Shown piece after piece: positions 1-64,000 of a stretch of DNA of 64,000 nt. The stretch is taken from positions 62,001-126,000 of the forward strand of contig DVJE01000002.1 of the NCBI GenBank assembly GCA_018716975.1, given 5' to 3'. Position 1 is the stretch's first letter, and each line of letters begins with the position of its first letter. This DNA is from Candidatus Gallacutalibacter stercoravium. GTDB taxonomy: Bacteria > Bacillota > Clostridia > Oscillospirales > Acutalibacteraceae. The notes beneath the pieces were generated by a model. It was given only the letters and a program-made list of their open reading frames with translations, had not been told where the DNA came from and made no database searches. A program made the translations under genes and the position numbers.

Positions 1-2
1 CG

Positions 3-815
3 TTAAAGGTTTCAGAGCTGGAACCCAACAGGGCGCAACCCCGGCAGGATTTTGATGAGGAATCTATGGCGGAGCTGGCTGATTCCATATCGCAACATGG
101 CGTATTGCAGCCGTTGCTGGTGCGTCCTTTGGCTGGGGGAGGTTATCAGATTGTAGCCGGGGAGCGTCGTTGGCGCGCTTGCCGCATGGCGGGTGTTAAC
201 GAAGTGCCGGTGGTGATTCGCGATTTAAGCGATGGCGAAGTCATGGAAATGGCGCTGATTGAAAATTTGCAGCGCGAAGATCTTACCCCGGTGGAAGAAG
301 CGCAAGGTTACCGGGCTTTAATGGATGAATATCATTTTACGCAAGAAGAGGTATCTCGCACGGTGGGAAAATCCCGTCCTGCCGTTGCCAACGCTTTGCG
401 GTTGCTTTCTCTGCCTCAAGAGATACAGGATTTGGTAGGGGAGGGCAAACTTAGCGCAGGGCATGCCCGCACGTTACTTGCCTTTTCCACCCCAGAAGAA
501 ATGATACAGATGGCCCACTTAACGGTAAAAGAGGAGCTAACAGTTCGTCAGCTGGAAAAGCTGGCGCAGAAGAAAGAAGAAGATCAAAAAGAGAAAAAGG
601 CGCCTGCCAAAAGGCGCAGCGTTTTTTACGAGGAAGTAGAATTGGCTTTACACGAACACCTGGGCCGAAAAGTTCGCATTTCGAGCAAAAGCAAGAACAA
701 GGGCATGTTAGAGATAGAGTTTTATAGCGAAGAAGACCTGGCGCAGCTGGCGCGTTTGCTCGGCGGCCCTGATGACGGCTTTGCCGAGGAATATCAACCA
801 GATTTAGCCAAGTAA
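3..815 (+). CDS. parB: ParB/Spo0J chromosome-partitioning protein (5' end cut by window)
   Basis: Sequence-specific CTP-dependent DNA-binding protein that loads on parS sites and helps segregate the origin region. The reading frame is open from base 3, so the true start lies outside the window; the visible part begins inside the N-terminal ParB domain just before the box with residues QPR and continues through the GERRWRA motif and the ENLQREDL motif. A helix-turn-helix follows (EEVSRTVGKSRPAVANAL) and then the C-terminal dimerisation part after a lysine-rich linker. Length and order of motifs are normal for Spo0J. ParA is presumably just upstream, outside the window. It is followed by a strong hairpin terminator. 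Confidence 0.95.
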   Translation, partial: LKVSELEPNRAQPRQDFDEESMAELADSISQHGVLQPLLVRPLAGGGYQIVAGERRWRACRMAGVNEVPVVIRDLSDGEVMEMALIENLQREDLTPVEEAQGYRALMDEYHFTQEEVSRTVGKSRPAVANALRLLSLPQEIQDLVGEGKLSAGHARTLLAFSTPEEMIQMAHLTVKEELTVRQLEKLAQKKEEDQKEKKAPAKRRSVFYEEVELALHEHLGRKVRISSKSKNKGMLEIEFYSEEDLAQLARLLGGPDDGFAEEYQPDLAK

Positions 816-849
816 GGATGTTGGGTCAAAGCAAAAAACGACGCAAAAA

Positions 850-885
850 AGGAACATCTGCTATGAAAGCAGATGTTCCTTTTTT
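850..885 (+). terminator. Rho-independent terminator after parB
   Basis: A perfect 13-bp inverted repeat (AGGAACATCTGCT with its complement) with a 5-base loop is followed by a run of seven T. It lies 35 bases after the parB stop and is well placed to end the par transcript. Confidence 0.9.
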
Positions 886-1056
886 ATATGCAAATGCTTA
901 ATGCTGAGGCGTATCACAAGTTTTAGCTATCTTTATTATCTTTCTAAAAAATAACTATCATCTTCAGCTATCGTCGTCAATTGATGCGGAAAGAAAGTTC
1001 ATAGGGTTACTACCCTGTAGGTTCCTGTTGAAATAAACACAAAATTCCTCTTGCTT

Positions 1057-2059
1057 TTATGACGAATAAACGGTGTTTTCGCAATTGAGACGGCTCAACC
1101 AGGCGATCGAAGCATCCATTGCAACACGGCATGCGTTGCTTTGATCCAAAGCGTTTAACATAACAAAATCATGTATAGTGCCCTGTACGCGCAAAGAGGT
1201 AACAGGAACACCGGCGCAGCGCAACTTGCAGGCATACAATTCTCCCTCATCACGCAATACGTCTGCTTCTCCGTTTATAATCATGGCTGGAGGCAGTGCT
1301 TTAAGTTGTTGCGTACCGGCGCGGAGCCGCCAGCGGGGAGCAGGCGTCTTTAAAATTGTGCAGGTATTGCCGCCAAAACCAAATCATTCCAGCGCGAAAC
1401 AAATAATAGCCGCAGGCAAATTGCCGGTAAGAAGGAGTAGAAAAGCAGGCATTGGTTACAGGGTAGTACAAAAGCTGTTTGTGTATGGCGATAGGGCAAT
1501 TGGATCTTTGATTGGCCAGCAAGCACATAACGGCTGCTAAGTTGCCGCCGGAACTGTCTCCTGCCACAGTCAAGGTATGAAAGCACACCTGTAGACCTAG
1601 CTGGCGGGCAATTTGCGGCAGACGGCATAAAGCATAATAGCATTGCTCTACCGCTGTAGGAAATTTGGCTTCGGGCGATCGGCTATATTCTGGAAAGAAA
1701 ACAACGCAACCTGTGCGGGCCGCCAATTCACACACCAACTTTTTGTGGGTATGCAAGCTACCGAACACCCAGCCGCCACCATGCAAGTAAAAGATAACAC
1801 CGGCGGTCTGGTCGGTACGGTTGCTTGCACAGCGCTGAATACAATCAGGGATTACAATGTGCAGGTCAAAGCAGCCCCATTTATCGGCGTCCAGCCGAAC
1901 CGTTTGAACATGAGCAGGATAGGTAGAAATGGCCCCACTTTGTAACTTTTCAACAACGGGCCTTCCTTGGGCAGGTGGCAGCTGAAAAATAAAAGGGGGT
2001 GTACAGTTGTTTTCACATACCTGTAATGCTTCTTTATCCAAAGGAATACGCTTCATCAT
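1057..2059 (-). pseudogene. Alpha/beta hydrolase (HSL-type esterase/lipase), split by a frameshift
   Basis: The start at 2059 follows AAGGAG. The upstream part carries the oxyanion motif HGGGW near residue 94 and the nucleophile motif GDSSGGN near residue 167, then runs out of frame and stops at 1301-1303. The family continues at once in the +1 frame on the same strand (about 1057-1311) with PPAMIINGEADVLRDEGE, which holds the catalytic Asp, and with the catalytic His in TIHDF. Together they make one hormone-sensitive-lipase-family protein of about 330 residues, the usual size. All catalytic residues survive, so the lesion is either recent or a sequencing error. Substrate unknown. Position of the shift: roughly 1305-1325. 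Confidence 0.85.
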
Positions 2060-2403
2060 TGCGGTAAGCTCCTTGCCGGTTAATATGCAAGGGCAGGCGC
2101 TCCGAGTTCAATTTACTGCCGCCATTGAAGTCCGTCGTAAAAAAGGCTTTTGCTATCCTGTTAAAATCCTTGGGGCTTTAGGTTGGACAAGTAGGAGGCT
2201 AAAACCAGGCGGAAAGCAAGATGGAATAGAGAAACAAAAAATAGAGAGAATCAGTGCGGCTATTATACTGTGAAGGGCAAAAACCGGCGAGGCCGGCGGC
2301 ATGGGGAGCGCCTGTCCTCATTCTCAGGTTATGCGGCAAGGCGGGTCTGGGTGCGAAAATTTATCTAAAGCGCTCGCGATATTACCTGGCGCCAATTACA
2401 TGC
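2060..2403. other. Intergenic stretch between two minus-strand genes
   Basis: No convincing coding frame: the open frames here lack ribosome binding sites and resemble no known family. It holds the ribosome binding site of the esterase at its left end and a short GC hairpin followed by five T on the minus strand at 2279-2296. Otherwise nothing recognised. Confidence 0.5.
2279..2296 (-). terminator. Weak terminator-like hairpin downstream of the YdbT-type gene
   Basis: Read on the minus strand, CCGGC, a three-base loop and GCCGG are followed by TTTTT. The stem is only five base pairs, so termination would be partial. It lies about 110 bases past the stop of the PH-domain gene. Confidence 0.4.
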
Positions 2404-4074
2404 TTAGTCTATATCGTTGGGCAGATGTGCCTTTTGCGGATACTCTAAAAAAGAGAAGAATTTTTGCGCCTTGTCAATTGGTATTTGCCGTACTGTAAAA
2501 TGTTCACGGCTTTCAGCATACCAGAATACCCGAACGTTGCAGGTGCCGCGCCTCCTTTGTAAAGGGTTTTGGCGCAAACTTACCTGTTGTATGCGCGCGA
2601 TGGGAATGCTGACGGTCCACATCGTCAACCGTTTTCCGCCGCTTACAACGACAGCGGCTTTGTGGCGGGAGGAAGCATGGGGTAGAGACACGCCGGTATT
2701 CCAAAATTGAAGCCTTCTAACCGACAGCCACCATAAAGAGGGAATCAGGCCGAGCAGCGCAACCAAGGCGGCTAAACGGCCAAAACCACCCCATAAGGAG
2801 CCAAACAGTATCAACAGAGACAAAACACCGCAGCAGGTTAGCGGTGGCCAAAGAAAGCTCCATTTTGCCCAGCGGGGCGGGCGCAGCACCTCGTCGGCAT
2901 GGGTTACAGGCAGGGCGGTTAAACATCCAATTAAGCGCTGCTGGCGCGATAAGCGGCATGCTGCGGTTAACAAGCTGCGATCCCCTTTTTCTTTACCAGA
3001 TCCAACGCAGTGCACATATCCGCTGTATAGACCGAACAACCGCATCAATAGGGTTTGCCGTAAAGATACAGCACCCACCCGATCCAGGCGTATTAATCGG
3101 AAATTGCGCGAAATTAAGCCTCTTTGCACCAAAGCTAAGGATCCGCTGCGGCGTAATGAAAAATCAGAATAGCGGAATGTTTGCACAAGTAAAGCCACAG
3201 CCCATCCTGCAGCCAAGATGTAAGCCGCCGCCGCTGCTATAGGCGGTATGCCCAACGCCGCGGTTTGAGCCGAGGCTTGGGCGGCGGCTGTTCCTAACGT
3301 ATCGTACAGCCGGGCGGGGATTTCTTCGCCCAGAATGCGGCCGGCTTGCTGCACAAAGGGCGCAAGGATCAGTAACCCTGTGGCAGGATTGGACCAAGAT
3401 GCCGCCATTAAGAGAATATTTCGGGTACCGGCGCGATAAACAACATGCTGCTTGCTCCTATCAAATAACCCGTCCATCACATGGCGCAATTTGGAATAAA
3501 ATAGGGTTAAAGAAATATCGGTTCGCCTTTGATGACCGGCAGGCGTGTCTAACGAAACATGCGCCGCGCCAAATAAGCCGGAGAAAACAGCGCGCTGTGC
3601 AAGTAAGGCGTCAACGCGATCAAAGGGGATTTCTTTTCTTTGACGAAACAAAAGGCCCCGGCGCAAATAAAAAATATTGCCGCCTGCGTGCCATCGGGTC
3701 ACGCGAACCGAGACGATAGCCCAGGCGATTAATCCCGCCGCAACCAACACTTCTTCGCGCAGATCCCAGATGCGTTGCCAAAGGCCGGTTGGGCGAGCCG
3801 CCAGCAGTTGTTGGGCAACAGGTATAATAAGCAATGGGGCAAAGCGGTAAAGCCGCTCCCACACAGCATAGGGATGTAACCCCGCAGAGCGGCGCTCCTG
3901 ACGAAGCGACTTATGATAAAAATCTCTGGTCAGCTTTCGCCTGTTTTCTTTTACCCGGCTGGTCAAACGCGCAAAGAAAGACCGTAACCCTTTATTTTTA
4001 TGCGGAGTATCCGGTTTTTTATTTTTTTGCCCGCATACATGTTTGATGGCGGCGCGCAAGCGATCAAAAGGCAT
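2404..4074 (-). CDS. Bacterial PH-domain membrane protein, YdbT type
   Basis: 556 residues. It has a basic N-terminal tail of about 60 residues, then pairs of hydrophobic segments alternating with bacterial PH (bPH2) modules, recognisable by stretches such as RRGLLFRQRKEIPFDRVDAL near residue 135, RRSGSLALVQRGLISRNFRLI near 320 and IARIQQVSLRQNPLQRRRG near 505. This is the layout of Bacillus YdbT, which in B. subtilis works with YdbS and has been linked to resistance to certain bacteriocins; the biochemical role is unknown. A YdbS-type partner lies 56 bases upstream, so the two are probably one transcript. The ATG start has only a weak GGTGAAG upstream, so the exact N-terminus is uncertain. 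Confidence 0.8.
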   Translation of the reverse strand: MPFDRLRAAIKHVCGQKNKKPDTPHKNKGLRSFFARLTSRVKENRRKLTRDFYHKSLRQERRSAGLHPYAVWERLYRFAPLLIIPVAQQLLAARPTGLWQRIWDLREEVLVAAGLIAWAIVSVRVTRWHAGGNIFYLRRGLLFRQRKEIPFDRVDALLAQRAVFSGLFGAAHVSLDTPAGHQRRTDISLTLFYSKLRHVMDGLFDRSKQHVVYRAGTRNILLMAASWSNPATGLLILAPFVQQAGRILGEEIPARLYDTLGTAAAQASAQTAALGIPPIAAAAAYILAAGWAVALLVQTFRYSDFSLRRSGSLALVQRGLISRNFRLIRLDRVGAVSLRQTLLMRLFGLYSGYVHCVGSGKEKGDRSLLTAACRLSRQQRLIGCLTALPVTHADEVLRPPRWAKWSFLWPPLTCCGVLSLLILFGSLWGGFGRLAALVALLGLIPSLWWLSVRRLQFWNTGVSLPHASSRHKAAVVVSGGKRLTMWTVSIPIARIQQVSLRQNPLQRRRGTCNVRVFWYAESREHFTVRQIPIDKAQKFFSFLEYPQKAHLPNDID

Positions 4075-4130
4075 TTTTATGCTTCACCAAGTTCTTTTAA
4101 CATTTTTTCGGTTTGTCTTGAGCTTAGGAT

Positions 4131-4709
4131 TTACTCGTTATTTTCATCGCCCGTCTGCCAAGCGGGCAACTGCCGGCGAAGCGCAGCTGCCTGCCGCATG
4201 GTTAAGTCATGTAAAGTTAACCGATAACCCGCCCCGGCCAAATGCAGGCTACAGGTGCGAAAGCGTCTTTGCAAAGGGGAACGCAGAACAGTAAGGGCTT
4301 GCACACGTTCCAGAGGGAAAACCCGCCTTTGGCGAAAGAAAACGCCGCTTTTTACAATAATAGCGCCCTCGGCGAACTGCCATCGGTAACTGCGGAAATA
4401 AGCGCCGCAGTACCATAGCGCCGCCAATAGGCACAGAAAAATAATAAAAAATAGAATAAGCGGCGCATAAGGATTAGAAGAGGGAAAAGAAATGGGAGAA
4501 GAGGCAGAAAAAGGATAGGGTAGCTGAGAAAGCAGCCGGTTTAAAAAGGTGTCAAGTGCTAAAGAAAAGAAAGTAGAATAGAGCGCCAGCAGTAATATAA
4601 AACAAATCAATGCAATTATAACTGCGCGCAGCCGCCAAACATGTAGCGCCGCAGCAGGCAGGCGATGCAGTTGCCCCTTTAATATATTTTTTGGTGGTGT
4701 ACGAACCAT
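4131..4709 (-). CDS. Bacterial PH-domain membrane protein, YdbS type
   Basis: 192 residues from the ATG at 4709, chosen because AAAGGGG sits eight to nine bases before it; an ATG twelve codons further out lacks a site. Two hydrophobic segments (about residues 25-50 and 80-105) are followed by one bPH2 domain containing EGAIIVKSGVFFRQRRVFPLERVQ and LRSPLQRRFRTCSLHL. That is the standard YdbS layout. It lies directly before the YdbT-type gene on the same strand, as in other Firmicutes, and the two products probably form one membrane complex. Function unknown. Confidence 0.8.
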   Translation of the reverse strand: MVRTPPKNILKGQLHRLPAAALHVWRLRAVIIALICFILLLALYSTFFSLALDTFLNRLLSQLPYPFSASSPISFPSSNPYAPLILFFIIFLCLLAALWYCGAYFRSYRWQFAEGAIIVKSGVFFRQRRVFPLERVQALTVLRSPLQRRFRTCSLHLAGAGYRLTLHDLTMRQAAALRRQLPAWQTGDENNE

Positions 4710-4901
4710 AGTAAATAACCCCTTTAATCTATTACCGTTCAACAACTAAAAAACACGATTATGTTTTATACCGGTGGCCGTGCCCGAATGGCGCTCATAA
4801 AAATGTAATCATATAAATGAATCGGTTGTTTTAGTATTAACCGCCCTAAGGCGCGCCATGCGCCCCATAACCGCAGAGGTAGATAGCGAGCAAGAATGAA
4901 A

Positions 4902-5708
4902 TTAGAGAACAAATGTGTTATCTATATTGTTAAAATTTTCCAATTGCTTAGAAATCTCTTTTTGCCAAACAGGCCAAATAGACGGCCATTCTTCAGCAAC
5001 ATTTGCTGGCGGGCATAGGTTTGGAAAAAATGGCGTATGATTGGGTTTCTGGCATTCCGCAAAATCTGTTAGGCCAAAGCAATGGGGAAAATCCTCTTTT
5101 TCAAACAGCGGTGCCATACCATAGGCAGCGGCATAAATTACACAAGCCGCCAAAAGCGAACCCAACGGCGAGGCATGTTGGCCATCGGGCCCGTACAGAG
5201 GCAGCGCCGGAAAGGCTTTTCGTAACCGCTGCCAAACAGCGCCCACTGGCGCAACCCGGGCTCCAATAAGGCTGGCCATTTTTTGATATGCTTGCGCCAT
5301 ATGGGGCTGGCCCTCTTCATCCCCTTGCTGGGTCCAGGTCATATAGGCAATCTTTCGCGTGGGTTTCTTATTTTCGTTTTGGGCATCTGCGAAACGGATC
5401 CAGCTGTCGATAGCCTGTGCAGAGGAATAAAACGTTTCTTCTGGGCCAAATGGGTGGGCAACATGCTGCAATACCACAAAATCGTAATTACTGTAGAGCA
5501 GGTTAAAGCGCACTTCCGGTTCATCTTTGTGAAAATCCAATCCTTTTCCTCCGTGGGCTATTAAAAAAACAGCGATCTGCTTTGCATTTATTTCACATAA
5601 GCGGGCAAACAGATGAGGCATATCATTAAAATAGGTGTGGCTGTTGCCAATGAATAAAAAGCGCTGTACGCTTTGTGATGAACTGGTTGATTCAGGTTGT
5701 TTCGCCAT
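4902..5708 (-). CDS. SGNH/GDSL-type hydrolase
   Basis: 268 residues from the ATG at 5708, nine bases after AAAGGA; longer starts have no ribosome binding site. The block I motif is FIGNSHTYFND near residue 20, with the Ser nucleophile and an Asn, and block V is DGQHAS near residue 207, with the catalytic Asp and His. No signal peptide or membrane segment, so probably cytoplasmic. Such proteins hydrolyse esters or acetyl groups on sugars or lipids; the substrate cannot be told. It stands alone between unrelated genes. Confidence 0.75.
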   Translation of the reverse strand: MAKQPESTSSSQSVQRFLFIGNSHTYFNDMPHLFARLCEINAKQIAVFLIAHGGKGLDFHKDEPEVRFNLLYSNYDFVVLQHVAHPFGPEETFYSSAQAIDSWIRFADAQNENKKPTRKIAYMTWTQQGDEEGQPHMAQAYQKMASLIGARVAPVGAVWQRLRKAFPALPLYGPDGQHASPLGSLLAACVIYAAAYGMAPLFEKEDFPHCFGLTDFAECQKPNHTPFFPNLCPPANVAEEWPSIWPVWQKEISKQLENFNNIDNTFVL

Positions 5709-5947
5709 GGTTATCATTCCTTTCTTTTGAGTGGCTGTGGGTTGGCCCATATATAGAGTAGACGAGATGCATAAATGCACCATTTGCGCCATAAAATTTT
5801 TTATTGCTTGGCTACCTTTTCTGGGTTACGCTTATTGTGTTTCGCTCGCCGGAGCCAATAGGGGCAAGCGAAAAGCGTGTTTGACAGGTGCTTCTCAATT
5901 GGGGTAAGAATGGCAAAATTCCTATGATCCAATGCGCCGGCGCGTTA

Positions 5948-5976
5948 TTGTAAATCAAGGTTGGATGCGGTATAAT
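5948..5976 (+). promoter_or_regulatory. Sigma-A promoter of the glycosyltransferase-acyltransferase pair
   Basis: TTGTAA at 5948-5953 and TATAAT at 5971-5976 are spaced 17 bases apart, 28 bases before the TTG start of the glycosyltransferase. Confidence 0.75.
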
Positions 5977-6003
5977 TAAATGTATTGTTGAGGGGGGATT
6001 TGT

Positions 6004-7167
6004 TTGATTATTGTGTTGGTAGTCGACGTATATGACGATTTGACCAACGGCACCACCATGACTGCGTACCGGTTTGCGCAAATGTTGCGCCGGCGTGGGC
6101 ATGAGGTGCGGGTGGTAGCAGTGGCTGGTAAAGAGCACAACCCGTATGCGGTGCGGGAGCTGACTTGCCCGGTTGCCACAAGTTTTGCCCATAAGCAGGG
6201 GTTTGCTTTTGCGAAATCCGATGAAGCGGTGTTTCGTAAGGCTTTTCAGGGCGCGGATGTGGCGCATTTTCTGCTGCCTTTGCCTTTTGAGTGCAAAGCT
6301 GCCAAGATTGCGCGCGAGATGGGAGTGCCCTGTTCGGCGGCCTTCCATTTACAGCCGGAGAATATTACCTATATCACCCATACCGACAAAGTAAATTGGT
6401 TGGTGCCGTTTATTTACCGGTTTTTTAATAAGACCTTTTACAAAAACTTTGATCACATCCATTGCCCGTCGCGCTTTATTGCCAGCCAATTGGAGCAAAA
6501 CGGCTACCAGGCCAAGCTGCATGTGATTTCGAACGGGGTGGATGATGATTTTATCCCTACACGTTCAGAAAAGCAGCAAGAGCAGTTGAGCCAGGAGGAG
6601 GACGGGCTATTTCGCATCCTGATGATAGGGCGTTTATCCCCAGAAAAGCGCCAGCGTGTGCTGATAGAAGCCGTGCAGCAATCTAGGTATGCCGATAAAA
6701 TTCAGCTGTATTTGGCGGGCAAGGGCCCTTGTAAAGAGGCATTAATTCGCCAAGGAGAAAAGCTGCCCCATCCGCCGGTATTTGGCTTTTACCAAAAGGA
6801 AGCGCTTATCAGCTTGATACATAGCTGTGATCTATACGTGCACGCTTCTGTGATAGAGATAGAGGCTATTTCCTGCATGGAGGCATTCTCCTGCGGGCTG
6901 GTGCCGGTAATCTGCAACTCGCCCCGGTCTGCCACGCCCCAGTTTGCTTTGGATGACAGAAGCCTTTTTGAACCAGATAATGCCGCTGATCTGGCGCGCA
7001 AAATAGATTATTGGATCGAGCACCCCGAAGAAAGGGCTGCCATGTCAGTGGAGTATGCCAAAGAGGGGGACCAATACCGGGTAAATCAATCCATTATAGC
7101 GGCCGAGAGGATGTTTGAAGAAGTTATCCGGGATGATAAAGCCAAGCGAGGCAAGCAGGATGCGTAA
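6004..7167 (+). CDS. Family 4 glycosyltransferase
   Basis: 387 residues, TTG start seven bases after AGGGGGG. N-terminal Rossmann domain with the acceptor-side loop DDLTNGTT, a linker, and the C-terminal donor domain with MIGRLSPEKRQRVLIEA and the EIEAISCMEAFSCGLVPV region that supplies the two glutamates of the GT4 family. Transfers a sugar from a nucleotide donor to a lipid or polysaccharide acceptor. The acyltransferase gene overlaps its stop, which suggests glycolipid synthesis in the membrane, similar to diacylglycerol glucosyltransferases. Acceptor and donor are inferred only. Confidence 0.85.
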   Translation: MIIVLVVDVYDDLTNGTTMTAYRFAQMLRRRGHEVRVVAVAGKEHNPYAVRELTCPVATSFAHKQGFAFAKSDEAVFRKAFQGADVAHFLLPLPFECKAAKIAREMGVPCSAAFHLQPENITYITHTDKVNWLVPFIYRFFNKTFYKNFDHIHCPSRFIASQLEQNGYQAKLHVISNGVDDDFIPTRSEKQQEQLSQEEDGLFRILMIGRLSPEKRQRVLIEAVQQSRYADKIQLYLAGKGPCKEALIRQGEKLPHPPVFGFYQKEALISLIHSCDLYVHASVIEIEAISCMEAFSCGLVPVICNSPRSATPQFALDDRSLFEPDNAADLARKIDYWIEHPEERAAMSVEYAKEGDQYRVNQSIIAAERMFEEVIRDDKAKRGKQDA

Positions 7168-7900
7168 CCGGGCGGATGCCGGCCATAAGCCGGAGAAACA
7201 AGAAAAGCCATTGATTTCCCGTAATCCTATATTTGTTCTATTAACCACGTTGTTTTATTATTTGGTGGGCGTTCCTTTGTTGGGATTGGGCGACCGGTTG
7301 GTATTCGGCTTACAGGTGCGCGGTAAAGAAAATATAAAGGCTGTCAAGGGCAAGGGCGCGGTTGTGGTGTGCAACCATGTGCACCCCTTTGACTGTACCT
7401 TTTTGGGCTTGCTGATAGCGCCGCGTAAGGCGGTGTTTACCTCATTAGAGAGGCTGTTTCCTTTGCCGGTGGTGGGGCCGCTCATCCGCTGCATGGGCAG
7501 CGTTCCGGTTCCCACGGCGCCTTCGAGGATGCGCCGGTTTTTGCAAGAGATGACCCAAGCGGTGCAGCAAGGCAGACTACTGTGCATTTACCCCGAAGGG
7601 GAGTTAATCCCCTATTACAACGGGCTGCGGGATTTTAGAGAAGGGGCGTTTACCATAGCCGCTAAGGCGGATGCCCCCATCGTCCCGGTGGTTATTTCCA
7701 AACGGCCCCGCCGGGGGTTATGGAAGCTCATAAAGCGCAAACCTACCTTAACGATTACAGCAGGCGAACCGATTTATCCCACGCAGGAGGAGAATCCGCG
7801 CCGCCGCGCCCATTTGCTGCACGATAAGACCGTGAGCGTTATGAACGCCATGCTGCAAGAGCTGGAGTCGCCCCAAGGGCAAGACGATGCTTGCGCGTAA
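7160..7900 (+). CDS. plsC: 1-acyl-sn-glycerol-3-phosphate acyltransferase (PlsC family)
   Basis: 246 residues from the ATG at 7160, which overlaps the previous stop by eight bases and follows GAGG; earlier in-frame ATGs lie inside the preceding gene without a site. A hydrophobic segment sits at about residues 23-45, motif I is NHVHPFD near residue 72, and the YPEGEL motif lies near residue 144. The family acylates lysophosphatidic acid to phosphatidic acid at the membrane. Translational coupling to a GT4 enzyme suggests a joint role in lipid or glycolipid synthesis. Confidence 0.85.
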   Translation: MRNRADAGHKPEKQEKPLISRNPIFVLLTTLFYYLVGVPLLGLGDRLVFGLQVRGKENIKAVKGKGAVVVCNHVHPFDCTFLGLLIAPRKAVFTSLERLFPLPVVGPLIRCMGSVPVPTAPSRMRRFLQEMTQAVQQGRLLCIYPEGELIPYYNGLRDFREGAFTIAAKADAPIVPVVISKRPRRGLWKLIKRKPTLTITAGEPIYPTQEENPRRRAHLLHDKTVSVMNAMLQELESPQGQDDACA

Positions 7901-7944
7901 TTGGCTGATGACAAAAGCGGGAATGTAAGCTGGTTTTTGGGCGT

Positions 7945-8322
7945 TTAACGGGCCAAGGCGCGCGTTAGCAGCCGCCCGGCAAATACACCCGCCACACACA
8001 ATAGGCAAGAGGCCCCGGCATACCCCACTGCTGTTAACCGGTGCCCTTCTTCCAGCAGGGTGGCGGTTTCCAAAGAAAAGGTAGAAAAGGTTGTAAATCC
8101 ACCGCAAACGCCGGTTTTTAAAAACAACAGCAACTCCGGCCGGCGGCCAAAAACACCGTTGTCGGCTAGAGCGCTGAGCACCCCAATGGCAAACGAGCCT
8201 AAAAAATTGATAAGTAGGGTGCACAAGGGAAAGGTCCCTTTGCCAAGAGGCAGCAGTCCCATAAGGTAGCGCCCCGCTGCGCCCACAAAGCCGCCTAGCC
8301 CCACAAAAAGCACTGATAACAT
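7945..8322 (-). CDS. crcB: Fluoride channel FluC/CrcB
   Basis: 125 residues, four hydrophobic helices. Family signatures are GGFVGAAGRYL at the N-terminus, the NFLGSF motif near residue 39 and GGFTTFSTFSLE near residue 75. Dual-topology dimers export fluoride. Firmicutes often have two adjacent copies; only one is here. I looked for the conserved fluoride riboswitch upstream and did not find it. It converges on the acyltransferase gene. Confidence 0.92.
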   Translation of the reverse strand: MLSVLFVGLGGFVGAAGRYLMGLLPLGKGTFPLCTLLINFLGSFAIGVLSALADNGVFGRRPELLLFLKTGVCGGFTTFSTFSLETATLLEEGHRLTAVGYAGASCLLCVAGVFAGRLLTRALAR

Positions 8323-8476
8323 CTTTTTACCGCCTCACTTGTTTTATTCTGTCTATCCGGCTGTACAACGTCCCAGCTGTTGTGCCGCTGGATATTTACA
8401 GATAAAGAAGTAGCAAAATTTGCCCACAGCTAATCAACCGCTGCTCATATGGCGAAGGAAAAAAGGAGGAATTTTT

Positions 8477-9424
8477 GTGAATATTGTATTGCTGGAACCC
8501 TTGGGTGTTTCACAAGAAATGCTGGACAATCTTGCCCAACCGTTGGTGCAGGCCGGGCATACTTTTACGGCGTATCCCAAAAGCACCGATCCCCAGGTAC
8601 AGATTGAGCGCGCTAAGGATGCCGATGTGTTGATGTTGGCCAATATGCCGCTTTCAGGGCAAGTAATCCGTGCGTGCAAGCATTTGCAGTTCATTGACGT
8701 CGCCTTTACCGGTGTGGATCATGTGGATTTGCAGGCAGCGCAAGAGATTGGCGCGGCGGTCAGCAACGCCGCCGGTTATTCCACCCAGGCGGTCGCCGAG
8801 CTGAGCGTTTGCATGATGCTTTCGCTGCTGCGCAATGTACCGCAGGTAGAAAAGCGCTGCCGCGAGGGGGGCGTAAAAGACGGCCTGGTTGGCAGCGAAT
8901 TGGGCAGCAAAACAGTGGGTATTGTAGGCACCGGCGCTATTGGCCGCCGCACAGCCCAGCTGTGCGCCGCTTTCGGATGCCGGGTGCTGGCATATGCGCC
9001 CCGCCCCAAAAAAGAGGCGCAAGGCTTGGTGGAATATGTAACGTTGGAGCAACTGCTGCAACAATCGGATATTGTGTCGCTGCATTGCCCGCTGAATGAC
9101 TCCACCCGCGGCCTTATTGGGCGTGAGCAGCTGGCTATGATGAAGCCCACAGCGCTGCTTATCAATGTAGCGAGGGGGCCGGTGGTGGATTCTCAGGCAC
9201 TGAGCGAGGCGCTCAATGAGGGGCGCATCGCAGGCGCAGGCATTGATGTTTTTGAAACTGAGCCGCCGCTTGCTACCGATCATCCTTTGCTGCACAGCAA
9301 AAACACCCTGGTGACCCCTCACGTGGCCTTTGCTTCGGCTGAATCAATGGAGGCCCGTGCGAAAATCGTGTTTGAGAATATTACAAAATGGATGGAAGGC
9401 AAGCAAATCAACAAAGTGTTGTAA
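8477..9424 (+). CDS. D-isomer-specific 2-hydroxyacid dehydrogenase
   Basis: 315 residues from the GTG at 8477, six bases after AAGGAGGA. The NAD-binding motif GTGAIGRR lies near residue 151, and the catalytic Arg (INVARGPVVD), Glu (DVFETEPPL) and His (TPHVAF) follow in the usual order. The substrate may be phosphoglycerate, hydroxypyruvate, glycerate or another 2-ketoacid; there is no C-terminal ACT domain, so it is not a full-length regulated SerA. Monocistronic, ended by a strong hairpin. Confidence 0.85.
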   Translation: MNIVLLEPLGVSQEMLDNLAQPLVQAGHTFTAYPKSTDPQVQIERAKDADVLMLANMPLSGQVIRACKHLQFIDVAFTGVDHVDLQAAQEIGAAVSNAAGYSTQAVAELSVCMMLSLLRNVPQVEKRCREGGVKDGLVGSELGSKTVGIVGTGAIGRRTAQLCAAFGCRVLAYAPRPKKEAQGLVEYVTLEQLLQQSDIVSLHCPLNDSTRGLIGREQLAMMKPTALLINVARGPVVDSQALSEALNEGRIAGAGIDVFETEPPLATDHPLLHSKNTLVTPHVAFASAESMEARAKIVFENITKWMEGKQINKVL

Positions 9425-9466
9425 TTGTTGAGCCTGATCCCCCCAATAGAAACCCATAACCCCCAT

Positions 9467-9524
9467 CTAAAAAAGCAGTCTTTCACCGCCTTTTGTTACC
9501 ACAAGGCGGAGGAGGACTGTTTTT
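9467..9524. terminator. Bidirectional terminator
   Basis: Two nested stems, CAGTC with GACTG outside and CCGCCTT with AAGGCGG inside, lie between an A-run on the left and five T on the right. It ends the dehydrogenase transcript and could act on the opposite strand too. Confidence 0.85.
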
Positions 9525-9529
9525 CTATA

Positions 9530-9923
9530 TGGATAGGGGGAATTTGTTTTTCCAAATGATAAAATAGAAAACGATTTATACAAATCGTTAACTATGCTTT
9601 GAAGGTAAATCCTCCAGTATTCGGGAGGCGAATAGCCGCAGACGCATACATTGCAGATTAGGCGGCATCTGTCCGGCTGTCCAGCAGCCCAGCTGCCCAA
9701 CCGGCGCATGACCCTTTTGATACGTATGTTTGAATAACATCTCGTATTTGACGAAGGCTCAATAAAATAACTAATAGGTATTTTAATTCAACTATCAACA
9801 ATATGTATATATACGATTCGTAATATACACATAAATAATAACAAATAGATCTTTTAGATCCGCTGCTACTGCCCAAAAGCATTTTGTCATCTGGCTGTTT
9901 CGATTGCAGACCGTTGGCCGCAT
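9530..9923. other. AT-rich intergenic stretch
   Basis: About 390 bases between the terminator and the stop of coaX. Short open frames on the minus strand have no ribosome binding site or recognisable motif. Only small hairpins are visible, such as CCTCC with GGGAGG near 9611-9628. I see no RNA gene or element here. Confidence 0.5.
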
Positions 9924-10724
9924 TTAACGGCAGCGGCTGCCTTTGGAATCGCGCCAAGTGTCTTTGTTCTTTTGGTAAATAATCCGCAGGCCTTTCAGCA
10001 TGAGATTGTCGTCACAGATGATATTCCGTTGGCAGTAAGGAACGATAACCCGCGCCAAGCCGCCGGTGGCTACCGTGGTGGCCTTTTGGCCAAGCTCTTG
10101 CTCTACACGGTCAACAATACCGTCCAGCATGGCGGCGTTACCATAAATAATGCCGCTTTTCATACAGTCCACCGTATTGGTGCCCACCACTCTTTTGGGA
10201 TCCTCCAAACTGATATGGGGCAGCTGAGAGGTTCCGCTGGATAGGGCCTCTAACGATACGGTCACCCCGGGGATGATCATTCCGCCCAAATAGCTGCCTT
10301 TGTCATCCACTACCGATAGGGTGGTAGCAGTGCCTAGATCAAAAATCAAGATGGGGCGGGGATACTCAGCCAAGGCGGCAACAGCGTCCACCACGAGGTC
10401 GCTGCCCAATTGGCCCGGGTTATCAATGAGGATGTTAAGCCCGGTTTTGATGCCCGCGCCCACCACCATGGGTTCTTTGCCCAGCAATAAGCGCAGGGCC
10501 CCCTTCAAAGCCACGGTAACTGCGGGAACCACCGATGAGATGATCCCACCTTCAATGTTGCTGAGCTGCATACCGTTGAGCTCCAGCATACTTTTAATGA
10601 TAACTGCGTATTCGTCACTGGTTTTGGAGCGATTGGTCGCCACTCGGGCGGTAAAATACAGCTTTTCACCGTCAATGCAGCCTAATACAATATTGCTGTT
10701 TCCTACATCAATGGCTAATATCAT
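9924..10724 (-). CDS. coaX: Type III pantothenate kinase
   Basis: 266 residues, ATG after AAGGAGG. Phosphorylates pantothenate, the first step of CoA synthesis; the type III enzyme belongs to the ASKHA fold. Visible signatures are LAIDVGNSN at the N-terminus, NPGQLGSDLVVDAVAA near residue 102 with the catalytic Asp, FDLGTATT near residue 128 and VATGGLA near residue 222. Complete and of normal length. It fits with coaBC and a probable pantothenate ECF S component further right in the window. Confidence 0.95.
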   Translation of the reverse strand: MILAIDVGNSNIVLGCIDGEKLYFTARVATNRSKTSDEYAVIIKSMLELNGMQLSNIEGGIISSVVPAVTVALKGALRLLLGKEPMVVGAGIKTGLNILIDNPGQLGSDLVVDAVAALAEYPRPILIFDLGTATTLSVVDDKGSYLGGMIIPGVTVSLEALSSGTSQLPHISLEDPKRVVGTNTVDCMKSGIIYGNAAMLDGIVDRVEQELGQKATTVATGGLARVIVPYCQRNIICDDNLMLKGLRIIYQKNKDTWRDSKGSRCR

Positions 10725-10782
10725 AAAGCGTACCTCCTTTTACTTTTTATCATGGTAAGATGTTTTCCTCAATCAAAAAGCA

Positions 10783-11625
10783 TTAGGCATTGCCTTTGCG
10801 TTTTTGCATATGCCAACAAGCGCGCAGCAAAACCTTCTCTGGGGCCAGGCGCTGCGCAACCCGCACGCACTTCATCAGCGCGCCGGGGGTAATAACTAGC
10901 TTGTGGGCGAACATGCCGTCGATAGCGCAGCGGGCCACCCGCGCGCTGGATAACCCCTTTACCGAAAAACGTACCCCGGCCACGCTGTCAAACTCAGTGC
11001 GCACCGGCCCAGGGCACAACACGCTTACCGATACCCGGCTGCCACTGCGGCGCAGCTCCTCATAGATGGCTTCACTCAAGCGCAACACATAGCTTTTGGA
11101 GGCATAGTATCCGGCCAACAAGGGGCCGGGTAAAAAAGCGGCAGCAGAGGCAACGTTGAGCAGGTAACCGCTGTTTCGCTTGCAAAAATCCTGTAAAAAC
11201 AGCTTGGTAAGGATGTGCACCGCCCGCACGTTGGTATCGATCATACGCAACTCTTCCTGAAGCGGCGCTTCAGAAAAGGGGCCAAACAAGCCGAACCCGG
11301 CGTTATTGATTAATATATCTACATTTTGGCCCTTCACCTGGCTAAAAAGCGCATAGCAGTTTTCAGCCCGAGCCAAATCAGAGGCGATAATCTGCACGCT
11401 TTGCCCGGCGCGCACAGGGCGGGCCAGCAGTTCTTGCTTAAGCCCCAGCAATCTGTCTTCCCGGCGGGCTACCAATATCAGCGAGCAGCCCCGCCGGAAT
11501 AGCTCACGGGCCATATCCCGGCCGATACCCGAGCTGGCGCCGGTGATTAAGGCTATGCGGCCTGTTTTGGTTTGCTCTGGTGGCCGCGTAAACGTAGGGT
11601 TTACCATTTGGTCAGACACGGACAT
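10783..11625 (-). CDS. Short-chain dehydrogenase/reductase
   Basis: 280 residues, ATG eight bases after AAGGAGG. The cofactor motif GASSGIG lies near residue 29, NNAGFG near 110, and the catalytic YxxxK is in YYASK near 172. The classical SDR fold is complete and a C-terminal extension of about 40 basic residues follows. Similar to DltE/YqjQ-like oxidoreductases; the substrate cannot be assigned. Confidence 0.88.
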   Translation of the reverse strand: MSVSDQMVNPTFTRPPEQTKTGRIALITGASSGIGRDMARELFRRGCSLILVARREDRLLGLKQELLARPVRAGQSVQIIASDLARAENCYALFSQVKGQNVDILINNAGFGLFGPFSEAPLQEELRMIDTNVRAVHILTKLFLQDFCKRNSGYLLNVASAAAFLPGPLLAGYYASKSYVLRLSEAIYEELRRSGSRVSVSVLCPGPVRTEFDSVAGVRFSVKGLSSARVARCAIDGMFAHKLVITPGALMKCVRVAQRLAPEKVLLRACWHMQKRKGNA

Positions 11626-11713
11626 AAATAGGGCCTCCTTTTATCTGTTGCTATTTGCATATTATTGTGCTTTTTTGTGGCAAATACGCTTCATACAGAC
11701 GCTTTGCGCCAGG

Positions 11714-13750
11714 TTACCGCTTTTTATAATGGCAGTGCATATAACCGGGGGCTTCCTCCCATTTTACCACAAAACCGGCGCCTTTGGCGCAAAAGACAGA
11801 ATCCGGCGTGTTGGGAATATCGCGCTCGGGCTGGTAGCCCTGGGCGTCTATAACGGCTTGTTGGTTGCGGCAGGGTTCATAGCCGTCAAAAACCAAACGA
11901 AGACTGCCCTTTCCGCCAGAAAAGGAAGCGAACTCTTTGGCGTAATCCAAAAGCGCGGCCACAGGCGCGCGGCCTCTGACAACGGTATGACTGCCTGTTG
12001 AGATAGGCAGTTGGTATTCGCCGCCGCGAGCGCGAATATCTGCCATAACGCGCCCGGCTAGAGCCGGCGTTGTTTGGGCATATAGGGCATACCAGGGCTC
12101 TAATACCACCGTTTGCGCCTGCATCAGCCCTTGGCGGATAGCTCGGTAAACCGCTTCACGAAAATCACCGCCTTGGGTGTGCTTTTCGTGGGCCCTGCCG
12201 GCTAACAAGGTGATAACAACATCGGTCAAGGGCGCCCCTAAAGCCACGCCTTTGTGTTCGCGCTCCAGCACATGGGTGGCGATAAGCCTTTGCCAGCTTT
12301 CGGCCAGCTCATCAGTGGGGCAAGCGCTTTCAAAACGGATGCCGCTGCCGCGCGGCCCGGGGGAAATCCGCAGGTGAACCTCTGCATAATGACGCAGCGG
12401 TTCAAAATGCCCGCAGCCAACCACAGGTTGGGCAATGGTTTCACGATATAGAACCTGGCAAGGGCCAAAGGAGATATCCCAATCAAAACGAGCTTTTACC
12501 AATTCGCGCAGGATCTCCAACTGAAAAACGCCCATAACCCGCAGGCTGATTTGCCCCAAAGATTCCTCCCACCTGACGCCCAAAAGGGGATCCTCTTGTT
12601 CCAATAGACGCAATCGTGCCAAAGCCTCTTGCGTGTTGACACAACCGGCATCATATTCCACCCGGGCCCACAGAGCAGGGGCAGTTTCATATACGGCGCT
12701 TTCCATGCCCGGGCCAACGCCATCCCCAGGGCGCAAACCGCTCAGGCCGGTAACGGCGCACAAATCGCCAGGTTGCGCCTTATCTAAATGCCGGTATTTT
12801 TCGCCGTTATAAACGCGCAGCTCGTTGACCTTTTGCTTTTGTTCCGCATCCGTGCCGAAATCCCAGGCCAGTTCCTGCCGGGGCAGCAAGGTTCCCGACA
12901 GCACCTTTAGGAACGTGATGCAGGCCCTTTGATCGTCATGGCGTATACGGTAAACCCGGGCCCGAAAGGGGTTGCGTTCCTGCCCTTGATATTTTCCCCA
13001 TATGGTGGCGGGGGCCAGGCTTTTGTTACAAGGGGGACCGGCCAGCAGCGCTAGAAGATCCAAAAATGCCGTTACCCCTTGATCTTGCAGCGCCGACCCC
13101 TGCAGGTAAGGCAGCACTCTTCCACCGGCAAAGAGTACGCGCAGCCGATCCGCAATAAAACCCTTCTCCAACGGCGCGCCGTTTAAGTAGCGCTCTAAAA
13201 GTTCCTCATCCAACATGGCCAGCTGCTCGAGTGGTTCGAGGGTTTCGTCTGTTACAAGGCTGGAATCTTGCGTGAAAAAATCTAGATTTATCAAGGCGTC
13301 CGGCGTATCGGTTAGTTGTTTGAGTTCTTCCAACACTGCCCCGGGATCGGCTCCGGCCCTATCTGTTTTATTCAAAAAGAAAAGAGTGGGAATATGGTGC
13401 CGGCGCAATAGTTGCCACACGGTTTCGGTGTGCCCCTGCACGCCTTCAACACAGCTTACCAACACCACGGCACAATCCATCACCTGCACGGCACGCTCCA
13501 TCTCGGCTGAAAAATCTGCATGGCCGGGCGTATCAATCCAGTCAAAAGAAAGGTCTTTCCAGGTAAATTCCGCTTGGTCAGAAAAAATGGTCACCCCGCG
13601 CCTGCGTTCAATGGGATCCGCATCCAAAAAGGCGTTCTGGTGATCCACACGCCCACGGGTGCGGATGCTTTGGGCGTGATAAAGCACCTGCTCTGAAAAT
13701 GTGGTTTTTCCGGCATCTACATGGGCTAAAATGCCTATGGTGCGTTTCAT
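11714..13750 (-). CDS. TetM-like ribosomal-protection-type translational GTPase
   Basis: 678 residues, ATG after AAAAGGAGGG. EF-G-shaped protein with G1 AHVDAGKTT, G2 RRRGVTI, G3 DTPGHADF and G4 NKTD, followed by domains II to V. It is close in length to TetM/TetO, but the C-terminal tail is longer, with a GYEPERD-like stretch and SVFCAKGAGFVVKW, as in chromosomal homologues common in Clostridia. These may or may not protect the ribosome from tetracycline; the loop that contacts the drug site has not been compared. No mobile-element signs nearby, so it looks intrinsic rather than acquired. Confidence 0.85.
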   Translation of the reverse strand: MKRTIGILAHVDAGKTTFSEQVLYHAQSIRTRGRVDHQNAFLDADPIERRRGVTIFSDQAEFTWKDLSFDWIDTPGHADFSAEMERAVQVMDCAVVLVSCVEGVQGHTETVWQLLRRHHIPTLFFLNKTDRAGADPGAVLEELKQLTDTPDALINLDFFTQDSSLVTDETLEPLEQLAMLDEELLERYLNGAPLEKGFIADRLRVLFAGGRVLPYLQGSALQDQGVTAFLDLLALLAGPPCNKSLAPATIWGKYQGQERNPFRARVYRIRHDDQRACITFLKVLSGTLLPRQELAWDFGTDAEQKQKVNELRVYNGEKYRHLDKAQPGDLCAVTGLSGLRPGDGVGPGMESAVYETAPALWARVEYDAGCVNTQEALARLRLLEQEDPLLGVRWEESLGQISLRVMGVFQLEILRELVKARFDWDISFGPCQVLYRETIAQPVVGCGHFEPLRHYAEVHLRISPGPRGSGIRFESACPTDELAESWQRLIATHVLEREHKGVALGAPLTDVVITLLAGRAHEKHTQGGDFREAVYRAIRQGLMQAQTVVLEPWYALYAQTTPALAGRVMADIRARGGEYQLPISTGSHTVVRGRAPVAALLDYAKEFASFSGGKGSLRLVFDGYEPCRNQQAVIDAQGYQPERDIPNTPDSVFCAKGAGFVVKWEEAPGYMHCHYKKR

Positions 13751-14002
13751 CCGCAGCCCTCCTTTTATCCAGATAGTTGATTTACTAAAATAATATACAA
13801 GAAATTATGATAAACTCTGTAGCGCCCGGCCAAAACAACCCTTGTCAAAAGGCTTTATTGATATTGTGTTACCCCGCAAGCAGCAGCATCTCATCGCCGG
13901 GCAATACCCCACCGGCAAAAGAAAGCTATAAAATAGTGGAGGCTCATTTTGCCCACAGCTAAAGCGAGGGCTTCCCCCAAGAGTGAATCAGCTTTTTTCT
14001 GC

Positions 14003-14076
14003 GAAAATCAGCAGCCCCTTAGAAAAATAGATCGTACCCCGTAGGGGGTGTGAGCGTAAGCGAACACGAGCGCCGT
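14003..14076. repeat. Intergenic repeat unit, copy 1
   Basis: Shares with copy 2 the run from TTAGAAAAATAGATCGTACC through GTAGGGGGTG to GAGCGTAAGCGAACA, with a single missing C. It contains the small hairpin ACCCC-GTA-GGGGT. Confidence 0.75.
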
Positions 14077-14129
14077 CTTTTTATGCGCGGATAGACCATT
14101 CCTCCTACCAAGGGAGGGGGACGGACTTA

Positions 14130-14195
14130 TTTCTTGAGAAAAACGGCCCGCACCTCCGTCAGGAGGGCGCGAACATAAGTGAGCGAGAGTTATCT
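14130..14195. repeat. Diverged relative of the repeat unit
   Basis: Same layout as the flanking copies: GAGAAAA, then a hairpin CCTCC-GTCA-GGAGG, then GCGAACATAAGTGAGCGAG, which resembles the GAGCGTAAGCGAACA tail of the other copies. Sequence similarity is partial. Confidence 0.5.
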
Positions 14196-14198
14196 ACC

Positions 14199-14278
14199 GA
14201 GAAAACCAGCTGCCTCCTTAGAAAAATAGATCGTACCCCCGTAGGGGGTGTGAGCGTAAGCGAACAAGATCTATTTTT
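14199..14278. repeat. Intergenic repeat unit, copy 2, closed by an outer inverted repeat
   Basis: Near-identical to copy 1, but here AAAAATAGATC (14222-14232) is matched by GATCTATTTTT at the far end, giving an 11-bp outer stem around the inner ACCCCC-GTA-GGGGGT hairpin. This may be a small non-autonomous palindromic element; I see no target-site duplication. Confidence 0.65.
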
Positions 14279-14281
14279 GGG

Positions 14282-14306
14282 GTGTGCACAACTCGGTTGT
14301 GCACAC
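14282..14306. repeat. Perfect 11-bp inverted repeat
   Basis: GTGTGCACAAC, a TCG loop and GTTGTGCACAC. It directly abuts repeat copy 2. It could be a hairpin in RNA or a protein-binding palindrome. Confidence 0.8.
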
Positions 14307-14352
14307 ATTATACCACGCGCCCCGCAGCGTTGTCACTAGCGGGGCGCAGTCA

Positions 14353-14559
14353 CTACTTTTTCACTTCGTGAGCCGGATCAGATTCTTCTGGCGGAACTTC
14401 TATCTTGCCGTGAATTTTCTCAAATTCATCAACACATTTGCGAATCAAATACAGCAATTGTCCGTTGCCGGATCTGCCCTCGTAATCGGCGATATAGAAA
14501 AATTTGTGGTGAAGTTCCCGATTGATACGTAACCCTAAATGCTTTTCATTTTTTGACAT
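14353..14559 (-). CDS. Small ribbon-helix-helix (Arc-type) DNA-binding protein
   Basis: 68 residues, ATG after GGAGG. The segment LGLRINRELHHKFFYIADYEGRSGNGQLLYLIRKCVDEFEKIHG has the strand-helix-helix layout of Arc/MetJ-like repressors, with RINRELHHKF as the DNA-contacting strand and start of helix 1. The C-terminus is a short acidic tail. It faces an XRE regulator across a 144-base divergent intergenic region, so one may control the other. Target unknown. No toxin partner is adjacent. Confidence 0.7.
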   Translation of the reverse strand: MSKNEKHLGLRINRELHHKFFYIADYEGRSGNGQLLYLIRKCVDEFEKIHGKIEVPPEESDPAHEVKK

Positions 14560-14703
14560 ATTGGCCTCCTACATCATAAAAATTTTCGCTTAGACTGAAA
14601 ATATTGTCTTATCAAGTAGATAATAAGTTCAATTTGCGCTATGATGAGGAAGATGTACTTGCTTTGAGTACAGTGAATCTTTCTTAAGAGGAGAATAGGG
14701 CTT

Positions 14704-14940
14704 ATGGCAAAGAATCAAACAGAATTTGAAGCAAAATGCTATGCAAGGTTTTCACAAAATTTAAAACAACTACGTGAACAAAAAGGTATGACACAATGGC
14801 AGGTAGCGCAGATTTTAGGCGTAGATCGATCCTCCTATTCTTATTATGAGCTGGGGCGGCATGTACCGCCGGTTAAAAAATTCATTGCCATTGCGCTTTT
14901 GTTTGGGGTTTCCGCCGATTGGCTGCTTTTTCATGAATAG
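14704..14940 (+). CDS. XRE-family helix-turn-helix regulator
   Basis: 78 residues, ATG after AGAGGAG. Almost the whole protein is one lambda-repressor-type HTH: NLKQLREQKGMTQWQVAQILGVDRSSYSYYELGRHVPPVKKF, ending in GVSADWLLF. No ligand or oligomerisation domain. It is divergent from the RHH gene and lies upstream of the queT leader, but has its own reading unit. Target unknown. Confidence 0.85.
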   Translation: MAKNQTEFEAKCYARFSQNLKQLREQKGMTQWQVAQILGVDRSSYSYYELGRHVPPVKKFIAIALLFGVSADWLLFHE

Positions 14941-15072
14941 GTCTTGCTAAAAATTGCGCATTGCGGTATACTAGAAAAGTTGATTGCCAATTGCCGATGA
15001 TGAAAGCTTACGCCGCTTTTGGCTGGATGTTTTGTTATCATGCTGTGAAAAACCGGTTTTAAGGCGTAAAGG

Positions 15073-15078
15073 TATAAT
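15073..15078 (+). promoter_or_regulatory. Probable -10 element of the queT-queF transcript
   Basis: TATAAT at 15073-15078 places transcription start at about 15085, about 25 bases before the first stem of the riboswitch candidate. No good -35 hexamer is visible, so an activator or an extended -10 may matter. Confidence 0.5.
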
Positions 15079-15104
15079 GAGGCAGATAAGGGATCAGGCT
15101 TACA

Positions 15105-15250
15105 ATTGAATCCGACAGTTCGTGACCATCCTGTCGATAAACAAAACTACGGGAATTGCTGCGTGCAAATGCTGTGCAGGTGTGCTCCCTATGGAGCAAA
15201 CTGCTTGGCGGGCCGCTGTTGTTTAGATGGGCGCTGTGCGCCCTTTTTTT
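15105..15250 (+). promoter_or_regulatory. Candidate preQ1 riboswitch (class III-like) with terminator, upstream of queT-queF
   Basis: Structured leader directly before two queuosine-pathway genes. Visible parts are a 6-bp stem CGACAG (15113-15118) with CTGTCG (15131-15136), a long-range 7-bp match TAAACAA (15138-15144) with TTGTTTA (15219-15225), a hairpin TGCTCC-CTAT-GGAGCA (15183-15198), and an intrinsic terminator GGGCGC-TGT-GCGCCC followed by seven T (15229-15250). PreQ1-III riboswitches are known from Ruminococcaceae in front of queT. The class assignment rests on position, organism type and architecture, not on an alignment. Confidence 0.6.
15229..15250 (+). terminator. Attenuator terminator in the queT leader
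   Basis: Perfect 6-bp GC stem with a TGT loop followed by T7, more than 200 bases upstream of queT. It is too far from any gene end to be a simple terminator, so it is best read as the regulated part of the riboswitch. Confidence 0.85.
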
Positions 15251-15464
15251 ATGCTCGTTTTGCGGGGCGTTGCGGGAACAATAGTGCGAAAACTGGCGCG
15301 TGGCGAAAGCGTTCGCATCTGGCCGGGTGAGCGCCCGGCAAGAGGCATGTGCAGGATGGATTGCGCCCCAAGGAGCAAAGGCTTTTTTCTGCTGTGCCTC
15401 TAGCAAATCGTCAAAAGGCTTAATAGGCGCTGACAATAACGCGATATGAGAAAGGATGCGAACA

Positions 15465-16070
15465 ATGCCAATTTCAACGAAAAAAGAAAAAATGCCGCAG
15501 ACGCAGCCAACCTCCCAATCTGGGGTTGCTGATGTTGCAGGCCGCAAGAACCAAGCAGACGCCCACACGTCGGTGCAAAGGCTGGTCTTTTCTGCATTTA
15601 TCATTGCCCTTTATGCGGTTATCATGTATTGCACCCAAAGTTTTGCCTTTGGGGCTTACCAAATACGCATTGCAACCGCCCTGTATGCCATGGCCTATTT
15701 GTGCCCCTATTTGATTGTGCCGCTGGGCCTATCCAACCTGCTGTGCAATCTGCTGTTTGGTGGGTTGGGGATCATCGATGTGATAGGCGGGGGCCTGGTG
15801 GGGATTCTTACTGCATCTTTGGCCTACTTGGTGCGCAGGCTGGGGCTGAATGAATGGCTGGTGGCGTTGCCTATTTTGTTGGTACCCGGCCTTGGTGTAG
15901 CCAGCTGGCTGTCTTATCTGTTGGGCGTGCCTTATCCGGCCTTGGCGCTTAGTTTGTGCATTGGTCAGGCGGTGCCGGCCGTTGTGGGCGTGTTGCTTAT
16001 TAAGGCGCTAAAAAGCCGCTTGGCTGTTCTGCGCGGCCCGTTTAGCGGCCTTTTTGACTACCGCCGGTGA
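15465..16070 (+). CDS. queT: QueT family transporter (queuosine precursor)
   Basis: 201 residues from the ATG at 15465, ten bases after GAGAAAGG; an ATG three codons earlier directly abuts that site and is unlikely. After a polar N-terminus of about 30 residues come five to six membrane segments, with the family stretch [20 protein letters not shown] and [21 protein letters not shown]. QueT proteins are predicted S-component-like importers of preQ1 or a related precursor. Together with queF downstream and the leader upstream it forms a queuosine salvage/synthesis unit. No other que genes are in the window. Confidence 0.88.
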
Positions 16071-16111
16071 GGCGGCTGCCCGGCAAAATGACAGAAAGGG
16101 GAAACGTATAT

Positions 16112-16606
16112 ATGACGCAACACAACCGAACAGAAGAGGGGTTAACCCAGTTGGGCGCGCAAAACACCCGGTACCCGCAAGAGTATACACCCTCGGTACT
16201 GGAAACCTTTGAGAACAAGCACCCGGGCAATGATTATTTCGTTAAGTTCAACTGCCCAGAATTTACCAGCCTGTGCCCCATTACCGGGCAGCCGGATTTC
16301 GCCAACCTGGTTATTTCTTATGTGCCCGATAGGCGGATGGTGGAAAGCAAATCTCTGAAACTGTATCTATTTAGTTTTCGCAACCACGGCGCGTTCCATG
16401 AGGATTGCGTCAATATTATCATGAAGGATCTTATCGCCCTGATGGAGCCCAAATATATTGAGGTATGGGGCCGTTTTTTGCCGCGCGGCGGTATTTCAAT
16501 CGATCCCTATTGCAATTATGGAAAACCGGGAACCCCTTGGGAGGCGGTGGCGTGGCAGCGGTTAAGCGGCCATGATCAAAATCCTCAGTGGGTGGATAAC
16601 CGCTAA
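16112..16606 (+). CDS. queF: NADPH-dependent 7-cyano-7-deazaguanine reductase
   Basis: 164 residues from the ATG at 16112 after AGAAAGGGG. Reduces preQ0 to preQ1 with two NADPH. The catalytic Cys is in [13 protein letters not shown] near residue 55 together with the conserved Asp, and the NADPH-binding QueF motif appears as ESKSLKLY. Length fits the single-domain (Bacillus-type) enzyme. Cytoplasmic, co-transcribed with queT, 41 bases downstream. Confidence 0.95.
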
Positions 16607-16718
16607 TCCGCGCCGCCGGTATCGGCAATTGCTACTTGAAGCAGCCGTTTAAACAATTGCGAAGAGCCGGCACACTTCGCTAACAACTAGATGAAAAAAG
16701 AGAGTGCAGTGATAAAAA

Positions 16719-16749
16719 AGGCCGGCTATAGCTATAGCCAGCCGGCCTT
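16719..16749. terminator. GC hairpin after queF
   Basis: AAGGCCGGCT and AGCCGGCCTT enclose an AT-rich 11- to 12-base loop. On the minus strand the arm is followed by an A/T-rich stretch; it could help end transcripts from both sides. Confidence 0.6.
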
Positions 16750-16760
16750 GCATCAAACAC

Positions 16761-16804
16761 AAAAGAGGAACATCCCAAACAGCCTAGGGATGTTCCTCTT
16801 TCTT
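16761..16804. terminator. Bidirectional terminator between queF and the opp operon
   Basis: A 16-base arm AAAAGAGGAACATCCC pairs with its complement across a 10-base loop and is flanked by A and T tracts on the two strands. It lies between converging transcripts. Confidence 0.85.
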
Positions 16805-16840
16805 AATGGCAAATACCCGATGAATCAAGCAGTCGCCGCC

Positions 16841-17050
16841 TTAGCGGGCAAACAGCAACCACATAATACCGGCCAGCACGCCTCCAACCAGCAGCACCAC
16901 AGGCAAGTATACCAGCAAGGCAGCCAATATCATAGCCGGCAAATCGCCCTTTTCCAGCTTTTGATCCTTCAGCTCATCCTGAAACTGACGGCGTTTTTCT
17001 TCCTGCTTTTCTTTTGGAAGCAACCGTTCCAGCTTACCGCGAAACAGCAC
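16841..17050 (-). CDS. Small membrane protein closing the opp operon
   Basis: 69 residues from a GTG at 17050, preceded by AGGAGAGGAGG. It overlaps the end of the oppF-type gene by 17 bases in another frame, so translation is probably coupled. The first 36 residues are charged and helical (many K, E, R, Q), and the rest is one hydrophobic segment of about 30 residues ending in MWLLFAR. I do not recognise a family. Position suggests an accessory part of the peptide importer; that is inference. Confidence 0.65.
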   Translation of the reverse strand: MLFRGKLERLLPKEKQEEKRRQFQDELKDQKLEKGDLPAMILAALLVYLPVVLLVGGVLAGIMWLLFAR

Positions 17051-18581
17051 GGAGGTCCTCCTCTCCTTGGGGAGCGCCGCCTTTCTGATGCAAAGGATGG
17101 TGGCAAGCAGCAAAGTGACCGGGTGCCAGTTCCCGCAGTTCGGGCGCCACATGGCGGCACACATCGGTACAATGCGGGCAACGGGTGTGGAATTTACAGC
17201 CGCTGGGCGGATTGGCCGGGCTGGGGATTTCACCGGTTAGAGCAATGGCCTTTTGCCCGCCGTCGGGATCGGTGGTGGGAATAGCCGACAGCAACGCCTC
17301 GGTATAGGGATGGAAGGGGGCGCGGAATAGATCCTGAGAGCTGGCCAGCTCTACGATGGCGCCCAAATACATTACTCCAATTCGATCGCTGATATATTTG
17401 ACCACGCTCAGATCGTGGGAAATAAACAGATAGGTAAGGCCGGCTTTTTCTTTTAGATCCCGCAGCAGGTTTAACACCTGCGACTGAATGGAAACATCCA
17501 GCGCCGACACGGCCTCATCGCACACCACAAAGCGGGGGCGCAGGGCAAGGGAGCGGGCAATGCCCACACGCTGGCGCTGGCCGCCGGAAAATTGGTGAGG
17601 ATAACGGTGCAGCATATAGGACGCCAGGCCGCATTCTTCCATAACCTGCTCTACTGCTTTTTGCAGCTCAGGGGAGGAGCGCCGGTAGATTCCATGGGCC
17701 CGCAATCCCTCGCCAATGATTTGCCCCACCGTCATGCGGGGGTTGAGGGAGGAGTAGGGATCCTGAAACACCATCTGCAAATCCCGGCGCAGGGCGCGCA
17801 TTTCGCGGTAGCTTAGGCAGGCCAAGTCTACGCCGTCGTCCCGCAGGGCCTCCAACCGATCAAAGTCCGGGTTGCCTGCGGAGGCACGGCGCAGCTCTTC
17901 CACCCGTTTGCTACAGGCGTCCAGCTCTTTTTGCGCTTTTTCCATACCTTCTTTAGAGCGTTTTTCTGTTTGCCGGCGTAGGGCGCGGGCCGCTTCAAAT
18001 TCTTGCAGCAAAGCCTGGCTGGCAGGGCCGATATCGGGCAACGCCAAAAAGCCGCCGGCTACGGCTGCCAAGCGTTCCCGCTCGGTGCGAAAAGCCAAAT
18101 CAGCTTCGTTGGCCTTCTGGCGGGCGGCCAGGGCCTCGGGGGTTTCCTCTTGCCCGTTTTGCGCCCCCCGGCTCTCCAGCTGCGCAGCCTCTTCTTGCAG
18201 CCGTTGGCTCTCTTGTTCCAGCTGCTGCAAATGGGTGCGCCGCGCGTCTAAATGCTTGAGTAGATCTTCCACATAAGAGGGGGCCATCTCTAAACGGGAG
18301 CGGCCGTAATACACCGTGCGCCCCGCTGTTTGGTGGTAAAGCTGCAAAAGGGTACGCCCCAGGGTGGATTTACCGCACCCGCTTTCACCTACCAGGCCAA
18401 AGGTTTCGCCCTCGTAAATTTCCAGGGAAATGCCGTCGTTGGCCCGCACAAAGCGGGCTTCTTTGCGCAACAGCCCTTGCTTTTTTAAAGGGAAATATTG
18501 CTTTAAATCCTGTACCCGCAATAGAACGCGGCGCGGCGCCTCTTGAGCGGGTGTTTGAATGTTGTTACCGCTGTGTTCCAT
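17034..18581 (-). CDS. oppF: Oligopeptide ABC transporter ATPase, OppF type, with a large helical insertion
   Basis: 515 residues against about 320-330 usual. Walker A GESGCGKS lies near residue 65, then instead of going straight to the Q-loop the chain carries an extra segment of about 160 residues (roughly 94-252; bases 17826-18302) rich in E, Q, R, K, A and L, before LSYREMRALRRDLQMVFQDPYSSLN. The signature FSGGQRQRV, Walker B FVVCDEAVSALD, switch His FISHD and C-terminal oligopeptide-transport cysteine region (CKFHTRCPHCTDVC) are intact. ATG after AAAGGAGG; overlaps oppD by 17 bases. The catalytic parts look functional. Confidence 0.92.
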   Translation of the reverse strand: MEHSGNNIQTPAQEAPRRVLLRVQDLKQYFPLKKQGLLRKEARFVRANDGISLEIYEGETFGLVGESGCGKSTLGRTLLQLYHQTAGRTVYYGRSRLEMAPSYVEDLLKHLDARRTHLQQLEQESQRLQEEAAQLESRGAQNGQEETPEALAARQKANEADLAFRTERERLAAVAGGFLALPDIGPASQALLQEFEAARALRRQTEKRSKEGMEKAQKELDACSKRVEELRRASAGNPDFDRLEALRDDGVDLACLSYREMRALRRDLQMVFQDPYSSLNPRMTVGQIIGEGLRAHGIYRRSSPELQKAVEQVMEECGLASYMLHRYPHQFSGGQRQRVGIARSLALRPRFVVCDEAVSALDVSIQSQVLNLLRDLKEKAGLTYLFISHDLSVVKYISDRIGVMYLGAIVELASSQDLFRAPFHPYTEALLSAIPTTDPDGGQKAIALTGEIPSPANPPSGCKFHTRCPHCTDVCRHVAPELRELAPGHFAACHHPLHQKGGAPQGEEDLRAVSR

Positions 18582-19584
18582 GCCGTTCCTCCTTTGCGGG
18601 ATAATGACAGCGCACCCGGTGCCCCGGTTCTATCTCTAGCAGTTGCGGTTCCTCTGCGGTGCAGCGATCGGTCGCATACTTGCACCGGGGAGCAAACTTA
18701 CATCCCTTGGGCAGATTCAACGGGTGGGGCACCGAACCGGGGATCGCCTCCAAGCGAGCTTGGGGCGGCGTATCCAACCGGGGCACCGATTGCAGCAAAC
18801 CTTGGGTATAGGGGTGCTGATAACGTGCCGAACCGAAAATAGCGCTGGCAGGGGCTTGCTCTACCACCTGGCCGCAATACATAACCACAACATCGTCTGC
18901 CATCTGGTTTATTACCCCCAGGTCATGGGTAATAAACAGAATAGAAGCGCCCCGCTCCTTTTTCAGATCGTTCATCAGTTGCAGAATTTGGGCCTGGATA
19001 GTCACGTCCAAGGCGGTAGTGGGCTCGTCTGCAATTAGTAACTTAGGGCCGCAGGCCAATGCCATGGCGATCATAACACGCTGGCGCATACCGCCGGAAA
19101 GCTGGTGGGGATATTGCTTGGCCACCGCTTCGGGGTTGGGGATGCGCACGGCCTTCAGCATTTCTACAGCTTTCTCCCAAGCTTCTTTTTTCTTCATACC
19201 GCGGTGGATGGAAAAGGCCTCGGCTATTTGCCTCCCAGCGGTAAATACCGGATTCAGGCTGGTCATAGGCTCCTGAAAGATAACCGATATTTCGTTGCCG
19301 CGAATGCGATACATTTCTTTCATGGGCAGCTGGGTTAAATCCTGCCCTTCAAACAGGATGCGGCCGCTTTCGATATAACCGTTGCCGTCCAGCAGGCGCA
19401 GCACGCTCATGGCGGAAACGCTCTTGCCGCTGCCGCTTTCGCCCACTACACCTAGGGTTTTACCTGCTTGCACCTGGTAAGACACGCCGTTAACGGCGCG
19501 CACTGTTCCTCGTTTGGTGCGAAAACAGGTGTGCAGATCGTCTATCTCCAGCAAAGGGCCGGAGTTTTTAGCATTCTCACCCAA
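18565..19584 (-). CDS. oppD: Oligopeptide ABC transporter ATPase, OppD type
   Basis: 339 residues, normal length. TTG start a few bases after AAGGTAGGCGG, nine bases from the oppC stop. Walker A GESGSGKS near residue 42, Q-loop FQEPMTSLNP, signature LSGGMRQRV, Walker B LLIADEPTTALD and switch His FITHD, then the oligo_HPY region with CKFAPRCKYATDRC. Pairs with the OppF-type subunit to power peptide import. Unlike OppF it carries no insertion. Confidence 0.95.
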   Translation of the reverse strand: MGENAKNSGPLLEIDDLHTCFRTKRGTVRAVNGVSYQVQAGKTLGVVGESGSGKSVSAMSVLRLLDGNGYIESGRILFEGQDLTQLPMKEMYRIRGNEISVIFQEPMTSLNPVFTAGRQIAEAFSIHRGMKKKEAWEKAVEMLKAVRIPNPEAVAKQYPHQLSGGMRQRVMIAMALACGPKLLIADEPTTALDVTIQAQILQLMNDLKKERGASILFITHDLGVINQMADDVVVMYCGQVVEQAPASAIFGSARYQHPYTQGLLQSVPRLDTPPQARLEAIPGSVPHPLNLPKGCKFAPRCKYATDRCTAEEPQLLEIEPGHRVRCHYPAKEERHGTQR

Positions 19585-19593
19585 GTTTACCGC

Positions 19594-21471
19594 CTACCTT
19601 TCGTTGGATTTGGGATCGATGGCGTCGCGCAGGCCGTCGCCCACCAAATTGATGCTGATGGTAGCCAAGCTCAGCGCCACGGCCGGGAACACCCACCGCC
19701 ACCAGAAGTCGCCGATAACCGTGCTGGACTGGGAACCGGTGAGCATATTGCCCCATGTGGGGCTGGGTTCCACCACGCCAAAGCCCAGGAAGGAAAGTGA
19801 GGATTCCGTCAGCAGGCAGGTGGCAAAATTCAATGTGGTGTTTACAATAACCACCGTAATAACATTGGGCAAAATGTGGCGGAAGATGATGGAGCTTTGC
19901 CGTATACCCATAGCCCGGGCCGCCGTTACAAACTCCTTTTCACGCTCTGCCAGGATTTGCGCGCGCACCAGGCGGGCTAGGCCGGGCCAGCTGAGCACGC
20001 CCAATATTACCATAATTAGGCTAATGCGCCCTAATTCAGATACCTGGTTGCCCACAATGGCCGACAGTATCATGGCAAGGGGCAAAAAGGGAATAGACAT
20101 AACAATTTCGGTAAAGCGCATCAGCAGGTTGTCAATCCAACCGCCGTAGTAACCGGCAATGCCGCCGATGATAACGCCCAATATAGTAGAGATAATTACC
20201 GAAATGGCGCCGATGGTCATGGTTAAGCGTCCGCCTGAAATCAGGCGCAGAAATACATCGCGGCCGTAGCCATCGGTACCCATGAGATAGCCTTTCAATC
20301 CCCAGCTATTCACAGTGCCGTCTTGCATGACGGCATAGTTTTGATAATAGCCGGAATGAACCGCCTGCACGCCGCTCAGTTGGGGAGCGTTGGCTTGACC
20401 GAACTGGTTGCCGCCCCAAGAGAAAACTTGGCCGTCTTGGGTAAGCACGGTAAAATGAAGCCGTCCGGCGCTGACGCTTTTGGCATTGCCCTGCACTTGC
20501 TGGGGAATTTGCGTTACGCCGTCGTCAGTGCTGCCCCACACCACCACTTGGCCGTCGCTCGTAATGGCGGCGGCTGCTTTATCGGTAACAGCCAGGTCAA
20601 CAACCTGGCCTTGAATTTCCTCCGGTATCGAGGAAAAGGGAGTTTCGTTGGTGCTAAGCGATACAACGCGGCCGTCTTTGGTTAGGCCCAGAGCGGTGGA
20701 GATATTGGAAACGACTTTATCCAAAGTCCCTTGATACTCGCCCACAGAAACGCTAACCACATTTTCGTTACCCCAAGTGTACAGCTCACCGTCTTCGGTA
20801 AGCACCATAGAAATCTGATGGCCGGCTTCTATTTGCTTAATGTTGGTCAGATCCTGCACCTCAAAGGGGATTTTATCCAGCTGTTGCCGGTTATAACCCC
20901 AGGTGAACACTTCACCTTTATCGTTGAGCGCCAAAAAGTGGCTTAACCCGGCAGAAACCTGTACCACGTGGCCCATGTTTTGGGGAACATCCCGTTGCTG
21001 TTCATCCAGCTGCCCCCATACGTAAACCTGGCCGTCTTGCCCAACGCCGATGCCGAATACCGATCCGGCGTCCATATCAACAACGTTGCCCTGCAGCTGC
21101 CCGGGCATATCCATAATGGAAAAGCCCGGCGGAACGTTTTGCTGGGTTACGTCTTGATAGGTTACATCCAACGGGTAAAAAATAGGCAGAATAAAGCAGC
21201 ATAAAAACAACACCACAAACACAATAAGGCCGGCCATAGCCACCTTATTGCCCACGAAGTTGCGCACAATGGTGCGAAAAGGACTTTGCACCGCTTCTTC
21301 CTGCAAAGGATCCCCGCCGCCGGCACCAAACAGCCTGCCAAAAAGTCCGGGCCCCATCCGCTTGCGCCGACGGTTCCTCTCTTGGCGCTGTTGCCGTTTT
21401 TGCTGTTTTTCAGCGCCCGCACCGTTGCCAGATGCGTCTGGCTGGGCGTTCGCGTTATGTTTTTGATTCAT
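19594..21471 (-). CDS. oppC: Oligopeptide ABC permease, OppC type, with an inserted RCC1-like beta-propeller
   Basis: 625 residues against about 300-350 usual. A basic cytoplasmic N-terminus of about 75 residues leads to the first membrane helix (about 79-99) and the short QNVPPGFS element seen in ordinary OppC. Then comes an extra region of about 270 residues (125-395; bases 20287-21099) with seven repeats of the RCC1 pattern, for example DGQVYVWG, KGEVFTWG, DGELYTWG, DGQVVVWG and DGQVFSWG. The chain then rejoins OppC at YLMGTDGYGRDVFLRL and finishes with the remaining membrane helices and the EAA loop. By OppC topology the propeller should be outside the cell. Confidence 0.93.
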   Translation of the reverse strand: MNQKHNANAQPDASGNGAGAEKQQKRQQRQERNRRRKRMGPGLFGRLFGAGGGDPLQEEAVQSPFRTIVRNFVGNKVAMAGLIVFVVLFLCCFILPIFYPLDVTYQDVTQQNVPPGFSIMDMPGQLQGNVVDMDAGSVFGIGVGQDGQVYVWGQLDEQQRDVPQNMGHVVQVSAGLSHFLALNDKGEVFTWGYNRQQLDKIPFEVQDLTNIKQIEAGHQISMVLTEDGELYTWGNENVVSVSVGEYQGTLDKVVSNISTALGLTKDGRVVSLSTNETPFSSIPEEIQGQVVDLAVTDKAAAAITSDGQVVVWGSTDDGVTQIPQQVQGNAKSVSAGRLHFTVLTQDGQVFSWGGNQFGQANAPQLSGVQAVHSGYYQNYAVMQDGTVNSWGLKGYLMGTDGYGRDVFLRLISGGRLTMTIGAISVIISTILGVIIGGIAGYYGGWIDNLLMRFTEIVMSIPFLPLAMILSAIVGNQVSELGRISLIMVILGVLSWPGLARLVRAQILAEREKEFVTAARAMGIRQSSIIFRHILPNVITVVIVNTTLNFATCLLTESSLSFLGFGVVEPSPTWGNMLTGSQSSTVIGDFWWRWVFPAVALSLATISINLVGDGLRDAIDPKSNER

Positions 21472-21545
21472 CCACTAACCACGCCTTTCTGCTTGCAGGG
21501 CAAATACCCGCGCAATGCTGTTTCTCATCTACGCGCAATGCTGCG

Positions 21546-22529
21546 TTATTCCAGCTTGACCCTGGGGTCCACCAGGCAGTAGCCCAAGTCCATAATCAAG
21601 TTGCCGATTAGCGTGAGCACCACGTAAAACATTTGCATGGCCAGCACTACGGCGAAATCCTGTTGGTTCAGCGCGTCAAAAAGAACCTTGCCGATACCGT
21701 TCCACATAAAGATGGTTTCTATAACCACGGAACCGCCAAATACCCCCACAAACCAGCTGGTGACGATGGTAACAATGGGGATTAAGGCGTTGCGGAAGGC
21801 GTGAGAGTAAATAACTACTTTTTCGCGCAGGCCCTTTGCGCGGGCAGTGCGAATATAATCCATACGCAGCACGTCAATCATAGCGGCGCGCACATATCGG
21901 GTGATGCCGCCAAGGGAGCTCACCGTCATAACCAGCAAGGGCAGCGCCATGTGGTACATAGTGTCGCCAAACATTTGCCAGGCGTCGCCTTGAAGCCCTG
22001 GGGTGTTTACCCCGCTGATGGGAAAGATAGGCCAGTGCACAGAAAATAAAAAGATGAAAACCAGGGCGATAATAAAGCCCGGCAGGCTGTAACCGATTAC
22101 GGTGCCAACCTGAACCACGTTGTCGAATATGCTGTTCTTTTTTACCGCCGTTACAATGCCCAACGGTATTGTAATGGCAAAAACAAGCACAAGCGAGGCC
22201 AAATTAAGCAGCAAGGTGTTGCGCATGGGAGCGCCCACCATATCCACTACCGGCATGCGGTAGGTGGCAGAGTAACCAAAGTTACCGGTTACCATGTTGC
22301 CAAACCACTTAAAGTATTGCACAATCACGGGATCGTCCAGCCCCAAACGCTCACGGGCCGCCTGATAAAGCATATCGTAGCGCTGGGGGTCGCTGGTAGA
22401 AAGCGATGTGTCCACCATCATGCGGGCGGGATCACCCGGCACCATCTTGTAAATGCCGAACATTACCACCGATACAATGACGAATACAAAGGCTACGTAC
22501 AGCAATCGCTTTAGGATGTATTTAATCAT
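21546..22529 (-). CDS. oppB: Oligopeptide ABC permease, OppB type
   Basis: 327 residues, normal length, no insertion. N-terminal membrane helix with YILKRLLYVAFVFVIVSVVMFG, the periplasm-side GDPARMMVD motif typical of OppB/DppB, then five further helices with the EAA loop RTARAKGLREKVVIYSHAFRNALIP. ATG about a dozen bases after GAGGAGGG. Forms the channel with the OppC-type subunit. Confidence 0.95.
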   Translation of the reverse strand: MIKYILKRLLYVAFVFVIVSVVMFGIYKMVPGDPARMMVDTSLSTSDPQRYDMLYQAARERLGLDDPVIVQYFKWFGNMVTGNFGYSATYRMPVVDMVGAPMRNTLLLNLASLVLVFAITIPLGIVTAVKKNSIFDNVVQVGTVIGYSLPGFIIALVFIFLFSVHWPIFPISGVNTPGLQGDAWQMFGDTMYHMALPLLVMTVSSLGGITRYVRAAMIDVLRMDYIRTARAKGLREKVVIYSHAFRNALIPIVTIVTSWFVGVFGGSVVIETIFMWNGIGKVLFDALNQQDFAVVLAMQMFYVVLTLIGNLIMDLGYCLVDPRVKLE

Positions 22530-22681
22530 ACCGTCCAGCTGCCCTCCTCTGATTCAAAAGTTTTCCTGTCTTTCTAGTTTTAGCCGTTTTCCGGCCGTTA
22601 TGTAAGGGCCAACGGGCAGGCCCATTACTGTTTTGCTACAAAAAAGCGCCCCGCAACCATTGGCAAAATAAATAAGGAAAG

Positions 22682-22717
22682 GGGGCGCCGCAAAACCAAA
22701 CCATTTTGCGGCGCCCC
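22682..22717 (-). terminator. Intercistronic hairpin between oppA and oppB
   Basis: A perfect 14-bp stem, GGGGCGCCGCAAAA with its complement, encloses an 8-base loop. On the minus strand the next bases are a pyrimidine-rich stretch, not a clean T-run. It probably lets most transcripts stop after oppA, or protects the oppA 3' end, giving more binding protein than permease. Confidence 0.6.
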
Positions 22718-22763
22718 GTGTAAGCATCCGGGACGTTCTACGGTCTTTGGGCTTTGCTTAAGC

Positions 22764-24638
22764 TTAGCCCTCCAGGTTGGCGCGCAAAATAGCGTACTCC
22801 CAAGACCATAAGCCGTCGGGCGTATAATTTTGCAGCCGGGTGGTGAAAAAGTCGTGATAGTTATCCGAATACAGCGGGATATCGGGCAGAAGCTCGTTCC
22901 AACGTTTTTGGAACTCTAACCACTTGGCCGACCACGCTTCTTCGTCGCCGGGCTCAGTGGCGCGCAGCTCCTGGCTCAGTTTTTCTAACTCTTCGTCAAC
23001 GATAAAGTTTTGGTTGTAAATGCCCATATAGGCCGGATCAGAGGAGTAATAATACCAAATGGCGTTGACTGTGGCAAAGCCGGCGGCCAGGTTAAACATA
23101 TGGTAGGTGGCCTCTTCGCCGTTGCGCAGCATATAGTTTTGCAGGTTGCCGAACTCCATGGTAGTGGGTTCCAGCTTCATGCCAACCTTTTCCATCTCAG
23201 AGGGCAGCATGGTGTTAAGCAGATCGGAAACCGGGTTGTTGGGGGTGTTGGCCCATTTGATGGTCAAAGGCATCAATTCGCCGTCTACCTCTTTGTAGCG
23301 CAGGGTATCTACCCCTTCTACAAAGTCGCCGCCGCTTTCATTTTTGGTCCAACCGTCGGCGATCAACAACTCTTTTGCCTTTTCGGGGTTATAGGTGTAA
23401 GGATTCAATTCGCTTTCCAAAGCCTCGCGGTTTTCGCGATACTCCCACTGAGAAAGGCCGTAGTAGCCGTTTACAACCCTGGCGTAACCGCCGGAGTACT
23501 GAGAAGCAAACTCATTGCGATCCAGCAAATAGGCAATCGCTTGGCGCACTGCCGGGAACTGGGTGGGGCCAAAGTCGCAGGCAAAGGTGATCTTACCATA
23601 GCCGGCGCGCATGTAATCAGCATAAGAAGCCTTGCCCTCGTCTACTAAGTCAAGGCCGGCGTTAATGGCGGTGCCGCCGGAAACGCCGCTAATTAAATCT
23701 ACAGAACCTGCCGCCAACTCGTCCATCTGAGTGGCATCGGTAACCGATTTCAAAATCAGCGTTTGAATCGAAGGCTTAGCCCCGTCGTAAGCGCCCAAGT
23801 AGTTGGGGTTTACAGTAAGCACCGCTTGCTTGGTGCCGGGGTCAAAGCTTTCAAATTGGTAAGGACCAGAGGTCTTCTTGGGGTTGTAACGATAACCGGT
23901 TTCGGTATTGGTGATGGGATCACGGATGAGATCCACACTGAAGTTATCGGTGAAATAAGCACCCTCGCCGTCATCCAAAATATCAACGCCCGGCGCCAGC
24001 ACATCCATAGGATAGGGGGCCACTGCGGTCAGCGCCAGCTCGTAATAGTTGGGCAAAGATTCGGCGTCCAGGGTAACCGAGAATTGATAATCGCCCAGCA
24101 GGCGCACGCCGGTAAACACTTTGCTTTCGCCGCTGTTAAACGCATCAAAGCCAACAAAGTCGGCGCCAACGGTATTATTGGCGTCCAGTTCGCCAAAGGC
24201 GGGGCTGGAACCCAGCAACACGGCAAAGACATAATCTTTGGCGGTAATGGGGGAGCCGTCGTTGTAGGTCAAGTTTTCATTCAGGGTATAGGTGTAGGTT
24301 TTAGAACCGTCCTCGTTTTCGGTGATTTCGGCTTTGCCGTCTTTCACCACCACGGGATCCACAGCGTAAGAACCATCTTGTGTAAAGGTAGCTGTCGCAT
24401 AGCCGTACAGCAGGTTCTTAACAGACTTATTCGGAGTGCCGTTGGTCCAGCCGTCCATAAAATCAGCGTTCAAGTCGGTGATGGAACCAACAATCAGCTG
24501 GCCGCTGGCTTGGGATTCCCCTTCTGCCGCAGTGGACTCGCCTGAGCCCCCGGTGCTGGAGGGACTGCCCGAAGAGCTGCACGCCGCCATAGAAAACGCC
24601 ATGGCGCCGGCCAACAAAAGGGCCAATAATTTTTTCAT
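22764..24638 (-). CDS. oppA: Oligopeptide-binding lipoprotein, OppA type (solute-binding family 5)
   Basis: 624 residues from the ATG at 24638, which follows AAAGGAT; the open frame extends further upstream but without a site. Signal peptide MKKLLALLLAGAMAFSMAAC with the lipid-modified Cys at residue 20, a Ser/Gly-rich linker, then the family 5 fold with YNDGSPITAKDYVFAV and RQAIAYLLDRNEFASQ. Anchored outside the cell, it delivers peptides to OppBC. It is longer than typical OppA (about 540). First gene of the operon. Confidence 0.95.
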   Translation of the reverse strand: MKKLLALLLAGAMAFSMAACSSSGSPSSTGGSGESTAAEGESQASGQLIVGSITDLNADFMDGWTNGTPNKSVKNLLYGYATATFTQDGSYAVDPVVVKDGKAEITENEDGSKTYTYTLNENLTYNDGSPITAKDYVFAVLLGSSPAFGELDANNTVGADFVGFDAFNSGESKVFTGVRLLGDYQFSVTLDAESLPNYYELALTAVAPYPMDVLAPGVDILDDGEGAYFTDNFSVDLIRDPITNTETGYRYNPKKTSGPYQFESFDPGTKQAVLTVNPNYLGAYDGAKPSIQTLILKSVTDATQMDELAAGSVDLISGVSGGTAINAGLDLVDEGKASYADYMRAGYGKITFACDFGPTQFPAVRQAIAYLLDRNEFASQYSGGYARVVNGYYGLSQWEYRENREALESELNPYTYNPEKAKELLIADGWTKNESGGDFVEGVDTLRYKEVDGELMPLTIKWANTPNNPVSDLLNTMLPSEMEKVGMKLEPTTMEFGNLQNYMLRNGEEATYHMFNLAAGFATVNAIWYYYSSDPAYMGIYNQNFIVDEELEKLSQELRATEPGDEEAWSAKWLEFQKRWNELLPDIPLYSDNYHDFFTTRLQNYTPDGLWSWEYAILRANLEG

Positions 24639-25197
24639 AAAGATCATCCTTTCACGATTTGCAGCCGCCGGGCGATAACAGACTTTGCCAAGATAGGCGC
24701 AAAAATTCGGCCGCGTCCTGTTTTGCCGCAACGCGGCCGGCCCGATGGCTAGCATAGTATAACAGGTACCCCATCTATCATGCCTATATTTCAATAAAAA
24801 ATTTGCAATCACACAAATATGAAAAAATTATGATGAAAACCTGTTATGTGAGACATTATACCCTACACTTCGTTAAATTTCAATCAAAAGTTACACATTG
24901 GTGAGATTTACATCGCGACGCCGGATGATTGCCGTGTAATTATAGGCCAGTTGACGAAAAAAAAAGGGGGAATGCGCCTTTTAAGAAAGGTGTTTTGCAT
25001 AAATACGATGCTTGGGGTGAATTTAAACTTGGGCCTTTACGGGGATACAGGACCGTGGTAAGCTAAAAACAACGATGAGGCGGGTCAAGGGCTATGGGAG
25101 CTTATCGTTGCTGTAATGGCGGCAAAACCGAATGCCGTGTGGCTGCTGAGACAAAACTCCATATAGCCCAATATCGATTAGAAATGAGGAGCTAGCT
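24639..25197. other. Divergent region between oppA and pepF
   Basis: 559 bases with the opp promoter and leader on the minus strand and, on the right, the untranslated leader of pepF ending in GAGGAGCTAGCT before its ATG. No coding frame with a ribosome binding site, no named RNA element seen. A TTGACG with a purine-rich tract lies near 24952-24970. Confidence 0.5.
24855..24883 (-). promoter_or_regulatory. Sigma-A promoter of the opp operon
   Basis: On the minus strand TTGAAA and TATAAT are separated by 17 bases, about 215 bases before oppA. The long 5' leader holds no element I recognise. Confidence 0.7.
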
Positions 25198-26982
25198 ATG
25201 AAAAACAGGGATGGTTCTTACAACGCTAAAAATTTTGAGCAAAGTGATGCGCAAAAGAGGGAAGATATCCCCTTTGCGCAAATGCCCTACGAGCGCCCCG
25301 ACGGCGACGCTTTGGCCGCCGCGTTAGAGGATTTAACCCGGCGATTAGAGCAAACCCAATCGCCCGCAGAGCAGTTGGAACTTTATCGGGAGCAAGAAGC
25401 TTTGATACAGCGGGCGGAAACCATGATGAGTTTATGCCATGTGCGCAATACCATTGATACCCGCGATCCGTATTATGAAAAAGAGCGGGCGTTTTGCGAT
25501 GAGTTGGCCCCGGTGCTGGAAGAAAAGCAGCAGGCCTTTTTGCGCGCCTTTGCAGCATCCCCGTGCAGGGAGCAGCTGGAGCAAAAGCTGGGCAAGCTGT
25601 TGTTTACAGATATTGATTTGGCGTTGCGGGGTTTTTCACCTCAAATTGTGCCTCTGGTGCAAGAGGAAAACGCCCTGGCGGCCCAATATCAAAAGCTGTA
25701 TGCCTCGGCCCGCATTCCTTTTGGCGGCCAGGTGTGCAATGTGGCCCAACTGACCCCTTTTAAGCAAGACCCCGACAGAGCTGTGCGCCGCGCCGCTCTG
25801 GAAGCGGAGGGCGCTTTCTTTGACGACAACCGCGCGGATTTTGATAAGCTCTTCACGCAGCTGGTGGCCAACCGCACCCAACAGGCAAGGCAACTGGGCT
25901 TTTCCAACTTTGTGCAGTTGGGCTATGTGCGCCGGGGGCGCAACTGTTATGGCCCGGATGAAGTAGCGGCTTTTCGCAATGAAGTGGTAAACCGCCTGGT
26001 GCCTTTAACGGTGGAGCATAAACGTGACCAGGCCCGGCGCATCGGCATAACCGACTTTTCTAACTTTAAGTTTTGCGATAACGCCTTTGCCTTCCCCGAT
26101 GGCAATCCCATCCCAGAAGGCAGCCCGGAGGATCTGTTGGCCGCGGCCCGGCGGATGTATAACGAGTTAAGCCCCGAAACAGCGGCCTTTATTGAAATGA
26201 TGTTTAACCGCCAGCTGTTTGATCTGGTATCGCGGGATGGAAAGGCCCCCGGCGGTTACTGCACCGAGTTTGCCACTTATGGTTGCCCGTTTATTTTTTC
26301 TAATTTTAACGGCACCTCGGGGGATGTGGATGTGCTCACCCATGAGGCGGGCCATGCCTTTGCTTCGTTTATTTCTGCGCGTGAAATTGATATCGCCGCC
26401 CTGCGCCAGCCCACAATGGAGGGCTGCGAAACCCATTCTATGTCGATGGAATTTTTAACGGAGCCGTGGCATGAGCTGTTCTTTGGCCGCCAAACAGACA
26501 AATATGAGCTGTCGCACGCCCAAGACGCCCTATATTTCATCCCTTACGGCTGCATGGTGGATGAATTTCAGCATATTGCGTATGAACGCCCCGAAATGAC
26601 TCCAGAGGAGCGCAACGCTGCTTGGCTAGAGCTAGAGCAACGTTACCGCCCTTATATAGATTTTGACGGCCTGCCTTTCTATGGCCGCGGCGCGGGGTGG
26701 CAACGGCAGCTGCACATTTATTTATATCCGTTTTACTATATCGACTATTGCCTTGCTCAAACCATGGCGCTGCAATTTTGGGCGCAAGCGCGCCGCAACC
26801 GGCAACATGCTTGGGAAAATTACTTGGCCTTTGTTAAGCGCGGCGGCACGCAAACGTTTTTGGGTCTGGTGCACAGCGCGGGCTTGGTGTCGCCCTTTGC
26901 GCCCGGCGGGTTGCAAGACACCGTGGCCGGTGTGGAGCAGGCGCTAACGGAATATACAAAAAGGATAAATACAAATAAATAA
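25198..26982 (+). CDS. pepF: Oligoendopeptidase F (peptidase family M3B)
   Basis: 594 residues, ATG after GAGGAGC. Zinc metallopeptidase cutting short peptides in the cytoplasm. The zinc site is LTHEAGHAFASF near residue 379 (HExxH) with the third ligand in the downstream glutamate of the MEGCETHSMSMEF stretch. The helical N-terminal part is typical of PepF. It is divergent from the peptide importer, so its job is likely the breakdown of peptides that OppABCDF brings in. Confidence 0.92.
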   Translation: MKNRDGSYNAKNFEQSDAQKREDIPFAQMPYERPDGDALAAALEDLTRRLEQTQSPAEQLELYREQEALIQRAETMMSLCHVRNTIDTRDPYYEKERAFCDELAPVLEEKQQAFLRAFAASPCREQLEQKLGKLLFTDIDLALRGFSPQIVPLVQEENALAAQYQKLYASARIPFGGQVCNVAQLTPFKQDPDRAVRRAALEAEGAFFDDNRADFDKLFTQLVANRTQQARQLGFSNFVQLGYVRRGRNCYGPDEVAAFRNEVVNRLVPLTVEHKRDQARRIGITDFSNFKFCDNAFAFPDGNPIPEGSPEDLLAAARRMYNELSPETAAFIEMMFNRQLFDLVSRDGKAPGGYCTEFATYGCPFIFSNFNGTSGDVDVLTHEAGHAFASFISAREIDIAALRQPTMEGCETHSMSMEFLTEPWHELFFGRQTDKYELSHAQDALYFIPYGCMVDEFQHIAYERPEMTPEERNAAWLELEQRYRPYIDFDGLPFYGRGAGWQRQLHIYLYPFYYIDYCLAQTMALQFWAQARRNRQHAWENYLAFVKRGGTQTFLGLVHSAGLVSPFAPGGLQDTVAGVEQALTEYTKRINTNK

Positions 26983-27071
26983 TACAAAATTGTGGCCCGC
27001 CGGATTGTGTGCATGCAAAGGAGCATCAATCGTGCGGGCCAGTGTATTTGATACAAAAGGAGGATGGCAAA

Positions 27072-27932
27072 GTGAGATTGGGCGGAAGCGTTGAAAAACC
27101 CTATAACACGCCGGCAGAGTGGCTGGCAATGGTGCGTGCGTTAGGCTACAGTGCAGTTAGCGCGCCGGTGGATGCCGGCGCACCAGCCCGGGTGCGCCAG
27201 GAGTATTTGGCCTGCGCGCGGGAGAACAACCTTCTGATCGGCGAGGTGGGGGCGTGGAGCAGCCCCCTTTCTACCGACGAAAAAAAGCGCGCCGCTGCGC
27301 TGCGCCACTGTAAGGAACAATTGGCCTTGGCCGATGAGTTGGGGGCAAACTGTTGCGTCAATATCAGCGGGGCCCGCGGACCCGAATGGGCCGACTATTA
27401 CCCCTTAAACTATGCTGCCGATACCTATACCCTGATTGTAGATACCGTGCGGGAGATCATCGATGCGGTGAAGCCTACCCGCACCTATTACGCACTAGAG
27501 CCCATGCCTTGGATGTTGCCCGACTCGGTGGATGGCTACTTGGCGCTGTTGCGCGACGTGGATCGCCCCGCCTTTGCTGTGCACCTGGATTATACCAATC
27601 TGATCAATAGTTTAGAGAAGTACCACAACAGCTCCCTGCTCATTCAAGATTGCTTTGCCCGCCTGGGGCCCTATATTAAAAGCGTGCACGCCAAAGATGT
27701 TATTTTAGACGGGCTGCCCTGTTGTATCCGCGAAACGCCGCCGGGCACAGGGATTATTGATTTTGGCCTGGTGCTGCGCCTAACACACGCCCTGGGGCCG
27801 GATACACCGCTGTTTGTAGAGCACTTAACCGGCTGGGACGCCTACCGCGACGCCGCCCGCTTTATACGCGCCCAAGCCAAAAAAGCGGGGGTGCCCGTTG
27901 TACCCGCACCGGGAGATGGAGCGGCATATTGA
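27072..27932 (+). CDS. Sugar phosphate isomerase/epimerase-like TIM barrel
   Basis: 286 residues from the GTG at 27072, eight bases after AGGAGG; longer starts lack a site. AP-endonuclease-2-type barrel with likely metal ligands Glu in ALEPMPWMLPDS, Asp in HLDYTNLIN, His in KSVHAKDV and Glu in VEHLTGWD. Such enzymes interconvert sugars or inositols, or act as dehydratases. Substrate unknown. It lies just upstream of rpe, which hints at carbohydrate metabolism. Confidence 0.75.
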   Translation: MRLGGSVEKPYNTPAEWLAMVRALGYSAVSAPVDAGAPARVRQEYLACARENNLLIGEVGAWSSPLSTDEKKRAAALRHCKEQLALADELGANCCVNISGARGPEWADYYPLNYAADTYTLIVDTVREIIDAVKPTRTYYALEPMPWMLPDSVDGYLALLRDVDRPAFAVHLDYTNLINSLEKYHNSSLLIQDCFARLGPYIKSVHAKDVILDGLPCCIRETPPGTGIIDFGLVLRLTHALGPDTPLFVEHLTGWDAYRDAARFIRAQAKKAGVPVVPAPGDGAAY

Positions 27933-28018
27933 TAAAATGTTGTCAAACTTATGGGGATTTGGTATACTAAAAGGGTAGCACACACTTGACTTTTTGCCCA
28001 AAGAAAGGGGAGATTCGG

Positions 28019-28699
28019 TTGATCAAAATTGCGCCTTCTATGTTGGCCTGCGATTTTAGCCGTATGGGAGAGGAGGCTGTGCGTATGGCCCAGGCGGGTG
28101 CGGATTGGCTGCACCTGGATGTGATGGACGGTTGCTTTGTGCCGAATATTTCCTTTGGCCCCGATATTATCGCGGCGATACGCCCATGTGTGCAGCTGAC
28201 CTTTGATGTGCACTTGATGATAGATAGGCCCATCCGTTATTTGGAACGGTTTGTAAAAGCCGGAGCGGACTTTATAACCATGCACGTGGAAGCTGAGCCG
28301 CAGTTAGACGAGGCCCTGTCGTATCTGCAAGGGCAGAATAAAAAGGCGGGCCTGTCCGTAAAGCCGAACACGCCCATTGAAGCGGTTTTTCCTTATTTAG
28401 ACAAGCTCGCCATGGTGTTGGTGATGACAGTGGAGCCAGGTTTTGGCGGCCAGCAATTTCAACCCCAGCAACTGGAAAAGGTTCGCCTGCTGCGCCAAGA
28501 GGCGCGCCGCCGCAACCAAGAGCTGTTGATACAGGTAGACGGCGGTATTAACGCCACCACCGCTGCGCAGGCAGCCCAGGCCGGGGCAAATGTGTTTGTA
28601 GCGGGATCCAGCGTGTTTGGCGCAGCGGATGCCAGCAAAGCCATTGCTACGCTAAAAGAGGCGGCAAGCGGCGTTCAGCCGTTGCCCGCGGGCCAGTAA
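28019..28699 (+). CDS. rpe: Ribulose-phosphate 3-epimerase
   Basis: 226 residues from a TTG at 28019, six bases after AAAGGGGAG. Converts ribulose 5-phosphate and xylulose 5-phosphate in the pentose phosphate pathway. Signatures are KIAPSMLACDFSRM, WLHLDVMDGCFVPN with metal ligands, FDVHLMI, VMTVEPGFGGQQF and VDGGINATT. Complete. Its last 48 bases overlap the 3' end of the converging mecA-like gene. Confidence 0.95.
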   Translation: MIKIAPSMLACDFSRMGEEAVRMAQAGADWLHLDVMDGCFVPNISFGPDIIAAIRPCVQLTFDVHLMIDRPIRYLERFVKAGADFITMHVEAEPQLDEALSYLQGQNKKAGLSVKPNTPIEAVFPYLDKLAMVLVMTVEPGFGGQQFQPQQLEKVRLLRQEARRRNQELLIQVDGGINATTAAQAAQAGANVFVAGSSVFGAADASKAIATLKEAASGVQPLPAGQ

Positions 28700-29257
28700 G
28701 GTTCCCCGTTCACGGATATAAGCCGCTTTCAGCGCACTGCGGCCGCAAAAGCGCCCATATTCCTGCAAAAGCGCCTTTTCCCGCGAGGGGAGAGCCCCCT
28801 CCAGCAGAAGATAATAGCAGCTGCTGGCACTGTTCACCTGATGAAGGCTGTATAATTCCCCTTGCACAAATGGGATGCCGGCCAAAATGTGCATGGCGCG
28901 CAGCAGGCTTTCGGTTTCTTCCAAGCGCAGCAGTATAGGCGGGCGGGAGGCGCTTCTCCGGTGGGCGGCAATCGCCGGCCCCCGTTTGATCCGAAACCGC
29001 TTGCCGTTGCGGCGGCGGGGCAGCAGGGTGATGACAAGCATACAACCTGTTTTTCCCGGTATTGCCTCAATCAGCAGCCGGCGGTCACGGGTGCAAAAAC
29101 CGGTTTCATCATTAGCTTGCTCTAATATGCGGCGGATGGCTTCGCGAGAGTGGTCATCTCGCCAATCCAAATCGTCATAGCTGATATTGTAAAGCTGCAT
29201 ATCCTCTCGCGCCAGCAGGATCAGCAGCCGTGTTTCGCCAATTCGTTCAATAAGCAA
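28652..29257 (-). CDS. mecA: MecA-family adaptor protein
   Basis: 201 residues, TTG start seven bases after AAAGGAGGG. The N-terminal MLIERIGETRLLILLAREDM and YDDLDWRDDHSREAIRRIL resemble the target-binding domain of MecA, which hands substrates to ClpC/ClpP; the C-terminal part with LRLEETESLLRAMHIL and YLLLEG matches the ClpC-binding domain. The acidic middle linker is replaced by a basic stretch (PRRRNGKRFRIKRG). Convergent with rpe and overlapping its end. Confidence 0.75.
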   Translation of the reverse strand: MLIERIGETRLLILLAREDMQLYNISYDDLDWRDDHSREAIRRILEQANDETGFCTRDRRLLIEAIPGKTGCMLVITLLPRRRNGKRFRIKRGPAIAAHRRSASRPPILLRLEETESLLRAMHILAGIPFVQGELYSLHQVNSASSCYYLLLEGALPSREKALLQEYGRFCGRSALKAAYIRERGTLLARGQRLNAACRLF

Positions 29258-29622
29258 GGCTGTGCCCTCCTTTCTTATTAAGGGCGTAAGGCCCTCTTTC
29301 CATAATATACGGACGCGGGCCTTCTTGCGTCATGAACCAAGCCCCGGCGTGCAAAAATACCCATTCGCCGCGCGGCAAAGCACGCAGGAGTAAGGCAAGT
29401 ATTTCTGCCAGCCATTATAGCATTGCTTTTGCCTTTGGGGAATCAGGCGATTGCAGGAAGCCGTTATTTACCGGTTTTACCAAAAAGCAAAAGATGCAAG
29501 GGAACAAGCGCAGCGCCATATATTGCGGGCTGCTTCGCCTAGCTGAAACTGGGCGCGCGTGGCTGTAATAATGGCTTAAGAGTATTCATATTGCGGTATT
29601 GCATAGAAAGAAGGTTTTATCA
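29258..29622. other. Divergent intergenic region between mecA and the amidohydrolase
   Basis: 365 bases. An open frame over 29332-29568 has no ribosome binding site or recognisable motif and I do not call it. It must hold both promoters, but no textbook pair stands out. Nothing else recognised. Confidence 0.45.
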
Positions 29623-30447
29623 ATGAATACAAAGGTAATTGATTTTCACACCCATATCTTCCCGGATAAGTTGGCGCCTAAGGCGATTGCCGCGCTGGAG
29701 CACTCCGGTGGGGTAAAGGCAGCCACGCAAGGCACAAAGGAATCCCTCAAGCGATCTATGATGCAGGGGGGTGTGGATTTTTCGCTCAACCTGCCCATCG
29801 CCTCCCGGCCGGATCAGGTGCAGTCTATCAATCAATTTGCCATCGCCTTGAACCAAGAGGGCCTTTCACTGCGCGAGCAAGGGGGAGGGATTCTTTCTTT
29901 CGGCGCTATCCATCCGCTATATGAGGATTGGAAGCAGGAGCTGCGCCGCTTGCAAAGCGCCGGCATAAAGGGCATTAAGCTGCACCCGGATTTTCAAGGC
30001 TTTTTTCTGGATGACGAACCCATGGTAGCCGTAATGGAGGAGGCGGCTTCTTTGGGCCTTATGATTTTAATCCATTGCGGCATGGATGTTTCTTTCCCAG
30101 ACATCCACCGCAGTACCCCCGAACGCCTGCATCGCATTCTGCCCCGGCTGCAGGGAGCTACAATTATTGCGGCGCACCTGGGCGGCTACCGGTATTTAGA
30201 CGACGTGGAGCGCCTACTGGTGGGCAGCGATGTGTATATTGACACCAGCTTTACCATCGGCCAGTTTGACGAAGGGCAGATTAAGCGTATCCTGCAAAAC
30301 CACCGGCCGGATCATATTTTGTTCGGCACCGACTCTCCTTGGGAGGATCAGGGTAAGGCGGTGGCTGCGCTGCGCGCCTTGGGGCTGCCTGCTTCTTTAG
30401 AACAGGCGATTTTATGGGAGAACGGCGCTAAGCTGTTGGGGCTTTAA
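29623..30447 (+). CDS. Amidohydrolase-family metal-dependent hydrolase
   Basis: 274 residues from the ATG at 29623 after GAAGG. TIM-barrel amidohydrolase with DFHTHIF at the N-terminus, KLHPDFQGF near residue 122, LIHCGMD, AAHLGGYRY near residue 186 and FGTDSPW near residue 235, which together supply the metal-binding His and Asp residues. Relatives include decarboxylases and TatD-like hydrolases. Substrate not assignable. Single gene ended by a strong terminator. Confidence 0.85.
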   Translation: MNTKVIDFHTHIFPDKLAPKAIAALEHSGGVKAATQGTKESLKRSMMQGGVDFSLNLPIASRPDQVQSINQFAIALNQEGLSLREQGGGILSFGAIHPLYEDWKQELRRLQSAGIKGIKLHPDFQGFFLDDEPMVAVMEEAASLGLMILIHCGMDVSFPDIHRSTPERLHRILPRLQGATIIAAHLGGYRYLDDVERLLVGSDVYIDTSFTIGQFDEGQIKRILQNHRPDHILFGTDSPWEDQGKAVAALRALGLPASLEQAILWENGAKLLGL

Positions 30448-30481
30448 TTCGGCTGCAACGGTTAAACCCTATTTATACAAC

Positions 30482-30520
30482 AAAACCCGGCATAGCTATT
30501 ATAGCTATGCCGGGTTTTTC
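30482..30520. terminator. Bidirectional terminator
   Basis: AAAACCCGGCATAGCTA, a TTA loop and the complement ending in GGGTTTTT. It closes the amidohydrolase transcript and faces the minus-strand amidase gene. Confidence 0.9.
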
Positions 30521-30614
30521 AAGCAAAAATTACAAATTGTAATATAGTTTAGCAAATAAACAAATTGAAATAAATATCTGTTGACAGGTTTTGTTTGGCG
30601 CTATTTTTCTTTCG

Positions 30615-31277
30615 TTACGCCGCCATGGCGCTTCGCACCAATTGCAAAAATTCTTGCCACCGGCCGGCCTCGCGAATCGTTTGGGGGCAGTTTTTGCCGC
30701 TGAAGTCATAGTGTTGGCGCACATTTTCCACACCCAGCCCATACTGACGCAGCAGATAGGCCGTTAACTGGGCGCCGTTTTGCATGGTTTGCTCAAAGTT
30801 CCCGTCTGCATTGACGCACAGCTCAACGCCGATGCCGTTTAGGTTGCCGCCGTCTTGTTCCAAGCGATCCCCCGCATGCCAGGCTACTTCATTATCCGGT
30901 ATGTGCTGATAAATGCAATGATCGTCCAATGTGTAGTGCCAAGAGGTGGTGCCGTCGCCGCCCCCTTGCAGGTACTCGCTATGGGCGGCGGCGTCTGCTC
31001 CCGCGGCGGGGTTGCCGGTTTCGTGAATCACCACATATTTAATCTGACGCAGGGTACCCGGCCTGCATCCGGAATCCGTAGGCAGCAGACTTTCATATAA
31101 GGGGATACCCGCCACTTGATCGGTGGGGGAGCGCAAAGGGGTTACGGTTCCCTGGCCGCCGTTGCTAAAAACAGAAACAAGCAAAATAACAGCCGCCAGC
31201 ACAACGGCGGCGGCCGCGACGGCTGTAACAATCATAACGCGCCTGCGGCGCACCCGCATGACCCAGTAACGGTTCAT
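30615..31277 (-). CDS. N-acetylmuramoyl-L-alanine amidase with N-terminal membrane anchor
   Basis: 220 residues. A basic start (MNRYWVMRVRRRR) and one membrane helix at about 15-36 anchor an outward-facing Amidase_2 domain. Zinc-site residues are the His in VIHETGN near residue 80 and the His and Cys in RQHYDFSGKNCP near residue 190; WHYTLDD and AWHAGD complete the family pattern. Cleaves the bond between MurNAc and the stem peptide. Its ATG overlaps the stop of the preceding gene as ATGA, so the two are coupled. Confidence 0.88.
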   Translation of the reverse strand: MNRYWVMRVRRRRVMIVTAVAAAAVVLAAVILLVSVFSNGGQGTVTPLRSPTDQVAGIPLYESLLPTDSGCRPGTLRQIKYVVIHETGNPAAGADAAAHSEYLQGGGDGTTSWHYTLDDHCIYQHIPDNEVAWHAGDRLEQDGGNLNGIGVELCVNADGNFEQTMQNGAQLTAYLLRQYGLGVENVRQHYDFSGKNCPQTIREAGRWQEFLQLVRSAMAA

Positions 31278-31939
31278 GGCGTATCCTCCCTTGGTTTATG
31301 CTTCGTTGTTTCATTTAAGATAGCCGGCGAATCGCCAGGAGATAAAGCTTTGCCGCAACGGGGGCAATAACAGGCCGAAACCGGGCAAGAAGCGCCGCAA
31401 CCAGGGCAAACCTGCCGTTGCGGTTTGCCCCCTAACCAAACGGGATCTAGCTCTGGGCCCTCTTGCCGGTTTTGGACCGGGCTCTTTGCCTGCATAGAGG
31501 GTTCTTCCGCCGCACTATGGGGCGATACCTTGGGGCTTTGACCGGCCGTCTGGCGGCGCAGCAGCAGCAAAGCGCCGCCTGCCAATAAACCGTATACCAC
31601 AAGGCCGACGATGTCGGCCCAAAAGTCTGCCGAATCAATAGCGCCCATACCACCGCTCAAGGGCAACATCAGCAGCGGGTAGCCAAAAGAGAAGGCGCGG
31701 CCAATGAGCAAAACGGCTAGGGCTACATACCGCCTGCAGGCAAAAGTAACAGCAGCCAGCAATACCGTTAAATAGGGAACAAAGGCCTGCGCAAAGCTGC
31801 CCACGGGCACAAACTGCCCAATGGCCAACACAGCCGTTAGGCCGTAAGCGCCATAATCGCAATAACGCGCCAAAAAAGAAGCGGCCTCGTTTTGAGCCAA
31901 AAGCCGGCGAAGATCATCCCCTATCTGTTGTATCCGCAT
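31274..31939 (-). CDS. Multi-spanning membrane protein with C-terminal zinc ribbon
   Basis: 221 residues, ATG ten bases after AAGGAGG. About four to five hydrophobic segments fill residues 32-130. After a polar linker come two CxxC pairs (CPGCG and CPRCG) separated by about ten residues, which form a zinc ribbon near residues 178-200. No family function known. It is coupled to the amidase and lies behind nadC. Confidence 0.65.
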   Translation of the reverse strand: MRIQQIGDDLRRLLAQNEAASFLARYCDYGAYGLTAVLAIGQFVPVGSFAQAFVPYLTVLLAAVTFACRRYVALAVLLIGRAFSFGYPLLMLPLSGGMGAIDSADFWADIVGLVVYGLLAGGALLLLRRQTAGQSPKVSPHSAAEEPSMQAKSPVQNRQEGPELDPVWLGGKPQRQVCPGCGASCPVSACYCPRCGKALSPGDSPAILNETTKHKPREDTP

Positions 31940-31984
31940 TGTACATTCGCCTCCTTTTGGTCAAACCGATCAGCAACGTTGTGC

Positions 31985-32827
31985 TCACTGGTTGTCAATT
32001 TTCATAGAGATATCAAAGGCCTTAACCGAATGCGTTAAAGCCCCGATGGAGATAATGTCCACCCCGGTTTGGGCCACCTGCCGCAGCGTTTCTTGTGTAA
32101 TGCCGCCGGAGGCTTCCAACAGCGCCCGCCCTGCGGTTATTTCTACGGCCTGGCGCATCATATCGATGCTCATGTTATCCAGCATAATAATGTCGGCGCC
32201 CACATCTAGGGCTTCTTGCAGCTCTTGCAGATTGCGGGTTTCCACCTCTATTTTTACCGTGTGCCCCAGCTTGCTGCGCAGCGCCGAAATCGCTTTGGTA
32301 ATGCCGCCGCCGGCGTCGATGTGGTTATCCTTTAGCATAGCGGCGTCCGAAAGGTTAAAGCGGTGGTTACGCCCGCCCCCCACGGTAACCGCATACTTTT
32401 GAAGCGGGCGCAACCCCGGCAGAGTTTTGCGGGTATCGGTAATGCTGGCGCGGGTGCCTTCCACCAAACGCACCGCTTCCCGCGTAGCGGTGGCCACGCC
32501 GGATAGATGCTGCAACAAATTGAGCGCCGTGCGCTCGCCTTTGAGCAGGCAGCCTACCCTTCCTGAAAGCTCAGCGATGATGGTGCCTTTGCTCAAATCG
32601 TCGCCGTCTTTGTGGTATGCCGTATAGGTAAAATGCGGATCCAACAATTCAAACACACGCAACGCCACTTCCAAGCCGCACAACACGCCGTCGGCCTTGG
32701 CCAAAAAACGGGCGCTGCCCATTTGATCCGAAGGGATCAGATAATCGGTGGTAACGTCTAAATAGTTGATATCCTCTTGCAAGGCGCGTTTTATCAGGTC
32801 GTCTACATAAAATTGATTCAGCAGCAT
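31985..32827 (-). CDS. nadC: Nicotinate-nucleotide pyrophosphorylase (carboxylating)
   Basis: 280 residues, ATG after GAAAGGAGC. Converts quinolinate and PRPP to nicotinate mononucleotide. Signatures include the catalytic stretch TDTRKTLPGLRPLQKYAV near residue 130, GGGRNHRFNLSDAAMLKDNH near residue 150 and the C-terminal EASGGITQETL. Complete. Third step after nadB and nadA, which lie upstream on the same strand with two other genes in between. Confidence 0.96.
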   Translation of the reverse strand: MLLNQFYVDDLIKRALQEDINYLDVTTDYLIPSDQMGSARFLAKADGVLCGLEVALRVFELLDPHFTYTAYHKDGDDLSKGTIIAELSGRVGCLLKGERTALNLLQHLSGVATATREAVRLVEGTRASITDTRKTLPGLRPLQKYAVTVGGGRNHRFNLSDAAMLKDNHIDAGGGITKAISALRSKLGHTVKIEVETRNLQELQEALDVGADIIMLDNMSIDMMRQAVEITAGRALLEASGGITQETLRQVAQTGVDIISIGALTHSVKAFDISMKIDNQ

Positions 32828-32909
32828 AGCTTGCTCCTTTCTATTTCGCCCTTTTTAAACCGGCGGTTCAATGTTGGCAGCGGCTGCCAACCCTGTTTTT
32901 ATATTCTGT

Positions 32910-33626
32910 TCAGACAGATTCAGCTTGGCCTAAGGCCGCATTTTCGGCCTGGAACTTGGCGCGGCGGTTGGGGCAGTCCAAAATAGGGCAGTAACGGCAA
33001 TTTTCGTAATGGGATTGCGCCGAAAAAAAGAAGCCGGAGCTTGATTTTGAGGGCAACATCAGAAAGGAATCGGTCAATTCAACACCAATCAGCCCCTTAA
33101 CGTCGCCGATTAATTCAAACAGCGGCCGTTGCTGGCGCAGCGGCCACACCGGCAGGGAACCCGGGCTCATAGCCGACATATCTGCGCCCGTAAAATACCG
33201 CTTGTGGATATGCTGTGAAAACCATGCCTGCATTTTGCCAAGATAATACCGCTTGATGCCGTCGGCCCAATATTGCTCCAACAGATCGTCAAAGCGTTGA
33301 GACCATTCTTCCAGCTCGGTGCCGCAGGTAACCACAAAGGGCACAATGCGCTCGGTGTGATCCAAATTGCTGCGAACCAGGGGGGAGGTTAGCTCCACCC
33401 CGGCCACCACCACCGACTTTTCTCGTTTTTCCTCAATAGGCGCTACGCAGTAAACCGCTTTGGGGTTGGCGATTTCCATTGCCTGCCGGGCCATTTCATT
33501 TGCCGTTGCCACGTCGTCGGCATCGCTGCCCTCGGGCAGCTGCATAGAATCCACCAGCTCCTCTTGCGATACGGCCAAACCGGCCTCAATACCTTGCAGA
33601 ACGATGCGCTGTATTTCTGTTGCCAT
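32910..33626 (-). CDS. Cobalamin-dependent methionine synthase activation-domain-like protein
   Basis: 238 residues from the ATG at 33626, eight bases after AAGGAG; an ATG six codons earlier overlaps that site. The C-terminal half has AMSPGSLPVWPLRQQRPLFELIG and VELTDSFLMLPSKSSSG, the pattern of the reactivation domain of MetH, which binds S-adenosylmethionine. It ends in the Cys motif ENCRYCPILDCPNR, seen in stand-alone clostridial relatives that serve corrinoid methyltransferases. No methyltransferase is adjacent. Confidence 0.75.
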   Translation of the reverse strand: MATEIQRIVLQGIEAGLAVSQEELVDSMQLPEGSDADDVATANEMARQAMEIANPKAVYCVAPIEEKREKSVVVAGVELTSPLVRSNLDHTERIVPFVVTCGTELEEWSQRFDDLLEQYWADGIKRYYLGKMQAWFSQHIHKRYFTGADMSAMSPGSLPVWPLRQQRPLFELIGDVKGLIGVELTDSFLMLPSKSSSGFFFSAQSHYENCRYCPILDCPNRRAKFQAENAALGQAESV

Positions 33627-33745
33627 GTTGTCTGCTCCTTCCACCGGCCCTTGGCCCGCAATTTAGCCACTACTGGCCGCGTTTTTTATTGTAGCATGGG
33701 TTGATAAGAATTTCATCAGGGTATCTGTAAATTTCTAAAAACAAA

Positions 33746-33802
33746 ATAGAACCGGGAGAAATAGCGTTTTCCCTTGCACAATTGCGGCCAACGGGGTTCT
33801 AT
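33746..33802 (-). terminator. Terminator-like hairpin after the GNAT gene
   Basis: On the minus strand ATAGAACC and GGTTCTAT form an 8-bp stem around a long loop that has its own small hairpin, followed by TTTGTTTTT. This separates the nadAB-GNAT unit from the gene for the cobalamin protein. Confidence 0.65.
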
Positions 33803-33896
33803 CAATCTTTTCTTTTCATAAGCGTTTGGGTAACAGCAAGAAGTTTCAGAAGCTTTTACAGGGATTACTGAGCGCAGCTCACTTCGTTTTTGTATT

Positions 33897-34349
33897 TTAT
33901 ACTAGTCGGAGCGTGCATAAATAACGAATGACGCCGGGATATTTTTCTCCCAACGAGGTCACATCAAAGCCGTGGCAGCGGTAAAAGCCCACCGCACCGT
34001 CGTCGGTTTCGGCGCGAAACTCTTTGGCGCCCAGGCTCACAGCGGCATGCTCCACCAACTGAGCCCCCATCCCGTGGCCGCGAAAGGCCGGCTGCACTGC
34101 AATACCCACCATATCGTAACAATCAGGGAACCCCGGCGCTCTTTGCAGCACGATCACCCCGGCTGCTTCGCCGGAGCACAAGCAGGCGTAGGCGAACACA
34201 TCGGGATCCGCCTGCAATTGTGCAACCCTGCGTGCCAGCTGCTCTTTATTCTCTTCTGTTTCCAGGTCGGAGGGCGAATACTGGCTGTATGCAAAAATAC
34301 GCCGCAACCGCTCCTCCTGTAGCAAGTTTTTGCAGTCAATTAGTTCCAT
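33897..34349 (-). CDS. GNAT-family N-acetyltransferase
   Basis: 150 residues from the ATG at 34349; a TTG four codons earlier directly abuts the AAAGG site and is less likely. The acetyl-CoA loop appears in GIAVQPAFRGHGMGAQLVEHA near residue 85, and the C-terminal part AVGFYRCHGFDVTSL is typical. Acetylates an unknown amine. It follows nadB closely and is probably on the same transcript. Confidence 0.85.
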   Translation of the reverse strand: MELIDCKNLLQEERLRRIFAYSQYSPSDLETEENKEQLARRVAQLQADPDVFAYACLCSGEAAGVIVLQRAPGFPDCYDMVGIAVQPAFRGHGMGAQLVEHAAVSLGAKEFRAETDDGAVGFYRCHGFDVTSLGEKYPGVIRYLCTLRLV

Positions 34350-34395
34350 GGTGTTGCCCAACCTTTCGCAAAGCGGCCTTTATTGCCTTTGAGCT

Positions 34396-35883
34396 TTAGC
34401 GCCGCGCCTGTTTCTCATCTTCTTCCGCAATGGCCTGGCGCAAAATGATCTGCGCCACCGTGGCTAGGCTGCACGCCTCTATATAATCAGGCGTTATAGC
34501 GTAGCCGCCGCTGCGCAGCTGGCGCACAATTTCTTCTACGCGCGCCAACCCCTCAGGGAAATCCGCCGGCCGCGGGATCACAAAATAAAGGTGCTGCATA
34601 ATGCTGCGTACCTCTGTGCGCAAACCGTGGGGCAAATCCCGGCCATCCAAACTAGGCGGCGCCGGTGTTTCGCCCACAGGGCCCGCCGCCTTTTCCTGCA
34701 TCAAGCGGGCCATGATATCCTGCGCCGCGCGGCGGGAAAAGACCAGCGCTTCCAGCAGGGAGTTGCTGGCCAGACGGTTTTTGCCGTGCACGCCGGTGTG
34801 GGAGCATTCACCTGCTGCATATAGGCGATCCACCCCGGTGCGGCCGTGCAAATCCACCCCAATCCCCCCCATCAGGTAATGCTGGCAGGGAAAGACGGGG
34901 ATACGGTCGCGGGTGATATCCACCCCTTCTTCCAAGCAGCGGCTGTAAATCATGGGGAACCGGTTTTTCACAAATTCCGGTTCTTTTTGAGTAATGTCCA
35001 AATAGAAATGCTCGTTACCTGTTTTTTGAGATTCCACCATAATGGCGTGAGAAACCACATCGCGCGGGGCCAGCTCTCCGCGTTCGTCATAACGGAACAT
35101 AAAGCGATCGCCGTCGCAATTAAGCAGTGTCGCCCCCTCGCCCCGTACTGCCTCAGAGATCAAAAAGCGCTCCCGATCCGCTTCGGCGGCAAACGCCGTG
35201 GGATGAAATTGCACCCAATTTAGGTGGCGGATGGGCGCCCCCAACCGATGGGCCAGGGCAATGCCGTCGCCAGTGGCGATGGCTGAATTGGTGGTATATT
35301 GATAAACCCGGCCGATACCGCCGGTGGCTAGAATGCAAAACCGGGCCTCTACCTGCGCAGGCGTGCCGCCGGGGAGCAGCAGCTGGGCAAAAAAGCCCCG
35401 AGGGGCAGGCCGAAGGTCAAACAGTTGGGTGTTTTCGGCAATATCTATATTGGCCCGCGCGCATACTCGGGCCAGCAGCTTGTTGACAATCTCGCGCCCG
35501 GTGGAATCCTTGTGATGCACGATGCGGTGGCGGCAGTGGCCGCCCTCTAAGCCAAATTCGTACCCGCCTTGGGCGTTGCGGTCAAAATCCACGCCCAGCC
35601 GGTTGATGCGTTGCACATTAGAGGGCCCCTCGCGCACCAACACGTCCACTGCGTCTATATCGTTGCGGTAGCCGCCGGCAATTAGGGTATCCTCCACATG
35701 CAGCGCATAGCCGTCATGCGCGGGATCTTGCACCGAGGCCACCCCTCCCTGCGCCAATGAGCTATTGGATAGAGTGAGCTCCCGTTTAGAAAGCAGCAGC
35801 ACGCTGCACCCCTCGAATTGCAGCGCCGCATATAGGCCCGCTGCTCCTGCTCCCGCTATTAGAACATCGTATTGTTTTTTCAT
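34396..35883 (-). CDS. nadB: L-aspartate oxidase
   Basis: 495 residues, ATG after AAGGGGC. Oxidises aspartate to iminoaspartate with FAD. The N-terminal FAD motif is GAGAAGLYAAL, followed by SNSSLAQGGVA near residue 40, the substrate-loop Arg/His in RFLISEAVRGEGA and HYLMGGIGVD, and the C-terminal helical domain. Complete and of normal length. The product goes to NadA encoded just upstream. Confidence 0.96.
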   Translation of the reverse strand: MKKQYDVLIAGAGAAGLYAALQFEGCSVLLLSKRELTLSNSSLAQGGVASVQDPAHDGYALHVEDTLIAGGYRNDIDAVDVLVREGPSNVQRINRLGVDFDRNAQGGYEFGLEGGHCRHRIVHHKDSTGREIVNKLLARVCARANIDIAENTQLFDLRPAPRGFFAQLLLPGGTPAQVEARFCILATGGIGRVYQYTTNSAIATGDGIALAHRLGAPIRHLNWVQFHPTAFAAEADRERFLISEAVRGEGATLLNCDGDRFMFRYDERGELAPRDVVSHAIMVESQKTGNEHFYLDITQKEPEFVKNRFPMIYSRCLEEGVDITRDRIPVFPCQHYLMGGIGVDLHGRTGVDRLYAAGECSHTGVHGKNRLASNSLLEALVFSRRAAQDIMARLMQEKAAGPVGETPAPPSLDGRDLPHGLRTEVRSIMQHLYFVIPRPADFPEGLARVEEIVRQLRSGGYAITPDYIEACSLATVAQIILRQAIAEEDEKQARR

Positions 35884-35986
35884 TGTTATCCAGCCCCTTC
35901 CCGGTTCCCGCCTAATGGGCGGCCGGCGTCTGTTACCCCTAATATTTTAGCCAAACAAATCTTCACGGATATCACGGATGCGTGTG

Positions 35987-36937
35987 TTAACCGCCGTAAC
36001 GCAGCATAGCCTCAATACTGCCGCGGGCCTGCTGCATTAATTCCTCATCTAAAAAGATTTCTTCGCCGCCCTGGCCTGTTAAAGCCGCATACACTTGTTG
36101 CAGGGTAGTCTTTTTCATATCGTGACACACCAGCAGCGACGGCTCCAGCTGATAAAACCCACGGTGGGGATATTTTAAAGACAGCTCGTCGCATACCCCT
36201 TTTTCTGTAACGAAAATAACGTCTTCGTCGATGCCTAAGGCGTAGTCGATGATCTCCTTGGTAGAGCCAGCCATATCGGCCAAAGCCACCGTTTGAGGAG
36301 GACATTCCGGGTGGATGGCGACTTTAGCGCCGGGATGCGCCGCCTTGGCGGCCTCTATTTGCGCAGGCGTCACCGCGTTATGCACCGGGCAGAAGCCTGT
36401 CATAAAATGCAGACGCTTTTCCGGCACCATTTGTTGCACATATGCCCCCAGGTTGCGATCGGGGATAAACAAAATATCGGTTTGCGGAATTTGCCGCACA
36501 ATGCGCACCGCAGAAGAGGAGGTGACGCATACGTCTGCTAGGGCTTTTAGCTGCGCTGTGGTGTTGACATAGGCGCATACCGCGTGATTGGGGTGTTCTT
36601 GCCGGTAACGCCGCACAGCCTCCGGATCCAACTGCTCCGCCATGGGGCAGCCGGCTTGTGAGTGAGAAAGAATCACTTGCTTTTGCGGCGACAGGATTTT
36701 TACCGTTTCAGCCATAAAACGAACCCCGCACATGAGCACCCGGCTGTGCGGTACATCTCGCGCCGCTTTGCTGAGGGCAAAGGAATCGCCCGTTATATCG
36801 GCGATTTCCAGCACTTCGGGGCTTTGGTAGGTATGGGCTACAATCAGTGTATCGCGGGCAGCCTTTTGCTCCAATATGGCTTGCTTTAATGCCGCCGGGT
36901 CAGCGATGTTTTCTGTGTGCATTTCATTGTATTGCAT
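35987..36937 (-). CDS. nadA: Quinolinate synthase (4Fe-4S)
   Basis: 316 residues, ATG after AAAAGGAG. Condenses iminoaspartate with dihydroxyacetone phosphate. Conserved parts are VAHTYQSPEV, VLMCGVRFMAET with the first cluster Cys, HPECPPQTV, AGSTKEII and EKGVCDEL; the cluster cysteines are present. First gene of the nadA-nadB unit on the minus strand. A probable promoter lies more than 300 bases upstream. Confidence 0.96.
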   Translation of the reverse strand: MQYNEMHTENIADPAALKQAILEQKAARDTLIVAHTYQSPEVLEIADITGDSFALSKAARDVPHSRVLMCGVRFMAETVKILSPQKQVILSHSQAGCPMAEQLDPEAVRRYRQEHPNHAVCAYVNTTAQLKALADVCVTSSSAVRIVRQIPQTDILFIPDRNLGAYVQQMVPEKRLHFMTGFCPVHNAVTPAQIEAAKAAHPGAKVAIHPECPPQTVALADMAGSTKEIIDYALGIDEDVIFVTEKGVCDELSLKYPHRGFYQLEPSLLVCHDMKKTTLQQVYAALTGQGGEEIFLDEELMQQARGSIEAMLRYGG

Positions 36938-37342
36938 GGCGTTCTCCTTTTAATGGGTTGCCGCCTAGCCCGCAGCGCAGGCCGCAGGCATAACGGCAAT
37001 CAATTCCTGTTTGAGGATGGTTGTTGCCTATGAAAAGGCAACAACCAAGCAAGCCCCCGGACTGATCGGCTCTAGGGAGCGGCGGTAGGTTCGGCGTCTT
37101 ATGCCAAAAAGGAAGCGGCGTTTTTTAGATGCAAAAGCCCCATTCGGCAACCAAACTACCAAGATAAAATGAGCGGCTCTATGAGCAGCTCTTCCAACAA
37201 CAGCGCACCCCATAAGGCACAAATCAGGCGTAAGAAGGGCTCTGTTTGTAAGCGACCAACTTATGCCCACATTATATCATAAAACATACGCGAAAGGAAC
37301 CTTTTCCCGCCGGGAAGGGCAAACGCTTGGCGGTAATATTGG
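36938..37342 (-). other. Long untranslated leader of nadA and trpS 3' flank
   Basis: 405 bases with no gene I can support. A TATAAT on the minus strand (forward ATTATA at 37272-37277) with TTCCTT 17 bases before it would start a leader of about 330 bases. The leader contains a perfect 10-bp hairpin GGTTGTTGCC (37019-37046) and a smaller one around 37167-37187. No T-box or known riboswitch motif was recognised. A short frame after the promoter encodes a hydrophobic stretch but has no start with a ribosome site. Confidence 0.45.
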
Positions 37343-38380
37343 CTATAAGGCTACCTGCATAGCATCGCGCACGCGGCGCACGGTTTCTTCTCCCATGTGG
37401 CAGGCCTGGCGGCTGCCCAGATCAATCAGCTCACGCACAACATCTAGGTGCGCTTCATAGTAGGCGCGCCTTTCCCGCATGGGTTCTAAAAGCGCGTTGA
37501 TGCGGCGCGTTAAGCGGTTCTTGCAGGCTACGCAGCCGATGCAGCCGTTGCGGCAAGCGCTGCATATTTCTTCATATTCTTCGGCATTGAAAATTTGGTG
37601 GTATTGGCTAACAACACACACCGCCGGATCACCGGGCTCCCGGGCCGTAATGCGATGGGGATCGGTAACTGCGCGGCGGATTTTTTCTTCCACCAGGGTG
37701 GGCGGATCGCTTAGATAAACCGCGTTGCCCAGGCTTTTTCCCATTTTTCCCCCTCCGTCCAATCCCTTGAGCCGGGGGCAGGCGCTCAGCAAGGGTTGCG
37801 GTTCGGTAAGCACCGGGCCGTACAGATCGGCAAACCGGCGCACCAGCTTGCGGCATAACTCCAAATGGGGCAGCTGATCCTCCCCAACGGGCACCGCCTG
37901 GGCGGAACAAAAGGTGATATCCGCCGCCTGGCTAACCGGATACCCCAAAAAGCCATAGGTCATATCTTGGTAACCGTATTGGGCGGCCTCGGTTTTGATG
38001 GTGGGATTGTGCCGCAGCGTATTCACCGTTACCAGCATAGAGTAAAACACCGTCAGTTCGGCGATGGGACCGATGCGGGACTGCTGGGCGAACAAAACCC
38101 GCTGTGGATCCAGCCCCGCCGCCAGGTTATCCAGAGCCACGTCGTAAATACTTTGCCGTATGAGTTCGGGCTGCTGAAAATGGGTGGTAAGGGCCTGCAC
38201 GTCGGCCAGCAAGATGATCTCGCTATAGTCGTTTTGCAGCTGGACGCGAGCCTGTAGGCTACCCACATAGTGGCCTAAATGGAGCCGTCCGGTGGTGCGA
38301 TCACCGGTCAGCAAGCGCGGCTTGCCTGCCGGCTTTTGGGGTGAGGATTGTTTTTTTGCGTTTTGCATACTGGGCGTCAT
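37343..38380 (-). CDS. trpS: Tryptophanyl-tRNA synthetase
   Basis: 345 residues from the ATG at 38380, ten bases after AAAGGAG; the open frame continues further into the leader without a start site. Class I signatures: the HIGH-type motif RLHLGHYVGSL near residue 30 and the KMSKS-type motif GGKMGKSLGNA near residue 215. A CRNGCIGCVACKNRL cysteine-rich segment near residue 290 is present, as in many clostridial TrpRS. Controlled by a T-box leader. Confidence 0.95.
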   Translation of the reverse strand: MTPSMQNAKKQSSPQKPAGKPRLLTGDRTTGRLHLGHYVGSLQARVQLQNDYSEIILLADVQALTTHFQQPELIRQSIYDVALDNLAAGLDPQRVLFAQQSRIGPIAELTVFYSMLVTVNTLRHNPTIKTEAAQYGYQDMTYGFLGYPVSQAADITFCSAQAVPVGEDQLPHLELCRKLVRRFADLYGPVLTEPQPLLSACPRLKGLDGGGKMGKSLGNAVYLSDPPTLVEEKIRRAVTDPHRITAREPGDPAVCVVSQYHQIFNAEEYEEICSACRNGCIGCVACKNRLTRRINALLEPMRERRAYYEAHLDVVRELIDLGSRQACHMGEETVRRVRDAMQVAL

Positions 38381-38479
38381 AAAAAGCGCTCTCCTTTCTT
38401 TGGTGCCGCCGGCACCACTGCAGCCCGCCGTTGGCTGTATGCCGCATTGCTTAGGCAAAAAAGAGAGAAAGCGTAAAAC

Positions 38480-38764
38480 AAAAGCTCCCGCCCCTACCGG
38501 GGCGGGAGCCAAATCCCGCTTAGCCACCCAATGGATATGGTAAAGCATGCGGCCAACGCGGTATGGCGCCGGCGATATGCCTCCCCTGGTAACGGAGGGG
38601 ATTGCCGTCGGTGCCTACTAAAAGCACGCGCAACACGCAGCTTCTTTCGGACCGCCCTTGGAAGGCCATTCACCGGGCCTGCGCCGCCGCCATCCCACCC
38701 CCGGCGGCTCTCTTTGGGCGCGATATACCAGATTACTTCTCTTCCGCATCAGTTTTGCTTATTG
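38480..38764 (-). promoter_or_regulatory. T-box leader of trpS
   Basis: On the minus strand the leader has the AG-bulge AGAGAGCC (forward 38706-38713), a GC-rich stem I with a GGTGGGA-type distal loop, and a T-box TTGGGTGGCTAAGCGGG (forward about 38514-38532). TGGC fits a tRNA with discriminator G, as in tRNA-Trp. A terminator, 11-bp GCTCCCGCCCC stem followed by TTTT (38480-38509), competes with the T-box. The usual ACC after GGGTGGN reads TAA here. The exact specifier codon is not fixed; a TGG is present in the 3' part of stem I. Confidence 0.75.
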
Positions 38765-38770
38765 CCCTAT

Positions 38771-38799
38771 ATCATAGCAGCGCCCAAGCCGCATGTCAA
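38771..38799 (-). promoter_or_regulatory. Sigma-A promoter of trpS
   Basis: On the minus strand TTGACA and TATGAT with a 17-base spacer, ending just before the T-box stem I. Strong match. Confidence 0.85.
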
Positions 38800-39195
38800 G
38801 ACGATTGCGGATAAAGAGGGCTTGCGAGTTTTCAACGCGCTCGCTGGGTTTTGTGGAAAACTGGGCGAGCCAATTTCGAGCCAAGTTTATGATATCCTGC
38901 CATCTTGCCCTAATAAAATTTTTCCGGCGGACAACATGCCCACCGGAAAGGAAAGCCGCAGGCGAAAGAACAGCTTTCGCCTGCGGCAACCTATTACACG
39001 CAGCCGGCCTTTGAGGAGGAACACCCAAGAAGAGAGAGAGAATGGGTAATGCCTGTTAACCGGCTGCTATGCAACCAAAGCAATGCGGCTTTGTACCGCA
39101 AATTATGAAAAGAAGATCGTTGAAAACGACACAATTTGTATGTATAAGGATTAAGAACAAATTTTGCTACCGCAACCGCCGCGCAGGCGAGTTGG
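38800..39195. other. Intergenic region with one long hairpin
   Basis: About 395 bases between the trpS promoter and the stop of a converging-side small gene. A perfect 14-bp hairpin GCCGCAGGCGAAAG lies at 38955-38987 without a T-run, possibly a terminator remnant. No coding frame with support; no known RNA family recognised. Confidence 0.5.
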
Positions 39196-39603
39196 TCAAC
39201 GGGCAACAGCTTTCACCCGTATACGGCGCATGGGTTTTGCGGGAACAAGGTGCAACCGCTCTGCCGGTACAACGCCGATGGCCTGAGCTTTTTTCTCACC
39301 GTCCGGCGCAGAAGGAGGCATCGCGACACGAATTTTCTGCAAAGGGATGATAGCGGGTTGTGTGCTTGCACAGGTTACATCAGGTGTTTGGGTTTTGCAG
39401 CTTTGCTGACTTTTCTGGCGGTTGAGCAGCCTGTCGGAGCGGCGCATCCACTCGCTAAAAGTTTGCCACTGATAAGCGCGCATGAACCGCTGAATGGCGT
39501 AAAGGCTTTCATGCCACTCCTTTGAAAAAGGACGGCTGTGTTTATTTTGCATTCGGGCGATATGAAACCGCAGAAAGTAAAGCTGTTCTTTTTCCGGTTC
39601 CAT
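39196..39603 (-). CDS. Hypothetical protein
   Basis: 135 residues. I do not recognise a family. The ATG follows a strong AAAAAAGGAGG, which argues that it is translated. The first 60 residues are rich in aromatic and charged residues (YFLRFHIARMQNKHSRPF, AYQWQTFSEWMRRSDRLL) and predict helices; the rest is Ser/Thr/Pro-rich and then basic, with no membrane segment. It is divergent from an XRE regulator 166 bases away, which may control it. Confidence 0.6.
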   Translation of the reverse strand: MEPEKEQLYFLRFHIARMQNKHSRPFSKEWHESLYAIQRFMRAYQWQTFSEWMRRSDRLLNRQKSQQSCKTQTPDVTCASTQPAIIPLQKIRVAMPPSAPDGEKKAQAIGVVPAERLHLVPAKPMRRIRVKAVAR

Positions 39604-39769
39604 GCAATCCTCCTTTTTTCACATGGTCCAGCCGGCAAAAGTCACTGATTTTTGCGCTATTTTAAACATATAAGTACGAAATGCCGCACATAATAACTTT
39701 CATTCCGGCGACTCTTGTATAGTGTTAGCCTGGGTATTTAGTAGATGATTCAAAATCAGGTGAAACGGC

Positions 39770-40108
39770 ATGATTGGTGAACGACTTTCGGAATTAAGAA
39801 AAGATATGGGGTTATCGCAACAGGAGTTCGGCAAGCTTTTTAACCTCTCTAAACGCACAATATCCTCTTATGAAACAGACGAAACCGAGCCGCCCAACCA
39901 TTTGATCGTCGAATTTGCCCGCTATTTCGATGTTTCTACCGATTATTTGCTTGGCACAACCAAGTACCCAAAGCCCTATTGCTTAAAAGAAAGCAGCCTG
40001 TTTCTGCCTAAATCTATGCCGCTTGCTATGAAGCGGGAGCTAGAAGGTTTTTTGGACTACTTGTGCTACAAATACCGCCAAAGTTTAGAGACAAGCAACC
40101 GAAAATAA
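39770..40108 (+). CDS. XRE-family regulator, paralogue 1
   Basis: 112 residues. HTH of the lambda-repressor type in residues 1-65 (ERLSELRKDMGLSQQEFGKLFNLSKRTISSYETDE and DVSTDYLLG), then a proline-containing linker and the C-terminal helix FLDYLCYKYRQ. The same layout is repeated in the gene at 40483, so these are tandem paralogues. Divergent from the hypothetical gene at 39196-39603. Target unknown. Confidence 0.85.
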   Translation: MIGERLSELRKDMGLSQQEFGKLFNLSKRTISSYETDETEPPNHLIVEFARYFDVSTDYLLGTTKYPKPYCLKESSLFLPKSMPLAMKRELEGFLDYLCYKYRQSLETSNRK

Positions 40109-40336
40109 AGCTACAACACAGCGTAAAAAACCACCTTTATGTGTTGGAGGTTCTTGCATAAGTTCATTATATACGATTTATATGCTTTGTGACAAGAGAT
40201 AGAAATAAAGAAATTAGCTTTTGTTGCATATATTCACAAAAAACAAGAAGCTCTTCCGAATATTTACCGGTAAAGCAAGACGAAAAACCGTAACGCCAAC
40301 AAAAACTAGTGTAGTGCAACCATATCTAAGCCGCAC

Positions 40337-40362
40337 AAGCCACCGTCGCGGTGGCTTTCTTT
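40337..40362 (+). terminator. Terminator between the two XRE genes
   Basis: AAGCCACCG, a TCG loop and CGGTGGCTT are followed by TCTTTT. Confidence 0.8.
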
Positions 40363-40482
40363 TATCTTATTAAGTGAAGCATTTCTATGATAATGATACA
40401 GTTTTACTTAACCCTTGTCAACAGCGCAGAAAGTTTCTCTTATAATGAGATTCACACAGCATATCAGAAGGGATGTGGTAAG

Positions 40483-40809
40483 GTGATTGGGAATAGGCTG
40501 AGGGAACAACGCAAAAAAGCACATCTTACCCAAGCCCAGTTAGGCGCGCAGCTGCATCTATCGAAAAACTCCATCTCAAACTACGAGCGCAATCAAGATG
40601 AACCGCCCGACGATACAAAAATTAAACTGGCGAAAATATTGGGCGTTAGCGTAGATTACCTTACGGGTGCCTCGGATAACCCCAGCCCTTATGTTGACGC
40701 GTCCAACACAGTCCGCCTGCCGGCAGGCATGCCGCCGCAAGCCTGGGATGAATTGCGGTTGTTTATTGATTACTTGAAATTCAAATATCTACAGCACAAA
40801 GAGCCTTAA
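40483..40809 (+). CDS. XRE-family regulator, paralogue 2
   Basis: 108 residues from the GTG at 40483 after AGAAGGG; the longer frame from 40387 would run through the probable promoter. HTH residues 1-65 (NRLREQRKKAHLTQAQLGAQLHLSKNSISNYERNQ, GVSVDYLTG), then a linker and the terminal helix FIDYLKFKYLQ, close to FLDYLCYKYRQ of its neighbour. Probable promoter: TCAACA and TATAAT spaced 17 bases, at about 40418-40446. Target unknown. Confidence 0.85.
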   Translation: MIGNRLREQRKKAHLTQAQLGAQLHLSKNSISNYERNQDEPPDDTKIKLAKILGVSVDYLTGASDNPSPYVDASNTVRLPAGMPPQAWDELRLFIDYLKFKYLQHKEP

Positions 40810-40829
40810 CGAAGCCTGTGCATCAAGAG

Positions 40830-40859
40830 TTCCGGCGGTTTAACATCCGCCGGAATTTT
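40830..40859 (+). terminator. Terminator after XRE paralogue 2
   Basis: TTCCGGCGG and CCGCCGGAA around an 8-base loop, followed by TTTT. It also lies just past the stop of the converging Rrf2 gene. Confidence 0.8.
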
Positions 40860-40885
40860 CATATTCAAAAATAAGCCGGCGGCCC

Positions 40886-41332
40886 CTATAGAACATGCGA
40901 GGGATCGCCGGCAACATCTTTGAGCAAATCCTGTATGGTAACATTGTTAAGCACGCTGTCTATAGCGGCTTGCAATTTTTTCCATAACGGCAGGGCCAAA
41001 CAAATTTCAGCGCGTCCACAGCGGGCGCCTTCGTCTTCACATAAACATTCAACGGGGGCCAAATCGCCCTCCAAGGCGCGTAAAACCTCGCCGGCCGTAA
41101 TTTTATCCGCCGGTTTTGCTAAAAAATAGCCGCCTTGGGCGCCCCGCACGCTTTGCAATATTCCTGCTTTTTTTAATGGAAAGATCAGTTGCTCTAAATA
41201 GTTTTCAGATAGCCCCTGCCGTCGGGCAATTTCTTTCACCGATGCGCGTACCGGTGCGTTTTCACCCTGGCAGTTGGCCGCCAAATCAATTACCGCACGC
41301 AGGCCGTACCGGCCCTTTGTGGATATTTTCAT
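40886..41332 (-). CDS. Rrf2/IscR-like transcriptional regulator
   Basis: 148 residues from the ATG at 41332 after GAGGTG; it starts with MKISTKGRYGLRAVIDLA, the classic Rrf2 opening. Winged HTH with VKEIARRQGLSENYLEQLIFPLKKAGILQSVRGAQGGY. Three cysteines in CLCEDEGARCGRAEIC match the spacing range of Fe-S-binding IscR-type proteins, so it probably senses Fe-S status or cysteine supply. It is divergent from an amino-acid importer 436 bases away; no isc/suf genes are in view. A palindrome lies just upstream of its promoter. Confidence 0.85.
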   Translation of the reverse strand: MKISTKGRYGLRAVIDLAANCQGENAPVRASVKEIARRQGLSENYLEQLIFPLKKAGILQSVRGAQGGYFLAKPADKITAGEVLRALEGDLAPVECLCEDEGARCGRAEICLALPLWKKLQAAIDSVLNNVTIQDLLKDVAGDPSHVL

Positions 41333-41406
41333 CCATCCAACACCTCTGTTACGCCGTCTAGCCTTATGGAGTAAGGCCGGTGGCAAAAAGACAATTCCTA
41401 TCTTTT

Positions 41407-41434
41407 AGCATACCATTCTGATTGATTTTGTCAA
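41407..41434 (-). promoter_or_regulatory. Promoter of the Rrf2 gene
   Basis: TTGACA and TATGCT with a 16-base spacer on the minus strand. Confidence 0.7.
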
Positions 41435-41439
41435 GATTC

Positions 41440-41453
41440 AGAAACTGGTTTCT
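41440..41453. promoter_or_regulatory. Palindromic operator candidate
   Basis: AGAAAC-TG-GTTTCT, a perfect 6-bp inverted repeat with a 2-base centre. It lies directly upstream of the Rrf2 -35 box and between the two divergent units, fitting autoregulation or control of the importer. Inference only. Confidence 0.5.
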
Positions 41454-41552
41454 TTGCCGTTTTGATGCACCCCCTTTTTGCCGCCGTGTGCTGCTGTTTG
41501 CCGGTGAAACCGGTGGAAAATAGGGAAAGGGGCAGAAAGTTTGCTTTAACCC

Positions 41553-41581
41553 TTGACTTTAGTGCGCTAATAAAGTAAAAT
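41553..41581 (+). promoter_or_regulatory. Sigma-A promoter of the amino-acid ABC operon
   Basis: TTGACT and TAAAAT with a 17-base spacer, 187 bases before the binding-protein start. Confidence 0.8.
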
Positions 41582-41603
41582 TAACGGCGTTGTATGGTTA
41601 TGT

Positions 41604-41678
41604 GGGGGTGAAACCCCGCAAAAATAGCCGCGCCAGATTTGATATGGCGCAGCTTAAACATCCCGCCGCTGTGGCGGA
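41604..41678 (+). promoter_or_regulatory. Structured 5' leader with three hairpins, class unknown
   Basis: Three stem-loops in a row: GGGGT-GAA-ACCCC (41605-41617), GCGCCA with TGGCGC (41630-41650) and CCGCC with GGCGG (41663-41677). All lie between the promoter and the first gene. No terminator T-run follows and no known riboswitch consensus was recognised. Confidence 0.5.
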
Positions 41679-41767
41679 AGATTGTCTTTTTCCCAATAAT
41701 CCGGCGGTGGATGGGGCGCGGGATTGAGGCAGTCAATTGTAAAATGGTAACAAGAGGAGGAAACAAA

Positions 41768-42616
41768 ATGAAACTGAAAAAATTGGCCGCACTGGCGATG
41801 GCTTGCATAACGGCCGTGACCGCCGCGTCTCTCGCAGGGTGCAATCAGAACCAGGGCGACACCGGAACCGATGAGTCGTGGAACAAGGTTAGCGAAGCAG
41901 GCAAGCTGGTGCTGGGGTTAGACGACGCATTTCCGCCCATGGGTTTTCGGGATCCGGAAAGCGGCGAAATTGTAGGGTTTGATATCGACGTGGCAACCGA
42001 GGTGTGCAACCGTCTGGGCTTAGAGCTGGTGCTGCAGCCGGTGGATTGGAACACCAAAACCGCTGAGTTAGACAACGGAAATGTGGATTGCCTTTGGAAC
42101 GGCATGAGCAAAACCGACGAGCTGGATGAGCAGCTGAATTTGAGCGAACCTTATATGAAGAATAACCAGGTGATTTTGGTAAATAAGGATTCCGATTATA
42201 AAACCAAAGAAGATTTGGCGGGCAAGAGCTTGGGCGTGCAGGCCGGTTCCTCCGCCGAAGTGGCTTTGAACAAAGATACCGAGTTTAAGGATTCCTTGGG
42301 CGAAGTGGTGGCTTTAGAGGATTACGCCTTAGCCATTTTAGAAATTCAGAACGGCACCGTAGACGCTGTGGCGATTGACGAAGTGGTAGCCCGTTATTAC
42401 CTGAGCACCCAGCCCGACGCCTTCCGCATTTTGGGAGAAGCTGAGGGAGAGGTTATCTCAATGGCATCTGAGGAATATGTCATTGGCTTCCGCAAAAACG
42501 ATGAGGCTCTTAAAACAAAAATTGAAGATACCCTCAAAGAAATGGCAGAAGACGGCAAGCTGGCCGAAATTTCTCAAAAATGGTTTGCCGAGGATGTTAC
42601 TGTAATTGGCGAATAA
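41768..42616 (+). CDS. Amino-acid-binding lipoprotein (solute-binding family 3)
   Basis: 282 residues from the ATG at 41768 after AAGAGGAGG. Lipoprotein signal ending in ASLAGC (Cys 25). The family 3 fold shows GLDDAFPPMGFRDPESGEIVGFDIDVA near residue 52, the QPVDWNTK stretch and a second lobe with SLGVQAGSSAEVAL. Binds a polar amino acid or cystine outside the cell and delivers it to the permease encoded next. The nearby IscR/CymR-like regulator would fit a cysteine or cystine importer, but the substrate is not proven. Confidence 0.92.
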   Translation: MKLKKLAALAMACITAVTAASLAGCNQNQGDTGTDESWNKVSEAGKLVLGLDDAFPPMGFRDPESGEIVGFDIDVATEVCNRLGLELVLQPVDWNTKTAELDNGNVDCLWNGMSKTDELDEQLNLSEPYMKNNQVILVNKDSDYKTKEDLAGKSLGVQAGSSAEVALNKDTEFKDSLGEVVALEDYALAILEIQNGTVDAVAIDEVVARYYLSTQPDAFRILGEAEGEVISMASEEYVIGFRKNDEALKTKIEDTLKEMAEDGKLAEISQKWFAEDVTVIGE

Positions 42617-42636
42617 GCCTGCGCTTACATAAGGAT

Positions 42637-42686
42637 TACCGGCCACCGGCCGGCTGCCGGCGCTTTTTTCCGGCGGCCGACCGGCT
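42637..42686 (+). terminator. Intercistronic GC-rich hairpin region
   Basis: Repeated GCCGG/CCGGC blocks can fold in several ways around a central TTTTTT. It probably attenuates transcription after the binding-protein gene, a common arrangement. Confidence 0.55.
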
Positions 42687-42817
42687 TTTCCGGCTTTGGC
42701 GGGTTGCTTTAAGCTAAGGCTTGCGGTTGGCCCGGCATCTTTGGGGCAAAGCCCCTTTTGTTTACCGTGTGGCGCATGCGCCGCGGCGTTTACAACAACT
42801 TGAAAGGATCGGTTTCC

Positions 42818-43459
42818 ATGGATTATCAAGTTTTGATAAACCAAATGCTGGAGGGATCTTTGCAGACCCTACTGCTGTTTTTCTCTACGTTGCTTTTTTC
42901 CCTCCCGTTGGGTCTGCTGGTGGCCATGGGCCGTATGTCCAAACACAAAATAATCAATTGGCCCGTGCGTTTTTATATTTTGGTGATGCGGGGCACCCCG
43001 CTACTGCTGCAGCTTATTTTTATTTTTTATGCGTTAAAGCCTTTATTCGGCATTCAGTTGGAGCGAATGGCGGCGGCCCAGTTGGCTTTTGCCCTCAACT
43101 ATGCTGCCTATTTCGCCGAGATTTACCGCGGCGGTATGGAAAGCATCCCAAAGGGTCAATACGAGGCCGCCCAGGTGTTGGGCTTTACCCGTCGGCAGAC
43201 CTTTTTCCGCATTGTGCTGCCCCAGGTGGTTAAGCGGGTGATTCCGCCCATGGGAAATGAGTTTATTACGTTGGTAAAGGATACCTCCTTAGCGCAGGTG
43301 ATCAATGTGGTAGAGCTGTTTAAGGTCACCAACACCTGGGTGGCGTCCACCGGTATCATGACGCCCTTTATTATAGCGGCGGTGTTCTATTTGGTTATGA
43401 ACGGCGTGGTAACCCGTTGCTTTACCGTGGCGGAAAAAAGGCTGAACTATTACCGCTGA
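42818..43459 (+). CDS. Amino-acid ABC transporter permease (HisM type)
   Basis: 213 residues from the ATG at 42818 after GAAAGGAT. Four to five membrane helices; MRGTPLLLQLIFIFYAL and the EAA loop EIYRGGMESIPKGQYEAAQVLGFTRRQTFFRIVLPQ are the polar-amino-acid permease signatures. Probably a homodimer, since only one permease gene is present. Part of the SBP-permease-ATPase operon. Confidence 0.95.
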   Translation: MDYQVLINQMLEGSLQTLLLFFSTLLFSLPLGLLVAMGRMSKHKIINWPVRFYILVMRGTPLLLQLIFIFYALKPLFGIQLERMAAAQLAFALNYAAYFAEIYRGGMESIPKGQYEAAQVLGFTRRQTFFRIVLPQVVKRVIPPMGNEFITLVKDTSLAQVINVVELFKVTNTWVASTGIMTPFIIAAVFYLVMNGVVTRCFTVAEKRLNYYR

Positions 43460-43525
43460 TGCACAGCTCCGATTTGGAATGTGGCAGGCGCCTAGGTCTA
43501 CTAGGCCTAAAAGGAGAAGAAGCAT

Positions 43526-44293
43526 ATGCAACAAATGCTAAACGCGCAGGATTTGCGCAAAAGCTTTGACGGCGTCCCTGTGTTGCAGGGAATATCCCTT
43601 CAGGTGAACCAAGGAGAAGTGCTGGCGATTATCGGCCCTTCGGGCTCGGGCAAAAGCACCCTGTTGCGGTGCATCACCCAGCTGGAAACAGTAGACAGCG
43701 GCGCCATCGATATTTGCGGTGAAACCTTGGTTTCTACCGACGGAAATGGAAAAGCCGTGTATGCGCCCCGGGCTCAGTGCGCTAAAATCGGGTTGCATCT
43801 GGGTTTGGTATTTCAAAACTTTAATCTGTTTCCCCATTTTTCGGTGCTGCGCAATATCGCCGAAGCGCCGGTGCGGGTGTTGGGCAAAAGCCGGACGGAG
43901 GCAGAGGAGCAAGCCCGTGCATTGCTAGAAAAGATGGGGCTTGCTGACAAAGAAAACGCTTATCCTTACCAGCTTTCCGGCGGGCAGCAGCAGCGGGTTT
44001 CCATTGCCAGGGCGCTGGCAATGAACCCCGAGATCTTGTTTTTTGACGAACCCACCAGCGCGCTGGATCCGGAGCTGACGGGTGAAATCCTGAAGGTAAT
44101 CCGTGAGCTGGCCGCCGAGCATATGACCATGGTGGTGGTTACCCATGAAATGAAGTTTGCCCGGGATGTGGCCGATCGTGTTATCTTTATGGATAACGGC
44201 TCCATTGTAGAAAGCGGCACGCCGCAACAGGTGTTCGGAGATACCCATAACGAACGGCTCAAGGCGTTTTTATCCCGCTTTAACGAGGGGTAA
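43526..44293 (+). CDS. Amino-acid ABC transporter ATP-binding protein
   Basis: 255 residues, ATG after AAAAGGAGAA. Walker [12 protein letters not shown] near residue 35, Q-loop [11 protein letters not shown], signature [15 protein letters not shown], Walker [13 protein letters not shown] and switch His VTHEM. GlnQ/TcyN-like. Energises the importer encoded upstream. Confidence 0.95.
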
Positions 44294-44408
44294 GTCTTTT
44301 GAAAGTTTGGGAGCCTTGCCGTTTTGGTATAGCTTGCGGTGTGCAAGCGCGCCGTCTGCCTAACCGGCACCGTGCCGGCCATGCGGAGAAAAGAGAGGAG
44401 CGATAACC

Positions 44409-44954
44409 GTGGTTATCCATACACCCAGACTGGCGCTGCGCCCTGTGGAGCAAAGCGATGCCCCTGCCTTGTTGGACGCCATGCGCTGCCCGTTGGTTCA
44501 TCAGATGCACAGTGACGGCTTTCACAGTTTGGCGCACGTTCAGCGTTATATTGATGTGTTAATAGGAGAATATGCCCAGGGTAAATTTCGCACTTTGGGC
44601 ATTGCCCATAAGCCGGAAGATAAGCTCATTGGTATGATAACCATCGATGAGCAGGCTGTTTTTTCCCGGGTGGAACTGGGATATTGGATTCATTTGGACT
44701 GGCGCAACGAGGGCTATTCCACCGAAGCGGTAAGCGCTGTGGTAGAGGATTGCTTTGCAAAGGGGAGGGCAAACCGTATACAGGCCCTTACCAGCAACCC
44801 GGCTTCGGCCCGCGTGCTAGAGAAAGCCGGCCTGCGGTATGAGGGAACCCTGCGGCAATATTTCGGCAAGGGCAACGGCTTTGCCGATGTGCGCATGTAT
44901 GCTGTGCTGCAAGGCGATTGTCGTGCCGGAGCGGCGCAGAAAAATATACCATAA
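44409..44954 (+). CDS. GNAT-family acetyltransferase (RimJ/RimL type)
   Basis: 181 residues, GTG start nine bases after GAGAGGAG. The opening TPRLALRPVEQSDAPALLDAM and the later GYWIHLDWRNEGYSTEAVSAVVEDCF, NPASARVLEKAGLRYEGTLRQ are typical of RimJ/RimL-like acetyltransferases that modify protein N-termini or small amines. Real substrate unknown. 115 bases behind the ABC operon. Confidence 0.88.
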   Translation: MVIHTPRLALRPVEQSDAPALLDAMRCPLVHQMHSDGFHSLAHVQRYIDVLIGEYAQGKFRTLGIAHKPEDKLIGMITIDEQAVFSRVELGYWIHLDWRNEGYSTEAVSAVVEDCFAKGRANRIQALTSNPASARVLEKAGLRYEGTLRQYFGKGNGFADVRMYAVLQGDCRAGAAQKNIP

Positions 44955-44971
44955 TTCATTACAATTAAAGA

Positions 44972-45017
44972 AAGCCTGAAGGCGCCCCGTATAACCGGGT
45001 AGCCTTCAGGCTTTTTT
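44972..45017. terminator. Bidirectional terminator between converging genes
   Basis: AAGCCTGAAGGC and its complement enclose an 18-base loop with a small inner CCCG/CGGG pairing, followed by a T6 run. It separates the GNAT gene from the minus-strand binding protein. Confidence 0.9.
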
Positions 45018-45079
45018 GCGGCAGTTTTTAAGATGCAAACAGGCAAACAGCTAAAAATTTTGATGCTGCTTGCCTGCGG

Positions 45080-46744
45080 CTATGCCGCCGTTTTGGTAGC
45101 GGTGCGAAAGTCTATGCCGCCATCGTAGGGGTAAAAGACCACGCCTGTTACATTGGGCGCAGTGGCAAAATAGCGTTTTTCATAGCACAGGGGGTAAAAG
45201 ATGCCGTTGGTGTTTAAGTATTGCTCAGCCGATACCGCCGCCTGGAGCATCTGCGCCCCATCGCTGAAACTTGCGGCCGCCAGCAAACCATCATAGGCGG
45301 CGTCTTGCAAAGAGGCGGGATTTTCGCTGCTGCTTGATTCAAAAAGGGAGAGCACCTCCAGCGGGCCGTCTTGCTGGGCCTGCAGCGGCGCGATAACGGC
45401 CTCATAGTCCCCTGAACGGATCCGTTGCTCCAGTTCCGAGAGAGAAACCGCTTCTAGGTTAAAATAGTAACCCAGCTCCCGGTTCCAAACCTCCAACATA
45501 TGGGTGGCCATTTGCTTAAAGCCGGATGAATCCAGGCATAACACCGTTAGATTTAACCGATCCAACCCGGCTTCCGTCAGCCCTTGCTGCAGCAGGGCCT
45601 TGGCGTTATCATCCTGCTTTAAATAAAAACCGCCGCCCGCTTGGTCGCGGTAGCTTTGCCCCAACAGGGTGGCCTGGGGCAGCACAATATCCTCCCCTGG
45701 CGTGCAGTTGTCCGGAAGGGCCTGCAGCACATAATCCCTGTCTAGCGATTGGATGAGTCCCAAACGCACATTGCGGTTGTTAAAAGGCGAGGTTTGGGTG
45801 TTAAAGCACAGACCCCAAGTTGTGTCTTCAAAAGAGGTTAAATTAAGCCCCTCCTGCTGGGCCTTGGCCAGCTGATCACCGGGGAGAGAGGCTACATCCA
45901 GTTGCCCTGACGCCAGCGCCCCCGCCGTATCTTGGGGCGCTTCGCCAATGGTAAATTCCACCCCGGCGGGCACCACCTGCTGCTGCCCCTGATACCGGCT
46001 GTTTACCGTCAGGTTGATATATTCCTCGTGTTCCCAGCCGTATGCGGCAATGGAAAAGGGGCCGTTGCCCAACACGCAGTTGGTTTCTAGCCCATATTGG
46101 CCGCCAGTAAAACGGAAAAACGCCTCGTTGCAGGGCATCGCTACCGTTTGCGCCATTAGGGTGGGGAACTGTTCATAGGCGTATTCCAGTTCGATTACCA
46201 GGGTGTAGTCCCCTTCGGCGCGCACGCCCAGTTCTTCCACCGGCAAGGTGCCTTCGTTTACTTGCCGGGCGTTTTTAATGCAATACAGGGTTTGCGCCTC
46301 GGGGCTGTTGGTGGCGGGATCTAAGGCCCGGCGCAAGCCGAATACAAAGTCCGCCGCCGTTACCGGCGCATCCACCTCTTGACCCTCGTCGTCCTCCCAA
46401 ACCGGCCAGCGGGCGTCGCTGCGCAGGTGAAAGGTAAAACTTGTGTTATCTGCGCTGGCGGTCCAACTTTCCGCCGCCCCGGGCTGGGCCTGGCCGGAGG
46501 CATCTAACCGGGTGAGCCCTTCAAACAGGTTGGTAATCACCAGCTTGGCAGAGGTATCCTGCGCCACTTGGGGATCCAAGCTTTCAGGCTCTTGCTCTAA
46601 ATAGCTTAAAATAACCTGGCCGTTTTCTTCACCGTCGTCGCTACACCCCGCTAAGGCGAACAGTGGCAGGGCTGTTAGCAAACAACACAACAAAAGTAGG
46701 GCTGCTTTGGCAAACCGCCCCATTTTACAGCAGGAAACTCCCAT
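45080..46744 (-). CDS. Orphan peptide-binding lipoprotein (solute-binding family 5)
   Basis: 554 residues from the ATG at 46744, about seven bases after CGGAGG. Signal peptide with LLLLCCLLTALPLFALAGC, lipid-modified Cys near residue 34, then EQEPESLDPQ and TAADFVFGLRRALDPA, typical of OppA/DppA-like receptors. No permease or ATPase gene is adjacent, so it may feed the OppBCDF importer encoded at 17-22.5 kb or act alone as a peptide receptor. Confidence 0.9.
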   Translation of the reverse strand: MGVSCCKMGRFAKAALLLLCCLLTALPLFALAGCSDDGEENGQVILSYLEQEPESLDPQVAQDTSAKLVITNLFEGLTRLDASGQAQPGAAESWTASADNTSFTFHLRSDARWPVWEDDEGQEVDAPVTAADFVFGLRRALDPATNSPEAQTLYCIKNARQVNEGTLPVEELGVRAEGDYTLVIELEYAYEQFPTLMAQTVAMPCNEAFFRFTGGQYGLETNCVLGNGPFSIAAYGWEHEEYINLTVNSRYQGQQQVVPAGVEFTIGEAPQDTAGALASGQLDVASLPGDQLAKAQQEGLNLTSFEDTTWGLCFNTQTSPFNNRNVRLGLIQSLDRDYVLQALPDNCTPGEDIVLPQATLLGQSYRDQAGGGFYLKQDDNAKALLQQGLTEAGLDRLNLTVLCLDSSGFKQMATHMLEVWNRELGYYFNLEAVSLSELEQRIRSGDYEAVIAPLQAQQDGPLEVLSLFESSSSENPASLQDAAYDGLLAAASFSDGAQMLQAAVSAEQYLNTNGIFYPLCYEKRYFATAPNVTGVVFYPYDGGIDFRTATKTAA

Positions 46745-46787
46745 GGCCAACCTCCGTTCCCCAGCAACTGGGTTGTTTTTCCAGGCA

Positions 46788-46816
46788 ATCATACCATTTT
46801 TAAGAAACAAAAGCAA
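46788..46816 (-). promoter_or_regulatory. Promoter of the orphan peptide-binding lipoprotein
   Basis: TTGCTT and TATGAT with a 17-base spacer on the minus strand, about 45 bases before the start. Confidence 0.7.
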
Positions 46817-46974
46817 TGAAGCAACTACTTATGGTATTTTACCGTTTTGTTAATTTTACTTTTGTATTTACAGATACGGTTGCGCCATCCTTTATGTAAG
46901 GGAGCGGCGGGGCCACCCCCCAAAAAGCTTTTTTGCTTTTAAATGATATTGTGGCACTGTTTTTCAAAAGTAGG

Positions 46975-47154
46975 TTAACGGAACATGTCCTGCACATTAT
47001 CAAGCAAGTCGCTCATAGTGTGCATAGCCTTGTGCGCCTTCTTTTTTGCTTGTTTGGGGTTTTTCATCATTTGGCTGCTCACAAAGCCTACCACAGCGCC
47101 GGCGGCCAAACCGGTGCCAATGCCTTTTACCAAGCCCATTGTCGCTTTTGTCAT
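46975..47154 (-). CDS. Small YtxH-like protein
   Basis: 59 residues from the ATG at 47154 after AAGGAGG. A glycine-rich hydrophobic stretch (GLVKGIGTGLAAGAVVGFV) is followed by a Lys-rich amphipathic helix and an acidic end. This resembles small YtxH-type or cell-envelope-associated proteins found widely in Clostridia; function unknown. Confidence 0.65.
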   Translation of the reverse strand: MTKATMGLVKGIGTGLAAGAVVGFVSSQMMKNPKQAKKKAHKAMHTMSDLLDNVQDMFR

Positions 47155-47530
47155 GCAATAAATCCTCCTTAAGGTGATAACCAATTTTAAGGTTTGTTCA
47201 AAGCCCATAATTTTACTCCTGAAAAATAACGGCTCAACGGCTCAAAGGTTCAACGGCTGCAAACCAAACGGCCAAAGGCCCTCCCAGAGCAATCGCGCCG
47301 CCTGCCGGCGGAGCCGTTTGCTGCGGGTTGGTGTTAGTATTTCCGGTCTGTTGGGTTTCAACAGTAAGTTTTACCGCAAAGTTTTGGCATTTTTGGCGTT
47401 GGGTGGCAAAATGAAATTTGATTGAATTAGAAACAACGGCAATTTTGAGAAAGAAGCGCACAGGCAATATAGGCTTTTTACGGCCGGTGGGCTTTTGAAT
47501 TCATATTTCACAATTCGTTTACAAATCTAT
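47155..47530. other. Intergenic region before the heat-shock operon
   Basis: About 375 bases. It contains short imperfect direct repeats near 47229-47255 (GGCTCAACGG, then GGTTCAACGG). An open frame at 47234-47467 on the minus strand lacks a ribosome binding site and I reject it. Otherwise nothing recognised. Confidence 0.5.
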
Positions 47531-47532
47531 CC

Positions 47533-47561
47533 TTGACAATTGGTATGGCAAATGATAGATT
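47533..47561 (+). promoter_or_regulatory. Sigma-A promoter of hrcA-grpE-dnaK-dnaJ
   Basis: TTGACA at 47533-47538 and TAGATT at 47556-47561, 17 bases apart, directly before the CIRCE operator. Confidence 0.75.
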
Positions 47562-47571
47562 TATAAGTAGA

Positions 47572-47598
47572 TTAGCACTCAAACATCAAGAGTGCTAA
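47572..47598 (+). promoter_or_regulatory. CIRCE operator (HrcA binding site)
   Basis: TTAGCACTC, nine bases, GAGTGCTAA: a perfect match to the CIRCE consensus. It lies at the start of the transcript, so HrcA represses its own operon and heat relieves it. Confidence 0.97.
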
Positions 47599-47713
47599 CG
47601 AGCCAAAGGCGAAGCCTAGACACGGTATCTTCTTAAAAGAAAAACCCTCTTTCGCCGAAGGTTCGGCAAATAAACGGCGTTGAAGCCGCCTGAGTGAAAG
47701 CGGGGGATTCTGT

Positions 47714-48745
47714 GTGGAATTGGGCGAGCGGAAACTAAAGGTGTTGGCCGCCATTGTGGAGGCTTATGTGGCTACCGGTGAACCGGTGGGATCCAAAGCT
47801 GTGTGCAACGCACTGGATTTCCCGGTTTCCTCTGCCACCATCCGAAACGAGATGGCAGGTTTGGTGGAGCTGGGCCTATTGGAACAGCCCCATACCTCGG
47901 CGGGGCGGATCCCTTCGGCCCGGGGCTACCGGTTGTATATCAACCGGTTGATGCACCGTCGGCCGCTGAGCGATGAAGAAAAGCGCTACATTGACGGAAC
48001 GCTGGCTTCCATTACCGGCGGGGCAGACGATTTGCTGGAAGAGGCATCGCAGATGCTGGCGGGTATGACACGCTTTATCGCCGTATCCACCGCGCCCACC
48101 GACGAGGGCGCCGCAGTGCGGCGGTTGCAGTTTGTGCAAACCGGTAGGCGCAGCGCTATTGTAGTGCTCACTTCTTCCACCGGCAATGTAAAAAGCCGGC
48201 AGTTTCGGTGCGATTACGACATCACCCCCGAAGTGATGAATGTTTTTCATGTGGCGCTGAACAAGAAGTTCATGGGTGTGCCGCTTGCAGAGATTACGCC
48301 CGCATTGGTGCAGTCGATGGCGGCCTCCTTCGGGGAGCTTACCATGCTGATGCCGGCAGTGCTTACCGCTGTGCTAGAAACGGCCCAGGATATGCTGCAA
48401 ACCGATATTCGCTTAGAGGGGCAAACCAATTTGCTGTTTATGCCGGAGTTTGAACTATCCAGCGTGCGGCAGATTTTGGATTTTCTCAACCGGCGGGGTG
48501 AAATCGCCAAGCTGCTCAACCGGCAAGAAGGCGCGGTCAAGGTGTTAATCGGCGCCGAAAGCGGCCAGCCGGAATTGATTGATTCCAGCTTGGTGGTGGC
48601 GCGCTACCGGCTGGGCGGGCGCACAGCCGGCGCCATTGGGGTTATCGGCCCCACCCGCATGGACTACGCAAAGATGATATCCAGCCTGGAATACTTTGCC
48701 CAAAGCATGGGGAAACTGCTCAGTGAGATTTTGGAAGAAGAGTAG
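47714..48745 (+). CDS. hrcA: Heat-inducible transcription repressor HrcA
   Basis: 343 residues, GTG start after AGCGGGGG. Winged HTH at the N-terminus (ATGEPVGSKAVCNALDFPVSSATIRNEMAGL), the LEQPHTSAGRIPSARGYRLYI signature near residue 60, then the GAF-like domain. Binds CIRCE, which is present 115 bases upstream. Leads the operon hrcA-grpE-dnaK-dnaJ. Confidence 0.97.
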   Translation: MELGERKLKVLAAIVEAYVATGEPVGSKAVCNALDFPVSSATIRNEMAGLVELGLLEQPHTSAGRIPSARGYRLYINRLMHRRPLSDEEKRYIDGTLASITGGADDLLEEASQMLAGMTRFIAVSTAPTDEGAAVRRLQFVQTGRRSAIVVLTSSTGNVKSRQFRCDYDITPEVMNVFHVALNKKFMGVPLAEITPALVQSMAASFGELTMLMPAVLTAVLETAQDMLQTDIRLEGQTNLLFMPEFELSSVRQILDFLNRRGEIAKLLNRQEGAVKVLIGAESGQPELIDSSLVVARYRLGGRTAGAIGVIGPTRMDYAKMISSLEYFAQSMGKLLSEILEEE

Positions 48746-48808
48746 CTCCCAGCGGTAGGGAAATAGCGCTAAAGGCGCAATCAGGCGGAAAGGAGACGGG
48801 GTTTCAGG

Positions 48809-49396
48809 ATGAAAGGCAAAGAAAAGAAAGAAGAAAAGCAGAAGCAGGCCCAGGCGCAAGAGGAGCAGACGGAGCAAACGGAGCCTGTAGAGCAGCCCCC
48901 GCAGCCGGCGGAGCAGGAAGCCGCTAAAGAAACATCAGAGGCGGATGAAACCCGGCAGGCGTTGGAGGCGCTGCAAAAGGATTTTGATAAGCAAAAGGAT
49001 TTGCTGCTGCGCACCGCTGCTGAGTATGAGAATTTTCGCAAACGCACCGAGCGCGAAAAAAGGGCCATTTATGGCGACGCCACCGCTGCTGCTGTGCTGA
49101 CGATTTTGCCCATCGGCGACAGCTTGGAATACGCAATTAAGGCCAAAGACGGCGCCACTGCGGAGTATCAAAAGGGCCTGGAACTAATGCAGAATCAATT
49201 TAAAGAGGCGCTAAATAAGCTGGGTGTGGAACCTATGGGAGCTCCCGGCGAAGAGTTTAACCCAGAGCTGCACAACGCTGTTGCCCATGTGGATGACGAC
49301 ACAGTGGCCGATAATATTATTGTAGAGGTTTTTCAAACCGGCTATAAGATGGGCGACAAGGTAATTCGCCACGCTATGGTAAAGGTAGCCAACTAG
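48809..49396 (+). CDS. grpE: Nucleotide exchange factor GrpE
   Basis: 195 residues, ATG after AAAGGAGACGG. A highly charged N-terminal tail of about 45 residues rich in E, Q and K, the long coiled-coil helix (EALQKDFDKQKDLLLRTAAEYENFRKRTEREK), and the C-terminal beta domain with GDKVIRHAMVKVAN. Releases ADP from DnaK. Confidence 0.97.
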   Translation: MKGKEKKEEKQKQAQAQEEQTEQTEPVEQPPQPAEQEAAKETSEADETRQALEALQKDFDKQKDLLLRTAAEYENFRKRTEREKRAIYGDATAAAVLTILPIGDSLEYAIKAKDGATAEYQKGLELMQNQFKEALNKLGVEPMGAPGEEFNPELHNAVAHVDDDTVADNIIVEVFQTGYKMGDKVIRHAMVKVAN

Positions 49397-49505
49397 CCCG
49401 GCGATCCATTGTATGGCAAAACGGCATCCCTGATGTAACGCCGGCTGCACGCAGCTGGCGGCGTCATTGATATATATTTAAAATAAAAATTGGAGGTTTT
49501 TTGTT

Positions 49506-51362
49506 ATGGCTAAGACAATCGGCATAGATTTAGGTACTACAAATTCCTGCGTAGCGGTTATTGAAGGCGGCGAGCCTGTCGTTATCCCTAACGCGGAAGG
49601 CGGACGCACCACCCCCTCTGTTGTAGCGTTCTCGAAAACTGGCGAGCGTATGGTGGGCCAGGTGGCAAAGCGCCAAGCCATCACCAACCCGGATCGCACC
49701 GTTTCTTCTATTAAGCGCGAAATGGGTTCCAACTATAAAGTGAACATTGACGGCAAGGCCTACACCCCGCAAGAGATTTCGGCAATGATCTTGAGCAAGC
49801 TGAAGGCCGACGCAGAGGCCTATTTGGGTGATACGGTAACCCAGGCGGTTATTACGGTGCCTGCTTACTTTACCGACGCCCAACGCCAGGCCACCAAAGA
49901 CGCCGGTAAAATCGCCGGGCTGGATGTAAAGCGCATTATAAACGAGCCTACGGCGGCGGCCTTGTCTTATGGCATTGATAAAGAGACCGATCAAAAGGTT
50001 ATGGTATACGACCTGGGCGGCGGCACCTTTGATGTATCTATCATCGAAATGGGCGACGGCGTGCAGGAAGTGCTGGCAACAGCCGGTAACAACCGCTTGG
50101 GCGGCGACGACTTCGACCAACGCATTATCGACTGGATGGTAAGCACCTTTAAGGCAGAAACCGGCATTGATCTGTCGAATGATAAAATGGCCATGCAGCG
50201 TTTGAAAGAAGCCGCCGAAAAGGCCAAAATCGACCTTTCGGGCATCACCTCCGCCAACATCAACCTGCCCTTTATTACGGCGGACGCCACCGGCCCCAAG
50301 CATTTGGATATGACGCTGACCCGCGCCAAGTTTAACGAGCTGACCGCTGATCTGGTAGAAAAGACGATGGGCCCGGTGCGCCAGGCGTTGTCTGACTCTG
50401 GGCTGCAAATCGGCGACATCAACAAGGTGCTCATGGTGGGCGGTTCCTCCCGTATTCCCGCTGTGCAGGAAGCGGTAAAGAGCTTTATCGGCAAAGAGCC
50501 CTTTAAGGGCATCAACCCCGATGAGTGCGTGGCTATCGGCGCGGCTTTGCAGGCCGGCGTGTTGGGCGGCGAGGTAGAAGGCTTGCTGCTGTTGGATGTT
50601 ACCCCCTTGTCGCTGGGTGTTGAAACTATGGGCGGCGTAATGACCAAGGTTATTGAGCGCAACACCACCATCCCCACCAAGAAGAGCCAGATCTTCTCTA
50701 CCGCAGCGGACAATCAAACCCAGGTGGATGTGGTTGTGCTGCAGGGTGAGCGCGAGTTTTCTCGCGACAATAAGCAGCTGGGCGTCTTTCGTTTGGACGG
50801 CATTGCTCCCGCGCCCCGCGGTATTCCTCAAATTGAGGTTACTTTTGATATCGATGCCAACGGCATTGTAAACGTATACGCTAAGGACTTGGGTACCGGC
50901 AAAGAGCAGAAGATCACCATCACCTCCAGCTCCAACATGAGCAAAGAGGATATCGACAAGGCTGTGAAAGACGCCGAGCGGTATGCCGATGAGGATAAGA
51001 AGCGCCGCGAGCAAGTAGACGCCAAGAATGAGGCCGAGAACCTGTGCTATGCCGCCGATAAGCTGGTGAACGAGAATAAGGATAAGATCCCCGAAGAAGA
51101 TAAAAACACCATCAGCCAGAAGACGGCGGCCGTGAAAGAGGCCATTAACTCCAACGATACCGATCGCATTAAGTCGGCTACAGAAGAACTGCAAAAGGCG
51201 GTTTATGAGGCTTCTACCAAGCTGTATCAGCAGGCGGGCCCGCAAACCGGCGCACCCGGCGCAGCCCCGCAGGGCGGCGCGGATGGCAACAACGGCAACG
51301 ACGGCAACGTTTACGACGCGGAGTATAAAGACGTAAATGACGACAACAACGGCAACAAGTAA
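49506..51362 (+). CDS. dnaK: Chaperone DnaK (Hsp70)
   Basis: 618 residues, ATG after TTGGAGG. ATPase domain with [27 protein letters not shown] and [11 protein letters not shown]; the short interdomain linker [12 protein letters not shown]-like stretch; then the substrate-binding domain and a Gly/Gln/Asn-rich tail ending in [10 protein letters not shown]. The N-terminal domain lacks the 24-residue insert of Gram-negative DnaK, as expected for Firmicutes. A 654-codon open frame on the opposite strand is only its shadow. Confidence 0.98.
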
Positions 51363-51414
51363 ACCCATCCGGCATGCAAGGGGAGGGCGTTTCGCCCTCC
51401 TCTTATGCGGGTTA
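51361..51414 (+). other. Intercistronic hairpin between dnaK and dnaJ
   Basis: Nested inverted repeats: AACCC with GGGTT, GCAT with ATGC, and GAGGGCG-TTT-CGCCCTC. There is no T-run, so it may set mRNA stability or the DnaK:DnaJ ratio rather than terminate. Confidence 0.55.
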
Positions 51415-51507
51415 GGGGCTTGTGCGCCGGGCAGGGTGGAACAGCGGCGGGAACTCGCCTGGTGAAAGGGTGCGCGGTTCCCATTCTCTGACAAGGGGTG
51501 TGATAAT

Positions 51508-52665
51508 TTGGCGGATAAACGCGATTATTATGAGGTGTTGGGCGTACAAAAGGGCGCATCCGACGATGAAATAAAAAAGGCTTTCCGTAAAAAAGCGAAA
51601 CAATATCACCCGGATCTTAACCCGGGGGACAAGGAAGCCGAAGCCAAGTTTAAAGAGGTTAACGAGGCATACGAGGTGCTTTCCGACAAGGAAAAACGCG
51701 CCCGTTATGATCAATTTGGCCACGCGGGCGTGGATCCCAACTTTGGCGCAGGCGGCGGTTACGGCGGCTATCCTGGCGGCAGCCCCTTTGGTCAAGATAT
51801 TGATTTAGGCGATATTTTCGACAGCTTCTTCGGAGGGTTTGGCGGCGGCAGCAGGCGGCGGCAGAGCAACGCTCCCCGCCGGGGCGCCGATACTGAGGCG
51901 GTGCTCACCATCTCGTTTGAAGAGGCCGCCAAAGGCTGCACCAAAGAGGTTACTTATCAAAATGTGGAATCTTGTAAAGAGTGCGGCGGCAGCGGCGCTA
52001 AAAAGGGCACATCGCCCAAAACCTGCCCCACCTGTAACGGCACCGGGCAGGTGCACATCAACCAGCGCACTCCCTTTGGCGTGATGCAAACCTCTCGCAC
52101 CTGCGATAAGTGCGGCGGCGCCGGCAAAATAGTGGAAGATCCTTGCCCGCATTGTTCCGGCGCCGGCCGGGTGCGCGCCAGCCGCACCGTAGAGGTGAAG
52201 GTGCCCGCAGGCATTAACGACGAGCAGGTGCTCAGCGTTTCCGGCCACGGCAACGCGGGATCCAACGGCGGGCCGGCAGGGGATTTGCACGTATATGTCA
52301 GCGTAAGACCGCATCCTATCTTTGAGCGTAAGGGCGACGATGTGTGGTGCGAGCTGCCTTTGACCTTTAGCCAGGCGGCGTTGGGCGCCGAAGTAACCGT
52401 GCCCACGCTAGACGGCAAGGTGAGCTACACCGTGCACGAGGGCACCCAGCCGGGCGATGTGTTCCGCCTGCGGGGCAAGGGCATTGCGCATTTGGGCGGC
52501 CGCGGCCGGGGCGATCAGTTCGTTAAGGTAACGGTAGAGGTGCCGAAAAATTTAAGCCAAAAGCAAAAGGACATCCTGCGGGACTTCGACAGCGCAGCAA
52601 GCGAGAAAAATTACCAGCATAGAAAGGGCTTTTTCGAAAAGCTGAAAGAGATGTTCGGCGATTAA
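51508..52665 (+). CDS. dnaJ: Co-chaperone DnaJ (type I Hsp40)
   Basis: 385 residues, TTG start after AAGGGG. J domain with [32 protein letters not shown] including the HPD triad, a Gly/Phe-rich region, then four zinc-binding repeats ([32 protein letters not shown]) and the C-terminal substrate domain. Complete. Last gene of the CIRCE operon. Confidence 0.98.
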
Positions 52666-52714
52666 AATGGATCGCAGGCATGCTGTTGGGCCTATCAAAC
52701 AATCTTTCATACTA

Positions 52715-52761
52715 CAGCACATTTGCGCAGGTGAAACCGTGCGCTAGTGTGCTGTTTTTTT
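52715..52761 (+). terminator. Terminator of the heat-shock operon
   Basis: CAGCACA with TGTGCTG outside and GCGCA with TGCGC inside, followed by T7. About 50 bases past the dnaJ stop. Confidence 0.9.
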
Positions 52762-52822
52762 ATTGTTTTTGTCGTTACCCGGCCTACGTGCAAATCTATG
52801 CGCAAAAATCTGCGGCCCCCTC

Positions 52823-52851
52823 TTGTACGGGAGGTTATTTTTCCATATAAT
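52823..52851 (+). promoter_or_regulatory. Promoter of the ECF S-component gene
   Basis: TTGTAC and TATAAT with a 17-base spacer, 73 bases before the start codon. A GCGGCGG/CCGCCG hairpin near 52859-52878 begins the leader; no known riboswitch recognised. Confidence 0.8.
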
Positions 52852-52924
52852 AAAGGTGCGGCGGCTCACACCGCCGACATCAGCGCTGTATCCCGTTGGG
52901 AACAGCAGCCGGAGGTAATGAAAA

Positions 52925-53593
52925 ATGAATCAAAAACCTGCAACCGCAGCCGCTTCGGCGGAAAAAACCCGCGGCATGGTGCAAATGGCCTTGTTTTGCG
53001 CCATTATCCTGCTGCTGGCGTTCACTCCATTTTTAGGCTACATCCCGCTGGGCTTCACCAGGGCCACCATTGTGCACATCCCCGTTATTATCGGTTCTAT
53101 TGTGCTGGGGCCTAAAAAAGGCGCCGGGCTGGGATTTCTGTTCGGCCTTACCAGCTTTATCAACAACTCCTTTATTAGCCCTACGGTGACCTCTTTTGTG
53201 TTTACGCCTTTCTATTCGGTGGGGGAGACCCAGGGCAATTTTTGGAGCTTAGTGATTTGCTTTGTGCCGCGCATTCTGGTAGGAGTGGTACCCTATTACG
53301 TTTATAAGCTGCTGACATACCTAACCAAGAACAGCGCAAAGGGGCAGTATTTGGCGCTAACGATGGCGGGGCTTTTGGGATCCCTTACCAACACACTGCT
53401 GGTGATGAACCTGATCTTCTTCTGCTTTTCCAACAGCTATGCTGCCGCCAATAATGTTTCGGTAGAGGCGCTTTACGGCTTTATCCTTTCGGTTATTGGC
53501 ATTAACGGTGTGCCCGAGGCTATTGTGGCGGCCATCCTAACGGCGGCTATTACGCGGGTGCTGCTGCATTTAAAGCAAAAACGCCGCCTGTAA
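52925..53593 (+). CDS. ECF transporter S component, probably for pantothenate
   Basis: 222 residues, ATG after CCGGAGG. About six membrane helices. The segment LLAFTPFLGYIPLGFTRATIVHIPVIIGSIVLGPKKGAGLGFLFGL resembles PanT-type pantothenate-binding S components, which share an external ECF energising module. Specificity is inferred and supported loosely by coaBC and coaX in the same window. No ecfA or ecfT gene nearby, as expected for group II systems. Confidence 0.75.
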   Translation: MNQKPATAAASAEKTRGMVQMALFCAIILLLAFTPFLGYIPLGFTRATIVHIPVIIGSIVLGPKKGAGLGFLFGLTSFINNSFISPTVTSFVFTPFYSVGETQGNFWSLVICFVPRILVGVVPYYVYKLLTYLTKNSAKGQYLALTMAGLLGSLTNTLLVMNLIFFCFSNSYAAANNVSVEALYGFILSVIGINGVPEAIVAAILTAAITRVLLHLKQKRRL

Positions 53594-53610
53594 GGCGAGG
53601 CGCCGCACCC

Positions 53611-53639
53611 TTGCAAACAACAGGGCAAAGGTATATAAT
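53611..53639 (+). promoter_or_regulatory. Sigma-A promoter of serS
   Basis: TTGCAA and TATAAT with a 17-base spacer, 18 bases past the previous stop. Confidence 0.8.
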
Positions 53640-53645
53640 AACAAA

Positions 53646-53940
53646 AAAGGGGCATGATGGCTGTTAGCCCCGGTTTTGGATACAATATAAAAGCGAGCTG
53701 CGGCTGTGACAAAAGCTGCGGCCGGCGCAAACCACAAGAGAGCCGGTGGATGGTGCGAACCGGCGGGGAGCCCGGCCTTTCCACTTTTCGAGCCGCCGGC
53801 GAGGAGCCGGAGGGAGGCGCCCTTTACTGCGCTAATCGAGGGGCCGGTTTTGCGCCGGCAATCTGGGTGGCAACGCGGAAGTTCTTCCGTCCCAATCAAC
53901 TGCTGTACCGGTTACGGCGGCTTTGGGGCGGAATTTTTTT
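53646..53940 (+). promoter_or_regulatory. T-box leader of serS
   Basis: Stem I has the AG bulge AGAGAGCC (53737-53744) and the distal-loop stretch GGATGGTGCGAACC. A TCC serine codon at 53780-53782, followed by ACTTTTCGAG, is the likely specifier. The T-box TGGGTGGCAACGCGG is at 53864-53878; TGGC fits discriminator G of tRNA-Ser. The antiterminator partner CCGTCCC is at 53887-53893, and the competing terminator pairs TTCCGTCCCAA with TTGGGGCGGAA, followed by T7 (to 53940). Confidence 0.92.
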
Positions 53941-53990
53941 ATTCCTAAATGGGTTAAAACAACAAAAAGTAATATTAGGAGGGTTTATAC

Positions 53991-55280
53991 ATGTTGGATA
54001 TTAATTTGCTGCGCAATTCTCCGGAGTTGGTTAAGGAGAACATCCGTAAAAAGTTTCAGGATGAAAAGCTGCCGCTGGTGGACGAGGTGGTGCAGCTGGA
54101 TAAGCAATTCCGTGACGCTAAGGCAAAAGGCGACGCGCTGCGCAATCAGCGCAAAACCATCAGTAAGCAAATAGGCGCGCTCATGGGCAAGGGCCAAAAG
54201 GAAGAGGCCCAGCAGGCCAAAGAGCAGGTGGCGGCTATTGCCCAGGAGTTAGAGCAGCTGGAGCAGCTGGAACAGGATCTCACCGCCCAGATCCGGGAGC
54301 GGATGTTGGTTATCCCCAACATCATCGATCCCAGCGTGCCCATCGGCAAGGATGACAGCGAGAACATAGAAGTGGAGCGCTTCGGCGAGCCCGCCGTGCC
54401 GGATTTTGAGGTGCCCTATCATGTGGATATTATGGAGCGCCTAAACGGCATCGATCTCGACAGCGCCCGCAAAACCAGCGGCAACGGCTTTTATTACCTG
54501 CGCGGAGATATCGCCCGGCTGCATTCGGCCATCCTCTCTTATGCCCGGGATTTTATGATTGACCGGGGCTTTACCTACTATGTGCCGCCCTTTATGATCC
54601 GCTCCGACGTGGTAACCGGCGTAATGAGCTTTGCCGAAATGGAAAACATGATGTATAAAATCGAGGGAGAGGATCTCTACCTTATAGGCACCAGCGAACA
54701 CTCCATGATAGGCAAATTTATCGACACCATTCTTACCGAAGACGAGTTACCCCAAACCCTCACCAGCTATTCCCCGTGCTTCCGCAAAGAGGTGGGGGCC
54801 CATGGCATTGAGGAGCGGGGGGTTTACCGCATCCACCAATTTGAAAAACAAGAGATGATAGTGGTGTGCCGCCCGGAGGAGAGCGCCGATTGGTTTGTAA
54901 AGCTGTATCAAAACACGGTGGATTTCTTCCGTTCGCTGGATATTCCGGTGCGCACGCTGGAATGCTGCTCGGGAGATTTGGCGGATCTGAAGGTTAAGAG
55001 CATCGATGTAGAGGCTTGGTCCCCCCGCCAGAAAAAGTATTTTGAGGTGGGCAGCTGTTCCAACCTGGGCGATGCCCAGGCCCGCCGCTTGGGTATCCGG
55101 GTGCGGGGGAAAGACAGCAAAGACAAGCCTTACTTCCCCCATACCCTCAACAACACTGTGGTAGCGCCGCCCCGTATGCTTATCGCCTTTTTAGAGAACA
55201 ATTTGTGCGCCGATGGCTCGGTGCGCATTCCCCAGCCGCTGCGCATGTATATGGGCAATAAGGAATTTATCGGTAAGTAA
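53991..55280 (+). CDS. serS: Seryl-tRNA synthetase
   Basis: 429 residues, ATG after TTAGGAGG. N-terminal long antiparallel coiled coil (about residues 28-105) that binds the tRNA-Ser arm, then the class II catalytic core with TSEHSMIGKF near residue 233, PCFRKEVGAHG (motif 2) near residue 262 and NTVVAPPRMLIAFLEN (motif 3) near residue 385. Complete. Controlled by the T-box just upstream. Confidence 0.97.
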   Translation: MLDINLLRNSPELVKENIRKKFQDEKLPLVDEVVQLDKQFRDAKAKGDALRNQRKTISKQIGALMGKGQKEEAQQAKEQVAAIAQELEQLEQLEQDLTAQIRERMLVIPNIIDPSVPIGKDDSENIEVERFGEPAVPDFEVPYHVDIMERLNGIDLDSARKTSGNGFYYLRGDIARLHSAILSYARDFMIDRGFTYYVPPFMIRSDVVTGVMSFAEMENMMYKIEGEDLYLIGTSEHSMIGKFIDTILTEDELPQTLTSYSPCFRKEVGAHGIEERGVYRIHQFEKQEMIVVCRPEESADWFVKLYQNTVDFFRSLDIPVRTLECCSGDLADLKVKSIDVEAWSPRQKKYFEVGSCSNLGDAQARRLGIRVRGKDSKDKPYFPHTLNNTVVAPPRMLIAFLENNLCADGSVRIPQPLRMYMGNKEFIGK

Positions 55281-55336
55281 AGCAAAACCGTAAAACCACG
55301 AAACAGCAGGGAACGCAACAGAAAGGGTGACGCTTG

Positions 55337-56593
55337 ATGGAAGAACAAAAAACCGCAATGCCCCAGGCTTTGGCTAACGATCACGAAAGCCTGCAGGGAA
55401 AAACCATTTTGCTGGGGGTTAGCGGCAGCATCGCCGCCTATAAGGCCGCCTATCTGGCCAGCGCCCTGCACAAGCGGGGCTGTGATGTGCATGTGCTGAT
55501 GACGGCCAACGCCTGCCAGTTTATCAACCCCATTACTTTTGAAACCTTAACCGACAATAAATGCTTGGTGGATACGTTTGATCGCAACTTTCAATACAAT
55601 GTAGAGCATGTGTCCCTGGCTAAACGGGCCGATCTCTGCTTGCTGGCCCCGGCTTCGGCCAACCTGATTGCCCGGCTGGCCTACGGTATGGCCGACGATA
55701 TGCTCACCACCACGGTGCTGGCCTGCTCCTGCCCCAAGCTGGTGGCCCCCGCCATGAACACCGGCATGTTGCAAAACCCCATTACGCAAGATAATTTGGC
55801 CCGGATGGAGCGCTTTGGCTTTACCTTAATCCAGCCCGCCATTGGCTATTTGGCCTGCGGCGACACAGGGGCGGGCAAGTTCCCCGAGCCCGAGGTGTTG
55901 CTTGAGCATGTGTATCAGCAGCTGTGCTGTCCCAAAGATTTGGCTGGGGTGCGGGTGCTGGTTACTGCAGGCCCCACCCGAGAGGCGGTGGATCCCGTGC
56001 GTTTTTTGTCCAACCGTTCCAGCGGCAAAATGGGCTATGCGGTGGCCCGGGCCGCCTCGCTGCGGGGCGCCCAGGTTACGCTGGTATCCGGCCCCACGGC
56101 GTTGGAGGAGCCGCCCTTTGTGCAAACCGTTCAGGTAACCAGCGCCCGCGAGATGTTTGAAGCGGTTACCAGCCGGGCGGGGGAACAGGATATCATCATC
56201 AAGGCCGCGGCGGTGGCCGATTACCGCCCGGCGCAGGTGTATGAGGAAAAAATCAAAAAGGGCCCCCAAGGGGACTTAAACGCCATTGAATTGGAGCGCA
56301 CCGATGATATCCTGGCCTGGCTGGGAGCGCATAAAACGCCGGGGCAGTTTTTATGCGGTTTTTCGATGGAGACCCAGAATGTGGAAGAAAATTCCCGGGC
56401 CAAGCTCTACAAAAAAAATGTGGATATGATTGCTGCTAATAGCCTGCGCACCCAAGGGGCGGGCTTTGCGGGAGACACCAATGTGCTAACCCTCATTACC
56501 CGCGACGGGGCGCGCCAGCTGGAAAAGATGAGCAAACGGGAGGCGGCCCATTGCTTGCTGGATGAAATTCAGCGCCGGCGCAACGGCGGTTAA
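55337..56593 (+). CDS. coaBC: Bifunctional phosphopantothenoylcysteine decarboxylase/phosphopantothenate-cysteine ligase
   Basis: 418 residues from the ATG at 55337 after GAAAGGGTGA. The flavin-dependent decarboxylase half (residues 20-200) has GVSGSIAAYKAAYLASAL, LAPASANLIARLAYGMADD and APAMNTGM; the ligase half has ITAGPTREAVDPVRFLSNRSSGKMGYA-type sequence near residue 215 and AAVADYRP. Two consecutive CoA-synthesis steps. Located 56 bases behind serS, possibly on the same transcript. Confidence 0.96.
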   Translation: MEEQKTAMPQALANDHESLQGKTILLGVSGSIAAYKAAYLASALHKRGCDVHVLMTANACQFINPITFETLTDNKCLVDTFDRNFQYNVEHVSLAKRADLCLLAPASANLIARLAYGMADDMLTTTVLACSCPKLVAPAMNTGMLQNPITQDNLARMERFGFTLIQPAIGYLACGDTGAGKFPEPEVLLEHVYQQLCCPKDLAGVRVLVTAGPTREAVDPVRFLSNRSSGKMGYAVARAASLRGAQVTLVSGPTALEEPPFVQTVQVTSAREMFEAVTSRAGEQDIIIKAAAVADYRPAQVYEEKIKKGPQGDLNAIELERTDDILAWLGAHKTPGQFLCGFSMETQNVEENSRAKLYKKNVDMIAANSLRTQGAGFAGDTNVLTLITRDGARQLEKMSKREAAHCLLDEIQRRRNGG

Positions 56594-56639
56594 AAAGCAG
56601 CCTTAATGCTTGACGCTGTGAAAGCAAAGGGGAGTGGCT

Positions 56640-57203
56640 ATGGGAGAAACGAGAATAACGAATGCGCAAGATTGCGGGAGCAAGCTGGAGGCATTAAAGC
56701 AAAGAGCCAAGGCTGTGCTGCCCGCCGGGACCATTCGTGTTTACGACCTGATGCCGGTGTTTGAGGACGCGGTGCTTTTCGCCGAAATAACCCGCGCCTT
56801 GGCGGAACCCTTTGCTGGGCGCGTGGATGTGGTTGTAGCCCCCGAAGCCCTGGGCTGGGTGCTGGGGGCGGCCTTGGCCCGTGAATTGGGGGTGGGCTTT
56901 GTTGGTGTGCGCAAAAAAGGTAAGCTGCCTTACCCGCCCGATAGGCTTGTGTCGCAACACTTTGCCGATTACGACGGGCCCAAAACCCTGCAGCTGCGCA
57001 GCGACGCGCCTTTGCCGGGCAAACGGGTGCTGCTTACCGACGAATGGATTGAAACCGGCTCTCAGGCCCAGGCGTTGCTGCGTTTACTAGGCCATTGGGA
57101 TTGCCAAGTGGTGGGCATCGCCGCTTTGGGGATCGACCGCAACAGCGTTACCACGCCTTGGCTGGATACCGGTTTTGCCCATTGTTTGGGGACGGATTGG
57201 TGA
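56640..57203 (+). CDS. Adenine-phosphoribosyltransferase-like protein
   Basis: 187 residues from the ATG at 56640 after AAGGGGA. Type I PRTase fold. The stretch APEALGWVLGAALARELGVGFVGVRKKGKLP matches APRT strongly, and the PRPP loop reads VLLTDEWIETGSQ near residue 131, where APRT usually has VLIVDDVLATGGT. The acidic pair is D-E instead of D-D. It may be an APRT with altered substrate choice or a regulatory relative. It follows coaBC by 46 bases. Confidence 0.8.
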   Translation: MGETRITNAQDCGSKLEALKQRAKAVLPAGTIRVYDLMPVFEDAVLFAEITRALAEPFAGRVDVVVAPEALGWVLGAALARELGVGFVGVRKKGKLPYPPDRLVSQHFADYDGPKTLQLRSDAPLPGKRVLLTDEWIETGSQAQALLRLLGHWDCQVVGIAALGIDRNSVTTPWLDTGFAHCLGTDW

Positions 57204-57227
57204 CCGATGCGGTCAGAACGCACAAGC

Positions 57228-57252
57228 CCCGGCCACTTGCGGCCGGGTTTTT
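57228..57252 (+). terminator. Terminator after the APRT-like gene
   Basis: CCCGGCC, a 6-base loop and GGCCGGG followed by T5. Confidence 0.9.
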
Positions 57253-57268
57253 ATGGATAGCGTCAAAA

Positions 57269-57283
57269 TGAATATTTATACAT
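57269..57283 (+). promoter_or_regulatory. Candidate ARG box (ArgR operator)
   Basis: TGAATATTTATACAT matches the ArgR/AhrC consensus TGAATWWWWATTCA at all but one conserved position. It lies just upstream of the arg promoter; a second, poorer half-site (TGAATGTCAT) overlaps the -10 box. No argR gene in the window. Confidence 0.6.
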
Positions 57284-57290
57284 AAAATGC

Positions 57291-57318
57291 TTGATTTTTT
57301 GCATAAAGAGAGTATAAT
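57291..57318 (+). promoter_or_regulatory. Sigma-A promoter of the arg cluster
   Basis: TTGATT and TATAAT with a 16-base spacer, about 80 bases before argG. Confidence 0.75.
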
Positions 57319-57398
57319 GAATGTCATAAAACGGCGGTACTTCTCGTGTTCAGCGCCGCATGATATGAGAAATTTAACAGGAAAGGTTATGATTATTC

Positions 57399-58622
57399 AT
57401 GGCGAATGAAATTAAGAAGGTTGTTCTGGCCTACTCCGGCGGGTTGGATACCTCTATTATTATTCCGTGGTTGAAAGAAAACTACAACAATTGCGAAGTG
57501 ATTGCCGCCGCTGCAGACGTGGGCCAGGGCAAAGAGCTTTCGGGGCTGGAGGAAAAGGCCAAAAAGACCGGCGCCTCTAAGCTGTATATCATGGATCTGA
57601 AAAAGGAATTTGTAGAAGATTATATCTTCCCCACCGTTAAGGCGGGCGCTGTGTATGAAGATAAATACCTGTTGGGCACCTCTTTTGCCCGCCCCATTAT
57701 CGCCAAGCGCTTGGTGGAAATCGCTAAGGCTGAAAACGCCGACGCTATCTGCCACGGCTGCACCGGCAAGGGCAACGACCAGGTTCGTTTTGAGCTGGCC
57801 ATCAAGGCCTTTGCTCCTAAAATGAAGATCATCGCCCCCTGGCGGGTGTGGAACCTGAAGTCCCGCGATGAAGAGATCGACTACGCTGAGGCCCACAACG
57901 TGCCGCTGAATATCACCCGTGAAACCAACTATTCCAAAGATAAAAACCTGTGGCACCTTTCTCATGAGGGGCTGGATCTGGAGGATCCCGCCAACGAGCC
58001 CCATTACGACGATCCCAACTTTTTGGAGCTGGGCGTTTCCCCCGAGCAGGCGCCCGATAAGGCCACCTATGTGACCATCCATTTTGAAAAGGGCGTGCCC
58101 ACCGCCATTGACGGCCAAGAGATGGACGCCGTAGCCCTGGTGGCCAAGCTCAACGAGTTGGGCGGCGCCAACGGCATCGGCATTGCCGATATGATTGAAA
58201 ACCGCTTGGTGGGCATGAAATCCCGCGGCGTATACGAAACCCCCGGTGGCACCATCTTATACCACGCTCACAGCAAGCTGGAAGAGCTGTGCCTGGATAG
58301 AGATACCTACCACTACAAACAGCAGGTTGCCCTGCGTTTTGCCGAGCTGGTATATTTTGGCCAGTGGTACACCCCGTTGCGCAAGGCCCTTTCGGCCTTT
58401 GTGGATTCCACCCAAGAAACAGTTACCGGCGATGTAAAGCTCAAGCTGTATAAAGGCAACATTATCGATGCCGGCGTAACCTCCCCCTATTCGTTGTATG
58501 ACGAGGAGATCGCCACCTTTAGCGAGGATGAAGTTTACAACCAGATGGATAGCCAGGGCTTTATCAACCTGTTTGGCTTGCCCATCCAGGTGCAGGGCCT
58601 CAAGGGCTTGGTAAAGGAATAA
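57399..58622 (+). CDS. argG: Argininosuccinate synthase
   Basis: 407 residues, ATG ten bases after AGGAAAGG. Joins citrulline and aspartate using ATP. The PP-loop motif is [11 protein letters not shown] near residue 11; [15 protein letters not shown] near residue 117 and the substrate-binding [21 protein letters not shown] follow. Complete. First gene of argGHCJBD. Confidence 0.98.
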
Positions 58623-58651
58623 GAGCCGCGTATAAAGCAATGCAGGTTTCG

Positions 58652-58674
58652 GGGCAGGCCGGGCGTCTGCCCCG
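58652..58674 (+). other. Intercistronic hairpin between argG and argH
   Basis: GGGGCAG and CTGCCCC around a 9-base loop, without a T-run. May affect mRNA stability. Confidence 0.5.
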
Positions 58675-58721
58675 CTTCTGTTGGCGGCGGATATACCGCC
58701 GGTTTAGAGGGGGCGTTTCAT

Positions 58722-60104
58722 TTGAAATTGTGGACCGGGCGTTTTCACAAGGAACCCGATCAGAAAACCAACGATTTTAATTCCTCCATTTCGTTCGACA
58801 GCCGCATGTACCGCCAGGATATTGAGGGCAGCATGGCCCACGCCGCCATGCTGGGGGCATGCGGCATTATCGATAAGGATGAGGCCCAAGCCATTCAGGA
58901 CGGGTTGGCGGGCATTTTGGAGGATCTGGAATCCGGTGCGCTGGCCATCGACCCGGACGCGGAGGATATCCATACCTTTGTAGAGGGCGAGCTTACCGCC
59001 CGCCTAGGCGATGCGGGCAAACGCCTGCACACCGCGCGAAGCCGTAACGATCAGGTGGCGCTGGATGTGCGCCTGTATCTTAAAAACGAGGCGCAGGGCT
59101 TGATGGCGCAGCTGAAAGAGCTCATCGGCGTGCTGTGCGGCAAAGCCCAAGAGCACGCAGGCGACGTGATGCCCGGCTACACCCATTTGCAGCGGGCTCA
59201 GCCCATCACCTTTGGGCACCATTTAATGGCCTATGCCGAAATGCTGCTGCGGGATTTGGGCCGGCTTCAGGATGCGGTGGGCCGCATGGACCAATGCCCC
59301 TTGGGCAGCGGAGCCTTGGCAGGCACCACCTATCCCATCGATAGGGAAATCACCGCTCGCGCGTTGGGGTTTGCCGCCCCCACAGCCAATAGCTTAGACG
59401 GCGTTGCCGACCGGGATTTTTGTGTGGAGCTGGCCGCGGCGCTGTCGCTGATAATGGTGCATCTATCGCGTTTTTGCGAGGAGATCATTCTGTGGTGCTC
59501 CTGGGAATTTAAATTTGTAGAGCTGGACGACGCTTTTTCCACCGGTTCCAGCATTATGCCGCAAAAAAAGAACCCCGATATCGCCGAGCTGGTGCGCGGC
59601 AAATCGGGCCGGGTGTTCGGCGATCTGATTACCCTGCTTACCATGCTGAAGGGATTGCCCCTGGCTTACAACAAAGATATGCAGGAGGATAAAGAGGCCG
59701 TTTTTGACGCGGTGGATACCGTTAAACTGTGCCTTACTGCCTTTACTCCCATGATAAGCACCATGCGGGTGTTGCCCGGCAACATGCGCAAGGCGGCGGC
59801 CGGCGGCTTTATCAACGCCACCGACTGCGCCGATTATCTCACCAAAAAGGGCGTTCCCTTCCGCGACGCATACCGTATTACCGGCGCGCTGGTGGCCCGC
59901 TGTATCGAGCTGGGGCTGACGCTGGAAACTCTGCCGCTGAGTGAGTATACCGCCCTTAGCCCCGAATTTGACGAGGGCGTTTACGAGGCTATTTCGTTGG
60001 AAGCCTGCGCCGGTGGACGCAAATCTTACGGAGGCCCAGCCAAGGAAAATGTGCTGGCCCAAGTGAAACGGGTGCGAAAACTGCTGGAAGCAGCAGGCGA
60101 ATAA
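58722..60104 (+). CDS. argH: Argininosuccinate lyase
   Basis: 460 residues, TTG start after AGAGGGGGCG. Splits argininosuccinate to arginine and fumarate. Signatures are LHTARSRNDQVALDVRLYL near residue 102, PGYTHLQRAQPITFGHH near residue 149 with the catalytic His, and the fumarase-superfamily loop TGSSIMPQKKNPD near residue 270. Complete. Confidence 0.97.
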   Translation: MKLWTGRFHKEPDQKTNDFNSSISFDSRMYRQDIEGSMAHAAMLGACGIIDKDEAQAIQDGLAGILEDLESGALAIDPDAEDIHTFVEGELTARLGDAGKRLHTARSRNDQVALDVRLYLKNEAQGLMAQLKELIGVLCGKAQEHAGDVMPGYTHLQRAQPITFGHHLMAYAEMLLRDLGRLQDAVGRMDQCPLGSGALAGTTYPIDREITARALGFAAPTANSLDGVADRDFCVELAAALSLIMVHLSRFCEEIILWCSWEFKFVELDDAFSTGSSIMPQKKNPDIAELVRGKSGRVFGDLITLLTMLKGLPLAYNKDMQEDKEAVFDAVDTVKLCLTAFTPMISTMRVLPGNMRKAAAGGFINATDCADYLTKKGVPFRDAYRITGALVARCIELGLTLETLPLSEYTALSPEFDEGVYEAISLEACAGGRKSYGGPAKENVLAQVKRVRKLLEAAGE

Positions 60105-60166
60105 GCTGTTGCACTTTGCCGGCTCGGGCCGGTTGCAAATGATACGGGTGAAAGGAAGAATCGTTT

Positions 60167-61201
60167 ATGATAAAAGCGGGCGTAATCGGGGCCACCGGCT
60201 ATGCTGGGGCCGAGCTGTGCCGGCTGCTGCTCAGCCATCCTCAGGCGCAGCTAACCGCCCTGAGTTCGGTGAGCTTTGAGGGAAAGGCTCTCAGCGAGGT
60301 GTATCCCGCCTACCGGGGACTGTGCGATCTTACCTGCGGCAGCGCCGATCAGGTTGTGGATGCGTGCGACGTTATTTTTGCTGCCTTGCCTCACGGTTTA
60401 TCCCAGGAGTTGGCGGCACAATGCGACGCCAAGGGCAAGGTGTTTATTGATTTGGGGGCGGATTTCCGCCTGGAAAACGAAGAAGATTACAAGCAGTGGT
60501 ACGGCGGGGAATATACCGATAAGCAGCTGCATGCCAAAGCGGTGTATGCCCTTCCCGAACTCTTCCGAGATCAGATCCGCGGCAAAACGGTGATTGCAAA
60601 CCCCGGCTGCTACACCACCGGCGTGCCTTTGGCGCTAGCCCCCGCCGTAAAACTGGGGTTGGTAGAAACGGCGGGCATTATTGCCGACTGTAAATCCGGC
60701 GTCACCGGCGCCGGGCGGGGCCTAACCCAGGGCAGCCATTACCCGGAGCTTAACGAGGGTATGCATCCCTATAAGGTGGCGGCCCACCGGCATACGCCGG
60801 AAATAGAACAGACTCTGTCGCATCTGGCAGGGGAGAAGGTGCGCATTACCTTTGTGCCCCATCTGCTGCCGGTTAACCGGGGTATTCTCTCCACCTGCTA
60901 TGCCCGCTTGAAGCCGGGCGTGGATAAACAGCAGGTGCGCCGTGCCTATGAGGATTTTTACAAGGATGAATTTTTTGTGCGCCTGCTGCCCGACGGCCAG
61001 TGCGCCGATATCCACAACATCAAGTATTCTAATTTCTGCGACGTTTCGCTGCACATAGACGATCGAACCGGAACCCTCATCGCCGTTTCTGCCATTGATA
61101 ATATGGTAAAGGGTGCGGCGGGGCAGGCTATTCAAAATATGAACCTGGTTTTTGGGTTGGAAGAGACAACAGGCCTCACCCAAATGCCCCCGGCGTTTTA
61201 A
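60167..61201 (+). CDS. argC: N-acetyl-gamma-glutamyl-phosphate reductase
   Basis: 344 residues, ATG after GAAAGGAAG. NADP motif GATGYAGAELCRLL at the N-terminus; active-site Cys in VIANPGCYTTGVPLAL near residue 148; the AHRHTPEIEQ stretch near residue 205 supplies the catalytic His. Complete. Third gene of the cluster. Confidence 0.98.
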   Translation: MIKAGVIGATGYAGAELCRLLLSHPQAQLTALSSVSFEGKALSEVYPAYRGLCDLTCGSADQVVDACDVIFAALPHGLSQELAAQCDAKGKVFIDLGADFRLENEEDYKQWYGGEYTDKQLHAKAVYALPELFRDQIRGKTVIANPGCYTTGVPLALAPAVKLGLVETAGIIADCKSGVTGAGRGLTQGSHYPELNEGMHPYKVAAHRHTPEIEQTLSHLAGEKVRITFVPHLLPVNRGILSTCYARLKPGVDKQQVRRAYEDFYKDEFFVRLLPDGQCADIHNIKYSNFCDVSLHIDDRTGTLIAVSAIDNMVKGAAGQAIQNMNLVFGLEETTGLTQMPPAF

Positions 61202-61255
61202 AGGCCTAGCGTGGCTGTAAACCGGCAATAGACCGGGAAGAAAGGATGTTCACTC

Positions 61256-62473
61256 ATGATGCAATTTGTTTCCGGCGGCGTCACCGCCGCCAAGGGCTTT
61301 ACAGCGGCGGGGGTGCATTGCGGCATCCGGAAAAATAAAAGCAAACGGGATTTGGCGATGATTTACTGCGAAAAGCCCTGCGCGGCAGCGGCAGTATACA
61401 CCCAGAACCTGGTAAAGGGCGCGCCCATCCTGGTTACACAGGAGAATTTAAAAAACGGCGTGGCTCAGGCGGTTATTTGCAACAGCGGCAACGCCAACAC
61501 CTGCAACGCCGACGGGTTGGAAAAAGCCCGCCGCATGTGTGAGTTGGCGGGAGAGGCGCTGAACATCCCGGCGCAAGATGTTATTGTGGCCTCCACAGGG
61601 GTTATCGGCCAAATTTTGCCCATAGAGCCCATTGAAAATGCGGTGGAAGATTTGGCGGCGCAGCTATCTACTGAGGGCGGCACCAACGCCGCCGAGGCCA
61701 TTATGACCACCGACCTAATCAAAAAGGAAGTGGCGGTGCGCTTTGAGCTGGGCGGCAAGACGGTGCACATCGGCGGCATTGCCAAAGGCTCGGGCATGAT
61801 TCACCCCAATATGGCCACCATGCTGTGCTTTTTGACCACCGACGCGGCGATTTCTGCCGAAATGCTGGATGAGGCACTGCACGACGTGGTAAAAGACAGC
61901 TTTAATATGATAAGCATCGACGGAGACACCTCCACCAACGACACGCTGGCTATTATGGCCTCCGGCCTGGCCGGCAACCCGGAGATTACCCAAAAAGACG
62001 CCGGGTATGAAATTTTCTGCCAGGCGCTGTTGATGCTGTGTAAAGAGCTTTCTAAGCTGCTGGCAGGCGACGGCGAGGGGGCCACTAAGCTAATCATCTG
62101 CCGGGTGAACGGCGCAAAGAGCGACAAGGACGCAAGAGGCATTGCCAAATCGGTCATTTGCTCCAGTTTATTTAAAGCCGCCATGTTCGGCGCAGACGCC
62201 AATTGGGGCCGCGTGCTGTGCGCCATCGGCTATTCGGGCTGCCAGGTGGATGTAAACAAGGTGCAGGTGCGCTTTACCTCTGCCATGGGAGAGATCCTGG
62301 TGTGCCGCAACGGCGCCGGGGTAGAGTTTGACGAAGACCTGGCCAAGCAGGTGCTGTCGGAAAAGAAGGTTACCGTAGAAATTACTCTAGGCGACGGGGA
62401 TGCCAAAGCCGAGGCCTACGGTTGCGATTTAACCTATGATTATGTAAAGATAAACGGGGACTACCGCACCTAA
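61256..62473 (+). CDS. argJ: Glutamate N-acetyltransferase/amino-acid acetyltransferase
   Basis: 405 residues; two ATGs in a row, the first about nine bases after GAAAGGATG. Recycles the acetyl group from acetylornithine to glutamate. The self-cleavage site lies in KGSGMIHPNMATMLCFLTTDA near residue 180, where the Thr of ATM becomes the nucleophile of the beta chain. GANWGRV-like FGADANWGRVLCAIGYSG follows. Complete; presence of argJ implies the economical cyclic pathway. Confidence 0.97.
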   Translation: MMQFVSGGVTAAKGFTAAGVHCGIRKNKSKRDLAMIYCEKPCAAAAVYTQNLVKGAPILVTQENLKNGVAQAVICNSGNANTCNADGLEKARRMCELAGEALNIPAQDVIVASTGVIGQILPIEPIENAVEDLAAQLSTEGGTNAAEAIMTTDLIKKEVAVRFELGGKTVHIGGIAKGSGMIHPNMATMLCFLTTDAAISAEMLDEALHDVVKDSFNMISIDGDTSTNDTLAIMASGLAGNPEITQKDAGYEIFCQALLMLCKELSKLLAGDGEGATKLIICRVNGAKSDKDARGIAKSVICSSLFKAAMFGADANWGRVLCAIGYSGCQVDVNKVQVRFTSAMGEILVCRNGAGVEFDEDLAKQVLSEKKVTVEITLGDGDAKAEAYGCDLTYDYVKINGDYRT

Positions 62474-62530
62474 GCATATTGGAAAGCGGCATGTGTTTTG
62501 TTAAAAGCACAATCAACGGGGGGGTTATGC

Positions 62531-63388
62531 GTGAATATTTCTAATACAGACAGGGCCCAAGTATTGGTGCAGGCCCTGCCCTACATTCAAAAGCTGGCGG
62601 GTAAGACCATTGTGGTAAAATACGGCGGCAACGCCATGGTAAGCCCTGAACTGAAAGATGCAGTGATGAGCGATATCGTTTTGATGCAGCTGGTGGGCAT
62701 CAACGTGGTGCTGGTGCACGGCGGCGGGCCGGAGATCAGCGAGATGCTCAAGAAAATCGGCAAGCAGAGCCGCTTTGTTAACGGTATGCGCTACACCGAT
62801 GAGGAAACCATGGATATTGTGCAGATGGTGCTGGCCGGCAAGGTGAACAAGGATCTGGTGCAGCTGCTGGAGCAGCACGGCGGCCGGGCGCTGGGCCTGT
62901 GCGGGCTGGATGGGCGTATGCTGATGGCGGAAAAGATGGCCTCTGCCGAGGATCTGGGTCTGGTGGGGGAGATCACCGAAGTCAACACCACCGCCATTGT
63001 GGATGCCTACGAACGGGGTTATGTGCCCATTGTAGCCACGGTAGCAGGAGGGTATCACGGCGAAGCTTACAACATCAACGCCGATATCGCCGCGGCGCAA
63101 ATAGCCGCCAAGCTGGGGGCAGTTAAGCTGATATTGATGACCGATATCCGCGGCCTGCTGCGGGATAAAAACGATGAAAGTACCCTTATCCCGGTGGTAA
63201 ACGTCAGCGAAGTGCCCAGCCTCAAGCGAGAGGGTATTATCAGCGGCGGCATGATTCCGAAGATCGATTGCTGTGTAGAAGCGGTGCGCCAGGGAGTAGG
63301 CAGGGCTCATATTATCGACGGGCGCACACCCCACTCTATTTTGGTGGAACTGTTTTCAGACGAAGGCATCGGCACCATGTTCTATTGA
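62531..63388 (+). CDS. argB: Acetylglutamate kinase
   Basis: 285 residues from the GTG at 62531; a longer frame from 62498 includes the purine-rich site itself. Phosphorylates N-acetylglutamate. Signatures are KTIVVKYGGNAM near residue 23, NVVLVHGGGPEIS near residue 60 and MTDIRGLLRDKND near residue 202. N-terminal helix present, as in arginine-sensitive hexameric enzymes, so feedback inhibition by arginine is plausible. Confidence 0.97.
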   Translation: MNISNTDRAQVLVQALPYIQKLAGKTIVVKYGGNAMVSPELKDAVMSDIVLMQLVGINVVLVHGGGPEISEMLKKIGKQSRFVNGMRYTDEETMDIVQMVLAGKVNKDLVQLLEQHGGRALGLCGLDGRMLMAEKMASAEDLGLVGEITEVNTTAIVDAYERGYVPIVATVAGGYHGEAYNINADIAAAQIAAKLGAVKLILMTDIRGLLRDKNDESTLIPVVNVSEVPSLKREGIISGGMIPKIDCCVEAVRQGVGRAHIIDGRTPHSILVELFSDEGIGTMFY

Positions 63389-63465
63389 TTTTATAACGAA
63401 CCGGGCAAAGCGGATTGCGGTTTTGTACCGCAGGCATCATAGCCCGACAAGGAAGGATGAAAAGT

Positions 63466-64000
63466 ATGAACTTTGCGCAGATACAGCAGCAGGAGCACGA
63501 CAGTATGATGCCCACCTACGGCCGCTTTGCGGCGGCATTGTGCGAAGGGCGCGGCGCGTTGGTGAAAGACGTAGAAGGCAAAGAATATGTAGACTTTACC
63601 AGCGGCATCGGGGTAAACTCTTTGGGTTATTGCGATGAAGGCTGGGTCAAGGCGGTATCCGCCCAGGCCGGAAAGCTGCAGCATATTTCTAATTTATATT
63701 ACAGCCCGGTGCAAACCGAATTGGCGGCCAGGCTGTGCGCCTTAACCGGTTTTGGAAAAGTATTCTTGTGTAATTCCGGCGCAGAGGCCAACGAGTGCGC
63801 CATCAAGCTGGCCCGCAAGTACAGCGTAGAAAAATACGGCAAGGAGCGCACCACCATTGTTTCGTTGCTAAATTCCTTCCACGGCCGCACCGTTACCACG
63901 TTGGCGGCCACCGGGCAAGATAGCTTTCACAATTATTTCTTTCCCTTTACCGAGGGGTTCCGCTATGCCAAGGCGGACGATATGGCCAGTGTGCAGGAAT
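63466..64000 (+). CDS. argD: Acetylornithine aminotransferase (3' end cut by window)
   Basis: ATG after GGAAGGATG; open to the end of the window, 178 codons seen of about 400. PLP enzyme that aminates N-acetylglutamate semialdehyde. Visible features are VEGKEYVDFTSGIGVNSLGY near residue 37, CNSGAEANECAIKLARKY near residue 102, which binds the cofactor phosphate, and NSFHGRTVTTLAATGQ near residue 136. The PLP lysine lies beyond the window. Confidence 0.95.
   Translation, partial: MNFAQIQQQEHDSMMPTYGRFAAALCEGRGALVKDVEGKEYVDFTSGIGVNSLGYCDEGWVKAVSAQAGKLQHISNLYYSPVQTELAARLCALTGFGKVFLCNSGAEANECAIKLARKYSVEKYGKERTTIVSLLNSFHGRTVTTLAATGQDSFHNYFFPFTEGFRYAKADDMASVQE

Follow-up and report, generated by a model that had tools for sequence, protein, structure and literature searches.

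The OppC permease of an oligopeptide-type importer in the window, the 64,000-nucleotide stretch of DNA analysed here, carries a closed seven-bladed propeller of the RCC1/BLIP-II type between its first and second transmembrane helices (TM1 and TM2). The propeller was inserted once, long ago, and has since been stably kept across the Clostridia together with the cognate OppA, OppB, OppD and OppF. What is new is the combination of OppC and propeller, along with the fact that it arose once, how widely it is spread and how it is linked to the binding protein OppA. The construction is stable and testable, with docking of OppA as a likely mechanism.

The propeller within OppC

The gene lies on the minus strand, with the coordinates and the length that the original prediction gave for a 625-residue OppC-type reading frame. 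The protein is divided as follows:

19594..21471, minus strand: oppC, OppC permease with an RCC1/BLIP-II-type propeller insert, 625 aa
21127..21285, minus strand: OppC_N, TM1 region, residues 63-115 (Pfam PF12911, E 2e-13)
20299..21123, minus strand: inserted seven-bladed propeller, residues ~117-391 (Pfam, AlphaFold model, structure matches)
21088..21117, minus strand: N-terminal piece IMDMPGQLQG, residues 119-128, putative closure (velcro) of blade 7, by motif register with the blade ends
20971..21084, minus strand: blade 1, residues 130-167 (blades 1 to 7 from DSSP of the model)
20854..20967, minus strand: blade 2, residues 169-206
20728..20841, minus strand: blade 3, residues 211-248
20611..20724, minus strand: blade 4, residues 250-287, the most degenerate, without WG
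20491..20604, minus strand: blade 5, residues 290-327
20374..20484, minus strand: blade 6, residues 330-366
20299..20370, minus strand: blade 7, residues 368-391
20284..20298, minus strand: exit linker LKGYL, residues 392-396, directly before MGTD (conservation in the fused set)
19609..20178, minus strand: BPD_transp_1 transmembrane domain (Pfam), with the EAA-type coupling motif EREKEFVTAARAMGI read from the sequence

The BPD_transp_1 domain covers residues 432-621 of the 625 (Pfam, E 2e-36), and PF12911 and PF00528 score 50.2 and 125.7 bits against gathering cut-offs of 23.9 and 26.4, respectively. In the insert, RCC1_2 is matched in five stretches (E 3e-40), which rules out chance repeats as the origin of the pattern, and both RCC1 repeat profiles exceed their gathering scores (PF13540, 135.3 bits, cut-off 22; PF00415, 30.2 bits, cut-off 21.7). 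The NCBIfam equivalog Opp4C (NF045476) gives 328.2 bits, which is under its curated cut-off of 350, yet is the top score among all subfamilies. When searched with phmmer against solved structures, the C-terminal part retrieves DppC and OppC, and the insert BLIP-II, UVR8, HERC2 and RCC1. Judged by these profile and sequence matches, the fusion protein is a member of two families at once, Opp and the RCC1/BLIP-II propellers.

In the AlphaFold model, the insert folds into 21 strands, three in each of seven blades, with a pLDDT of mostly 80-93. Among solved structures, BLIP-II comes nearest to it (Foldseek E 1.6e-20; by VIA-align, a Z of 31.3 and an rmsd of 2.0 A over 257-259 residues), an alignment long and close enough to indicate that the ring is closed, while WD40 and other propellers stay at a Z of about 15, far under that of BLIP-II. 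The model thus confirms a closed seven-bladed ring of the RCC1/BLIP-II type. Of the seven DGxVxxWG repeats predicted originally all seven are present, although the second has KG for DG and the fourth, correctly singled out as the most diverged (DGRVVSLS), has lost its WG. The predicted span, 20287-21099, corresponds to residues 125-395 and is to be replaced by the one listed above, but the anatomy, a complete propeller in an external loop of OppC, was right.

The point of insertion can be read from a non-fused OppC of close score (L153, 305 aa), which has YGVDQMDYTHVNLAPSAQHWLGTDELGRD where the window protein has YPLDVTYQDVTQQNVPPGFS...WGLKGYLMGTDGYGRD, so that the ring takes the place of a few residues between a conserved proline and the GTD element. 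At the entry, MPGQLQG shares its register with the blade-end motif IPxxxQG, and at the exit, the WG of blade 7 leads directly to LKGYLMGTD. From these motifs and the order of the strands, both ends of the insert would belong to blade 7, with MDMPGQLQG completing that blade as a velcro closure, and the ring would therefore hang on a single blade. Pro123 and Gly394 are invariant across the fused proteins, and Lys393 and Tyr395 are ~73% conserved. In the E. coli structure, where DppA caps DppB and DppC, the corresponding region of DppC lies in the periplasm (PMC12136057), and the loop that bears the propeller is by homology expected to be external. The membrane part was modelled with low pLDDT, from an alignment of only nine sequences, and the orientation of the propeller is consequently not readable from it.

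Operon, distribution and origin

OppC is encoded alongside a solute-binding protein, a second permease and two oligo_HPY ATPases:

22764..24638, minus strand: oppA, lipoprotein solute-binding protein of the SBP_bac_5 family, start set at MKKLLALLLAGAMAFSMAAC
21546..22529, minus strand: oppB permease, scoop region (PGDP...) retained
18565..19584, minus strand: oppD ATPase
17034..18581, minus strand: oppF ATPase, with a helical insert of ~150 residues
25198..26982, plus strand: M3-family oligoendopeptidase (PepF-like), divergent neighbour, assigned from its HEAGH motif and from homology rather than from Pfam

Wherever the contig allows, the fused loci have the gene order oppA-oppB-oppC-oppD-oppF, and oppA is directly upstream of oppB-oppC in every locus with a long enough contig. 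The M3 oligoendopeptidase adjoins several other propeller operons too, and its presence fits with oligopeptide uptake; homology and this PepF-like neighbour together suggest that the importer transports oligopeptides. In two of the propeller operons (L007 and L135) a tandem pair of oppA genes lies upstream of oppB, which would allow two binding proteins per permease. In nearly all propeller operons (those of the window, L001, L002, L007 and L113-L149), OppF is also enlarged by ~150-200 residues, which are inserted between Walker A and the Q-loop and modelled as long helices with a pLDDT of about 75-94; this insert is absent in the L003-L006/L008 subclade and in the OppF that adjoins non-fused OppC.

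The identical fusion at the identical site was found in 49 loci (the window and 48 more) from independent Clostridia assemblies, including isolate and single-contig genomes. Eight named genomes match the protein over its full length, with identities of 51-66%, and the named carriers are Merdivicinus, Intestinimonas, Avoscillospira, Acetatifactor, an Oscillospiraceae bacterium and Falcatimonas. In sample scans, the fusion was present in 23 of 295 genomes of the order, 17 of 391 of the class and 14 of 398 of the phylum (~1,080 genome scans overall, from samples with a slight overlap, all of which contain the genome of the window). A chimeric assembly at the borders of the insert, which the original prediction had named as a finding that would overturn it, was looked for, and the junctions proved to be the same in all 49 loci; a mis-joined gene as the source of the fusion is thereby excluded, its residual probability being negligible.

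In a tree of the membrane part only, all 49 fused proteins form one clade (100/99) on a long stem, apart from 38 others. The survey of carriers that had been proposed at the outset thus returns many gut Clostridia and one clade, and among the ~1,080 genome scans, which should have revealed one, neither a propeller-less member of this clade nor a reversion was seen. In close pairs, dN/dS is 0.03-0.17 for the propeller and 0.00-0.14 for the membrane part: the propeller is under purifying selection.

The genome of the window has no clear OppC_N protein besides this OppC, and a PF13540 profile search matched five blades of its propeller. The only other RCC1-like protein of that genome (L082:1099-2958, G000 contig C1) is secreted, 619 aa long, and has a type I dockerin; it may be a surface partner of the cellulosome type. 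In a class relative (G341, contig C4, 18119-106258, L173-L178), a single reading frame runs for 29,380 codons without a break; it has a signal-peptide-like start, ~95 RCC1 motifs and a dockerin-like end, and is predicted to encode a giant surface protein.

The same loop of OppC is occupied by other material elsewhere. In sister lineages of the same order (L029-L043, e.g. L030:5204-6760 and L041:5291-7471), unrelated inserts of ~190 to 420 residues without a convincing Pfam or PDB match are found between TM1 and TM2; for the 190-residue insert of the L029-L038 group, the best hit to a solved structure has an E of 0.015 and is not convincing. Another lineage (L044:4436-5806 and L045:1370-2806) has a different insert of ~130-155 residues, in which no known domain was found in PDB or Pfam, where a parvulin-like reading made by eye likewise received no support. 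Such large and unrelated inserts in sister transporters suggest that the TM1-TM2 loop is a hot spot, a general site for accessory domains.

Covariation with OppA and the role of the propeller

Branch lengths of each part of the operon were fitted on one topology, after which partial correlations were taken. The propeller correlates with OppA (partial r 0.54, 95% bootstrap 0.35-0.69), against -0.06 with the transmembrane domain (TMD) of the same chain. The value is 0.61 (0.42-0.72) with rate-matched fast sites, for which columns were picked so that all parts have about equal divergence, and 0.58 without the eight longest branches; with the external part of OppB as an added control, it is 0.56 for OppA versus 0.12 for this part of OppB. 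The positive controls, the OppA-OppB, OppB-OppC and OppD-OppF contacts, were recovered in all tests. The first topology, dominated by OppD and OppF, was partly mis-specified, as it clashes with OppA, OppB and OppC for L122 and L139, hinting at an exchange of ATPase genes between operons. Reruns gave 0.49 on the membrane-subunit topology and 0.44 on a topology from all external and membrane parts. When ten awkward taxa were dropped, the correlation with OppA was 0.46 and that with the TMD rose to 0.44; over all runs, the link of the propeller to its own membrane part is little or inconsistent. These rates favour OppA as the partner of the propeller, in a comparison to which direct contact and shared extracellular selection would contribute alike.

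I give about an even chance to the propeller being a module for docking and retention of OppA that works in the manner of MalF P2, though unrelated to it in fold and position. It would be a platform that keeps the lipoprotein OppA close to the translocation path from one transport cycle to the next, and might also report whether OppA is loaded. With the chain entering and leaving via blade 7 and an exit linker of near-zero length, the face with the AG..H and WG..N loops would be expected to look towards the mouth of the transporter, where OppA sits. BLIP-II binds its targets through this same face. Against docking speaks the unremarkable conservation of the loops on the presumed binding face (mean JS 0.52 in the AB and 0.41 in the CD loops, versus 0.53 in the opposite BC turns), as does the covariation with the TMD in the reduced taxon set. 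OppA and the propeller, both extracellular and fast-evolving, could also follow a shared change of substrate or habitat. Furthermore, these OppBs have kept their PGDP/scoop region, so that ordinary docking should work without a propeller.

Alternatively, and this I hold as a tentative possibility, the propeller is an independent receptor that brings a source of peptides to the pump by binding something other than OppA, such as a polymer of the cell wall, a host protein, large peptides, or a peptidase that is either extracellular or attached to the wall. RCC1/BLIP-II propellers are known protein binders, with affinities of BLIP-II for beta-lactamase in the picomolar to femtomolar range (PMC6121496), and free-standing secreted propellers occur in the same genomes and class (the dockerin protein L082, the lipoprotein L093 and giant surface proteins). 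However, in the fused loci compared, no gene besides those of the transporter is a constant neighbour of the operon, and contact with OppA explains the covariation better, as a shared ligand other than OppA would need to change in step with it. A combined form, a two-receptor importer, seems somewhat unlikely: OppA would take free peptides and the propeller would hold on to an extracellular protein, polymer or peptidase, with substrate release and uptake occurring in one complex.

The propeller as a lid or gate above the translocation mouth, restricting the size or kind of peptides from OppA, is improbable. One of its ends is fixed at TM1 and the other at the GTD motif ahead of TM2, the exit linker being conserved and nearly absent, as a gate would have it; but in type I importers the mouth is already closed by OppA together with the scoop of OppB (PMC12136057), and the full taxon sets show no significant rate link of the propeller to OppB or to the membrane part of OppC, a link to the latter appearing in the reduced set. 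Still less probable is a passive spacer or shield, extra bulk outside the membrane that makes no specific contact. The loop clearly tolerates bulk, given the unrelated inserts of 190-420 residues in other OppC lineages of the order, but retention of a closed ring throughout the clade under purifying selection, with no losses seen, and its specific covariation with OppA do not suit a mere spacer. Among the functions offered originally, holding OppA is the one that gained, as the rate of the propeller tracks OppA beyond the rest of the operon, while no positive evidence emerged for gating or selecting cargo or for binding of cell wall or a host ligand.

How lipoprotein binding proteins are retained near their permease in Gram-positive cells is poorly understood, and a conserved, soluble and separately expressible propeller on the permease itself makes this question directly testable. 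Docking would mean that a kind of ring-shaped binder familiar chiefly from an enzyme inhibitor and from eukaryotic regulators serves common gut bacteria as a permanent component of a nutrient pump.

Comparison with known systems

A search of open-access papers found none that joins OppC and RCC1, consistent with the original statement that no importer of this build has been characterised. Such architectures are probably listed in domain databases, which would make the fusion undescribed in function rather than unseen.

With the type I importers OppABCDF and DppABCDF (E. coli DppC, 8z1v; M. tuberculosis OppC Rv1282c, 8j5q), the window system shares the operon of A, B, C, D and F, OppC_N, BPD_transp_1, the GTD..GRD element and the EAA coupling motif, as well as OppD and OppF with oligo_HPY and the scoop region of OppB. 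It differs from them by the 275-residue propeller between TM1 and TM2 of OppC and, in most members, by the helical insert of OppF.

MalF P2, which comprises residues 91-271 of MalF, is the nearest analogue in working mode, as proposed here. It too is a large extracytoplasmic domain on one subunit of a type I permease, found in a different loop and with a different fold, without homology to the propeller. According to Daus et al. 2009 (cited in PMC3150292), P2 is in contact with the binding protein as the transport cycle proceeds.

BLIP-II (1jtd, 3qhy, 3qi0), with its fold of seven blades of three strands each (PMC6121496), is 28% identical to the OppC propeller and has the same AG..H and WG..N..GQ motifs. 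It is a free, secreted inhibitor that binds class A beta-lactamases, unlike the OppC propeller, which by its Pfam architecture lies within a membrane protein, to which it would be attached through blade 7. With RCC1, the exchange factor of the eukaryotic protein Ran, only the fold is shared. The secreted RCC1-repeat surface proteins of Clostridia, such as L093 and L082, have the same type of propeller, also extracellular, though not in transporters, and these proteins are the likely pool from which the inserted domain was drawn.
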